The translations under genes were made by a program, and so were the position numbers. The notes under the pieces were generated by a model. The model worked only from the letters and a program-made list of their open reading frames with translations, did no database searches and had not been told where the DNA came from. Of a stretch of 64,000 nucleotides of DNA, positions 1 to 64,000 are shown in pieces (position 1 is the first letter of the stretch; each line of letters opens with the position of its first letter). Origin of the DNA: Medicago truncatula (taxonomy: Eukaryota; Streptophyta; Magnoliopsida; Fabales; Fabaceae). Location of the stretch: NCBI RefSeq assembly GCF_003473485.1, contig NC_053048.1:46512255-46576254 (forward strand). The letters are read 5' to 3'.

Positions 1-130
1 TTCAATTATAACCTTAGTCTTTTCCTCAAATTAGAGGAGTGAAATCAAAAAAAAAATCTCTGATAGTTAGCCACTTGTGCTGAAATCAGGTGATGGTATT
101 TTCTTTTCAGATGCTAAAGCAACATTTACA

Positions 131-3077
131 TTAATTGGAATCAAAAAGAATGTGCTTGATATCATCCAATGAGAGTTGAGTATTTCCATTAAATGGAGTA
201 CTGGACTCATTTGCATTTTGAGATATGTTCTGAGATACTAAGTTTTGAACATAAGAAATGTTTTGATTAGTATTCTCAGCCCCACTTGAGTCTCTAGCTA
301 GAAAACCTTCATTTTGAATCCCACCATGAGGATTCTGCTGGAAAACATCTTGCACTGTAGCTCCACTGTTGATGATATTTTCATTTTGACTTCCAATTTG
401 ATGCTCGTTTAAGTACCGATTTGTGTTCAGGCGAGCCACATAACTCGAAAGAGATTCATCACCCTGAAAATTATTATATCCATAAAGATTCTGGATACTA
501 TTTGATTGGTAACTTGGTTGAGTTTCATATGCTAGACTGTGGCTTGGTTGTGTGAGCAGTGGATTAATTGCATTGGTGATCCGAATGCCATCTTGTCCAT
601 AACCATTTCTACTATTTGAAAACCCTGTCGCAGCAGCAGCATTAGATCTATCACTGTATTGCGTATTGATGTGATTGCTAAAACCAGGTGCACCAGGAGC
701 AGTAACGTGGTTCATTGTCACAGGGTTCCCGGTACCAACTCCATGTCCTCGCTTCTTTTGGATGGCATGGTTTCGTACACCTAGAGGCATTCTTGCAGCG
801 GTATTAGAAGGATATCTGTTTCTCGCCAACGTAGGTCCGGATTCTTGACATATACCATTGTTTGCGCCATTCGGGATTGTAAAGTTGGAAGCTGTGGAGC
901 ACCCAGGGGCATTATTTGGCCTGGATATCTGATTCTGTAATCTGTAATTTTGTAAGGGCATTGCATTGATTGTAATCGGCTGAGACGCCTGATTTTGGGG
1001 TATGAGATTTACTGATTGTGGATGTGTTGCAGTTGACCTTGAGGCTTGGTTCTGTAGTCCAGAACCTAGTGAAGAGCATGCATTCATTGTAATCTGCCGA
1101 GAAACCTGATTTTGAGGCATGAGATTTACTGAGTGTGGATGTGTTGCAGTTGACCTTGAGGCTTGGTTCTGTAGTCCAGAACCCAGTGAAGAGCATGCAT
1201 TCATTGTAATCTGCCGAGAAACCTGATTTTGAGGCATGAGATTTACTGAGTGTGGATGTGTTTCAGTTGACCTTGAGGCTTGGTTCTGTAGTCCAGAACC
1301 TAGTGAAGAGTATGCATTCATTGTAATCTGCCGAGAAGCCTGATTTTGAGGCATGAGATTTACTGAGAGTGGATGCGTTTCGGCTGACCTTGAGACCTGA
1401 AGCTGAAGTCCAGAACCTAGTGAGGAGCGTGCATTCATTGCAATCGGCAGATAAGCCTGATTTTGAGGTATGAGATTTACTGAGTGTGGATGTGTTTCAG
1501 TTGACCTTGAGACCTGATTCTGTAATCTAGAACTTAGTGAGGAGCATGCATTCCAATAAGCCTGATTTTGAGGTATGAGATTTGCTGAGAGCGGAAGCAA
1601 TGCAGTTGACCTTGATGTGTGATTCACTAACACAGAATTTGGAGACAACCGTGCGGTTTCAAGCGGCAACATATGGTTAGGCTGAGAATTCACAACATTA
1701 CCACTTTTGGTTGAAGCTGACAAGGAATCTTGTCTCAGAGTTTTCCATATGTCAGACTTATCAGTTGCATGACAATGATCTGTATTTAAAAGGCCATCCC
1801 CCCACTTCAGACATGGTGCTGGAGAGTCACACACATAACAGTGGCACTGTGTATCACCAAAGTTATAAATCAAAGTAATAAAAAGCATATGTTACTATCA
1901 AATAACATATGAGAATAATAATTATATGAGTAAACAAGGTACTGCAAATATAATTTCTAAATTCTAACATAGTCTTAATCAACTATTTATTTTTACCTGG
2001 CCACAGTGTCTCTCATGAGGGGTTGAAGAATAAGGAAAATTGCCACAAAGATGCCGAGAATGAGGATAGTCTCTGCATGCAATCTGCAAGTCAAAAACAA
2101 AATTAACCTCCACAGCTATATGCTACTGAATACTGATAATACATCTTCAGTCATAAGCAAAAAGGGTATGAAAATCATAGTACTCCATAAATAAAGCCCA
2201 AGAAAATTAAGGGAAGAATTTATTTCAAAAAAAGTGCAAATAGCAAATAGTAATGCCGTAACAAAAACAAATCCTAAAATCTGTGCAAATCACCCAGTTG
2301 GTACCTAAAATTGTGAAGGTCATCCCTGAAATTTACAAAATTCCAAGATGATCCCTGAAATTGAAAATCATCAATCACATTAGTCATTCCAAAACAACTA
2401 TAGAGACTAAATTGACCAACTAAAAGGACTAATGTAATTAAGGATTTCCAATTTCATGAATAATTTTGGCATTTTTCTTAATTGACCATAATCCACAATA
2501 TCAAGCACTAACTCAGTAATTCACTCTTTCAATAAGTATTACACCCTCAAACACACTTCCAAAAAGTTATGCAAATTCATTAATTAAAAATCAAATAATT
2601 TGAATCATCAAAAACTATTAAGATCACATTTGATTTAAAGGATCCTCTCAGACTACATTTTCTTCCAAATACACAAAATTTACTTAATTAGCAACACTTT
2701 TACTTCCAAATACATAAATTCAACCCTTTTACTTCCTACAAACAATTTTTTTATAAAAATAAAAACTTGAATCTTCTAAAACAATAAAAAAAAAAAAAAA
2801 AAACTAATTTTCAAAAACAGTAACAGAATGAAGTTGAAAAAATTACCTGACCCTTTTCACCAACTACAAGAATCTCCTCATCAGACCCAGTTGGAGTATC
2901 ATTGTCACAATTCACTTGGTTTTCTGGGTCACCATCTAAAACCACACAATCATCATCATCATCAACAGCTACCACAACAACCTCGCTTAATTCTTCATCA
3001 GACATTTCCAAAAACTGCTTCACCCAATCAGAATCAATGCTGGTTTCTTCTTCTGAGGTTGTTGGCATGGTTTTCAT
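131..3077 (-). CDS. RIN13-like (RPM1-interacting protein 13) protein, 3 coding exons
   Basis: Coding exons are 3077-2847, 2083-1997 and 1846-131 on the minus strand, with GT-AG junctions and all introns in phase 0, giving about 677 residues. Exon 1 is acidic (a run of Asp after EVVVVAV) and ends in VVGEKGQ. Exon 2 is the conserved Cys/His stretch (IACRDYPHSRHLC, then FPYSSTPHERHC). Exon 3 opens with CHCYVCDSPAPCLKWG. This Cys/His block is what I recognise from the Arabidopsis RIN13 family, whose founder binds the NB-LRR immune receptor RPM1 and promotes resistance. The rest of exon 3 is Asn/Gln/Ser-rich and holds imperfect 39-residue tandem repeats (about 960-1560). The start is uncertain: Met codons at 3092, 3077 and 3068 are in frame, and 3077 or 3068 seems most likely. 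The role here is inferred from the family only. Confidence 0.75.
960..1560 (-). repeat. 117-bp (39-aa) in-frame tandem repeats in the RIN13-like gene
   Basis: About five imperfect copies of a 117-bp unit follow each other in the last exon. Equivalent bases lie at 1080 and 1197, exactly 117 apart. Each unit encodes a segment around the motif MPQNQVSRQITMNACSSLGS. The two middle copies are nearly identical at DNA level and the outer ones have drifted, which fits recent unequal crossing-over. The frame is kept throughout. Confidence 0.9.
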
Positions 3078-3449
3078 ACTGATACAAAACAAAACAAAAA
3101 ATTGTTGAAATTCTCAGAAACCTTTAAAAGATGAAATTTTTAGAGTAACCTCGTAGTGGGTTTGAAGAAAAAAATTGTTTTTTGAAGCGCAAATTAGTAA
3201 TGAATGTGAGAAAATTCAAAAAAGAAAGAAATGATTATGAAAAATAGTAACTGCTTTCAACGTAACGTTAGGGAGAAAAATGCGGAATTTAAGTAACTGA
3301 AATTTATTTGAAGGAAGAAAACAGAGTGTGGTGTGTGTGAGTGTTGTGAGTGAGTGGGAAGTTTTGAAGACTCGACTTTACCGTTTAGAGAGAGAGAGAC
3401 TTGTTCAAATCGTTTTTTTGCAATCAAATATATATAGATAGATAATGGT

Positions 3450-3670
3450 GCACTAGAGACCAAAAGTTATTATGAAAATTTTACAGGATTAAAAGTCGAA
3501 GGACAAGTTTAGAGGGATTAAAACTGAAAAGTTTGTATATTTATATGAACCAAAATAATTTAACCTTTGGTTCATATAAATATACAAACTTTTCGGTTTT
3601 AGTCTCTCTAAAATAATTCTTATACTTCGAGTCATTCAAAAGTTTTCCATCTTCGTTTTTGGTCTCATTT
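3450..3670. repeat. Palindromic MITE-like element
   Basis: A long inverted repeat: the arm at 3519-3554 (through TTTGTATATTTATATGAACC) pairs with 3566-3601 across an 11-base loop. Weaker pairing extends outward to about 3450 and 3670, where 'gagaccaaaa' faces 'tttttggtctca'. It lies in the gene-free region upstream of the RIN13-like gene. No clear target-site duplication was found. Confidence 0.6.
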
Positions 3671-4246
3671 TTTAAGTAAATTCATATATAGAATTCATAT
3701 TTTTTTAAAAATTTAAAAAAAAAATTGGAGATTTATACAATATTTTATATATTTCTGCACGATTTCACTAAAAATATAAAATTTATATATGAGATGACTT
3801 AAAAATAGAGACTAAAAATAGTGATTGAAAATTTTATAAAAACTAAAAATTAAAAATTTTATAAGGACTAACATTCTACACATTTATAAGGACCAAAATC
3901 AAAAAAGGTAGTTGGACAGATGAGTTAATTATGTGGCTTTGTTTGGATGGAGAGATTAAAGAGTCCCCCAGAAATTTGGCCAAACTAAGAAACAAATACT
4001 AGAGTAATGCACGAACACACTCAATGCAAATTCAGAGTCGATGCTCGTGGGAAAACTTTTCGTACCTAGTATTATATTATATATAAAGGAAACTATCTCT
4101 TTCAGCACATTTTTAGGTTGAATTTTTCTTTTCAAAAATACCCTTAATTTTAAATGCAAGTAACACATTTAATAAATATGTAATAAATAGATAAGAATAA
4201 ATTTAATTTAATTTAAGGAGAAAAACTACACACAGTTCCTTATAAA
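3671..4246. other. AT-rich intergenic stretch, no gene seen
   Basis: AT-rich DNA between a palindromic repeat and a Mutator-like element. The only open frames are short and have no recognisable content. Confidence 0.6.
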
Positions 4247-6454
4247 GAGAAGTGATATACGGACGTTTGCCATGCGAATTTTTACGGGCGCGTGTTTACA
4301 CGCGCTACAGTATCTTCAATTTTTAAATAAAAAAATAATAGAATCAGTCATCGCTTCAGTTTCTATCGTTTCTCTTCCTTCCGCTGCCAGCCCCCGTGTC
4401 GGAATTATAGCTCCATATTGGTGTTCTCTTTTTCAACAAATTTACATGTTCACTCTTAAAATTGGAAAATCCCCTTCTTCCTCGACACACATCTTCTCCT
4501 TCTTCACCTTCTTTCCATCTTCTCTGCTTTCTTTCTTTTCAGTTTGATACGGGAGACGTAATTATTGATGGTAAATCCACTAGTATTTGTAGATTACCTT
4601 TTTTCCTTCTGTCATATGGAATTTGTGTTTTTTCATGATGTTGTGGTTGGTAGACCTTGTGTTTATACAAGTCTTTTATGTATTGAGAGTACCTCCTCTG
4701 TTACATCTTGTGCATGTGGAAGAGTTGATAAATTTGCTGATTCAAACTAAAATGTTGTTACTGTGAAGTCTTGTAATTACATATATGTATTATTGGATGA
4801 GGTAGGACAGATTGGGAAGAGGTAAAAACAAAGGCGGCTTAGGATTTAGAGGCATGTTGTTAGTATTGTGCAGGATGTTTCTTCCTTTGCTGAAAATGTA
4901 TCCATGATTCATATCATTGGATATTCTCCAACTGGCTTGTATGTATTGCAAATGGTAACGCGTGGTGGTGTCAACTGGCCGGCGCTTTGCTTTGTTGGTT
5001 CTGTTATGGTGTTGGTAGGCCTACTGCTACTGTTGTGTTGTGGGTTCTGTTTCCTATTAAATTGTGTACCGTATTTCTAGGGCTCTTTTTTTATCTTATG
5101 TTTGTTTTGTGAGCTTTTTAGTGTGTCTTGTTGTTCTGAATTTTATCAAACTTGCTTCGGTTTTGCTCTAAATACGTTATTTTTATAATAAGACTTCAAA
5201 CCAATACCTGTAACAAATCAGAACAAGTAGTGTTATGGTTTGTGACCTGAGAGTAATAAGGAGCCTGCAAATAATAATATATAAGTAACCACTTATGTTC
5301 AATATAAAAATGTTAAAATAAAAACAAAATAACACCGAAGTCAATATTTGCACCTTGTTTACTTGACCAAAATGTTCTTGATTTGGATTGAAGGGAGCAA
5401 AAATATCCACATTACCATTTTCACTGCTACAAACATAGTTCTGCTCTTGTTATAGATATTAACATACAAAACATAGATAACTAGTATGCAATATCATATT
5501 GAATATTTCAAATAACAAAAAGCCAATCAATTTTAATTAAATGAAAGTAATAAATCAGGTTTATTTGAATACTATCTTGTGTCCCAGTCCCATCAATAAT
5601 TTGATAGCTAAGATTCATTGGTTTGTCTATTTCTATGTAAATATTTTAGTGTGAAATGGTTGAATGGTTATATACTACTACTATTTATGTAGTTGAACAT
5701 AGTAGTGTGTGTCTAATTTTAATTTTTTCGGACTAAGATTGCATGTAGTCAAAATACTACAAATGAAGAGTTTCTTATATTTGCACCTGATTTGCATGAC
5801 TAGGATATGCTTTGTTTACTTGAATTCTCTCTTGTGTACATTGGCCCTGCCAATCAGTGGAAGTGTGATGCTAAGCAGAAAAGAGAGGAATATATCAATT
5901 TCTTATTCAAAAGCAAAACTACTGAAGCAAGCAACAAGCCATAATCAATTTTCTATCGTGTATACACATAAGCCACAACTGCAACATACGGGTGCTTTCA
6001 TATTTTCAGTGAAGCAATTAATCTTGCAATTTTTTTAACTCAATATCAACACACATGTACTTAATAGCATATTTTTATCCCTCAACCCACATGTTAAACA
6101 TCGCTCAAGAATCATTGGGCACAATTTCTTAACATACCTGATTCACAAAGGCGACAGAAAGAGAAGAGGATGACGACGAATCACAAAGACAAGAGCACGA
6201 AAATGAGGCGACGACGACGCTAGTTCACAATAAACGAGAGTGAATTCTAATCACAGTTTTGATTCGCGGGAAAGGGGAGGCAATTACGGCGGGAGTGAGT
6301 GGTGATGAACATGGGTTTGATTTCTGTTTTTAGAGACAGTGAGTTTTCTTTTTAATTAAAAAAAAAATCAGAAACTGCAGCACGTGCAAATGAGCTACAA
6401 TCATGCATCCGTGAAATTTCGTTGTCTATCCTTCCGTATTGAACATCATTTCTC
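4247..6454. mobile_element. Non-autonomous Mutator-like element with exon-like cargo (possible Pack-MULE)
   Basis: The left end GAGAAGTGATATACGG matches the reverse complement of the right end (GAGAAATGATG, then ATACGG). Similarity between the ends continues for about 100 bases, including tracts around ACGGGCGCGTG and CACGTGCTGCAGT. The flanking 9-mers are ccttataaa (4238-4246) and tcttataaa (6455-6463), one mismatch, as expected for Mutator TSDs. No transposase was recognised. The inside holds exon-like segments with splice-like borders: plus strand about 4874-4952 (DVSSFAENVSMIHIIGYSP) and minus strand about 5347-5430 (NVDIFAPFNPNQEHFGQVNK) and 5210-5265 (APYYSQVTNHNTTCSDLL). I do not recognise the source genes. 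Confidence 0.6.
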
Positions 6455-6737
6455 TCTTATAAAATAACATGGATTACTAATCCATGTCACTGATCATCCT
6501 CGTTAACCCTTTTTTTACCTCTGTTAACTACTGATCAAACTCACAAAAATCTTGCACAAAACAAAAACTCATGTTTCTTTTAATTTTTATCAGCCGCTTT
6601 TATGTTGTACATCTGTATTGTTCCCCTCAATACAACCGACAAAGATTGTCAAGTATTTTCACATCCCTTCTACAAAAAACAGTATTTTCATATTATTTTA
6701 TTAATATAAGTTACTCTTCCTTAGTCTTTGATCAATT

Positions 6738-6902
6738 GTAACAAACATGAGCAAAAAATAAGGTTAAAGATTAGACTTTAAATCCTTTGAAAAAAAGATT
6801 AGTAACAAATTTGAGCAAAAAATAATGTTAAAGATCGAACTTTAAATCCTCTAAAAAAAAAAATTTAGTAACAAACGTGACCAAAAAAGATTCGACTTTA
6901 AG
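6738..6902. repeat. 64-66-bp tandem repeat, about 2.5 copies
   Basis: Units start with gtaacaaa at 6738, 6802 and 6868. Each reads gtaacaaacatgagcaaaaa, followed by an 'actttaaatcct'-type tail. The third copy is partial. It lies just left of the Helitron helicase remnant. Confidence 0.8.
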
Positions 6903-6956
6903 GACTTCCAATATTTTCAAATGGCCTTCCCTCACTGCTGCTTTTTTTTTAAGGTA

Positions 6957-7285
6957 AAAAAAGGTACACCTTTGATGTTGTTGCGAAACATTGACCCTAT
7001 ATATGGTCTGTGTAATGGGACACGATTGTTATGTCGTGGTTTATTTAAGAATATGTTGGATGTGGAAATCCTAACATAAATAAGTCACAAGGGCAAACTA
7101 TTCCCAATGTCGGAATCTATCTTTCACAACATGTTTTCAGCCATGGTCAATTATATGTAGCTTTATCAAGAGGAATTTCTCAAAATTCAACAAAAGTTCA
7201 CATTAAAGAAGGAAAAATAGAAGGAGAAGATGAAGACTTTACGAAAAATATAGTTTTTAATGATATTCTTTTATCGCAATCATAA
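6957..7285 (+). pseudogene. Remnant of Helitron PIF1-type helicase C-terminus
   Basis: Translation gives KGTPLMLLRNIDPIYGLCNG, then a segment through LLCRGLFKNMLDVEIL. After a frame change it continues as NKSQGQTIPNVGIYLSQHVF and SHGQLYVALSRG, and it stops at 7283-7285. These are the C-terminal motifs of plant Helitron (RepHel) helicases. The part normally lying between the two blocks is missing and a stop follows the first block, so the copy is dead. A Helitron-like 3' end follows on the same strand at 7611. Confidence 0.85.
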
Positions 7286-7551
7286 CAATATTTCTTTTAC
7301 GTAACATGTCATTTATTACATTTATGTTATGATGTTACTAATTAATATTAAAATAAACAATAAATGACTATTATTTTATCTTTATTTTATAATATGCAGG
7401 CAAACTAAAACATGTTGAGTTCATAAATAATTTTGTTATATGCCTTGACAATATTTTGTTTATAAATCAAAATATCAATAATTTCCACTAATATTTTAAA
7501 ATTTAAAATTTTTAATCAAATTTATACAAACATACATAATAAAATAATCAC

Positions 7552-7611
7552 ATGCGTTAGCGCAGTAGAAAGAGGGACAGACGAACACGATAGTGCCCGT
7601 CTTTCCGTTAG
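7552..7611 (+). mobile_element. Decayed Helitron 3' terminus
   Basis: The tract gcgttagcgcagtagaaaga, a decayed hairpin (gacgaacac gata gtgcccgtc) and a terminal gttag|T closely resemble the intact Helitron end at 31729-31792. The helicase remnant upstream has the matching orientation. The 5' end was not located. Confidence 0.7.
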
Positions 7612-9260
7612 TGTTGATAATGTGAAAAGGAAAAAAAACAATAATAAAAGAGAGAGAAAGTTATGATACAAGGAAAATTAAATAAGGGTTCCTTTGTTAT
7701 AGTTTTTTCTAAATAGTTTTTATAGTGTAATATATTTTTGCTATAATCTTTTTAATAAAAAAAAATTTAAGGAAGGATTCAAATGAAAAATCCGTTTAAA
7801 TAGCTTATCTTAAAATGTAATTTTAAGTATTTTATTATTTTGTTATAATTTTTGGAAGATGTTATTTTGAAAAAATAAGTGATTTTTACTTTGTAAAATC
7901 TCTAACAATTAATATTTAAGTTAATGAATGTCAAAATCTCATTTTTAACTTATGTAAAATGAATTTGAAATAACTTCTACTATTTTTTGAGTAAAATTCT
8001 AAAAAATCCATTTTTAAAAATTCAAAGAAAAAACCATTTTTTTAAAATCTATAACAAACATGCCCTAAGTCGTCAAAGGAAAACGAGAAGTAAATAAAAT
8101 ATAAATGCTTTTTCTTAAGAAAACCAAGAGGCCTTTCGCAAAATAAAAAAATTAAAAAAAATAAGAGGATTGAAAATAACGATCTCTAAAATTATCTACT
8201 TTCAACACAAGTTAACACCTAGATTGAGAGTCTGGGTTTATTCCATTTATTTATTCATAGATAAAGAGAGCAAACCTTTTTCTTTTTTTTTTTTTATAGT
8301 TTGGATTTGCTCCATTTATTTTCAGTCTATTTATACACATGAAAGATAGATATAAAGGATTAATATGTGAGATTTTAACAAGTAGACCACACAAATGAAC
8401 AAATTTCACTAATCATTTAATTATGTATATATTTTTCATAAATAAAGAGTATATAAATGAATCAAATCTTAATTTTTTTTATCAAATAACATAGTAGTCG
8501 AAATTTTACCTCTTAAAAATAAATAAGTGAAGAATTCTAGGTTTAAACTCGAATCTTTTCATATTATAATGTACCTAACAACTTGGCTGGTTCAAAAGAA
8601 TATGTCCCTTAATTCTTTTGGTTGAAGATAAGAATAGTAGTTTACTCTTAATTGTTTTTGTCAATAAAATTCTTATTATAACATCAACCTTCCCTTTTAT
8701 TAATTTTGTTGGTTCCTTTTTTCATTTCTATATTTAGCAACACTTTTTCTTCCTTCCCTTCTCTCTCGCTCTCTTGTGTCAACGAAAAAGACCAAGCCAT
8801 AGGAGCCACGAAAAACAAAACAGGTACGTACGTACGTCGTACACTTTGTTCCTCCTGTCCTGTTTTTGTTTTTGTTATCCCCACCAAACAACAATGTTGT
8901 TCTTTTTTTTTTTTTGTCTTTTGAATTTCCATGCATTTACTAACGCTTGTTTCCGTTACAAGTAACATTCTCAAAGACTTCAATTTTTTTATTTTTTATT
9001 TTTATTCTTTTATTCCTCACATTGCCACCATTATTATTCTGGTGAAAAATTGAAATCCACCACAAGAACGTTAAATCATATTGGGATTTCAGTTACATGT
9101 GAAAAAAGAGGACCTTTGGTGATAATTTCCATCTGGGGTCTTCTCATTCAAGAATCAACATCAAAATTCAGTTGAATGATCAAAAGGGTTGCATGTAAAT
9201 TGGTGAAATTTGAATCTTGTGTTGAATGCATGAGCATGAGGTAGGTGTATATAATAAAAT
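7612..9260. other. Intergenic and upstream region of the DENN gene, with a probable 5' leader
   Basis: AT-rich DNA without an open gene. Toward the right, pyrimidine-rich leader-like sequence (8740-8822) ends in a plausible donor inside a short TACG repeat (caggtacgtacgtacgtcgt, 8820-8839). A plausible acceptor (gggatttcag) ends at 9090. This suggests a 5'-UTR intron at about 8823-9090 ahead of the ATG at 9261. This is inference from splice-like sites only. Confidence 0.35.
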
Positions 9261-12200
9261 ATGGATGCAAAAGAAGAAGTAGAACCAAATGAGGAGATAC
9301 CTACATCTCCAATGCGGGTCGTCCTACAACAGATATCTGAAGGAGCATTTAGAGTTGCTGGGGAAGCATTGCATAGTATGTACTCTGGTGCTGGTGGGTC
9401 AAGCTTGCCACAAATAGGGCCTAGTGTTGCACATAGGAGAAGTAAAAGTGAAATTGTTACTAAGGGATTTCAACGTAGTCATAGTTTTCAGAAGTTAAAA
9501 GTTCATGTGCAGAAGGCATGGGGTTGGGGTGGAAAATCAAGGGAAGAAGGTTTACCCCCGATTTTCAATCCCGAGGTCATGGCAAACCAGAAACGTCAGT
9601 GGTATCAGCTTCATCCCAAATCTATGGTATTCAATTTTTAGAATCCTTTTGTGTACTGCAACTAGTAGTGGATTATGGAATTGGTTTATATTTGATGATG
9701 TATAACTGTTGTACATTAGTATCAATCATAACAATTTTCAACTACTCGTGATATTTCACGTCTTGTCTCAGAGATTATATCATGCTGGATGATTTGATTT
9801 TAGATTGCGTAGATTGTCCTTATATTGAATAACCATATCATGCTGGTAGATGAGTAATGTGTGTATTGTGAATGCTAAGATTTATTTGGAATGTCGTTCT
9901 TGTAGACTCATTAGCATGAACATTGTTGTACTAGCTTTTAGGAGGCGACTTTATGTCTCTTACACGTGTTTGTCAGAAACGTGAACTTATCAGTCTGTTG
10001 AAGCAAGTCACTGAATGTTATTGTAGGATTGTTTTAATTATAAGGAGCCAACCTCGCTCTTTGAACATTTTGTGATTGTGGGGCTGCATCCAGATGCTAA
10101 TTTGGAATCGGTGGAGCAAGCATTTGCAAGAAGGAAGAAATGGGAAAGAGAGAAGGAAATGTCTGAATTACTAAATTACAAAATGATGCAGCAACAAAGG
10201 CCGCCAGAACCAATTTTGGAACCTCAGGTTTGTTAGATATCAATCTCTTTAATATGCATATTTGAGAGAAAAGGAAATTCTGTTAGAGGTAAAAGGAAGA
10301 AGTCACAACTAAAGAAGGTTAAGATATCCTCCAAAGCATAAGAAATAGAAGCAAACTAAGAGTATAAGACCCTATTTACTTTGTGAAAACATTTTCTATT
10401 TTTATTTCTGAAAATTTGAGCTAATTTTACTTGCTAACAAAGAGATACTAGACTCTTGAAGTGAAAAATAATTGTGCACATTTTTTTAAAACAATGAAAA
10501 TGCCAAAAGACTATTCTCATTATTTTCAAAAATGCATCATCTATAACTAGCATTTCATCTTCTCTCCATCACAATGGTTCATTTTAAGAGTCTCGCATCT
10601 TCTTATTAGCAAGTTAAAATGAACTCATATTTTAGAAAATGAAAAAAAAAATGTTTTCACAAAGTAAACGAAGCCTAAGAACTAGCTGTCCAGTCTCTCT
10701 GCGCATAATAGATATGGAAGAGTTCAAGTAAAAATTGTTGTGATTCTCTGTTAATAAATTTTGAAGGTTGATTTCTTGAGCCCTGCAAAAATACCGAGTG
10801 TTATAGGCATTTTAAATTGATCAATTTCCCCACATTTACAAAGATATTTGGAATATTGCATTCATATTTTGATCGTTAATAGGGATTAATTAAGTCTGCA
10901 TACAAATAAGTTGATGGTAACATTTCCTGCATACAAACTGTAACCAATTCTTGTCTATTTATGTTTATAACTTAGGGGTATTTGAGTAAACATTTCAATT
11001 AAATGTTTATATAGTGAGTGCCTATCACACGACAACTTATGGCATGAGCGCTTAAATTTAATAAAAAATCTGTTAACATAAACTATCTCAAAGAGGTTAT
11101 TAGAATATGTTGAAAACAATCTATAGGCGTGTTATAAGCTAGTTTTCAAGTATGTGATCAGATAAACTCAAAATAAGCGTATGCGGAGTTTAAACTTTAA
11201 ACTCAATTAAGCTCTAAATAACCTTTTCCAGATGTCCCAATAGTGCATTGTTAAGGATTAATTTCTTCCTTATAGCTGAAACATTTTTGTAAACTTGCAG
11301 ATATTGTTCAAATATCCTCCTGCAAGGAGCTTCACAGTGCGTATGCAGGATTTAGCCTCCTTTTGCTTTCCTGAAGGTGTTAAGGTCTGTTTGACTGTTA
11401 ATATACTTGATCAGATATGTCCTTTTTCTCTTTGTTAAATGCTATCTTTAAAATGGTTTTTAGTTTACCTCTTTTTTCTCTTGAAGATACAAAACCGGCC
11501 CTCTCGCTTGTTAGTTTACAGCGTATGAACATAACGAATAGAATTCTAGGGAATATAGAGAAATCTTCTGCTAGTTATACTGACTTCCATTCATAGGTTT
11601 TATCAGGAGTCTGATACTATTGTGCACCTTTGATTTTAATGATTTCTTAAAATTAAAAACTAAGTTTGATATATTTTATTTTTTTGGTAGAATTTGGCAT
11701 TTTGTTTATCAATCTTGCTGCTGCTGTTTTTCCACAAATTGTTTCATTTGTTAAAATATTGATTTACAGGCATGGTTGTTGGAGAGGACTCCATCTCTAA
11801 GTGAACTAAACGAAATTGTCTACGGACAGGTAAACAGTTTACTCTCATTTGGAAAGGCAAATGTTTTTCTACGGGCTAGTTAAAGCAATTTATCATCTTC
11901 TGTCAAATACAACATTTTAGATGGTGAATTCGTACTATACATAATCTAATACCATGTCTTACTAAGGCATGCATATGTAGAGAAATTTTCAAAAGCTCTA
12001 CATTTCTTGATTTTCATTTTTGGTTAAATGTGTAAGTGGTCAATCAAATTCTTATCTTATAATTAACATTTCCCGAGTGCTCTGTCGCTCAGCACCTTTG
12101 AAGGTTGAGAACAAAGATAATATTTTCCTTTTTGTTTATTCTCCACAGGAGCATTTAGGCAGAGATGATCTATCATTTGTCTTTACACTCAAGGTAATTT

Positions 12201-15200
12201 TTTTGTTGGCATCTTCTATTAAGTTTTAACTTGAAATGTTAGCAATTAAACTATTAACAGTTTAAAATAAATATCGGAGATTGCTGAAACACATTATGTG
12301 CACCTTGATCAGGCAGAAGACAATACACCACTTTATGGAGTTTGCTTACATGTTCCTGAAATTGTTCAGAGGCCCCCTGGTATATTAGGCAGATCATCTC
12401 CTATTTCTATTCCCTCTGTGCTATCCAGCCGCTTTCTGGTTTCTGCACCTCGCTGTTACTGTCTTCTGACCAAAGTTCCTTTCTTTGAGTTACACTTTGA
12501 AATGTTAAACAGGTTAGTTCCTTTCATTGACTCGACGGCGTACTTATTGTTCTTTTGTTTTCCCTATATCCAATAGAATTAATTATGTCTCACTTGGATG
12601 CAGCCTCATTGCACAGGAGCGTCTGAACCGGATTACTCAGTTTGTAAATGAAATTACTCTTTCTGGTTGCATTCCATCGACACCAAAACTAGATGATCAA
12701 TTGAGTTCATATACTAACTCACCAGACAGGGAGCCTCTTTCTGGTTGTATTACATCGACACCAAAACTAGATGATCAATTGAGTTCAGATACTAACTCAC
12801 CTGACAGGGAGTCTCTTTCTGGTTGCATTCCATCGACACCAAAACTAGATGATCAATTGAGTTCATATACTAACTCACTCTCACCGGACAGGGAGTCATT
12901 TAGTGACTGGATGGCTTGTGCAATACCTCTTGATGGTGCAGCAGCCATTACCGCTGCTGCTGCTGGCATTATATCTGATGATGAAATCCTACAGTTATCA
13001 CCCAAAATATGGGATTCTCGCTGTCAATCCCCTGTAAGCGTGACTGCCAGTGATGCTTCAGATTTTTGTCAGTTTAGGGATATAGAGAAGGATGGCAAGA
13101 GTAATTTACAAGATCATGATACATGCACTTTCGATGGACCGGAAACTCATAATTCTGTGGAAAGAATGCATGGAAATTGTGAAGCTGGCCAAGCTTCTCC
13201 CAGTGTTGGAACACCTGTACCTGCTCAGGGTCGTGCCTTGGAACGCAATGGAAGTTCTGAGTCACTTTTCAGGTGGTCGATCTATAATCATATTATTCTA
13301 GGTTTTAATTTTATTGTGCTTCTGAGATATATTTCTGGTAATAGTTTGCTTCCTTGTATCTATGGCCTCCTTATGGTGCATAACTTTTTCTGATGTGCTA
13401 TAGTTCATTCATCCATCTTCTTCGTTAGCGGTTTCTTGTATGAGATTTGATGTTCAATTTCAATATCATATTGTTTTCATTGGCAGTCCAGTTCGAAGCA
13501 CTGTGTCGGAAGATGAGGATCATCCTTTTCCAAACAACGAAAGAGATTACGGAGATGATTTGTTAATGGAATGGGCTATGGTTAGTGCAAAGTAGTTTTC
13601 CATTTTGTTTTGCATTAATTAGATTTAGGTGATTGTTGATTGGCATTTAACATTTTTTCTTTGGTGTGAATAACTTTGATAGGAGCATAAGAATGATTTA
13701 CTACAGATAGTATGTAGATATCATGCTCAAACTCTTCCACCCCGAGGAAGTGAATTTGTCTTCCACCCTCTTGAACATTTACAAGCTATTCAATATATAC
13801 GACATTCAGTTGATTCACTTGGCTTCAAAGAAAACTTTTTAGATTGTTCCGAACCAACTGAGGTAATTCTTAAGTCATTTTTAACACAATTATTATCCAT
13901 AAATATGTGCTTTCTTTACAACTCTACTTGGTAAAAAGGTCAACCCGAAGTTGGCAGCTGCTGAGGAAGCCCTTGCATTATCAGTATGGACAACATCAAC
14001 TACTTGTCGAGTTCTATCCCTTGATAGTGTAAGCACATATTCTAATTGAACTTCAACAATGTTAATCTGTCACTGAAAATTTGCTGTATTAGCTGCAAAT
14101 ATTTTGCTACCTTCTTGATCGGTTCAATTTTTTTATACATGTTACTGGCAGTTGCTGGCATTGGTTACGGGAGTTTTATTGGAAAAACAAGTTGTAATAG
14201 TGTGCCCAAATTTGGTAATTTTCAAACAATTGTATACTAATCAATGGCCATTATTTGTTGATGTGGATTAGTTTGGATTGCTTTAGGGAGCCTTTCATTT
14301 TGGCAATTTTTGACACAATGCAGGGTGTTCTATCTGCAGTAGTGCTTTCTCTTATACCGCTGATTCGTCCATTTCAGTGGCAGAGTTTACTGCTCCCGGT
14401 GAGTCTGTCAATTCAACAACCTCTGGTTTCAGATTTTTCTTGGGGCTTTACAAAGTATAACAATATCTTGGCCATGCTTTTCAGGTTTTGCCTGCAAAAA
14501 TGATTGATTTTCTTGACGCCCCAGTTCCATATATTGTGAGTTCCTTTTGTTGTTCTATAAATTATGCTGTTTCATGTGATATTTGCTGTGTCCAATAACT
14601 TTAGTAGGAGTATTTATCATTGCTTTGTGTGATATTCAGGTGAAATTCAAGTAGAACCCACATGAATTTGTGTGTGACTAGCATTTGTCATTTTTAAAAA
14701 AATTAATGTTTTTATGGATGCGAGTTTCAATAAGAATCCCGGATACGGGATACATAACAGTAGTACGATAGGATACAACACAGACGCATGGATACGAGAA
14801 TTTTTAAAAAAAAAAACAAGATGCGTTAACAAAAAAACATATAAATTCACGTCTTTAGTTAGTAAGACGTATCGAAGATGTACAGTATGTAGATGTCAAT
14901 GTTTCTTTCGTTGGTAAGACCTATCAAAGATGTATCTGATAAGTATCGGGAAATATTCATAAAAACAATAAACAAAATTGTTGGATACCCTGCTCTTTTA
15001 CGCCGCTTTATATGAATGTTGAAGTTAAGCCTTCTCTTTGTACTGATTTTTCGGAAAATTTGAAAGAAAGAAATGAGCCGAAAATGGGAGGGGGAGAGAC
15101 AGAGAAACAAGGGTTGATTAGTGAAAGGCCGTATGTATTATAAAGGCTTATTGATGTATTTAACCCTTGCAATTAGGCGGCATTTAAAAATTCGTCCCTG

Positions 15201-16772
15201 TAATTGCTAATCCTGGCATTTTAACCCTGCAATTGTTAATCGTTTAAAATTTGGTCCTTGGACCAAATTAATCACTGCCACGTCACTAATTTGATGACGT
15301 GGCAATCACCGTCACACATGAAATTCCAATTTTGCCCTTAAGAAGAGGACAAAATATTGAAGAAAGAATTGGAAACCCAGGGGTAAATTTGGAATTTCAT
15401 GTGGCGTGGCAGTGATTAAGTGGGGAGAGGGACGAAATTTTAAACGATTAACAATTGCAGGGTTAAAATGCCAGGATTAGCAATTACAGGGACGAATTTT
15501 TAAATGCCGCCTAATTGCAAGGGCTAAACACATCAATAAGCCTATTATAAATTGTGTTAAATTCTCATACAAGGAGTATAAACTCAAAGTGCAATTTTTT
15601 ACCATGTATTCCCTGTTTCTAAGAATTTTATCACTGTTTGTTTATTCAATTATCCATTGTTCTTGCAGGTTGGCATACAACAAAAACCAGATGATCTGTA
15701 TATGAAAACTGCTAATCTTGTTCAAGTTGATGTAATGAAAAATCAGGTTTGTAACGACATTTTAAAGATAGCATGATCCGCTAAAAGAATGGATAATCTT
15801 ATGCAATCTTGCTACACTTACCTTGTACTAAGTACTCTTGTTTGGAATCACGGTGGATACCCCACCAACCGTACGTTTGGATGATGCTCCAAATTGGAGC
15901 TTATACGTTTTCATGTTTTTAAGCCTTGGGACGCAAGAATTGATACACAAACGCCAAAATTTAAGCTTGTATCCCATTGTTGAGCGTGCTCGCTAATAGA
16001 GGATAGCTATGCTGTACCATGTGGTTTTCTTCTCATTTTTTTCATTTTCTACTTTTTTTTCTTTTTGCAGGTTAAAATGTGTCATTTGCCTAGACTTCCA
16101 AAGCAAAGAGAGCTTGTTTCTCAGTTGAGTCCAATTCATGCCAGACTTTCAAGTGAAAGTTCAATTGCTAGGAAGCATCCTGTACATAGGTGCAACGAAG
16201 TCCAGGTTTTTTTAGTTCCCATACTGGAGTTCTTCTCTTTCTGAAATTTAGAGAAATAATTTTTCAGCTTCTAGCCTCGGATGATTCTCCCACCAGTGAC
16301 AACTGCTAATTTGTACCTGTTGCAGGCTGAAGCTGCAACTCAGTTTTTGAATATCATGTGGTACTATTTGGACTCGCTTTGTTCGGATTTGAAATCTCAT
16401 ACGATAACTAGTGTACAATCAAACAACGACAGGGTAACATAACGAAGTTATTGCTATTATTTTTATTTCTGGATATTCTGAAATAAATAAGAATATGTAG
16501 TTTGATCACTTTTTCCTAGCTCATTCTCAATATTTTTTTCCTCAGGTTTCTTTACTTCTTAAAGATAGCTTCATTGACTCCTTTCCTCTTAGGGACCAAC
16601 CATTCATTAAGGTAACAACTCATAGGCACTCTACATAAGATTGAAATGGTTGTTATAGATAGTTGCCATCTAAGCTCATGAATCCTTGGCTTTGCAGCTA
16701 TTTGTAGATACACAGCTTTTTACTGTTTTATCAGACTCTTGCTTATCAAGCTTTGAGAGCGGAAATTTGTAG
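9261..16772 (+). CDS. DENN (AEX-3) domain protein, 18 coding exons
   Basis: Exons: 9261-9626, 10027-10227, 11301-11384, 11770-11829, 12149-12193, 12313-12512, 12604-13272, 13487-13580, 13683-13862, 13939-14028, 14152-14214, 14324-14398, 14485-14535, 15669-15746, 16071-16205, 16326-16433, 16546-16611 and 16698-16772. All junctions are GT-AG and phases agree, giving 879 residues and a TAG stop. An upstream DENN region begins near residue 134 (LFEHFVIVGLHPDAN) and runs through ILFKYPPARSF and LSFVFTLK to CYCLLTKVPFFELH (about 310). After a 220-residue variable linker the core DENN follows (about 645-760: VVIVCPNLGVLSAVVLSLIP, then LIRPFQWQSLLLPVLP and DFLDAPVPYIVGI). DENN proteins usually act as exchange factors for Rab GTPases in membrane traffic; the Rab partner is unknown. 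The linker contains 26-residue repeats. Introns 2 and 13 each hold a MITE. Confidence 0.93.
10368..10675. mobile_element. Harbinger/Tourist-like MITE in intron 2 of the DENN gene
   Basis: The ends GACCCTATTTACTTTGTG and CACAAAGTAAACGAAGCC are inverted repeats, with further pairing through GAAAACATTTT. The element is flanked by TAA on both sides (10365-10367 and 10676-10678), the usual 3-bp Harbinger target site. It is 308 bp long and has no coding capacity. Confidence 0.75.
12657..12896 (+). repeat. 78-bp (26-aa) coding triplication in DENN exon 7
   Basis: Copies begin with ctctttctgg at 12657, 12735 and 12813, exactly 78 bases apart. Each encodes LSGCIPSTPKLDDQLSS followed by a TNSPDRE-type tail. 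The copies differ at only a few bases, and the third has a 6-base in-frame insertion near its end. They lie in the linker between the upstream and core DENN domains, where length change is probably tolerated. Confidence 0.95.
15145..15542. mobile_element. Mutator-type MITE in intron 13 of the DENN gene
   Basis: A 398-bp element with inverted arms of more than 100 bp: ggcttattgatgtatttaac at the left and the matching gctaaacacatcaataagcc at the right. It is flanked by a perfect 9-bp direct repeat tattataaa (15136-15144 and 15543-15551). No open frame. It would fold into a long hairpin in the pre-mRNA. Confidence 0.92.
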
Positions 16773-17744
16773 TCCTCCTCCCTCTGTCTGGCGTTACTAT
16801 AGGAACAAAAGAGTGTTTATCTGGTAGACATGACTCACTGTCGACACTGAGGAAGATATGTTTCATAATTTCGTTGGCAAACCGAACCCCCTCTCCAATG
16901 GATTGGAATGGCCAACAGCGTGAAAGTATAAAGGCTCAGAATTTTGTATCATGTTGATAGGAAAGTTGACTGTATAATACTAAATCACTGGTACTGACCC
17001 CAAGCAAAGAGTTAGGTTCCTGTATTTTATTGAGATAATATGTTTTTGGGTTTAGCTGTTCAATATTTTGTTATTGACTTGTGAGTATATACAGACAGAC
17101 AAACAATTCTCACTCTCCCTATAGCATACATACATATCATTCATTTTTCTCATCTCTCTTATTTTTTAATTTTGATGACAATACCAGATGGTATTTTTTA
17201 AATTTTCATAGGACTATGGTTTCTTTTATAATTTGACAAATTGATATTACAAGGTAAAATCATCAGCATACATTGGGGTGTGAGAATTAGTCTATATAGC
17301 AAATAGCAAACAGTCCTCCCATTTTGATTTAGTATGAGAAAGGATGCAGTGACTATTAGTGCAAGTATATATGTATATCCCACAAACATGCAATCTAACA
17401 GATGGTATAGATTGTACAACACACATGCGAAACAACGAAAGAAAACCACCTATGTGTAGCAATTGCTGTTCTAGGTAGAATCCACCTTTCACCTTTTTTT
17501 GCAATGCTCCTTTGCATCCAAACCGTGGTCCTGGCTAGAAACCAAGCAAGATTTAGGAACAAACATATCAATTGGAGAGTGGTTGTGAACATGACTAGCT
17601 CCAATGCTTTTTTGTCTGAAAACAAGACTAGATGTACTGGTGTTGTGAATATGAATGAATTCAGAATTCTTAAAAGCTTTTAGGGTGGATATTCACTCGC
17701 CCAAAGCTCCTGAAATTAGAGAGGTCATCTGATGTCCCCTCGTT
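16773..17744. other. 3' flank of the DENN gene and intergenic DNA
   Basis: No gene seen. The first few hundred bases are probably DENN 3' UTR. The rest is AT-rich with only short frames that resemble nothing I recognise. Confidence 0.5.
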
Positions 17745-18160
17745 TTGAACTGGATGAAAATGAATACAGATGGTGCCATATCTAATGTTAATGCCGCTTC
17801 TGGAGGAATATTTAGATATGTGAATGAAACTTGGTTGTTTTGCAGTGTCCAGGTGTAGAATCGGCCCTTTATGCATAATTGTTTGCTGTTATTTTGGCTA
17901 TAGAGCTAGCTTACTCCAAAGGCTAGTTCAACCTTTGGTTAGAGATTGACTGTAAATTGGTCACGCTAGCTTTCAACAAGGCTACCCTGGTCCCCTCGCA
18001 GATTAGGAACAGATGGCTTAACTGTTTAAATTTGTTTAAGAACATGCATCTAATTGTAACTCATATTTATAGAGAAGGTAACTCTCGTGCTGATATCCTA
18101 CCACCACTTTCATTTGGTGTGATGGTATCCGAGATGAGATCAAAAGAGATTTTGTAAAAA
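17745..18160 (+). pseudogene. Degenerate RNase H domain of a LINE-type retroelement
   Basis: Across several frames the plus strand reads like the plant retroelement RNase H domain: NTDGAISNVNAASGGIFR near the start, then RNRWLNCLNLFKNMHLIVTH and IYREGNSRAD near the end. The last matches the usual 'R..N..AD' box. Stops and frameshifts interrupt it, so it is a fossil. Confidence 0.65.
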
Positions 18161-18766
18161 ACTGATTAGGTCTTCAAAACTATAGATTTACTACCTTTTT
18201 GAAAAGACTTTGGTCTAGTCCTCCCTTTCTTTTCTTTTCTTTTTTGTGCTCCTTTCTTATTTTAATGAATTGAGTGGTGCTCACTGCATCACTTCTGGTT
18301 AAAAAAAACAAAACAAAACCACTATGCTCATTGCATCTTAATGAGTGGTGCTCATTGCATCTTAATGGTATTCTTCATGTCTTTGTTTTGTCCCTTTTGG
18401 TTTCAATGTTCTTGGTACCATTTATACTTTCTTTCATCTCTTGCAAAATACTGTAATTTGAAAATCTATTTCTATCGTGTGTATAGTGCAAATTCGAATG
18501 GGAAGTTCGTAAAATAATCTAATTACGTGTCTTTGAAAAAAAATATATATTATTACTGAAAACAAGAAATATAAATTGTTTTTTAACAAAGAAAGCAATA
18601 GTCATAACCCATAACTCAAAAAAAGATGTTTATCGATTGCAAAGACCTTCAAATCAGATTGGAATACGGTCCATATTATAAACCATACCATATGTTTTTA
18701 CAAACTACAGCCACTCAGATTATTTAACAGCAACCCAAAGTATCAATGCTGGACCAGATCACCTCA

Positions 18767-20933
<2,167 letters not shown>

Positions 20934-21389
20934 TCAGATCAGATTCAGAAATGAGAAGTCAGAGACCACAGACGGAAAATGCCAAGCTCAGGCAGGAATG
21001 ATATAAATAAATAAATCTAATTATTTCTGGTGGTCTATTATTGATAAACTTAGACATGTTTAATATTGAATTTTAAATTAATGTTCAAATCAAACCACTT
21101 CTGTTTTCTGCATTCATATGCCAATTCATTTATCCACCGTATGTTCTCACTTCTACCACAAATACATACATTAAGTTTTCGCATTTTTGGTAAAACGGTC
21201 AGCTTAGTAGGCCTAAATAGCTTTTTTTTTTTTTTTTTTTTTTATGGCTCGTGGTCCGACGTTTTAAGCTAAACAATCTTCTAAAAAAAAAAGGTTTAGC
21301 CTGCTCTATTTTGAAAGAAAAAAAAAAATTCAGTCTAACTTGAGCATAACATAAATTATGCTGTAGATTCGTGTATGTCGATCTGACAT
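20934..21389. other. Upstream region of GSNOR
   Basis: Divergent intergenic DNA holding the GSNOR 5' leader and promoter, with a T-rich run at about 21222-21242. No gene and no clear repeat boundaries were seen. Confidence 0.4.
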
Positions 21390-22050
21390 GTTTGTACCCC
21401 TATTTGAGATCCTTAAACCGAACACCTAAAAGATAATGGAACCAGATTTTTTTAAAAGTGCAATCTTTAATAAGATGATCAATATTTTCCTTAGTTGAAC
21501 TACATCCAAGACAAAAAGGATCAATTGGTATGTCTTTTTGATTGGGCTTCTTCTTTGTTGGGAGATTCCAAAGCTTTAACCAAACCACACATTGAGTTTG
21601 CTAGTTAGAACCTTGAGGCATTTCGGACTATTCCTAGTATCTTATAGCATGATAAGCACTTTCAACATAAAATCACCTTTTGTAAAGGCCCCAATCATAG
21701 TATCCGTTTGATTTGAATTTGAGAGGGGCAAGGGCAACTGTAGAATTTAAAAGGCTTCAAAAGGTAGAAAAACTGCATTTATCAACTGAATATTCCAAGT
21801 TCCACTTTCATGCAGAATGATGTGGGACACCTGAAAGAGGATCAAACGTTGTAACCATGTTGAAGAGGTATGGTCAGTTATCCTTCTGCATATTTATTAT
21901 TAAAAGACATGCTCCAACTCTGCATAAACTGCCTCTATTCAGAATCCAGCAAGCCTCATGAATACTTCGGGTGTAGTTAGGTAGGAATCCTTTACAAGCC
22001 TTTAGAACATCACCACTAGGAAAATAGGAAGATTTCGGACATTTAGGCTT
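21390..22050 (-). pseudogene. Decayed LINE reverse-transcriptase C-terminus (zf-RVT region)
   Basis: The minus strand encodes KLWNLPTKKKPNQKDIPIDP, then FCLGCSSTKENIDHLIKDC and KKIWFHYLLG. This is the Cys/His zinc-binding segment found at the C-terminus of plant LINE reverse transcriptases. Sequence up to about 22050 is probably the same element but is too broken to read. No intact frame remains. Confidence 0.6.
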
Positions 22051-22293
22051 TGCTTACGAGTTTAGAGGGAAAGGAGAGGAGGGGTTTGGAAGAATAGAAG
22101 GATAAAGTAGAAGAGATAAATGATATTGAGAGGAGAAGACTTTCGGATTCATTTTCCTTTATGATACAAAATCATCCTCAATTGATGAACTAAAAAATTG
22201 TATTGAATGAGGATTTATTGGGGTTTTGGAGGGTTTACATGAATTTTTAAAATTTAATCTAAATAGTTATAATATTCTTAAAATAAAAAATAT

Positions 22294-22522
22294 ACTCCCT
22301 CTGTCCCATAGTAACTGAGTCATTTTTAATAAAAAAAAAAGTGTCCCAAAATAAGTGAGTCATTTCACTTTTCAATACATCATTAATTACTTTTTTCCCT
22401 TTATAACTCTAATTAATACTCCATCCGTCCCAAATTGTATGACGTTTTGGGCATTTCACATATTAAGAAATGCAATTAATATTGTGTGAAAAAGAGATAT
22501 TATGAGTTGTTTTACAAAATTG
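22294..22522. repeat. Fragments of mariner/Stowaway-type MITE ends
   Basis: Two segments start with tactccctctgtccc (22294) and tactccatccgtccc (22419). Both are typical Tc1/mariner-type plant MITE termini. Matching opposite ends were not found. A LINE copy is inserted directly downstream. Confidence 0.45.
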
Positions 22523-22539
22523 TCCTTAATAAATAATAT

Positions 22540-23418
22540 TTTTTTTTGTTTTGAACAAGCAAAAATGGAATATATTAACACTGCTTAAATAGCCCTTTCA
22601 GCACAAGGTGTACCGAAAAAACTACTTAGCACGAAACACACAGTTTACAAAATACAACCAAAAGTTAGGCAATGCCTAAACAAGACAATGGATTCGACAT
22701 CCACATCTGATCACCAAACACAAAAACCACCTTACTAGCTTTCAGCCACCACAAAGATTGATACTTTACTTTATCTAATAATTGCAATAAAGAACTTTCT
22801 TTTTGTTTAAAAATCCTATTATTCCTTTCATTCCATATAACCCACACCGTCAATAACCAAATAAGCTGAAGAAATGATCGCCTGGCTTTCAGACCTCCTG
22901 TGTAAAAAGCAAAATGTGCACCATGATTTGATATGTCGCAATGATCAACACCATCAAAACCTATCCAAGATCTCACCAGCGGCCATAATAAACCAAAAAA
23001 TCTGCAAGACAAAAATAAATGTCGAGCGTCTTCCAATAAACCACACCCTGACACACATAAACATGCCTCTGAACTCAAAATACCACGGGAAGCTAAATTG
23101 GACTTGGTAGGGAGTCTGTCTCGAATCAATCTCCAAGCAAAAATAGACACCTTAAGAGGAACCTGTTTGTGCCAAACCAAATCCTCACAAAGGCTATCCT
23201 GCTGCTCCTCTTGAGAAGTAAGTAAAGCATAAGCACCACGAATTGTGTACCCTTGACCAGGGTCCGGTTGCCACTGCCACACATCATAAGAAAGAGGCTG
23301 CAAAGAAACATTAGCAAGTAATAACCTACACTCCACAAGGAGGTCCTCCTCCCATGCCCACAACCTCCGCCTCCACTGCCAACCACCTCCCTCCTCCCCC
23401 CACCCTAACGAAAACATC
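22540..23418 (-). mobile_element. 5'-truncated LINE (L1-type) insertion with target-site duplication
   Basis: An 879-bp copy flanked by a perfect 17-bp direct repeat tccttaataaataatat (22523-22539 and 23419-23435). The minus strand has one long open frame, 23402 down to 22665. It encodes the end of a LINE reverse transcriptase and zinc-binding region (YTIRGAYALLTSQEEQQDS, FAWRLIRDRLPTKSNLASRG, VWVIWNERNNRIFKQ). The T run at the left border is the remnant of the poly(A) tail in minus orientation. The perfect TSD and long open frame point to a fairly young insertion. The rest of the ORF is absent, as expected for 5' truncation during reverse transcription. Confidence 0.93.
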
Positions 23419-23589
23419 TCCTTAATAAATAATATGAGAAAGATAAATGAAAGAATTGAAAGAAGAGAGTAATAAATAGCTAATGTCAATAACAGATTAT
23501 AAAAAAAAAAAAAAAAACAATATTGATCAAGCTAAATTTATCGAATATTACTCATCTCCTAAGATAGTTAACCAAAAAATATCACTTAG

Positions 23590-23680
23590 TAACTTATATC
23601 AGTTAGTAGAGACGGTGCATAATGTATGCAGGGATCCGGAGACACCACATAAGTGAGCTTCGACCATTAGGCTTGAAAAA
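23590..23680 (+). mobile_element. tRNA-related SINE-like fragment
   Basis: The tract atcagttagtagagacggtg, followed by tgcataatgtatgcagggatccggagac, resembles the Pol III A-box/B-box head of plant tRNA-derived SINEs (compare 35226, 52138, 54001 and 55711). It ends in an A-rich run. The B box is degenerate. Confidence 0.4.
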
Positions 23681-23696
23681 AAAATATATATATATA

Positions 23697-24501
23697 TAGG
23701 GGTGTAAGTGGTTCGGGCAAAACCAACGAAACCGAAAGTCCAACCCAAACCGAAGAGATATCCGACCTTGTTTGGTTCGGTTTGAAACCGATCTGAACCA
23801 ATCGAAACTGATATAGTTTGGTTTGGTTCATGGTTTTTCATTTCGAGGTCCGTGAAACCGATGAACCAATCTGATGATAACCTCACTCCTTATTTTACAT
23901 TATCTTACCTCACACAAACTTATGGTTAGACCCAAAATTAAACATAAAATAATTTTTCATCCATTCATTTTCTCTCATCTCATAAGTCAGACTCTTTCAT
24001 TTCTACTCAATCTTTCACGTGGATGGCAAATTGGAATTTGACGATTCACGTTGGAATTGGATTGATTTAATTTGGATGTTTTTATTTAATTTCATGGCGA
24101 CCATAATTTCATGATGTTTAAATTTCAGGATGTTTTAATTTCAGTTTGCATGGATTTGTTATTTTGACTATGTTTTAATTTTAGGATGTTCTTTTTGGAA
24201 TTTTTATGTTTGTTGATGAATGATGCATGTATGGATCATGAATGATTGAAATATTTGAGTTTGATGAAGTTGTTTTTGAAGAATGATGTATGAATGAACC
24301 TTTGATCATATGTATAAAATATTGAGTAATGTTAGTTACAAAAAGTTGTTTGAAAAATTGAGAAAATGAAAAAACAAAATATGAAATATTTTGCGAGAAT
24401 ATGATTTTTGTTTTAATTGTACTTTTAAATAAATCAATTAATTCATGGGTTTGGACATTTTTTTGACTGAAAATCAATCTAAACCGAACTATTATCCCCT
24501 A
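23697..24501. mobile_element. Possible non-autonomous hAT element
   Basis: The left end TAGGGGTGTAAGTGGTTCGG and the reverse complement of the right end (TAGGGGATAATAGTTCGG) are similar, as in hAT termini. The flanks lie in TA repeats, so an 8-bp target-site duplication cannot be shown. The interior is AT-rich with no transposase frame. Confidence 0.35.
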
Positions 24502-24645
24502 TATATCCCTTAAAATATCTCTTATTAAACTAAAGACAAACAAATAATCGAAACGACGCGTTTAGACGTTCTTTGAAAGAACAAATATGCGCGACAACGT
24601 TGGTTTGGTTCATTCATCTATTAATCAAACGAAAAGGGTTTTGCG

Positions 24646-24655
24646 TTAGGGTTTT
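24646..24655 (+). promoter_or_regulatory. Telo-box (TTAGGGTTTT) in the VIP5 leader
   Basis: The tract gcgttagggttttgttctct carries the AAACCCTAA-type telo-box on its complement. This motif is common near transcription starts of plant housekeeping genes for translation and chromatin. It lies about 280 bases upstream of the VIP5 ATG, in the presumed 5' leader. Confidence 0.55.
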
Positions 24656-24927
24656 GTTCTCTCAATCTTCCATTGTGATACCAACAAGCTTCTAACTTTC
24701 GCGTTTTCATCGAAATACACGGTAATGTTTTCCACATTCTTATCTCTATTCAATTCCTACTTTCGAAACTATTATTATACTATCACTTTAGTATCGAAAA
24801 CCATAGAATCAAATCACACCCTTTTGTTTATTGCTTCGTTGTGTTCATTGTTTTGCTGTTTTAACTTTCAATATTGAGTTTATTGATTGATTGATTATAT
24901 ACATTGTGTTATACATGCAGACAAATT

Positions 24928-26802
24928 ATGGCTGATTTAGAAAATGACCTTTTGGAGGCTGCTGGTATAAACAAACATTCTCTCCCACCTTCATCAAAAA
25001 ATCAATTTTTTGATTCCGGAGTCGATGATTCTGAAGATGATTCTGATGACGATGCATCTCAGGCTCGTCATAAGAAGAGAGGAAGAGATGATGATGATGA
25101 TGATGATGCCAGTGATGATGATGGTGGTAGTTCTGATCGTGAGGTGGACAGGAGTGATGAATCTGATGTTGGTGATGATCTTTATAAGGATGAGGATGAC
25201 AGAAAGAAACTTTCTGAGATGACTGAACTTCAAAGAGAGATGATTTTGTCTGATAGGGCTGCTAAGAAGGATGATAAAGATATTTTGTCGAAGATAGCAT
25301 CGAAGCGTGAGAAGGGAAATGTATCGAGAAGAGAGACTCCGCCTCTTCCATCTTCTCGTATGATGTCATCTACTAGATCTTATGACAGGTCAGCTGCTAA
25401 GGATGGTGCATTGAATGAACTGCGTGCTAAGAGGCTGAAACAGCGAGATCCGGAAACACAGCGCGAGCTGAAAGAGGGGTCTAAAAGTGCAGGATCTGGG
25501 GTTTTGTCGAAAATAGGTAAACCTAATTTCAGCAGCTCAAGCCATAGTGAAAGTGAAAGTAGGTCCCGTAGTGATGAGGACGTTGAAGGTTTGTCTGAAG
25601 GTGAAGGGATTATTGACAGCAATGATGACAAGATAATGCCTGGATTTGAAAAGCCTTCGTTCGAGGACATACAAGATATCACCATTCCAAGGTCAAAACT
25701 TACGAAATGGTTTATGGAGCCTTTTTTTGAGGAGTTAATTGTTGGTTGTTTCGTAAGGGTTGGTATTGGCAGGTCAAAGACTGGACCTATCTACAGGTTG
25801 TGTATGGTGAAAAATGTTGATGCCTCAGATCCTGATCGGCTGTATAAATTAGATAATAAAACCACATACAAGTACTTGAATGTTGTCTGGGGAAATGAGA
25901 CCTCTGCTGCGAGGTGGCAAATGGCTATGGTTAGCGATTCTCCCCCACTTGAGGAGGAGTTTAAACAGTGGGTTAAGGAAGTAGAGCGAAGTGGTGGCCG
26001 GATGCTGAAGAGGCTAGATGTGGTGGAAAAAAAGCAAGCCATGCTGAAGATCAATAATTTTGTTTACTCAGCAGCTACTGTGAAGCAGATGTTAGAAGAG
26101 AAAAAATCTATCTCGCGGAGGCCACTAAATGTTGCAGCTGAGAAGGACCGGTTGAAAAGGGAACTGGAAATTGCAGAAAGCAAGAACGATGCAGCTGGAG
26201 TAGAGAAGATCCAGACAAAACTGCAAGAATTGGAGGAATCCCGGAAATCTCGGGAGAAGGACGCCAAGGCTTTGAGGCTTTCTGAGATGAACAGAAAGAA
26301 CAGGGTTGAGAACTTCAAAAATGCTTCTGATTTAAAGCCAGTTAATAAAGCATTGAAAGCAGGGGAGGCAGGTTATGATCCTTTTTCAAGGAGATGGACT
26401 AGATCAAGGAACTACTATAATTCAAAACCGGCTGAAGAGGCTACAGCTGGAAATAACACTTCTGGTGGTGCAGTGGGTGATGGAGGCAGCAATGGGATTG
26501 GAGCTGGTATGGCGGCCACTACCGAGGCTTTAGAAGCTGCTGCTGGTGCTGGGAAGTTAGTAGACACAAGAGCTCCAGTAGATGAAGGAACGGAGTCAAA
26601 TGTACTGCATGATTTTGAGTTGCCAATATCGCTAGCAATGCTGCAAAAGTTTGGTGGAGCGAAGGGAGTTCAGGCAGGGTTTATGGCAAAAAAGCAGAGA
26701 ATTGAAGAAGTTGTTGGATTTCGCGTCCCAGAAAACGATGGAAGGAGACATCAGCTGACATTAACAGTTAGTGATTACAAGAGAAGAAGAGGACTTCTTT
26801 GA
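24928..26802 (+). CDS. VIP5: RTF1 homologue (VIP5), Paf1 complex subunit
   Basis: One coding exon of 624 residues starting MADLENDLLEAAG. An in-frame upstream ATG at 24904 lies before the acceptor (atacatgcag ending 24920), so 24928 is preferred; a 5'-UTR intron from about 24722 to 24920 is likely. The order is an acidic Asp/Ser-rich N-terminus (residues 20-90); a conserved segment near 99 (TELQREMILSDRAAKKDDKD) in the place of the RTF1 histone-modification domain; a Plus3 domain at about 250-357 (ITIPRSKLTKWFMEPFFEEL, GCFVRVGIGRS, YKYLNVVWGNE); and a charged, helical C-terminal half with YDPFSRRWTRSRNYY. RTF1 acts in the nucleus with RNA polymerase II, promoting H2B ubiquitination and, in Arabidopsis, expression of the flowering repressor FLC. 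No break was seen. Confidence 0.96.
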   Translation: MADLENDLLEAAGINKHSLPPSSKNQFFDSGVDDSEDDSDDDASQARHKKRGRDDDDDDDASDDDGGSSDREVDRSDESDVGDDLYKDEDDRKKLSEMTELQREMILSDRAAKKDDKDILSKIASKREKGNVSRRETPPLPSSRMMSSTRSYDRSAAKDGALNELRAKRLKQRDPETQRELKEGSKSAGSGVLSKIGKPNFSSSSHSESESRSRSDEDVEGLSEGEGIIDSNDDKIMPGFEKPSFEDIQDITIPRSKLTKWFMEPFFEELIVGCFVRVGIGRSKTGPIYRLCMVKNVDASDPDRLYKLDNKTTYKYLNVVWGNETSAARWQMAMVSDSPPLEEEFKQWVKEVERSGGRMLKRLDVVEKKQAMLKINNFVYSAATVKQMLEEKKSISRRPLNVAAEKDRLKRELEIAESKNDAAGVEKIQTKLQELEESRKSREKDAKALRLSEMNRKNRVENFKNASDLKPVNKALKAGEAGYDPFSRRWTRSRNYYNSKPAEEATAGNNTSGGAVGDGGSNGIGAGMAATTEALEAAAGAGKLVDTRAPVDEGTESNVLHDFELPISLAMLQKFGGAKGVQAGFMAKKQRIEEVVGFRVPENDGRRHQLTLTVSDYKRRRGLL

Positions 26803-27448
26803 AATTTGTTGAAGTGACAATTTTCCTTTTGGTTAGCTCTATTACAAGGCAAAAGCTGGTTTGTATTTTCTGCAGAAATGTTTTGCAATAGATCATAGAG
26901 TTTTCAGTCTGAGACAAACCCCTGGATTAAAGTTTAGATTTGTGGTTTACTAAAAGATTATGACTAGAAAAATATATTATCGTGGACAACTTAGTTTTTG
27001 CTACAGAATTCCTTTTATATTCCAAGACATTCCGGAATTTATTTATTTTTGTTTAAAATTTTAGTTGCATGAAATTTCAATTCACTGCGAAAGTTAGAAG
27101 CATCAGGACTTGGAAGTGTACTGCATAATTGTTTGCACTAATGAGAAAAATGATGCGGTAATTTTAAAGGCCCATCCTGGTAATTTTTTCAGATCCAGGT
27201 TTTATGGAAATTAGACGTAGTGTCTTTGTAATGTTTGTTGGGTACGTGGTACACAATATTTTAGGCAAAACACACAGGGCATATCTCAAGACACAAATAG
27301 ATTTACCATAAAGTGCTACTCGTAATAAATTACCCACTAACAAGGTCCTTAAACCGGAAGCGAGAGTTAAACTCACGCCCTTGAAGAGTTACAAACTGGA
27401 CCAACTGGTGTTGGTTTATCTTTTTCTTTCTTTCCTTCCTTCATTTAA
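26803..27448. other. 3' flank of VIP5
   Basis: Probable VIP5 3' UTR followed by AT-rich intergenic DNA. No gene seen. Confidence 0.5.
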
Positions 27449-28314
27449 GAGACTATTCGGTAAAACATAGTTTATAGCTTATAAGTTCGTTTGACAAAAA
27501 AAATTCTGTTTGATAACACTTTTTTTACCATGAGCTTGTAGCTTACAAGCTATTTTTCAGAAGCTATTCCAAGTAGCATTTGAGCTTATAGCTTCTCACT
27601 TTTAATTTCAATTTTACCCTTATTATTCTAACTAAATTTTATTTTTTTACCCTTAATCATTTATTATATTATAAAGTAAAATACATATGTTTTAAATACG
27701 AATGCTATTTTTTTTATGAATGAAAGATCTTTTTTTTTTTCTCAATAGAAAAAGATTTTTTTTTACTGCTACGTTTAAGTTTTTTTTTGTTACAATTGTT
27801 ACGTTTTTTTTTTTTGTGTGACTATTTCAATTTTAATGTCAACTTTTGTGTTTTGTGAAATGACATATTATTTTTGTGTGATATATCAGAATTGTAGAGA
27901 ATAAGAAAAAAGACAATAATTTTCTCCAAAAAAAAAAATGAGAACGTTACGTTTACCTTCACTATATATATATATTTTTTTATACAAACTATATTTTATT
28001 TATTGTTACGTTTAAACTTTTTTACACTTTATATCTAAAAAAATTTTAGGAAAATGAAAATAAATATAAATTAACATTTAGGAATTAAAAATTAATTTAA
28101 TAATTTTTAATTTTTAATTTTTAAATACTTTAAACATTAATTGATATAAAGTTTATTATGAATTAAAAATGTCCTTTTATGTAATTTTATATCTATCAGC
28201 TAATTGAATCGCTAATTTTACCAAACACTTCAAGTAGCTTATCAGCTATCAATCATCAGCTATAAGCTATCAACTAACTTATCAGTCATCCGTTATTTTT
28301 ATCAAATTAGAGCC
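27449..28314. mobile_element. Harbinger-like non-autonomous element
   Basis: The left end GAGACTATTCGGTAAAAC faces a right end whose complement reads GGCTCTAATTTGATAAAA. Just inside both ends are 'tagcttataag'-type repeats in opposite orientation. TAA flanks both sides (27446-27448 and 28315-28317). The AT-rich interior has no transposase. Confidence 0.55.
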
Positions 28315-29120
28315 TAAGTCTTTTATAGTTTAAAATATTTACAACCTTTTCCTTTTTTTTTTCGTTTTGAAAAAACACTCGCTCATCCTAAAAATATACG
28401 AGGTGACAAGTTTAATACTACTAAGATAAGATATTATTTTTTATTTTTTTAATAAAAAATGCAAGCCTGCGTTGGATTGGAATTTGTGAAGCTTTCAAAT
28501 ACAATGTATACTAAGAAACTTGATGATTGTTGATCTAGTCATATCAAACAAGTTCGATCTTATGATGCCCAAAAGTTTCCTCCGGAGTGTCCTTGTTATT
28601 ATTGCCCGGAAGAATTGGCCCTATTCGTATGAAGTTTGGAGCTAGTGAATATGCAGCATGGTCAAGCTCTTAACATGAATGAATTGAAAGATGTGCCTCT
28701 GAATTGTTTGGCTCTCCACAATTAGCCATATGATATTTTTTGTACTTACACTTTACTTGATGTGAGAAAAAGTGTGCTTTTGTACTAAAAAAAAGTTGAT
28801 TACGAGGACAACAATAAGCTAAGGCTTGTTGCAATAACATACAAATTAAATGAAGCGTTGAACTTAAAAATGTACTAATGTGTCTAGAAATTAGAACATA
28901 TTGGGAATATTTTTGGATTAATTGTATTTTAACTTGCTGATATTATTAAGAAATGTTGAAATGAGTTTTTCATTGTTAAGCATCTTTATTTTCATTTTTG
29001 ACACGTTCAAATTTTTTATTACAATTAAAATCGATAAAAACTAGTGACATGGAGTTTTCGTAAACTGGAAAATTCTTTTATGCATACAAAAAACTACCAA
29101 AGTACGGTTTAAGGATATTA
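28315..29120. other. Gene-free stretch left of a Helitron
   Basis: Mixed AT-rich DNA. The segment 28460-28760 has a less AT-biased, coding-like texture but no frame I can read or recognise. Confidence 0.4.
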
Positions 29121-30000
29121 TCTATACCTATTAATAAAGGTAAAACTTTTGTTTGGTGTAGCCTATTTTCTTTCCTAAATTACCCTTCTTTTTTTATGAG
29201 AATTTCCCAATTTGCCCGTCAAAATTGAAAAACAGTTTGGAAACTCCCCCCAATTCTACCTGTTGTAAACCGCAAGTCTTTTATGACCGAGAGAAATAGG
29301 TTGAAAGAGATGGAGTTACGATCATCAATTCATCAGGGAAGGCCACAAGTGGACTTCTGTATACGGTAAGTTCATTGCTTTATGTCTTTTGTTATCTCGG
29401 TGTTCTCGACTTTTCATTTCTCTTCATGATTCAGTGGCATTGAATTTTCCATTTATGTATTTTTTTTCTTTTCAATACAGACAACGAAGGAAGGTGAGAG
29501 TAAAAAGGAGTAAGACCAATGGATAACAAGGCAACATCATCTGTAATGGCGAAAGAACATGAGATGACCAATACATGATATGAAGATTAAACGGTTTTTT
29601 CCGACACTCGACCACCGCTTGCTGCCCTGGTCATTGAATTGAAACGAGGCGACGTGAGTCACAATTAAGTTTTCACTGTCTCATTCTCTCTTATCATTTT
29701 GATACGTTAAAAATTACTAAAAAACTGTTGATCCCGATTATTGATTTTTTTAAAATCTGCAAGTAAATATGTTTGTTTCAGTCTGATTTTTGTTGTCTCT
29801 TTTTTTATCACTTTTGTCAGTTTTTTCTCCAATTTGCTTACTAATTTTTTTCCCCTCATACTTTCCAGAAGAAGGCTGCAATCTTGGGCAAAACGTAATG
29901 TTCATGTTCGTATTTAGCGTTTAAAAGTGAGGGTTTGTTTCCTATGCAAAGTATTGTTTGTGTTTGTCTGAGATTTCAAAATAATGTAATACCATGTATC

Positions 30001-30099
30001 ATTATACATGAAACTTGATAATTAAAGATGTGAAACTTGATTACTAAATCATTATATATGAAACTTGATAATTAAAGATGTGAAACTTGATTACTAAAT
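30001..30099. repeat. 50-bp tandem duplication inside the Helitron
   Basis: Two copies of attatacatgaaacttgata, followed by attaaagatgtgaaacttgattactaaatc, start at 30001 and 30051. They differ at about two bases. Confidence 0.9.
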
Positions 30100-31042
30100 G
30101 CAGTAAGGGTTTGTTCCCTTATTACCTAATCTTATTTTGTATTGTTAAGCCTAATTACATACTTTTATGATTGTTAATTAGATCCCTAAAAAAAATTATT
30201 GATAATTAGACTGCATTGCTCCTTTATTATGTTATTCCATAATTGTTGAACTCGCTTTAGAAATAATAATTTTAACCATTATCACTTAAGGGAACTCACA
30301 ATGTTATGATTGTAATAGCCAAGGACAAAACTGCTCATGTCATTTCTTTCTCTGCTGATGCTTTATCTGAATCTTCTCTCTTTCACGAAACTACTCCAAT
30401 TTTCTGTATATAATGTTTTTCTTAAGGGTCTGTATATAATTTTTTGTTTAGTTTCATTCTTCTTTATCCTTACATATCGAGATATTGTTGGGTTTTAGGT
30501 TGATTTTGATTTTCTTTCCCTTTCCTTTTTTTTGGGCTTTTTTTAACCATATATTCCAGTTTTTCATAGTGCCTTCAAATTTTCTATTTGCATTATATTA
30601 TTCATGCTGCTATTTGATAATACAGTTTTTTAGATTTTGTTGATCATTTTGGATTAAAGGCCAAGTGATGAAGTTGATTTAACGAATATAATTCGAGAGA
30701 ACCGCTTCTTCTATCTCAATTACATGGAAATTAGTATCATGCAAAGTTTATACAGTTAAACATGTTACCATACATATAAGACTATACTGTTAGGCCTGAA
30801 GTGATGATTATAAAAATCTTATCTCCGTTTACTTACAAAATGTATGCTTTTTATTGTCTTGCACAATATAATAAAAAAAATCCAAACTGAACATAGAACC
30901 GAATAACTGGATTATTCTTGGACAAACTTAATTAGAATCAAATGTTTTCATATAAAAAAATGCCACTAAATATTTCACTAAATAATTGATGAATCGAGAA
31001 AATGTTTGGTTGTATGGTCGTGTAGCTAAGAAACCGAACAAA

Positions 31043-31047
<5 letters not shown>

Positions 31048-31096
<49 letters not shown>
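31048..31096. repeat. (GA)n microsatellite
   Basis: About 24 perfect GA units inside the Helitron, near its 3' end. Confidence 0.95.
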
Positions 31097-31101
<5 letters not shown>

Positions 31102-31792
31102 AATACTAGGTAAGGGATGGTTGTAGGTAGGGGCTCTTGCCTTCTATTACTCCAAAATTTCTCAAACAAGAACATCACATATATATCCCAAGTTAATTAA
31201 CATTCCACTTGCTATGTTACATTGACTTTTTCAATCAAAAATATTGCAAAGTATTTATAAATGATGCGACTAATATGTAAACATTATTTCACTCTTTTTG
31301 AAATGTCTCCGTCCTTTTTGCAAGACTTATCAAAGTTTTGTTCTTATTTCTTCTATTGGTTTGCCTTAGATTTTTTGAATTTTATATTTTATGATAGACT
31401 CAAATGGCTCGAGAAATAATATAGAGCATATTTGTACTGATTTCTGTAAATTGTTTTAAGGATATGAAAGATTTAAAGTCTTCATCAAACCCACCCCCAT
31501 AAATGTCACTCATGTTTCATGTATATTCATCCTCCATAGATAGATGAGTATGCATTACAAAACTAAGTATATATTAAGTAACTCCATGTCAAAGAAGTGC
31601 ATAAATTACATAACTTACATTTTTTATCAAGTTTGATCGTTCTTTTAATTCTAATAATTTTCTCGAAGATATATATAAAAAAGAAAACTAAAGCAACGTT
31701 GATGTTGAAAAACATACTGCTTATGCGTTACATGGGTTAGCCCGGTAGAAAGAGCGGACAGACGGGCACGGGAGTGCCCGTCTGGACGCTAG

Positions 31793-32493
31793 TAATAATA
31801 ATAATAATACTTTAAGTTGGAAAATTTCCCTACTTTTAAGGCCTAAATCATCCAATCGTAAATGAAGCATTGACAATCCTATCCTGTTTCAGAAAACATT
31901 AAAGATGTTAAATTTGAGAAATCAAAGATTGACGGACAATAGAAAAATCATAAAATCTCAAAATTTTAAAACCCTACCTTAATGCATTGACATAATCACA
32001 ATGAATGTAGTGAATACAATAATAATAGGATTTAAAGCATTCAATCACAATTCACAAAATCATAATGAATAAAATAGCATTAATATAGTTTATAGTTTAG
32101 TGATCATACCATTTATAAGTTATGGACGAAATCTGCATCACAGTCACATTTTTTTAGGGAAATCGGAGGAAAAAGAGGAAGAAATTGATGAAAACCACAT
32201 ACTTCTGGGTTTAGATCGCGAAAGAAAAAGAGGAAAAAAAAAGGGTTCAAAACCGTTTAGAAATAAAGAAAAAGGGATTAATTGAATTTTTAAAAACGGC
32301 GTCTAATATTGCATATCATGTAATGAAAGCCAAATTATATATCACGAAGACAACGGGTGGTTTGGTGGTGAAAATGCATAGAAACAATCAATATGTTGTG
32401 GGTTTAAATCGTTGTAGGGAATTTTTTACATAAAGATTTTATAAACCCTTAAAAAATGCAGGATTAGGGTTAATCAGAACTGTTTAACAATTA
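31793..32493. other. Gene-free stretch between two opposed Helitron ends
   Basis: AT-rich sequence with no gene. A purine-rich tract at 32150-32280 is open in one frame but is low complexity. Confidence 0.45.
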
Positions 32494-32530
32494 CTAGACC
32501 ATCGACCCGTGCTAACGCACGGGTCATTTC
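32494..32530 (-). mobile_element. Helitron 3' terminus on the minus strand
   Basis: Read on the minus strand, a perfect hairpin GACCCGTGC-GTTA-GCACGGGTC (32525-32504) is followed by GATGGTCTAG and then T. This is the CTAG|T end typical of Helitrons. The element would extend to higher coordinates. Its 5' end was not found, and a similar decayed hairpin occurs near 32943-32965. Confidence 0.6.
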
Positions 32531-32667
32531 GAAGGTAAAATATGACGGTAATAGGTAGCAAAATAGTTTAGATGAATGTCATGATTGTCATATAGTATTT
32601 CATAATATTAAGAACTACTGTACCATAATATAATATTTCCATGACATCGTCCTTGCTACCGTAATGT

Positions 32668-32930
32668 AACATAATAGGTTAAGTATTGCGAGACGGGTTA
32701 ACATTTATAAGTAAGAGATTAGGTTAAGTATAGCGAGATTGGTTAACGGTCGTTCCTTTCCAAAAAATAGCATTTAATTAGGAACATAATTTTATTTTAC
32801 TTTAGATAAATATTAAATGCAAAAGTGTGGAGGGAAAAACTACGTTAAGTATAGCGAGATGGGTTAACATTTATAAGTAAGAGGGAAAAATTAGGTTAAG
32901 TATAGCGAGATGGGTTAACATTTATATATA
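32668..32930. repeat. Dispersed copies of a gttaagtatagcgagatggg motif
   Basis: The string ggttaagtat(a/t)gcgagatgggttaacatttata recurs at about 32677, 32713, 32842 and 32894, in places followed by agtaagag. The spacing is irregular. It lies inside the presumed minus-strand Helitron. Confidence 0.7.
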
Positions 32931-32965
32931 CTATAACTTTTACCCGTGCTACCGCCCAGGTCATA

Positions 32966-35225
32966 AACAATGGAGAAGCTTGCATATTTGTCAATTTATG
33001 AATCTTGTTACCAATACATTTAACTTAATACAAAATAAATTTTTTCTCAAATTTCACAACGGACCAAATCAAATTTTTACAATAAATTTATTTTCTCATG
33101 CCAATTACTCTCATTCAATATGTAATAACAATGGAACCTCTATTCTAACCATCTCATTCTTCCTTGTGTTGTTTTAGATATTCTTGGTCATTCTTTTTGC
33201 GGCAAAAGTAGAGAGGCTGGACTATGGCTACAATGTCTGTATTAAACAAAAACCACTTGAGTTTCTTCCTTATGTTATGTTGTAATAGAATTCACTACAA
33301 TATAAATGAGTACACTATTATTGTATAAATCCATATAGAGACTATTGACTTATTCTTTTATAACAAAAGATCAACACTTTAGTGGAACCTGTGAAATATA
33401 AGATTATGGATTAATTCAAAAAAGCTAATTAGAATAAAATAGTTAAACGCAAAACTTCCATTAAACATTTCCATATATCATCATTCGTCTATCTTCGGTA
33501 TATCATGCCAATGTACAAATTTAAATCAAAGACAAAATAATATAGCAATGTTTACTATCATTCCAAGAATAAGAAGAAATAGAGGGGAAAGACATGGTAG
33601 CTCTGCCTATGTTAATAAATGGAGAATATGGGTATAAGAAATGGTGAATATGTGCGGCCAAGATGAAAATGGTGGAAGAAAGACATGAAGAGGATGGAAG
33701 AATTGTTTTTTTAAAATTTCAATTTTTCAACTTCTTGTTCTTTGGTTTTGGTCCTTTTACGAATTTCGTTTTTTGGTTTTTGATCCATCTCCCCGTGTGA
33801 CTCATCATCCAGTTTGCCATGTCGGCCCTTGTATGTTTTTCTAACATAAACTAACAGGAGGGACGAAATAAGCCAAACGTTAACAACTTACAGGGACAAT
33901 TTTGAGAAAAAAATACATAGATGAAAACCAAAACCTGCCAAATTACAAAAACAATTTATATATTTAAGACATAAAAAAAATTTGTTATGGGGTGGTACCT
34001 TTGGAAAGGTACGGTGATACTGGTTAGCAAGTAAATCCTTCTTACATTTTTACTATACATATATAAAAAGATATTAAGTTTTAGTTTAGTCATTTTAGTT
34101 CTAATTTTAATACTTAGTTAATTGTTGGATCTATGGTTTTTTTTTTTTTTTATCAAATCAACTAACTAAATTTTGATTTAGTCTAGTTACACCTCAAGTA
34201 TTTATTGTTGCACCTCAAATACACGTGTGTGAAATGAGTTCACGGAAACAAACGCAAACTTTGTTAAGTTAGGAGTAAAATAAATAAATAAATAAAATCC
34301 CAATTCATGTTCATGTTGCAAACTTGCAGTTCAATTAGTTATTTCATCTTCTCCAGATAGTTGTGTAGATCAGATGGAAAATATGGCAAGCTTGTGGAAT
34401 GACATTGGTGCATAAAGGAAAAGGAAGGTGCAGCGATGCCACCTGGGGCAGTTAACTACCGCAATGGAATCAAAGACGACAACATAGTGGCGACTAAAGC
34501 GACGATGACGGAAGTGGCTACGACGTCACAATTCTCTTTCATTATGCAAGCACTCGTGGTTGGGAAGAAACCAAAATTATAAGAGATGGTGAGAAGATGA
34601 GTGAAGAATTGGCATTGGTTTACTTGGAGTAAATGTTTCTATTTTCCTATGCAACTCATGCAGATTGAAGGGGTGGAAGAATTATGAGAAAGTATGAATT
34701 AATTGAGTTAACTAAATTTGCAAGGATTTTTACAAGGATTTTAAATATTACCCCCACATTTTACTAAATTTGCATTTGTTTTCGTGAACTCGTTTTATAT
34801 ATGTGCGCACACTTGTATATGGTACACAAATTTATCCTAGAAGCCACCGTGCATGAATGTAACTTATGTACATCCTTATAACATCAAAATAAAATAAAAT
34901 AAAAAATAAAACGTCAATTGACAAGAAGATAGGGATATCTTATCCAAAAAAGATAAGAGAGGGATATTTTTGTCTATCTATGTTGTAACCGTGAATATCT
35001 GCAGAAATCTATGTTGTAATTGTGAATATTTTTGTCTATTTATCTTCTAAAAGAAATCTTAACTTTTTTTTAAATCATATAAAATTTTAATGTATTATTT
35101 TTAGGAAGATATTTTGGACATTATAAATTCGTGTAACCCAAAAAAAGATATTATGAATTTAATTAATTAATTCTTGAAACTTCTAAGAGAAACATGATCT
35201 CGAGCTTATATGCACACTAGAACGT
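32966..35225. other. Long gene-free, repeat-derived stretch
   Basis: AT-rich DNA with no gene seen. A palindrome-like pair of 'ggttttggtcc...' segments lies at 33720-33960 and may be a decayed MITE. The segment 34360-34640 has more balanced composition but no readable frame. Confidence 0.4.
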
Positions 35226-35310
35226 CCTCGTGAGATTAACTCAATTGGTATAAACAATACATAATATATGCAAGGTTTGGGGTTTGAGTCTCGGCCACCA
35301 CCAAATATGC
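35226..35310 (+). mobile_element. tRNA-derived SINE-like sequence
   Basis: The A-box-like attaactcaattggtataaa and B-box-like ggggtttgagtctc are spaced as in a tRNA-derived SINE head. Related copies occur at 52138, 54001 and 55711. Confidence 0.5.
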
Positions 35311-35342
35311 ACATTAGCACAAATGAATTTGTACATTTAATA

Positions 35343-35595
35343 GGCTTAATTGCAGTTTTGACCATCTAAATATTACAATTTTGTGATTTTGTCCCCTGTA
35401 AAAAAACAGTAATAAATCAGTCCCTTAAGTTTACCCCTTTTACATTTTTTGCCCCTCAGACCAATTTTGACAAAGTCAATGCATACGTAACACCCGTATC
35501 ACTTAAAGTGAGGTGCCACGTGTGAATTTATATTTTCTTAAGGGACCAAAATCGCATGATTGGGACACTAAGGGGGCCAAATATACAATTAAGCC
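35343..35595. mobile_element. Mutator-type MITE
   Basis: The ends GGCTTAATTGCAGTTTTG and (complement) GGCTTAATTGTATATTTG are inverted repeats. The flanking 9-mers catttaata (35334-35342) and tatataata (35596-35604) agree at 7 of 9 positions. 253 bp, non-coding. Confidence 0.7.
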
Positions 35596-35759
35596 TATAT
35601 AATAAGGACAAAAGTACTAAAATCAAGAATGAAAGTTGATAAAATCTAGACAAAATTATACAATTCGTCCCTTAACTTAATTTCAAATAACATTTTCGCC
35701 CATCACAAAGAATATAAGTTCATTTAACAAGAAACAAGACCAAATCTGAATAGTCGGAG

Positions 35760-37442
<1,683 letters not shown>

Positions 37443-37515
37443 GGTCCCTGACTGTGTATACTTACTATCAGTTTGGTCCCTGACTATGTATACTTACTAT
37501 CAGTTTGGTCCCTGA
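37443..37515. repeat. 32-bp tandem repeat
   Basis: Units start with ggtccctga at 37443, 37475 and 37507 (the last is partial). Each continues ctatgtatacttactatcag. The first two full copies differ at one base. Confidence 0.9.
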
Positions 37516-37605
37516 TAAGTTGTTAGTTTAGCAGAATACATGTAGAATTTTAATGCACATTCCTTAAGTCTTATTTCTCCATATTTTTTCAGAAATGTTT
37601 ATTAA

Positions 37606-38936
37606 GGGTGTGTTTGGTAAAATTAAGCAATAAGCTAGCTTATAGTTGATGGCTGATAGCTGAAAAGCTTGTTGATTTAAATTAAAGTGCTTGGTAAAAT
37701 GAGCTTTTGAAGTTATTAACAAATATAAAATGACTTAAAAGTACATATATGTTTAATATATTTTTTTTTGAACAGGCAACATATATGTTTAATATATTAT
37801 AAATTTAATTTATAAAAATATTTAACCTTTTTTTACCCATAAATATTTTAACTAAGAATTTGTCTTAATAATTTTAATTTATTTCAAAATATTTTTATGA
37901 AAAATTATTTCTTTTGATTTATATTGGTAAATATGTTCAAAGAAAAAATAATGTTAATATATTTTTTTTGAAGGAATAAATAAATATTTAGATATGAATT
38001 TGATAGAAAGAGACTGTATAAAAAAATCAAATCTAGAAGAATATTTTAACCAACCGGAAAAAAAAATCAACTAGAAACAACTTAAGGCAATGTGCAAACC
38101 GTAAAAAAAAATTAAGCATTATGTGGGAAGTTTTCTTTTTTTAAACAAACTAAAATGAGATGTATATTATTATGAACAAAGAAGATTTACCGTGCAAAAG
38201 ATATGCAAAAGGGTAAACCAACCAACCAGGATACAACAGTCAGGTGCTATTTTAAATGAGCACCGTAAAAAAGTTATAGAAAATTACACGATAACACCCA
38301 TGCAAGGGAGTGGATGTTTCCACCAGTCATAATAAGTAAAATAAAAGATATCTGCGATGATTTCAACTACATAAAAGAGTTCATCTTCACTTTTTCAGCT
38401 AAAGTAGAAGAATCACAAGCCGTATCTTGGAACACACAATTATTTCTTTCATTCCAAATAGCCCAAACAGAAGCGAACCAGATTACTTTCAAAAAATAAT
38501 GAGTGGCTCTAGGCAATCCAGCCAAGTTAGAGAATTGTTTAAAATGCTGCCGAATGTCACCTGGAAACACCATAGATAAGCCTAACCAAATGCAAAATAT
38601 GATCCCAAAGCGAACTAAAAATATTACAAACACAAAATAAGTGAGCCGCGGTTTCATCATAAGCACCGCATCATGACACACAAACCGAATGTCACGTGGG
38701 AAGTTTTCTCTTTACGTGGGGTAGTTTTTTTTTAATAAAAAATAATATTAAAGGTTAAAATTGGAATAAAATGTGAAAAGCTATAAGCTCAAAAGCTACT
38801 TGAATTAGCTTCTTAAAAAACACTATAAACTAGTAAGAAAAGTTTTTCACCAAACATATCTCATTCTATCAAAACAAGCTCATAAGCTAGTCCAACAACC
38901 TATACGCTAGCTTCTTTTTTGTTACCAAACACAGCC
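37606..38936. mobile_element. Harbinger-like element carrying a nested LINE
   Basis: The left end GGGTGTGTTTGGTAAAATTA faces a right end whose complement is GGCTGTGTTTGGTAACAAAA. Both contain GCTAGC-type subterminal repeats, and TAA flanks both sides (37603-37605 and 38937-38939). 1331 bp in total, of which about 570 bp is a nested LINE fragment (38137-38695 plus its TSD). No transposase. Confidence 0.8.
38137..38695 (-). mobile_element. 5'-truncated LINE nested in the Harbinger-like element
   Basis: Flanked by a 14-bp direct repeat gtgggaagttttct (38123-38136 and 38696-38709). The minus strand encodes the LINE C-terminal signature VIWFASVWAIWNERNNCVFQ, closely related to VWVIWNERNNRIFKQ in the LINE at 22540-23418. 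A T run at the left border is consistent with a poly(A) tail in minus orientation. Confidence 0.85.
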
Positions 38937-39524
38937 TAAATATATACATGCCTTATTAGTTAGAATTTGCAGCCTAAATATATGTTGCAGTTTTAGTGAT
39001 ATAAGTGGAGTATCGTATTTAGTGGTGAGATCTTATCTTAATCTTAATATTATAAAAGGAGTTGTACAATGCTGCACTCTTGCCCTAGATAAAACCTATG
39101 TTAACCCTTACATTTTGAACTCCAAATTCTCCTTGGAGCAAAAACCCTAGAGTTTTAAAATGTTAAATGACAATATTGCCCTTCAGCTGATAAAAGTGAG
39201 TGCACAATGCTCAATCACATAAGTGGCCAATTGAATTTAATTTAACCAATAAACACAAGTTTCTTCTCCATGCACATGCACACTGGTAGCACGCTTCCTC
39301 TGTATGTACCAGAGAAACACATTTTCTACACTCAAGCTCATCTCTACTCATATCTACCATGTTCATTTGCTTTTCTCAGAGAATAAACAACCCAAAATTC
39401 CCTTCTTTTTCTCACTCTCTCTTCTCTTCCAATCAACCACTTCTTCTTCTTCCTTTTTCCTACAAGCTTTCTTCTTTTATCACAAATTTCTTCTCAATTT
39501 CATTTTTTTTTTCTTTCAAATCTC

Positions 39525-39686
39525 ATGCTCTCTTCTTTAATCCCTACAAAATTTCAATTTGAAGATGGCAACCTTTGTAAATCAGAGGATGATGAAGACG
39601 ACAGTGTTTCTGTTTATTTCGATGTCATGAATGAGGAACCCGAACTGAACAAGTGGAAGATGAAGCTGGAGAAGATATTTGATTAA
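39525..39686 (+). CDS. Unrecognised 53-aa acidic open frame
   Basis: ATG at 39525 to TAA at 39684-39686. The start is MLSSLIPTKFQFEDGNLC, then KSEDDEDDSVSVYFDVMNEE, ending in a basic/amphipathic KWKMKLEKIFD. It follows a pyrimidine-rich, UTR-like stretch (39385-39520). It could be an exon of a captured gene rather than a gene of its own, given the captured fragments downstream. No function assigned. Confidence 0.3.
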   Translation: MLSSLIPTKFQFEDGNLCKSEDDEDDSVSVYFDVMNEEPELNKWKMKLEKIFD

Positions 39687-40343
39687 TGTTATAACTTTTG
39701 GGAATCAATCCTCTATTTCTGTATGTTCGTTTTATTTCTCAGCCCCTTTTGCATTTTGTATAATTTCCCAGCCCTTAGTAATTAAAACTTTCACCCCTGT
39801 CAAATTCAAACCTCTTTATTTATTTTCAATTTAATCATGAGATTCATTAACTCGAAATGTTTTGATGCATTTCTATTTTCAAAGTAATTGTGAGATTCAT
39901 AAACTTGAAGAGTTTCAAGTTTTTTCATTATTTGATTTGCTATGATTGTGTATTTGAAGGATATAATCTTCGTATAAGACATGTATTCATTCAATGAAAG
40001 ATGCGCCCAGTCCTTGGAATTCTGATGAACTCCAGAGACCTTCATACTACACTCGACAGTGCTAAGTGGCAGGTAATTCAATGAAAAATGCACATTTCGA
40101 ATTGAGTAAACCAATAAACTCATTCCTGGTTTTGTAGGGACCTTTCAAAATAGGTCTCAAGATTATGAATATTACTAAAATGTTCTTAATTTTGTCAAAT
40201 TTTACTCATTTTTTTAATCATGTGTTTTTTGTTGATTTTGTTAGCTTTGGGACTATTTTTGGTACTCCCATTTTAATCTCATGTAGCTGATTTCACAAAG
40301 CTATGCTCCGATGTTTTCCCTTTAATTGATGCGTGTGATTCAG

Positions 40344-40889
40344 AAAAATGGTGTCAAACATGCTGATTATCAATTGTAAGTTTCTGTAAATCAATTCATT
40401 TACGCTCTGTTTGGATTTCAACTCAGTTTATTTACTTGCATGATAGTTTATGAAAACAATTTATAGCTTATATGACAACAGTTTGAGTTTATATTGAAAT
40501 AACTTATACATAAGCGCTTAATTAAGTTGTTTATCGAAACAACCACTTAGAGTTTTTGTTGCACCGTACATTGGCAAACCAAGTTTTTTTTTTAAATTCT
40601 TTGTGCAGTAACAATGCAATGAGTCTTTTTGCTAAGATTAAAGAGCAACAACCGGAATTCAAAAATCCACGCTCACTTGGAGAGGTATAATCAGAGATAA
40701 TTTCCTTTTTATTAATTACTGATTTCGGAACTAGATTTTGTTTAATTTGAATGTGTGTGTTTTTGTTTGTGTAGGCCATTATAAAAGTATCCATCCATCA
40801 GATATGGTAGAGTCGTGCTCTGTTGCCGGTCTTGGATTTGTGAATATTGTCTTATCAAATAAGTGGATAGAAAAGGTGGTTCAAAAAAG
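40344..40889 (+). pseudogene. Arginyl-tRNA synthetase fragment, three exons
   Basis: Exon-like pieces at 40344-40375 (NGVKHADYQ), 40609-40684 (NNAMSLFAKIKEQQPEFKNP, then RSLGE) and 40775-40889 (IHPSDMVESCSVAGLGFVNI, then VLSNKWIEKVVQKR) have GT-AG borders. They match the N-terminal additional domain region of plant cytosolic ArgRS, in the order of the real gene. The third piece needs a one-base shift to stay in frame, and no catalytic HIGH/KMSKS part follows, so this is a broken, partial copy with introns kept. It was therefore copied as DNA, not through mRNA. Confidence 0.8.
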
Positions 40890-42573
40890 GTTTGATTTCA
40901 ACTCCATCCAAATCTCATTGTTCTCATCAAAATTTTACATGCTTTGTTCATGGTTCAAAAATCAATCGAATAAGCTTTATAATCAATGAAATATATTAGC
41001 ATGGTACATATAAGTAATTAGATACTCTTAGTTGATCATCGTCCGTTTTAAGCTTAAAATGAGATTGATGAGAGAGAACAAAATAACAATTGGTTTGTGG
41101 ACAATCGAAGGATACATAGATGAAACAGTGTATAAGGATGGATTTGAGTTCACTATGATACAAAACTGCAACTGTTATGATGGAGTACATAAATAAGAAC
41201 CTGTTTTTTTTTTTTTACAGTTTATGCTTAAGAGTAAATAGGTATGCCATTTAACAGTATTAGATTTACACTGATATTGACTTTTGATTTTATTTGCTAC
41301 AGGTGCATTTCTGGATATATTTTAGATCTTGCCTTTTCTGCCATGAAATTTCTCTTCTTTTTCATCTATTTTGAAAATTTATTGACACTTAATTATATTT
41401 GAACATTTGTTGTGTGTGTGCAGGTTAACTTGCCTCCTTCTTAATCTTAGTGTGGAAGATATCACCAATCACACATTTGAGAGTTCCTCGTTCAAGGTAT
41501 AGTTTTTCTACTCCTGCTTTCTTTACTCATGTGTTGAACTATGTTTTCTCAGCTAGGCTGCATTTGCTTTTATTACTATCCTCTTTAATTTCAATCTCCC
41601 TAATGTCGCTCCTTTACTGAATATTCGTTTTTGTTTACAAAATTGACTGTCGAATTTGTAGAGCCTTTTTTTATTGTTGAATTAAGATTTTTCCATAAAT
41701 GATCATATATTTCTGATTGTTAAAAAATTGACACTAAAGATGAAGAATTAACATTGGTCAAACTCACTAGAGATAGATATCTCACCAACCATACAACTAA
41801 CGGGGACAAGACTAATGCATTAATTATTGAGAGGTTGAACTTGGGGTATTGCAAATCTCACAGTTAAAAGACTTTGTATTCCGCGGTGTAGTAATAACAG
41901 TGTTGAGTTATCTGCATAACCATATTATGCGTGTCTGTTCGTTGATCGTTGTTGGCACTGCATCCTGTGCATACATGCAGTTTGTTCACACATTTAATCA
42001 TGGTCGTTTAACCTTTGTTATTGGGAAACAGAAATTGTGGCGCAAGATTACGAAGAAATTTTGAATCTGTAGACTGCCTTGAGCCAAGCAACATATGAAA
42101 AGACCGTGCTTCCATAACTAGGTGTGTTAGTTATATGATTTTAGGATTCATTATTCTGCATTTATTCAATAACAGATTTAACTTTGGGTACCACAAGTGT
42201 CACCCATGCTGCCTTTCTATCCTGTGCATAATGAATAACAGTGTGCCGCGAATTGATTACAGTATCTCTTCATTAAACCGTGCTGGCTTTGTATCATGTG
42301 CACTCATGGTAGCAATTCATACGTGGACACAAATGTCGTCATTTATGGCGCTCAAGATCTAGAGCCAAACAAACAATAAACAGAAAAGTCATTATTAGTG
42401 ACTTTACACTTCTCTGAACATTCTCATTGGCAGCTTAAGATTAGAGACTATTATATAAGACAAAGTAGCAACAATTGAACCGCACATCTCTCCTATGTTT
42501 TATCTAACTCATTTGGATGTAACAAAGTACAATTTATATTATCTCAGCAAATACTTTCATCTAAAAAAAATCA
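40890..42573. other. Gene-fragment mosaic, unidentified
   Basis: Scattered exon-like bits with splice-like borders, for example 41424-41499 after tgtgtgtgcag (LLLNLSVEDITNHTFESSSF). Source not recognised. No intact gene. Confidence 0.35.
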
Positions 42574-42944
42574 TAATGGACCCAAACAAGAAGCGTAGAG
42601 TTCATGGACAAAACTTACCATTGTCCTATGTTACTAATGGTAATCATACCTTTTCTACATTTGGTGCTATTACTAATTCGATTTTGTGTTTGATTTGAGA
42701 CATACTATGTTCATATCTCTTTACAGTTGCTTCATCATCCGACTTATCACAATTTACCAACAGAAATGTGACAAGAAAGCTTACCCCTATTTCACCTGGT
42801 AGATATGTTCTAAAGCGTCCTAGAAATTTGCATTGCGGTGACCTAAACAAAGCAACCGTAACCGGGTCAAATGAGAATCAAAGCTTTTATCCAGAGTGCG
42901 GCGAGAATGGTGAAGATTGTGACGTTCCTGACAATGATTTGGGT
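42574..42944 (+). pseudogene. Two-exon fragment resembling a Helitron-associated ORF
   Basis: Exon-like 42574-42639 encodes MDPNKKRRVHGQNLPLSYVT and ends at a donor-like gtaatc. After ttacag at 42726 comes an in-frame piece to about 42941 (LTPISPGRYVLKRPRNLHCG, DCDVPDNDLG) before gtaagt. It reminds me of the N-terminal region of Helitron helicase or OB-fold proteins, but this is from memory and weak. Confidence 0.35.
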
Positions 42945-43629
42945 AAGTTTTGCAATTAATTGCGGTTTTTCGTCGTTATTTTAGTTATTATAGTTCCTAT
43001 ATGAGAGACCAAAATATTTGGAACAATTAAAATAAATTATGGTATGTATTGTTCCCTCTATTATTTTTGTTTTGTTTTTAGCATTGTCTTCATTATGTTG
43101 TGTTCAACAAAAAGCATAGTATGCATATGACTTTCGATGATTAGATTTATGAAAATGTCTCCCTCTGTAATAATAATAATGTATGTGACAATTTGTGGTT
43201 TTTTAAATTGTGGAGCATTAAGTTACCCAGCACCATAGATTTGTGCAAATTCAGGCGAACTGTACAAGTTGACCCTGTTCAAATTTTTTCAGGTAGATTA
43301 CTCATCAATGACAGTTTATTATTTGATTCTATCATGAATGGTGCAATTGCTTTCCCACAGTTTTGTATCAATCTCAATTTTTCTTCCCTGGCAATAATTT
43401 ATGTTGTTGTGATTCTACTTGCTATTTTTATATAAGGATGGAATGAAGTGTCACATTTTTCTGCATATTTTTATATACTCTTAACAGGTTTTGTAGTCGC
43501 GAGGCATCCTTGGCCTGGGAGCATAACGATGAATCTGCAAGTTGCAACACAGATTGTGACGAATTTCTGTATTGTATTCTAAAAATGTATCTTTAAGCGG
43601 AAACGACGGTGTAGTTAGTAACGAAGGTA

Positions 43630-43925
43630 CATCTACAAATTATGGCATATCAGATCATCAATCTTCTGGCACTGGCTCATAGTCTCTTCCCACAACATCA
43701 GTTACTATAGACAGACAAACTTTAGAGCCAAGTAAGGTGAAAGGCATCAAAGGGGAAAAAGAAACGAAAGGAAAGGAAATTCTTCAGAAGGCGGGATGCT
43801 TCTGGGTCAACATCTGATCTTTATAACACTTACAAGGGACCTGAGGAAAATAAAGAAGCTGTTGCAACTTCAGAGAGCACTGCAAATGTTTCTATTTCTG
43901 AAAATTTGAAGCAGCTACTGATGGT
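43630..43925 (+). pseudogene. eIF4G (translation initiation factor 4G) fragment
   Basis: The plus strand reads SVTIDRQTLEPSKVK, then (after a frame change) ASKGKKKRKE, DASGSTSDLYNTYKGPEENK and EAVATSESTANVSISENLKQ. This matches the low-complexity part of plant eIF4G upstream of the MIF4G domain (the 'KKKRKEILQKADAAG...DLYxAYKGPEEK' region). Two frame disruptions fall around the KEILQKAD motif. Only this segment is present. Confidence 0.75.
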
Positions 43926-46152
43926 TGGTTGCTTCACACATTCTCTCTCTCAAACTCAGTTTTTGTTAATGGTGTTGAAATTACAAAGTATATCGAGACA
44001 ACATCATAGTCTTTTCTTTTTGTTCTTGCCATGAAGCATAAAGAAGTTCAGGTGACTCTTGCGAAAATATGTAGTGAAAAAGTAGAGATGTATGCAGTGT
44101 CTTTTGCAAAATCTCTTTTGTAAAAAAGTTAATAGATCACTGCTCAATCCAATGAAGAGAATTTTGAATCAATTATGAAATTTTCTTTTCTAAATGTATA
44201 ATGAGATTGAGTATTTTAATTGTGAAATTATTAACTTCCATGTTATTTGTATGTAAGTTTGGTTGATTGAACAAATCATATATTATTTCAATTTAAAAAG
44301 TTTATTTTTTAGAAATGCTAATCATATTAAAACATTTTAGAATACTTTTTTTTTTTTATCTCATATTGTATATCTATTTCTTTTATGATTTTTAATATGT
44401 ACGGGTCGGAAGTCCGGAGTTACTTCAAGAAAAATGACAAAGATATTGTTAACTAATGAGAAAGACGAAGATACAAATGTAACATCTAATGTAGATTATA
44501 AAGAAGTGGTTTAAAATGTTCGTTAGTTAACATTCTCATTACTCATGTGATGTTGGAATGAAGTTTCAATTATAATATATTTTATGTTCTAAATTGCTAA
44601 TATATTCCACCCAATCAATCAATCACTTGAAAGTTCCTTTGGAAAAGTTCCTAGAGCTCCTCACCATCACGATCATCCGGATAATCAGTTTGAAGATGTA
44701 ATTGATTCTTACTATGCATATCTGTATTATTACTCAAAATTAGCTTAACGAATTGAATGATTTATTGAGTAACCATATCTCCAAAGGGGAGCCTCGCCTC
44801 GAGGTGTTTTTGGTATTTACAAAACATTGGATGTATTTTGTATTTTTCCATCCTATATTGCTACCCATTTTATTTGAAATAGCGTGATTATTATTTATTT
44901 ATTTAAAATTTACTTACTAATTTAAATAACTTATTTTATGGTGGTTGTGGTTATTGTGTTGATTCCAAAAAATGCAAGTGTAGAAACTAGGAGTTTATGA
45001 GATTTCACGTCCAACCAAAGCTCCAACCTATTTATTTGTTTTTTTCTAAATTCATCTAAAAATTTAAGTTTTGGATTGGTTGATATATTTTGCAATAAAC
45101 ATGACTTTTAAAAAGGCCAAATCAATGTATCAACCAATATTCACTGTTAGCTTTGAATATCATATAATGAAAAAAATTTGAAAATATTCACACATGGAAC
45201 ATGGATCCAAAATTTAATTAGTGCACGAAATGACTTAATTATAAACTGGCATATATAACCCAAAACGAAGTCATAGAACTATAAAATGGCTCATACACAG
45301 AGAGCAATTCAAACCTATAGCAGCCAAACTGACAATACTTATCCAAATGCAAAACAACCTACAAAATAGAATCTTTTAGGATGCTAGATATCGAAAATTG
45401 TTTACCTGTCATACAACAACTTATCCATGATTGCATTCAGAAAGTAAACTTATCCAGGATATAAATCCAGAAAGAAAGAAAAAAAACTTGGTGAAAATAC
45501 TGAATACACATCAATTCATAAATTGATAGTGCTTAATAGACATTTTAGTTTGGTCAAACTTATAAAAATGGATCCATAAAACCATGATGTCTTAGTGGTT
45601 ACAGCTTCCACTTAAAGGAATAATTCAGACAGTAATTACCAATTACATAAAACTAACAAGCATTCAAAAGCCAAAATAGTTAAAATTGAAATAGTTCAAA
45701 TGTCTCATTTGGTCACAGTGATAAATGTTATAGTCCCCTAATCCACTCCATCTGCTATCTCCTTCCAATCAAAAAGCGACCTACAGTGGATTGAAACAAC
45801 GGTGAATGAGTAATTTATGTGCCAAAAACAAAGCCAAACATGATGTTAAGTTCAAACAGTAACAACAAAATAGCAGCAGCAGAAAATGCCCTCCCACCCA
45901 AAAATTACATCAACATCCATTAATTAATTACCTATGCTGCAAATTTACAAAATTCATTCGCAAAATATGGACTAAATTGGGAAATATAAAACAAACAGAT
46001 ACACATAAAACTTTCAAAATCTACATAAAAGCAAATAAATATCGTATTATATATAAAGGTTAACTATGAAGCCAAACCAAACACATGCTTAGACTGCAGC
46101 TTGATAAATCAGTTTTACAGCTGAATAGAACTACTCTCAAGTAAATAAATAT
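43926..46152. other. Gene-free stretch
   Basis: AT-rich DNA. A 10-bp perfect inverted repeat CGGAAGTCCG lies at 44407-44416 after 'tacgggt', possibly an element tip. No gene seen. Confidence 0.4.
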
Positions 46153-46223
46153 AAATTAAAGCCAACTTAGAAACCAAGGAGATTGCATTGTTTTGTTTGC
46201 AATTGTTGAAAAATCTAACCAAA
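46153..46223. repeat. 71-bp direct repeat, copy 1 of 2
   Basis: The tract aaattaaagccaacttagaa through ttgttgaaaaatctaaccaaa recurs at 47871-47941 with one mismatch. The two copies are 1718 bp apart in the same orientation. Confidence 0.92.
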
Positions 46224-47769
46224 CATAAACTAACTGGGATTTTTGGCCAATTTCCTGGGATGATACAAGGTCCCCAGACATAAAGGTGCAATCCAAGTTA
46301 TCCAATCTAAGCTTGAAAGCAATAAGATAAGAAATCACTTAAGTTTTTTCTTTGAATCATAAGTGAGGAAAGGACTGGACTTAACTACCTCAAAGCAAAT
46401 TAAGGTCTTAGCATGCTCATTACCCTTCTTGAATAAATCATTTGTAAGTACGGGTATAAATACATTGAAGATTGTCGTATCAGAATGATGTTGCTTCTCT
46501 TAACCATTTTATGTTCAAAATGTGAATTCATAGTATTTTTTGAGGTATCATGCCATGCTTACTATAAAATAAAATAAAATTGCACCTAGAATGTCCTGGT
46601 AGTGTTGGCTTGTGACCGTAGAGTATTTTCCTCATAAAAAAATAATGTTACCTCTCTTAACCGTTTTATGTTACCTCTTCAAATAAAATTGCATTTAGAG
46701 TCATGACAAATAGTTGTCTAACGAGTTTGACCTGTATTGTTGTGTATATTCTTTAATTTGTATCAAACACAGTTGATCCACAGGTCTTAGTTTTACCCTT
46801 TTACGTGCGTCATCCTCACAACATAGGACAGGACAGGTTACTTCACTCTACATATCTATTTAATACTGTACAATGGGAATCACAATTCACAAGTGCAATG
46901 CAAGTGAGTGAATCGTGACGAAATAAGTATCTCTTCCAGCAGGACAAGGCGTTAGATATCAAAATACAGTAATATCTATCAATGCATGTGATTGAACAAT
47001 CAACAATGTAACCGCGATTTACAGAAACACAAGACAGAATAAGGAAGCTACGGGCTGGAGGCAACAGCAAATAGCAGATTATTGACCATAGACTAACACA
47101 GGATTTGTTAGAGTAAGGAAAAACTTGGGAAAATTGGGACCATGGTTGTACAAAGAGAGGGAGAACAATCTGAAGGGTCATAAAAAGTTTACAAATTGCC
47201 TCTACTTCAGGACACGAAAAACCAACCAGACATATGCCGGCTAGTTAACTCAATTCCTCATAGGTTTTTCAATCAACCAGTCCAAATACAATGAGATTAT
47301 AACGTACAAAATTGACAAATGCAGAGTTGGTGATCAAAAATATGTAGATGACTAGCCAAATCCCAATCAACCAGTGTAAATGCAATGAATTGACGTTGAA
47401 CCAAATATTGTTTATAGACAAAATGGAACCAAATATGGCACAGAAGGGGCAAGTATTGTTTAAAACGAGCCAAATATGCTTATAAATATATGGATGAATT
47501 GCTGCATTCACTATACAAGCAAAAACAAATATGCATTCAAGCAACAAAACAAACATTGTCATTGAATAGCAAACATGACCAACAAAAATATTAATTATAG
47601 ACTATTAAATTAAAATAAACTATTAAACTCAAATTTCAATATTAACAAGTCGCTAAAGTCTAATTTCAACTATTGAAGACACAGAAATACATAAATTACC
47701 CAAGTCTATTCTCTTCATGGATTTAATAACATGGAATCAAAACTAACAAGGGATATATAGAATTTTTAC
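46224..47769. other. Gene-free stretch between the 71-bp direct repeats
   Basis: Only short spurious frames. The 46840-47560 portion is less repetitive but nothing in it was recognised. Confidence 0.4.
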
Positions 47770-47811
47770 CTTTTATTTCTCCTTTGGGATTAACAATAAC
47801 ACCAGCATTAT
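47770..47811 (-). pseudogene. Single exon of ribosomal protein L23 (uL14)
   Basis: On the minus strand, ttatgcag precedes a 42-bp exon encoding DNAGVIVNPKGEIK, followed by the donor gtaaaa. This is the highly conserved core of eukaryotic RPL23/uL14 (EDNAGVIVNPKGEMKG). The preceding and following exons were not found nearby, so this is an isolated fragment. It lies between the two 71-bp direct repeats. Confidence 0.65.
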
Positions 47812-47870
47812 CTGCATAAGCAAAACCAACAAAAATAAGAATCAGTCACACTAACATATACACGAAATTA

Positions 47871-47941
47871 AAATTAAAGCCAACTTAAAAACCAAGGAGA
47901 TTGCATTGTTTTGTTTGCAATTGTTGAAAAATCTAACCAAA
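47871..47941. repeat. 71-bp direct repeat, copy 2 of 2
   Basis: Second copy of the repeat at 46153-46223. Confidence 0.92.
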
Positions 47942-48339
47942 ATGGAATTACATAAACTACAGGAGCAAAATTCAATAATAAATTAAGAAAACAGATAAAG
48001 ATAGGAAAACCCTTTTCAAATCCAAATTAACCAAAAACCCTAATTTGAAATCCTAATTAACCAAAAATCCTTTTCAAAATCCTTCAAAAACCTTAATTAA
48101 GACTAGCTCTTTATTTCATGGAGAAAAAGAAAAAGGTTAAATTTACCTTAAAGTTTGTCACCATATTTACCGGTGGTCACAATCGGTGCAATTGATTTCA
48201 TGGCTGCTGTTATAACTTGACGGTCTGACAGCCAGGGGCGGATGGTAGTACAAGGGAGCTCTTGCTACCCAAAAAAAAAAAAAAAATCTGATATCGAGTA
48301 GGTATATTTTTATATTTAGCTATCCCTAATAATATATAT

Positions 48340-48629
48340 GGCTAAAATATGGTTTTAGTCCCTACAAATATGCCTCATTTTGGTTTTAGTCTCTGTAAAA
48401 AGAAAATTTTGTTTTTGGTCCCTGCAAAAGATTTTGTTTTTGAAAATAGTCCCTGACCCCACTTTTGTGATGATTTGCATACGTGGCACATTATAACTGA
48501 ACCAATTTTGTAGTTTTTGGTCCCTGCAAAATATTTTGTTTTTAAAAAAGGTCCCTGCAAAATTTTTTGTTTACAGGGACTAAAACTAAAACGAGCCATA
48601 TTTGCAGGGACTAAAACCATATTTTAGCC
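48340..48629. mobile_element. Mutator-type MITE with 10-bp flanking repeat
   Basis: 290 bp. The left arm ggctaaaatatggttttagt is inverted at the right end (actaaaaccatattttagcc), and pairing continues for about 60 bp per arm. It is flanked by taatatatat on both sides (48330-48339 and 48630-48639). The interior has repeated 'ggtccctgcaaaa' words. Confidence 0.92.
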
Positions 48630-48639
48630 TAATATATAT

Positions 48640-49426
48640 TTAGCTATCCCAGGTTTAATTTTAGATGAAATAATTTTTTCTATCTTTATTTAACTTTCGG
48701 TCGAACTTTAAATTATTTGATAATGTTGTATAAGAATCGAAAGATTAACACCCAAAAGAGATAAATAATAAATAATAACAATATTTTGTTTATTTAACAA
48801 ATAAAGTAATACAATTGTAGGCCCACACACTCTCAGCCCACCAGCACCACACATTTATAGCTATGTTTGTATTGGTTTGATACTTCCCGTCTCAATAACA
48901 ACAATAAAGAAACATTTTTCAACAATAAAAATGATCAAGACAATAGTCATAGACAAATTAAATGTACAATGAGTTTCTTGCAAATAACCTATTTATTTAC
49001 ATTTGAAAAGACTAAAATTTGTTAATTTTAGTCCTTAATTTTTTGTTAGAGATTAAATTCAAGACTAAAAACATTTTTTTTTTTTTTTTAAAAAAAATTT
49101 AAAAACAAAGACAAAAATTGAATAATTTTTTTAACCCTAAATTATAATTTATAGGACTAAAAATATATTTTATTCTTAAATTTAATATGTTTGTTTTAAA
49201 AAAAAAAAATTCTTTATAGTTGGCCCCTGCATAAATTTTTTGTGAGATTCGCTGCTGACAGCACCGTATTCCCCCAATCATTGTGAACATCTTCCATAAG
49301 TTCAAAATTTTCCAAACCCAAGCTAAGTTCCATGTTTAGTTTGTAACCTAGACCCTCACGCGTATCACCAACAAGCTGATCCGCTGCACTCCTCGTTCCA
49401 CAGCCTCTGCCGCGAAACGGTATTTG
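48640..49426. other. Gene-free stretch with an unrecognised minus-strand frame
   Basis: AT-rich DNA. At 49214-49440 the minus strand is open and encodes RGCGTRSAADQLVGDTREGL, then NMELSLGLENFELMEDVHND. The composition is coding-like but I do not recognise it. It may be retroelement coding sequence next to an LTR. Confidence 0.35.
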
Positions 49427-50461
49427 TAACACCCCGTTTTCCCAATATAAAAATTTCATTTAATAATCAAAGTTATTCACGTAAACGGAATGCTACACTT
49501 CTTTTCTTAAAACCATAAACTGAATAAATAACTATTTATCCTTTAAAATTCAATAACAAAATCTTTAATACTTCGCAGCGGAATTTATTCAATAACTAAA
49601 ACAGTCTTTGGCACGAAGGCCTCTTCATAAATATCTCATAAAAATCCAATCTAAAAACATAGTCGTAAATCTTCAAAAACAATACGTAAGAAATAGAAAA
49701 GCAATAACAAGTTCCCATCCCGTTACGTATCAGAGCACCTAAAGACACACGCGAGAGAAACCTCACACGATAGCAACAACAACAGCTTAAGCTTGATCAC
49801 CTGTTAGTTACCCATGGTGGGCAAACAGAAGGGGTGAGATTTCACAAAACAATAATATCAAGCATATAATTCAATAATTATATTTAACAACATAAATAAC
49901 ATCATTTAGTAATAATAATTCTTCATGTAATAATTCTTAATAGTTCAACCAACTTCTAATTATCATTTACTTCATACTCATCACATTATAAACATCATCA
50001 TATAACACATATTAACCAAATCATAACAACATAGATCATCACATCATAATCATAGTTCATATACAACATAACAACATCTTAATCATAATTCATATACAAC
50101 ATCTAAATCATATTTCATATACAACATAACAACATCATTAATTCATAATAATAATTATTCATCAAACATCTCATTATCAATTCATGAATAAAAGACAACT
50201 TATCAACTTTAACATAACCATCATCAAGTACATTTAACAACTCATAGATATCATCATGTAATCATCATTACTAATAACTTTAAAACAACACAATGTAATC
50301 AACATCTCACTACAATAATAATCATATACGACACAACATAAATCATCATCTTATAATGATATGAACAACACATAACATAATATTCACTTAATAATAATTA
50401 ATCATATATAGTACAACATATTCATCACTTAATAATAACACTTATATACATCACAACATAT

Positions 50462-50529
50462 AGCATCATAATAACATCATATAATCAACATCGTAAACAA
50501 CATCATAACATTATAATCAGTATCATATA
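50462..50529. repeat. 68-bp direct repeat inside the LTR, copy 1
   Basis: The tract agcatcataataacatcata to ttataatcagtatcatata is identical at 51563-51630, 1101 bp away. Confidence 0.9.
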
Positions 50530-51562
50530 CAACATCATAACAACATAACAATATCATAATCAATATCTTAAACAACATAGCAACATCTTAGTCAACATCA
50601 TATAATTCACATCATAAACATCGTATAATCTTCATAGGTACTTCTTTAACAACACATGGGTAGAAGACAACTCGACAACTCATGGATGATAATTCATCGA
50701 CAACTTAACAACTCATGGATGATAATTCATTAACAACGACCTTGACTCGACAAATGCGACAATGCAACTTAGACACTTATATGCATGTGGTACCAATCGT
50801 CATCATAAGTATTAATATACTTTAATCGTGCGGAGAACAAAGCTCCTAAACGTGCGGAGGACAAAGCTCCTAATCGTAGTGAGGACAAAGCTCAATGAAT
50901 GCTAATGCATTGACTCTATCAACAAGACACCTTAATCAACTTATCACTTATACATCCAATAATTTGGAGTTCATCATCAACTTATTCATACTAATAATCG
51001 TGCGGAGGACAAAGCTCCTGATATAATTCAATAATATTTCGAGTAATGCATTTAATCATTAAATCACATTACAAACAACTTAGCAGTTCATAACAGCAAC
51101 ATAAACAGCACAAGCAATTCACAACATAACAATATTATTATGAAGTATCAACAACTTAAACATCATACATCTTCCACATAAGGCATATAAGTATTTCACA
51201 TAACCAACAACAGCAACATAGGCGACACATAAACATCTCAAGATATAACAATATCAAATGATAATCAACAACAACTCATGCAACTTAGTTAAATAACAAT
51301 AGCAGCATAATCAGATCATATCAACAGCTTAATATCAACTCATTTTCAACAACTTCCTGATCATTCAATAATAATTCAAGTAATGCAATTAATCAATAAA
51401 TCACATTATAAACACTTAGCATTTCAATATAGCTTCACAATTCACAATCCTTATCTTTAATAGGTCACACCATGTACCTAAAGTTCAATTCTAACCAATC
51501 CAAGTAACTCAAGTCTCAAACTCCTCAAAAGCACTCAATTCTGGAAGTGCTCGCGAGGCGAG

Positions 51563-51630
51563 AGCATCATAATAACATCATATAATCAACATCGTAAACA
51601 ACATCATAACATTATAATCAGTATCATATA
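51563..51630. repeat. 68-bp direct repeat inside the LTR, copy 2
   Basis: Identical to 50462-50529. It follows gctcgcgaggcgag directly and breaks the local word pattern, so it looks like a templated insertion. Confidence 0.9.
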
Positions 51631-52137
51631 AATCACACAAATCATATAAGTATATTATAAACTCATTAAAATAATCAAATAATTAGAGAGGGCGTTATAG
51701 AGGTCAACAAAATTCAACTATGAGGCTATCATAAGACAAGAACTGAGTAATGACAAATGCCAAATGGGAAGAACAAAAGAGACCTTTTGGGAATCGCAGT
51801 CAAAAATAACTTTTTGGGTAAAAAGGACACCCATGGGCAAATGGGTGAGTGCCACGTGGACATGCTTGGGAAGGAGGTGTGAACGTTTGGTCCTTTTCAG
51901 AGGACAGCTGGCTTGTATGTAATATATAATGATAATCACTGTTGTAGAGTATTTTTTTAAATAATTTAGGTATCTTCCTTTAAATCATCATTTTCTTGAA
52001 GATTACGTTTTAGTAGTTATTTGTTCCTCTTAAAAGAAATACTCCCTTCATCCCTTAAAAATATTAAAAAAAGTTGTTAGAGTAATAAAATTATCTTAAA
52101 TGTGTGTGACTATTATTTGATTATCTTTAATTTATCA

Positions 52138-52225
52138 TCGTGAGTTTAACTTAATTGGCAAGAACAATACATAATCTATGTAGGGTTCGGGGTTCAAGCC
52201 TCCGCCAACACAAAAAAAAAAAAAT
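52138..52225 (+). mobile_element. tRNA-derived SINE-like head (array unit 1)
   Basis: The A-box-like gagtttaacttaattggcaa and B-box-like ggttcgggg-ttcaagcc are followed by an A run. The same element is at 54001-54085 and 55711-55798 in units 2 and 3, so it was present before the duplication. Confidence 0.5.
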
Positions 52226-52497
52226 TATCTTTAATTTAATATATATTTAGTGTTAACTTTTCATATACCAAAACAAGTTTTTTTTTTTTAGAGAATTTAT
52301 CAATTTACATATACCAAAACAAGTTTTTTTTTTTTTTTTTTAGGGAATATACCAAAACAAGTTGGTAGTATTGATTAGAGGTGGTATATTTAGAAAAGGA
52401 GTAACCAATAAATTTAGAAATTTTTATATAATCTTATATTTACAAAAAAATAATATAAACTACTCCTATAAAAAAATACACAGGAGTATCATTAGGC

Positions 52498-52637
52498 GTA
52501 TGGGTGGGAATAGGCTAGGTCGGGCTAGGCTTTGCAAGGCCTGAGTCTGGTCTGCTGCTTGTCATAGGCTTACTTTTTAGGCATGAGTATAGCCTTCTGA
52601 AAGCCTGATACGGTCTGCTAGCATATTTAAAAGCCTA
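52498..52637. mobile_element. hAT 5' fragment (array unit 1)
   Basis: The sequence atgggtgggaataggctagg onward matches the first about 140 bp of the complete hAT at 56076-56671, including the 5' target copy ttaggcgt just before it. It is cut at agcctatttta, where it joins exonuclease-like gene sequence. Confidence 0.85.
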
Positions 52638-53503
52638 TTTTAAGAAAACGGTTCGGACCCATCTGGATGAGAAAACGGTTCTTCCCGTGGGCCAAAACAG
52701 ATATTTCAGCACTTTTATTAGTAAGTCGAGCGTAGACCTCTTCTGGTCCAAAAGAATAAAGAGAGAGAAGAATGCATTCACGATCGTTTAGGACGTCCGA
52801 CTGATGTTTTGCGATGGAAGAGCAGAGCAAAGGAACTTAAAACCCCAAACAAAAAATGGGTTGATGAATGTTACGAACTTTACCTCAGAGCAAAGGAAGC
52901 GGCGGAATGGAAATGGGAATGAAATTAGCGATGAATGAAAAAGTTGGTGTCTTTGTTGATGGTGAGAAAGAACTTAGGAGCACATCTTGGTACATGAGGT
53001 CGAGATGTTCAGCAAGAATATCAAACATGGTAACATGACTGAATGTTTCTCTCTGAGCTCTCAAATTGTGAGCAATGTTGAAACTCGCAACGGCCAACTT
53101 TGAAATCAAGTAGAGTGAGCGCGGTTTTATTGCGCACTACATCTACACATACCAACTTAACATCGGGATTGTCGAGCAACTTATTGAATTGAGGTGGTAC
53201 TAAGCCCATTTTCACTGCTTCCTTTACTTGGTAGATTAAAACGTTGTTGCAGTAGGACAACGCAATAACAGAAGCATGCTTAGCAGATTCCAATCCTATG
53301 GTTGTGAAGCCTACGATTTTCTCGCCGGGATCTTCAAGTATTCGGTTCAACCAGTTTGCAGTTGTCTCAAAATCGGCAGTAACGACTGCAACGACTTCGT
53401 ATCTACCAAAAACAGTGGAAAAGGAAGAAAAGGTAGGGTGATTGGATCTGTGTTCGATTGCCGGTAAGAGGTCGACATTGATAGGATCCATGAGAGGAGG
53501 CAT
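52627..53503 (-). pseudogene. WRN-type 3'-5' exonuclease-like gene, broken copy A
   Basis: Same gene as copy B (54496-55212). The N-terminal part (53503 to about 53085) starts MPPLMDPINVDLLPAIEHRS. A two-base deletion relative to copy B (tgttgaaactcg instead of tgttgagaaactcg, near 53080) shifts the frame. In addition, about 155 bp absent from copy B (about 52812-52972) separates the C-terminal part (DRECILLSLYSFGPEEVYAR). The extra segment could be an intron lost in copy B or an insertion. As it stands the frame is broken. Confidence 0.8.
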
Positions 53504-54230
53504 GGGGTTTGAAACGGTTGAGACAAATGAGAGATAACAAAAAATGATTCTATCCTAGGACAGAGGTCAACAAAATTCAATTGTGAGGCTATCATAAGAC
53601 AAGAACTGAGTAATGTCAAATGCCAAATGGGAAGAACAAAAGAGACCTTTTGGGAATCTCAGTCAAAAATAACTTTTTGGGTAAAAAGGACACCCATGGG
53701 CAAATGGGTGAGTGCCACGTGGACATGTTTGGGAAGGAGGTGTGAACGTTTGGTCCTTTTCAAAGGACAGCTAGCTTGTATGTAATATATAATGATAATC
53801 ACTGTTGTAGAGTATTTTTTTAAATAATTTAGGTATCTTCCTATAAATCATCATTTTCTTGAAGATTACGTTTTAGTAGTTATTTGTTCCTCTTAAAAGA
53901 AATACTCCCTTCATCCCTTAAAAATATTAAAAAAAGTTGTTAGAGTAATAAAATTATCTTAAATGTGTGTGACTATTATTTGATTATCTTTAATTTATCA
54001 TCGTGGGTTTAACTTAGTTGGTAAGAACAATACATAATCTATGTAGGGTCCGGGGTTCAAGCCTCAGCCAACACAAAAAAATAATAATTTATATTTAATT
54101 AAATATATATTTAGTGTTAACTTTTCATATACCAAAACAAGTTTTTTTTTTTTTAGAGAATTTATCAATTTACATATACCAAAACAAGTTTTTTTTTTTT
54201 TTTTTTTTTTAGGGAATATACCAAAACAAG

Positions 54231-54500
54231 TTGGTAGTATTGATTAGAGGTGGTATATTTAGAAAAGGAGTAACCAATAAATTTAGAAATTTTTATATAA
54301 TCTTATATTTACAAAAAAATAATATAAACTACTCCTATAAAAAAATACACAGGAGTATCATTAGGCGTATGGGTGGGAATAAGCTAGGTCGGGCTAGGCT
54401 TTGCAAGGCCTGAGTCTGGTCTGCTACTTGTCACAGGCTTACTTTTTAGGCATGAGTATAGCCTTCTGAAAGCCTGATACGGTCTGTTAGCATGTTTAAA
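54231..54500. mobile_element. hAT 5' fragment and flank (array unit 2)
   Basis: Repeat of the unit 1 arrangement: ttaggcgt, then atgggtgggaataagctagg, cut again at agcctatttta (about 54513) directly before the copy B 3' end. It differs from unit 1 by scattered substitutions. Confidence 0.8.
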
Positions 54501-55212
54501 AGCCTATTTTAAGAAAACGGTTCGGACCCATCTGGATGAGAAAACGGTTCTTCCCGTGGGCCAAAACAGATATTTCAGCACTTTTATTAGTAAGTCGAGC
54601 GTAGACCTCTTCTGGTCCAAAAGAATAAAGAGAGAGAAGAATGCATTCACGATCGTTTAGGACGTCCGACTGAAGTTTTGCGGGGAGCACATCTTGGTAC
54701 ATGAGGTCGAGATGTTCAGCAAGAATATCAAACATGGTAACATGACTGAATGTTTCTCGATGAGCTCTCAAATTGTGAGCAATGTTGAGAAACTCGCAAC
54801 GGCCAACTTTGAAACCAAGTAGAGTGAGCGCGGTTTTATTGCGCACTACATCTACACATACCAACTTAACATCGGGATTGTCGAGCAACCTATTGAATTG
54901 AGGTGGTACTAAGCCCATTTTCACTGCTTCCTTTACTTGGTAGATTAAAACGTTGTTGCAGTAGGACAACGCAATAGCATAAGCATGCTTAGCAGATTCC
55001 AATCCTATGGTTGTGAAGCCTACGATTTTCTCGCCGGGATCTTCAAGAATTCGGTTCAACCAGTTTGCAGTTGTCTCAAAATCGGCAGTAACGACTGCAA
55101 CGACTTCGTATCTACCAAAAACAGTGGAAAAGGAAGAAAAGGTAGGGTGATTGGATCTGTGTTCGATTGCCGGTAAGAGGTCGACATTGATAGGATCCAT
55201 GAGAGGAGGCAT
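54496..55212 (-). CDS. Degenerate WRN-type 3'-5' exonuclease-domain protein, copy B (intact frame)
   Basis: A single open frame of 238 residues starting MPPLMDPINVDLLPAIEHRS. The layout matches plant WRN-exonuclease-like (DnaQ/DEDD fold) proteins: a beta-strand block VVAVVTADFETTANWLNRIL, then KIVGFTTIGLESAKHA in place of the 'GxDxEW' motif, LSYCNNVLIYQV, PPQFNRLLDNPDVKLVCVDV, and a C-terminal VLNDRECILLSLY in place of the 'YxxxDAxxxxxxY' motif. The catalytic Asp and Glu of motif I are replaced (TTI) and motif II lacks its Asp, so nuclease activity is unlikely. The last codons (to 54496) read into the fused hAT fragment. It may be expressed, or it may be a pseudogene that still has an open frame. 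Confidence 0.65.
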   Translation of the reverse strand: MPPLMDPINVDLLPAIEHRSNHPTFSSFSTVFGRYEVVAVVTADFETTANWLNRILEDPGEKIVGFTTIGLESAKHAYAIALSYCNNVLIYQVKEAVKMGLVPPQFNRLLDNPDVKLVCVDVVRNKTALTLLGFKVGRCEFLNIAHNLRAHRETFSHVTMFDILAEHLDLMYQDVLPAKLQSDVLNDRECILLSLYSFGPEEVYARLTNKSAEISVLAHGKNRFLIQMGPNRFLKIGF

Positions 55213-56075
55213 GGGGTTTGAAACGGTTGAGACAAATGAGAGATAACAAAAAATGATTCTATCCTAGGACATAGGTCAACAAAATTCAACTGTGAGACTA
55301 TCATAAGACAAGAACTGAGTAATGCCAAATGCCAAATGGGAAGAACAAAAGAGACCTTTTGGGAATCTCAGTCAAAAATAACTTTTTGGGTAAAAAGGAC
55401 ACCCATGGGCAAATGGGTGAGTGCCACGTGGACATGCTTGGGAAGGAGGTGTGAACGTTTGGTCCTTTTCAGAGGACAGCTGGCTTGTATGTAATATATA
55501 ATGATAATCACTGTTGTAGAGTATTTTTTTTAAATAATTTAGGTATCTTCCTTTAAATCATCATTTTCTTGAAGATTACGTTTTAGTAGTTATTTGTTCC
55601 TCTTAAAAGAAATACTCCCTTCATCCCTTAAAAATATTAAAAAAAGTTGTTAGAGTAATAAAATGATCTTAAATGTGTGTGACTATTATTTGATTATCTT
55701 TAATTTATCATCGTGAGTTTAACTTAGTTGGTAAGAACAATACATAATCTATGTAGGGTCTGGGGTTCAAGCCTCAGCCAACACAAAAAAAAAAAAAAAT
55801 TATCTTTAATTAAATATATATTTAGTGTTAACTTTTCATATACCAAAACAAGTTTTTTTTTTTTAGAGAATTTATCAATTTACATATACCAAAACAAGTT
55901 TTTTTTTTTTTTTTTTTTAGGGAATATACCAAAACAAGTTGGTAGTATTGATTAGAGGTGGTATATTTAGAAAAGGAGTAACCAATAAATTTATAAATTT
56001 TTATATAATCTTATATTTACAAAAAAATAATATAAACTACTCCTATAAAAAATACACAGGAGTATCATTAGGCGT

Positions 56076-56671
56076 ATGGGTGGGAATAGGCTAGGTCGGG
56101 CTAGGCTTTGCAAGGCCTGAGTCTGGTCTGCTGCTTGTCATAGGCTTTCTTTTTAGGCATGAGTATAGCTTTCTGAAAGCCTGATATGGTCTGCTAGCCT
56201 GTTTAAAAGCCTATTTTATATGAGCATATTTAAATGAGCAATGTTATCTAAGTTTAAATAGACTAGCGAACTAATATATCAATTAGATTAAATTCTCTTT
56301 TGATAATCAAGATGAACTTTTAGGGAATTTGACTATATATTGTATCATATTTCAATTATAGTTTATAATAATACATTTAAACATGCAAAAAATTAACATA
56401 TACTAATAAACTTAAATTATTGAAAAAGTTAACAAATTTTTATTTTAATTCAAAGTACAAAATATGATATAATAATAAATAATATTATTCATATTTACTT
56501 AAATAGGCCTAATAAGAGGCGTTTTGAGTGGCATGTGGCCTAGCCTTTTAAGCTAAAAAGGCTTATAAAAAACCTAGGCCTTCTCTATTTAAGGAAAAAA
56601 ATTGACCTGACCTAATCTGTCGTAAGCTAGGCCATAAGCCCCTGTAGGCCGGCCGGGTCTACTCCCATCCC
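56076..56671. mobile_element. Complete non-autonomous hAT element, 596 bp
   Basis: Flanked by a perfect 8-bp direct repeat ttaggcgt (56068-56075 and 56672-56679), the hAT signature length. The left end atgggtgggaataggctagg is imperfectly inverted at the right end (complement gggatgggagtagacccggc). 'aggcct/aagcct' words recur near both ends. No transposase. Its left portion is what was copied in array units 1 and 2. Confidence 0.93.
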
Positions 56672-56679
56672 TTAGGCGT

Positions 56680-57545
56680 CTTGATTTGTAGGAATTGTTG
56701 GCGACCAATAAAGTTCATATATTTTGGCTTTGCAAAGTTAAAGATTTTTTATGATGATGGCTTTGCAAAGTTAAAGATTTTTTATGATGATGAATTGAGA
56801 AACGCATTTAGTAGACGTTATTTTTAACATAACCTATATAACTTTGTTTGGAGATTTTGTTTGCAAAGGGTCAATGTTTTATATTAGTTTTAATTTGGAA
56901 AAAATATATATTCATTTTGCATATGCCACTTTTTAGGGTATATCAATTGTGCTTATTTTGTTTTGTATTTTTTTTAGCATTCATGCGCGTGATTTGATCT
57001 CGTTGTGGTTATATTTCGTGTCATTGCTTCTGCCTGTTCATTTGTTGAACCGTAAAAACTAATTTTTGTTGTTTTCTTTGTACAAGCAACTAAAGTTCAT
57101 TTTGTTTTAGAACTTTGAGATTCTAAATTTGATCGAACAGATATTTTACGAAGATTGTATTATGTTACCAGATTATATTTTCTTTGATGCATTTGTTGAC
57201 TTAATCTCATGCTTACTACAAAGTCCATTCCATATCACATTCCATCTGCCTATCTATTATTCCTGAAGAGGTAAATTTTTATAAGTTCCATTCAATTTAG
57301 TGGAGGACTAAGACATCGATTCAACACATGTTTGAGATAATAATTTTAGACTAAAAGACTTTCGTTATAGAGAGTGGTTTATTTTACAATTGCATTTTCT
57401 GATATCTTTTCAAATAAAATATTATTTTATTTATTGATTTTAAATATATTTCATATAACTATGCAAACTGAATGTCATTCATGATTAAAAAAACTCCGAA
57501 CTCTATTAAATTTATTAGTTTCATTTGATTTGATGGTCATAACTA
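56680..57545. other. Gene-free stretch right of the array
   Basis: AT-rich DNA. It contains a perfect 33-bp tandem duplication (ggctttgcaaagttaaagat...) starting at 56726 and 56759. No gene seen. Confidence 0.5.
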
Positions 57546-57691
57546 CTCCCTCCGTTCTAAAATATAAGCAAATTTGACTTTTTAAGTTCATTCAATTGAT
57601 GATGTATGTGGTTTATATTTATGGACCACATACATTATTAATGAAATGAACTTAAAAAGTAAAATTTACTTATATTTAGAAACGGATGGAG
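57546..57691. mobile_element. Stowaway (Tc1/mariner) MITE
   Basis: 146 bp with ends CTCCCTCCGTTCTAAAATAT and (complement) CTCCATCCGTTTCTAAATAT. It is flanked by TA on both sides. The arms pair for most of the element (ctttttaagttcatt with aatgaacttaaaaag), with tgtatgtggt...accacataca near the centre. Confidence 0.93.
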
Positions 57692-58179
57692 TATATCTTA
57701 ATTATTACTCTTTTTTGAAGAAAAGAATGGTTATTGAAAACGGTTAAAAAAGTGATAACTATTTTTGGAGGTGGAAGGTGTTAGACATTAATTTACATAT
57801 GTCTCTAGATACATCCATTTTAAAGTCAACACATCAATTTCCATATCAGTAGTTTATTGCATCAAATTACAAATATTTATTTCAATTCATTGTGTCATTA
57901 TGTTATAGCTGTAGCTTAGAATAAGTCAACAACGTCAATCTTAATTTATCATTATTTCATTATTATTACATGCAAACCCCTTAGACAATTGCAATTGGAT
58001 CTCCATAAAGTAATTCGATGTTGCAACATCCCCGATATATGCAAACCTCACATCCTTCTTGAAAGAAAAAAAAAAGTCACGTCCTTAGCCACTCTTTCAC
58101 CTATGAGATCTAAAACCATTTTTTTTTTTTAATATTGAACTTTACTTTTCTTGCTAAACTCCTAACGATTTCTTTTGTT

Positions 58180-58460
58180 TTTAGACAAAAATAATCCTAT
58201 TTGGAAAGATATTGAAAGCAATAATGTCACAATCCTTATGGCTACTATATCTTTACTATTTGGAAGTAATGACTTGAAATTACAGTTTACTAATCAAGAA
58301 CACAAGATTTTTTCCCAACAATGGAAAAAGGTACATAACACAATTAATAGTGAAAGAATTGATAGTCTTGACAAGTTTGATTCTGATAAAAATTGATTTT
58401 GTAAATGTTGAATTTCGTTGAAATGGAAATAATTTTTGTTTAGATATGTCCATTTAAAAT
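58180..58460. repeat. Dispersed repeat, copy 1 (related to 59780-60770)
   Basis: The segment actaatcaagaacacaagat through acataacacaatta and cttgacaagtttgattctg is closely similar to 59790-59915 plus 60722-60775. The second copy is split by a solo LTR. The type of element is not clear. The small open frame here (58175-58396) is repeat-derived. Confidence 0.7.
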
Positions 58461-59789
58461 CGGATCGAAAGTCAAAACTGACCAAGTCAAAATCACCTAT
58501 TCAAACAACTTGGAATTCCACCACCAATCGGAATAAAACACGGGAAGGCGGTGCCCACTCAATAACTCCAAAATAACAGCACGCCGAACAGAAACATCTA
58601 GAGAATCGACGACGGCTAACATGTACCACCTAAAAAACACCGACCGCCCTAAAAGTCCACTGTGGCACAAGCTACTCCCTCTAACACCCTAAAAATTAGA
58701 ATTTGTAACTTTAGCTTCTACAATTGATTTTACGAAAGTTGATTCTACATAAATACTTTTAAAGATAAATCGCTTTCCATTCGATTCCCTTTATATTCAA
58801 ATTCAATTTTATTGAATCAAATCATTTAAAATTAATTTTTAACATTGCAGAATCAAACACACACTAAATCAATTTATTTTATAAAATTACTTTTACGTTG
58901 TTTATAAACTTTCATTTGATTCCAAGTTCTTATTGCAATGATAAAGCCTCAAAATCTAATTATTTTCGAATAGTCTGAGTTCTGTAAAACAGTATTCAAA
59001 ATTTAAATTGACTTCAAAATAATTAAATACAAAAAATTAACATTGATATTAAATGATGGATACATGGATAAACTATTCATACCAAATTAACTTCCAGATC
59101 AGCCACATGTCATTTTCACTTTTTTTTTTTTTTTTTTGTATTATTATGAACTCCTGTTGACACGGTAAATATTTCTCATATAGTTCATGTTTCTATAATG
59201 TGGAGCGAATATTTTTTTAGGTAAATTTGATTTATTGTAATGAATTATCATGAATATAAATAGTATTTTCTAAATCAACTTTTTATCAGAAACATTTGAG
59301 TGCTGATCCTTTATAAATTTTGGATGAATGATGAATAATGTTGGTCCTTTTTTAAATAAAAAATAATACACACACATTAACACGTTTAGTGCTGAAGCAT
59401 ATGTATATGAGAAATGATTCTGATTATATTTATATATTCTAAGATTTCTTGATTTTATTAGATATTTGAAGATTTAAATTGATTTCTGTTCTATTATACT
59501 CTGTTTTTTGGTTTCTATTGATTGGAATTATATTCTATAAACTTTGGGGACTTGGAATTGCACTCTCTTGCAGTGTTTTCACCAACGTGTCTAGAAAGTG
59601 TTACATGAAAGCAATTGGAAAGAAGGAAAAAGACTTGATAATCTAATATGAAGCCTCAAATAGAATGCAGTTATTGACCTTTTTACCTTTCTCTTCATCA
59701 AGTGTTGTGATTACCACATGTAGCTACCGTATATTCGTTTATTCGTCCTTGCATGCTCACTATATATGTGAATCAACGTGAAAAACTTT
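58461..59789. other. Gene-free stretch
   Basis: AT-rich repeat-derived DNA with no readable gene. Confidence 0.45.
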
Positions 59790-59915
59790 TGTTACTAATC
59801 AAGAACGCAAGATTTTTTGCAAACAAGGGAAAATGTACATAACACAATTAAGGGGAAAAAAATTGATAGTGTTGACGAGTTTGATTCTGCGATGACAAAT
59901 ATTGATTTTAGTTGT

Positions 59916-60721
59916 GTTGAGATTTGGCTTCAAATTTGTGGTCTGGAAGAACAGAGAAATCGTGACACGAATTTGGCATCGTGACACGATTTTGTGATGC
60001 CGTGAGCTGGTTTGCAGGGTGCCAAATCGTGACACGATCTTGAGGAATCGTGACACGATTTGCAAACTTGCTCGTTAAGTTTCCATGATAAGGACTGGTC
60101 GTACCTTGGGACGTACGTACCAATCGTGACACGATCTGGAAATCGTGACACGATCTGAAAATCGTGACACGATTTTATCAATGGAAGGCTAGTATTTAAG
60201 TGTTCTTGTGCAGATTTTGAAGAGAGTTGGAAGAGAGAGAAACTTGGGAAATCAAAGGGAGTAACTCTAGGGTTTAGGGTCTTTGATTAGAGCTTCTCTT
60301 GGGTTGGGAAACATTGTAAACACCTTGGTGAGTGAAAATCATTGAGTGTCTTGGTGAGATTGGAAAAAGGGTAGAAATTAGGGTTGTTCTTTGTGAACTT
60401 GTCAGATCTAATTTCTTGTAACTCTTTTGTATCTCTTTTGTAAGAACTCATTGATAGTGGATTGGAGAGTTCAATCTCTCCTCCAGAGTAGGTCAAGTTT
60501 GGACCGAACTGGGTGAACAATCTTTGGTGTCTTTGTTTTCCTCTTCCCTCTCCTTTTATCTTGTGCTTGTGGTTTGTGCTTTTCACTTTGTTTCCTAGAT
60601 TAGATCTAGGTGTTGTTATTGTTGATTATTGCTTGCACCCACTTTGTTATTGGTTACTACTTTTCTTTGTTTTACATATCATACTTTGTTATTGGTGTGG
60701 TTTTGTCCGGAATTCACAACA
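59916..60721 (+). mobile_element. Solo LTR of a Ty1/copia-type retrotransposon
   Basis: 806 bp beginning TGTTGAGATTTGGC and ending GGAATTCACAACA (TGTTG...CAACA inverted tips). It is flanked by a perfect 5-bp direct repeat agttg (59911-59915 and 60722-60726). The right half has the 'agtggattgg...aggtcaagtttggaccgaac' style seen in copia LTRs. There is no internal coding region, so it is a solo LTR left by recombination. It carries seven TCGTGACACGA motifs. Confidence 0.9.
59967..60175. repeat. Seven copies of TCGTGACACGA in the LTR
   Basis: Copies occur at about 59969, 59989, 60028, 60049, 60125, 60143 and 60162, most embedded in aaTCGTGACACGAt. The motif is palindromic except for its centre base. 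Clustering in the LTR upstream half suggests a regulatory array, but that is inference. Confidence 0.9.
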
Positions 60722-60775
60722 AGTTGAAATTAAATTAAAATTGAAATTATTTTTGTTTGGATGCATCCATTTAAA

Positions 60776-61312
60776 AATGAACTGAACAATATTTAAGGGC
60801 AAAAATCATGTTATGAATCAAAAGTTACAAATATTTTATTCGTTAGAACTGAGAATTAAATTCTATAGACAAAACTTAATTTTAATAGATGCCAATTGTC
60901 ATCCAACCAAGTCAAAATTAATTTTATGTTTTAGGATTCACTTTTAGATCTTTACACACCAAACATACACTAGAGAAAGAGATATTGAAAGTGAAGTTAG
61001 AAATTGAACATTGAACTTTAATTTATTAATCACCGAAGAACTATGATAATGTGTTACATATAAATCAACCAAATGAAATACATTGGAATGTTTAAAAAAA
61101 AGAAAAGAATGAAAGAGCCTCATCATCCTTATGGTTTTCAAAAACTAACCAACCACATAAAAAACTTGGGTCTTAGGAGAGGGCTATATTTATGTGTGCT
61201 ATCTGTTTCTGTTTTTTGTATATGTGTATTTTTTTTTACAAGATATTGTTATTGTTTTTTTGTTTATACAACAAAAAATTCCTGAGACTAAAAAGAAGCA
61301 GCATTTGTGTGT
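60776..61312. other. Downstream flank of the YUCCA-type gene
   Basis: AT-rich intergenic DNA and probable 3' UTR of the minus-strand gene. No gene seen. Confidence 0.4.
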
Positions 61313-62755
61313 TTAGAATTGTGAAATGCAACGTCTATGACAAGCAGTAGTGCGTTGCTTCTTTTGTTTTGTCTCTTGTTTCCAAACTTTTCCAATATCT
61401 TGTGCAATTTTAACAGCATCAGATGAAGCACCAGAAAGCCCTCTCTTTGTGAACCCTACAGCATAAAGTCCTGAATTTCCCTTCCAACCATGTGGAAATG
61501 GCATCTTTGGGTATCCATTTTTTGAGAAAAATTCACCTTCCTGTATAACATAACCAAAATTAATTAGTTCCTTGATCACATTAACAAATAATAATAATTA
61601 ATAGTAAAAAAGAAGCTTCTAAAATAGGACCATGCCTTAAAAAAGTTTAAAATTTGACATTGTACAGTTAAATCCTCTACATGTCTTTTCTGTCATCCTG
61701 TGAAATCTTTGTTGTCGGAATATTCTAACAGTCCAGATGTTAGATTAATCCAACAACAAATAAGATTTAACCGGCGTGACCAGAACAGGATTTAAGTCAA
61801 CTACTAAAGTGTATTTTTATTTTTTTATGTGGTGGAAAAGTTAAAAAAGAAAAACAGATGATCTAGAACATATATTCACCTGAAGCCAAGAAGGGACATT
61901 GCTGCGGTAACCAGTAGCAAGAACAACTGCATCAATATCAAGCTTTTCACCATTAACAAGCTCAACTTCACCATTTTTATTAATTCTTTTGATTCCAGGT
62001 ACAACATTTATATCACCGGATCTAATTTTCTCCAAGGCACCAATGTCCAAAACCGGTGTCTTTCCTACGGTGTTCTTCAACTGCAATGGACCCATTGATG
62101 GTCTTTTGATACCATATTTTTCCATGTCACCCAAAATGAACCATGTCAAAATCAACAAAAGTTTGTCCACAATCCAAAGTGGTAACCACTTCAACATCAT
62201 AACCGCTAATTCAAAAGTTGATATTCCAAATATTTCTCTTGGTAGCACATGAACCTGTGGATAAAAAAAACAGAACAGCCCAATTAGATTTTTTTCACAA
62301 AAGTTAAAAAAGAATTACTATGAAGCACTGACACATATACCAGACACATAAAAGGAACTTACCGAGCTACGAACAACCATGGAAGGTAAAGCATGATGAT
62401 TGCTAAGATCAAGTGAGAGTTCCATTCCAGAATTTCCACATCCAACAACAAGAACTTTCTTTCCTTCAAAATTTTTCCCTGACTTGTAATCACAAGCATA
62501 AACAACTTCACCTTTGAATTCAGAAAGTCCTTCAATTTCAGGAGTAACACACTCAGCATTTTCGCCGGTAGCAACAACAAGCCACCTACAAATATACTCA
62601 ACTTCATTTGTCTTGACCCTCCACAATCCACTGGTTTCATCATACTTAGCAGATTGAACACACTCGTTGAATTGCGGGTTGATTTCAAATTTGTTAGCAT
62701 AGTTTTCAAGGTAGCTTATGAATCGAGAAGCAGGAGGATCAATTGATTCACAAAC
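61313..62755 (-). pseudogene. YUCCA-type flavin monooxygenase, N-terminus missing in this window
   Basis: Three exons on the minus strand, 62755-62363, 62254-61880 and 61540-61313, give 331 in-frame residues. Visible motifs are the NADPH-binding [53 protein letters not shown], the C-terminal [13 protein letters not shown], and [19 protein letters not shown]. YUCCAs convert indole-3-pyruvate to auxin. The sequence is closest in style to the YUC5/8/9 group, including the C-terminal [10 protein letters not shown]. The N-terminal about 100 residues with the FAD motif GxGxxG are not found from 62756 to 64000. At 62755 an AG is followed by [20 protein letters not shown], whose first residues do not look like the family. 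Either the gene is 5'-truncated, or an insertion longer than 1.2 kb separates the first part. It is marked pseudogene provisionally. Confidence 0.8.
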
Positions 62756-63690
62756 CTGTTGGTAAGCATGTTCTCCACATTATCAATGCTCCACGGCACT
62801 TAACCGCTGATGGATGGAATTGAAGATCGGCAATTAACTACCGCCAGTTAAATTCCACAGCAGTTAGCTGCTGATGGGGTCATTTGAGTCATTTTCAGGC
62901 ATTTTTCAGCCAAAAGCGAAGGGTCAACAACAATTTTCAAGCTACATACCACCATTATAACTACTCGGCCCAATTATAATAAGATAAAATTTCATAAGAT
63001 GGATAGGTAAAAATGGTTAAAACGTTAAAAACATAGCAGTCAAGAACGAAGGAACACGTTTCTCAAAAGTAAAATAAACAATGTGGCAGTGCAAATTAGA
63101 TGTGATTCTCAGTTACAATGTATCAAAATCAAACGAAATTACTTCACTTGTTTTGCAAGCACCACCCATGCAACAATGCCAACCGTCAGTAATATCGATC
63201 CAAGTATGTCATACTTCATGTGTCTTTAAGCTTCTTCAAAATCTGAAAAATATCCAAATTAGGTGAAAAACTAACTCAGCTTAAACATGAAGAACATAAT
63301 TTATATCTGCATGTTAACATATCTTCCCTACATCGTGATTTTTGTGGGGCTGAGAGAATCCCACTTATATGTATTTATCAGAAATAAATAAAAGCCCAAG
63401 ATTCAACAAGAAACTCGACAGAAGAAGCATTGATCACAGGAGCTGACTAAACCAAAGATTAGTTCTTTATTTCATGAAGAAAAGAAAAAAGCATTTATCA
63501 ACTCCACCAAAAGGCAAATTCACTTGTCATATATCAATCTAAAACACACACAGTAGCTGAGGAATAAAGATCTAAAATGAACATTTGAACTTATGTTACT
63601 AAGTGTATGTGTGGTGACAAGAATTGATTTTGTAAAATTGATTCTAGCTAAAACTGAGTTTAAGGTAAAGTGATACATGTTTTTTTTAAT
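62756..63690. other. Gene-free stretch upstream of the YUCCA-type exons
   Basis: No FAD-domain exon found on either strand. Contains a short palindrome cagcagttagctgctg (62859-62874). The rest is unrecognised. Confidence 0.4.
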
Positions 63691-63714
63691 AGCAAATGTG
63701 AATATGTTAATTGT

Positions 63715-63935
63715 AATGTTAGTTTTCTCCTTGCCATGACTTGAACCTTGGACTTTTAACTCCTTAAGTCCTTTAAACCCTTGGCTCAAACCAGTTGAGC
63801 TACCAAACCCCCCCTTTTGTAAAGTGGTTTATGTCTAGAATGCATTCATGTAAAAGTGAGTCGAACAATAAAACTCTTAGCTCAAACAAGTTGAGCAATC
63901 CAACCCCAAAAGATCTTAGTTTCCTCAACCATGAC
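63715..63935 (-). mobile_element. tRNA-derived SINE-like sequences
   Basis: On the minus strand, tttggtagctcaactggttt (A-box-like) and aaggttcaagtcatgg (B-box-like) are spaced as in a tRNA-derived SINE. A second decayed 'ttgctcaacttgtttgagc' follows at about 63870-63900. Confidence 0.45.
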
Positions 63936-64000
63936 AAGAAAATAGATTAAAAAAAAGCCCATGTCGAGAAAACCAAACAAATAACAAAAGTCATTTGTAT

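Follow-up and report, generated by a model that had tools for sequence, protein, structure and literature searches.

A probable 3'-truncated Helitron relic carrying fragments of three host genes in Medicago truncatula

Introduction

The capture of host gene fragments by transposable elements is an ordinary phenomenon that is well known in plants, in maize as well as in others. Mosaics of such fragments are built both by Helitrons and by Pack-MULEs, the latter duplicating about 9 bp of their target site. In maize, non-autonomous Helitrons have been described that carry several host fragments and have lost internal sequence, with sequential capture having been proposed in the available text of the report (PMC3288121). 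The rice Mothra Helitrons, as presented in the accessible sections of PMC4683698, are also non-autonomous, lack the Rep/helicase and contain a captured gene fragment. For Helraiser, a bat element tested in cells, the available part of the work (PMC4778049) states that hairpin loss raises terminator bypass and the capture of flanking DNA.

Here, we describe a block at positions 39042-44881 of a Medicago truncatula window (the whole stretch of 64,000 nucleotides that was analysed, C7:46512255-46576254), which is very probably what remains of a non-autonomous Helitron, decayed and truncated at its 3' end. The block contains scraps of three unrelated host genes, encoding arginyl-tRNA synthetase (ArgRS), eIF4G and an MST/STE20-type kinase, beside Rep/helicase remnants, and the locus constitutes a new example only. 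It resembles the maize elements in its several host fragments and its missing internal sequence, and differs from them, as far as the available text describes them (PMC3288121), in its legume host, its lost 3' end, its Rep/helicase remnants and its occurrence as a single copy among the matches listed. The Mothra elements, with which it shares a plant host and non-autonomous status, are described in the accessible sections as high-copy with tandem repeats, whereas the present mosaic is single-copy among the matches listed (PMC4683698). As in the available account of Helraiser (PMC4778049), host DNA takes the place of the missing hairpin on the 3' side, but here no alternative terminator was found at 44882-47000 and read-through is only possible. 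Unlike Pack-MULEs, the block exhibits Helitron sequence instead of terminal inverted repeats (TIRs). In the literature surveyed by titles and the openings of abstracts, no account was found of this locus or of a Medicago Helitron combining ArgRS and eIF4G.

Results

Extent and 5' end of the block

To resolve the block, positions 38000-46000 were compared by BLAST with 20 loci, and the genome (429.9 Mb in 42 contigs) was searched. The matches to ArgRS and eIF4G are far beyond chance. All coding pieces lie on one strand, as the initial annotation of this DNA had proposed, and the 53-aa frame that it placed upstream is present (Table 1). Its right limit of 44430 proved too short, since the Rep/helicase tail and the 3' segment reach approximately 44607 and a third host fragment extends to 44881. 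Scanning of the window with Rfam at the gathering threshold and for tRNA returned nothing.

Table 1. Features of the block, in left-to-right order (window coordinates); the Rep/helicase tail lies within the 3' segment
Feature	Position	Strand	Details
Helitron 5' end (A, then TCTTAATATTATAAAAGG...) and subterminal segment	39042..39214	+	70-78% identity to L018, L019, L020, L035
Leader segment common to two C4 relatives	39451..39558	+	L035 84%, L058 71%
53-aa open frame, no assigned source	39525..39686	+	Translation; Pfam: no match
ArgRS fragment	40310..40882	+	Part of exon 1 (ending at 40375), intron 1, exon 2 (40609-40684), intron 2, exon 3 (from 40775)
Repeated pieces, no assigned source	40971..41746	+	Also within another Helitron family (L032, L034)
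Rep/helicase N-terminal region	42576..43083	+	Exons 1 (42576-42639) and 2 (42727-42943) with the intron between them, and the beginning of the following one
eIF4G fragment, from within a single exon	43537..43927	+	51-nt deletion, in-frame stop, frameshifts
Helitron 3' segment common to relatives	44228..44607	+	Internal gap of ~32 nt; no terminal hairpin or CTRR
Rep/helicase C-terminal tail (SGVTSRK...VDYKEVV, then stop)	44413..44511	+	tblastn E 1.1e-4, L021 helicase frame
MST/STE20-type protein kinase gene fragment	44616..44881	+	90% to C2:39031042-39031302

The BLAST matches of four of the 20 loci (L018, L019, L020 and L035) start at 39030-39041 of a query that began at 38000, and the aligned 5' ends of the window and of these loci open with TC[T/A]TAATA. 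To the left, the window, L018 and L019 agree only in a few letters of ATCTT-like repeat, and the 5' end was therefore set at 39042; a Helitron 5' start suggested near 39031 thus stands as a TC end, its position having been shifted by comparison with the relatives. Helitrons insert between A and T. An A stands before the 5' end in the window and in three of the loci (L019, L020 and L035), L018 having a T there, and the right junction of the window copy is lost. L021 has nine identical letters (TCTTAATAT) as well, located 1.3 kb before the exon piece of its Rep/helicase, and no similarity between L021 and the 5' end of the window was detected past them.

Relatives and the search for a second copy

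One subfamily, consisting of L035 and of L058 together with L049 on C4, has the 5' as well as the 3' segment in common with the window; its two copies are 85-95% alike over approximately 3 kb. The TC start is kept and the hairpin gone in L035, and the hairpin and CTAG are kept in L049, the 5' TC of this copy (in L058) having decayed; canonical ends at both sides were observed in no single relative read. A matching 3' end was not found in the examined stretches of L018, L019 and L020, nor was a matching 5' end found in L028, L029, L031, L032, L034 and L057. The initial annotation had named the absence of a second copy sharing both the ArgRS and eIF4G fragments and common ends as a ground for rejecting its reading. 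This objection holds in part: apart from the window itself, none of the 49 matches listed (40 of 561 candidates scored) covers both fragments, but the ends are common to relatives of other content.

The repeated pieces that follow the ArgRS fragment recur in a Helitron family with a different 3' end, which suggests that sequence has passed from one such family to another. Pfam searches of ten frames of L033, L035, L030 and L032 gave this piece no name. The sole Pfam match in those frames, PH_2, belongs to another frame of L033.

The 3' segment and the lost terminus

In the alignment of loci containing 44228-44588, the window tracks its relatives, apart from the internal gap, to CTAAATTGCTAATATATT at approximately 44607, after which the kinase fragment begins. 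Four of the eight loci screened for a 3' terminus (L046, L049, L050 and L052) have a terminal hairpin with CTAG or CTAA, after which comes a T; L035, L045, L047 and L051 failed the screen, and L048 was included in the alignment and left out of the screen. Four such 3' ends, folded as DNA, yielded z values of -3.79, -1.74, -3.23 and -2.70. In the window, a hairpin/CTRR scan of 44001-56000 returned one weak stem only, far off at 52547, and an exact-stem scan of 44882-47000 for a new terminator beyond the kinase piece returned 0 (mean 0.04 in 200 mononucleotide shuffles). These scans bear out that the GC-rich 3' hairpin and the CTRR, left unconfirmed by the initial annotation, are absent. Without these two defining 3' features the copy has no defined right border, and it is classified as a truncated, Helitron-derived relic and not as a complete Helitron.

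Rep/helicase remnants

The third, exon-like piece that the initial annotation placed between the ArgRS and eIF4G fragments (42574-42944) does not come from the host and is instead the N-terminus of a Helitron Rep/helicase, as judged from its match to L021 and the domains found there. The N-terminal region matches the L021 locus (C7:51587898-51588331) at 95-96%, with 95% over 42643-43083, and downstream of the match L021 encodes Helitron_like_N (E 8.9e-40) and PIF1 (E 1.2e-38 and 2.1e-47). A hairpin-CTAG end sits between the match and these domains, and the matching piece may therefore belong to a small deletion derivative beside the domain-bearing Helitron. In the protein database, the N-terminal piece has two matches, both from JGI data, with 88% and 92% identity. 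The C-terminal tail reads SGVTSRKMTKILLTNEKDEDTNVTSNVDYKEVV before its stop in the window and recurs in L028, L031 and L035. Searches with core frames of the nuclease-helicase found nothing significant between 39 and 45 kb; by descent, the block thus retains N-terminal exons and a C-terminal tail of the Rep/helicase, with the core absent. The N-terminal region differs from its match by a K2P distance of 0.047, as opposed to 0.21-0.39 for the element ends and theirs.

Host gene fragments

Homology of the first host fragment to ArgRS was confirmed, with 85% identity to C1:51674674-51675052 (E 8.4e-118) and a Pfam Arg_tRNA_synt_N match (E 7.8e-8) on the hand-joined translation; exon 3 bears a one-base frameshift. 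ArgRS genes were read on C1 (L022), C3 (L024) and C4 (L023), the Pfam catalytic domain being confirmed for C4 only. The fragment is nearest to C1 overall (K2P 0.12-0.15 in exons, 0.05 in intron 2 and 0.21 in intron 1), exon 2 alone being slightly nearer to C3 (K2P 0.116). Intron 1 includes a dispersed repeat, for which reason its K2P of 0.21 was left out of the age comparison, and in the C1 gene this intron has approximately 275 extra bases compared with the window. A further ArgRS copy in a C5 region was rejected, as the L017 match corresponds to the dispersed repeat of intron 1. A retrocopy origin of the ArgRS fragment was likewise rejected, since its introns are kept.

The eIF4G assignment also holds (77% with gaps to C7:23779715-23780184, E 2.2e-112), and the piece is 92.7% identical to the gene at C7:23.78 Mb over 385 aligned sites. 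The introns ascribed to this piece were not found, as the matching stretch falls within a single 1051-aa open frame (L025:4243-7395) that carries MIF4G. The earlier proposal of DNA-level capture with introns kept is consequently upheld by the two introns of ArgRS and does not extend to eIF4G, which, taken alone, may be a retrocopy, its source stretch being without an intron.

The kinase fragment, absent from the initial annotation, adjoins the Helitron sequence at a junction between 44607 and 44616, where the 3' terminus is expected. The C2 gene that it matches contains protein-kinase exons (Pfam E 1e-4 and 1.3e-3, exon by exon under the curated cut-off), and these exons, when joined, have MST4, STK25 and STK24 as their nearest solved structures (E 4e-29 to 2e-27). 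The fragment derives from past the kinase domain, lies on the same strand as the other pieces and carries stops or frameshifts in the window. The donor-like genes are thus located on C1 (ArgRS), on C2 (kinase) and approximately 23 Mb distant on C7 (eIF4G).

Differences from the nearest gene amount to 31 of 249 sites for the ArgRS exons, 28 of 385 for eIF4G and 21 of 260 for the kinase. The divergences of ArgRS and eIF4G differ weakly (Fisher P 0.035, uncorrected for three tests), and those of the remaining two pairs do not differ (P 0.76 and 0.11). Together with the closer match of the Rep/helicase region, these divergences suggest separate events in an unproved order, the compared genes being under selection and perhaps not the true donors.

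Discussion

The initial annotation had left the origin of the mosaic between a Helitron and a Pack-MULE. The TC end, the Rep/helicase remnants, the hairpin-CTRR termini of relatives and the distant donor-like genes support a Helitron. The element would have been mobilised by the Rep/helicase of a relative, and its host DNA was probably acquired stepwise, in separate events, with ArgRS possibly ahead of eIF4G. In the block as it stands, the intron-bearing ArgRS stretch precedes the start of the Rep/helicase, the eIF4G exon stretch occupies the expected site of the nuclease-helicase core, and the kinase-gene stretch is fused at the expected site of the terminal hairpin.

The most serious alternative, although an unlikely one, is that the Helitron was already dead and that the host fragments are filler from later double-strand-break repair, never carried by transposition. 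The lack of a second mosaic copy among the matches listed (40 of 561 candidates scored) is consistent with this explanation, as is the replacement of the terminus by a kinase piece with no new terminator at 44882-47000. However, three sense-strand host fragments within one 5.8-kb block correspond to the usual Helitron pattern, as described in the available text of PMC3288121. A working chimeric gene, in which the plus-strand pieces would be spliced into one functional transcript, is far less probable; the single strand throughout and the preserved GT/AG of the ArgRS introns and of the first Rep/helicase intron would suit it, but the ArgRS exon 3 frameshift and the stops or frameshifts of the eIF4G and kinase pieces argue against it, and the broken host pieces are not expected to yield protein. 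A Pack-MULE is scarcely credible. Such elements carry host gene fragments too (available text of PMC13317346), but inverted matches between 38900-39300 and 44300-45300 do not exceed 9 nt, so that TIRs are missing, and Helitron sequence and Helitron-type relatives are found instead.

For the terminal kinase piece, bypass of the 3' terminator fits the junction, but a new terminator was not found in 44882-47000, and later repair is thus an equal possibility. A fuller sequence of events, in which two internal host captures would have been followed by loss of the hairpin and a 3' terminator-bypass capture, and later by an exchange of the Rep/helicase N-terminus between families (K2P 0.05 versus 0.21-0.39), can be offered only as a doubtful scheme.

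The locus provides a worked example of how legume Helitrons scramble pieces of essential genes. It also corrects a tempting misreading, as the exon that could be taken for a third capture belongs to the gene of the transposon itself. Finally, the kinase fragment that replaces the terminus would allow read-through 3' capture to be checked in a plant, across accessions.

Helitron-related sequences

At L021, a Helitron locus on the same chromosome, the interval L021:3579-5500 begins with TCTTAATAT, ends with a hairpin-CTAG and encloses the piece that matches the Rep/helicase N-terminal region of the window. This interval, which is adjoined by domain-bearing Helitron frames, is possibly a small Helitron. 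The window itself carries Helitron traces additional to the element (the decayed, 3'-truncated relic), including a helicase fragment and a 3' end of canonical form. It also has a hairpin followed by CTAG, which may belong to a Helitron or to another kind of element.

Repeats and other features of the window

Of the 44 matches that one genome search listed, the majority fall on the short repeat directly to the left of the element. The tandem units, which are 90-99% alike across much of their length, carry minus-strand open frames, and the zf-RVT frame is of a kind typically seen in retroelement remnants.

Additional features observed in the window
Feature	Position	Strand	Detail
Helitron helicase fragment	6951-7153	+	tblastn vs L021 helicase frame, E 6.7e-15
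Open frame with zf-RVT domain	22665-23531	-	E 9.9e-19
GC-rich hairpin	near 31792	+	long and perfect, then CTAG followed by T
Helitron 3' end	~32494-32526	-	GACCCGTGCGTTAGCACGGGTCGATGGTCTAG followed by T
GA/TC microsatellite	about 35720-36230		~0.5 kb
Short repeat	38850-38942		high-copy
Tandem copies	51699-56199		unit ~1.7-1.9 kb

A possible further capture

Inside the element, window 43288-43473 showed a 74% match with C7:37196725 (on the same chromosome) and its surroundings in a BLAST of window 38000-46000 against 20 loci, and this segment may be a further captured piece, alongside the host-gene fragments of the element.
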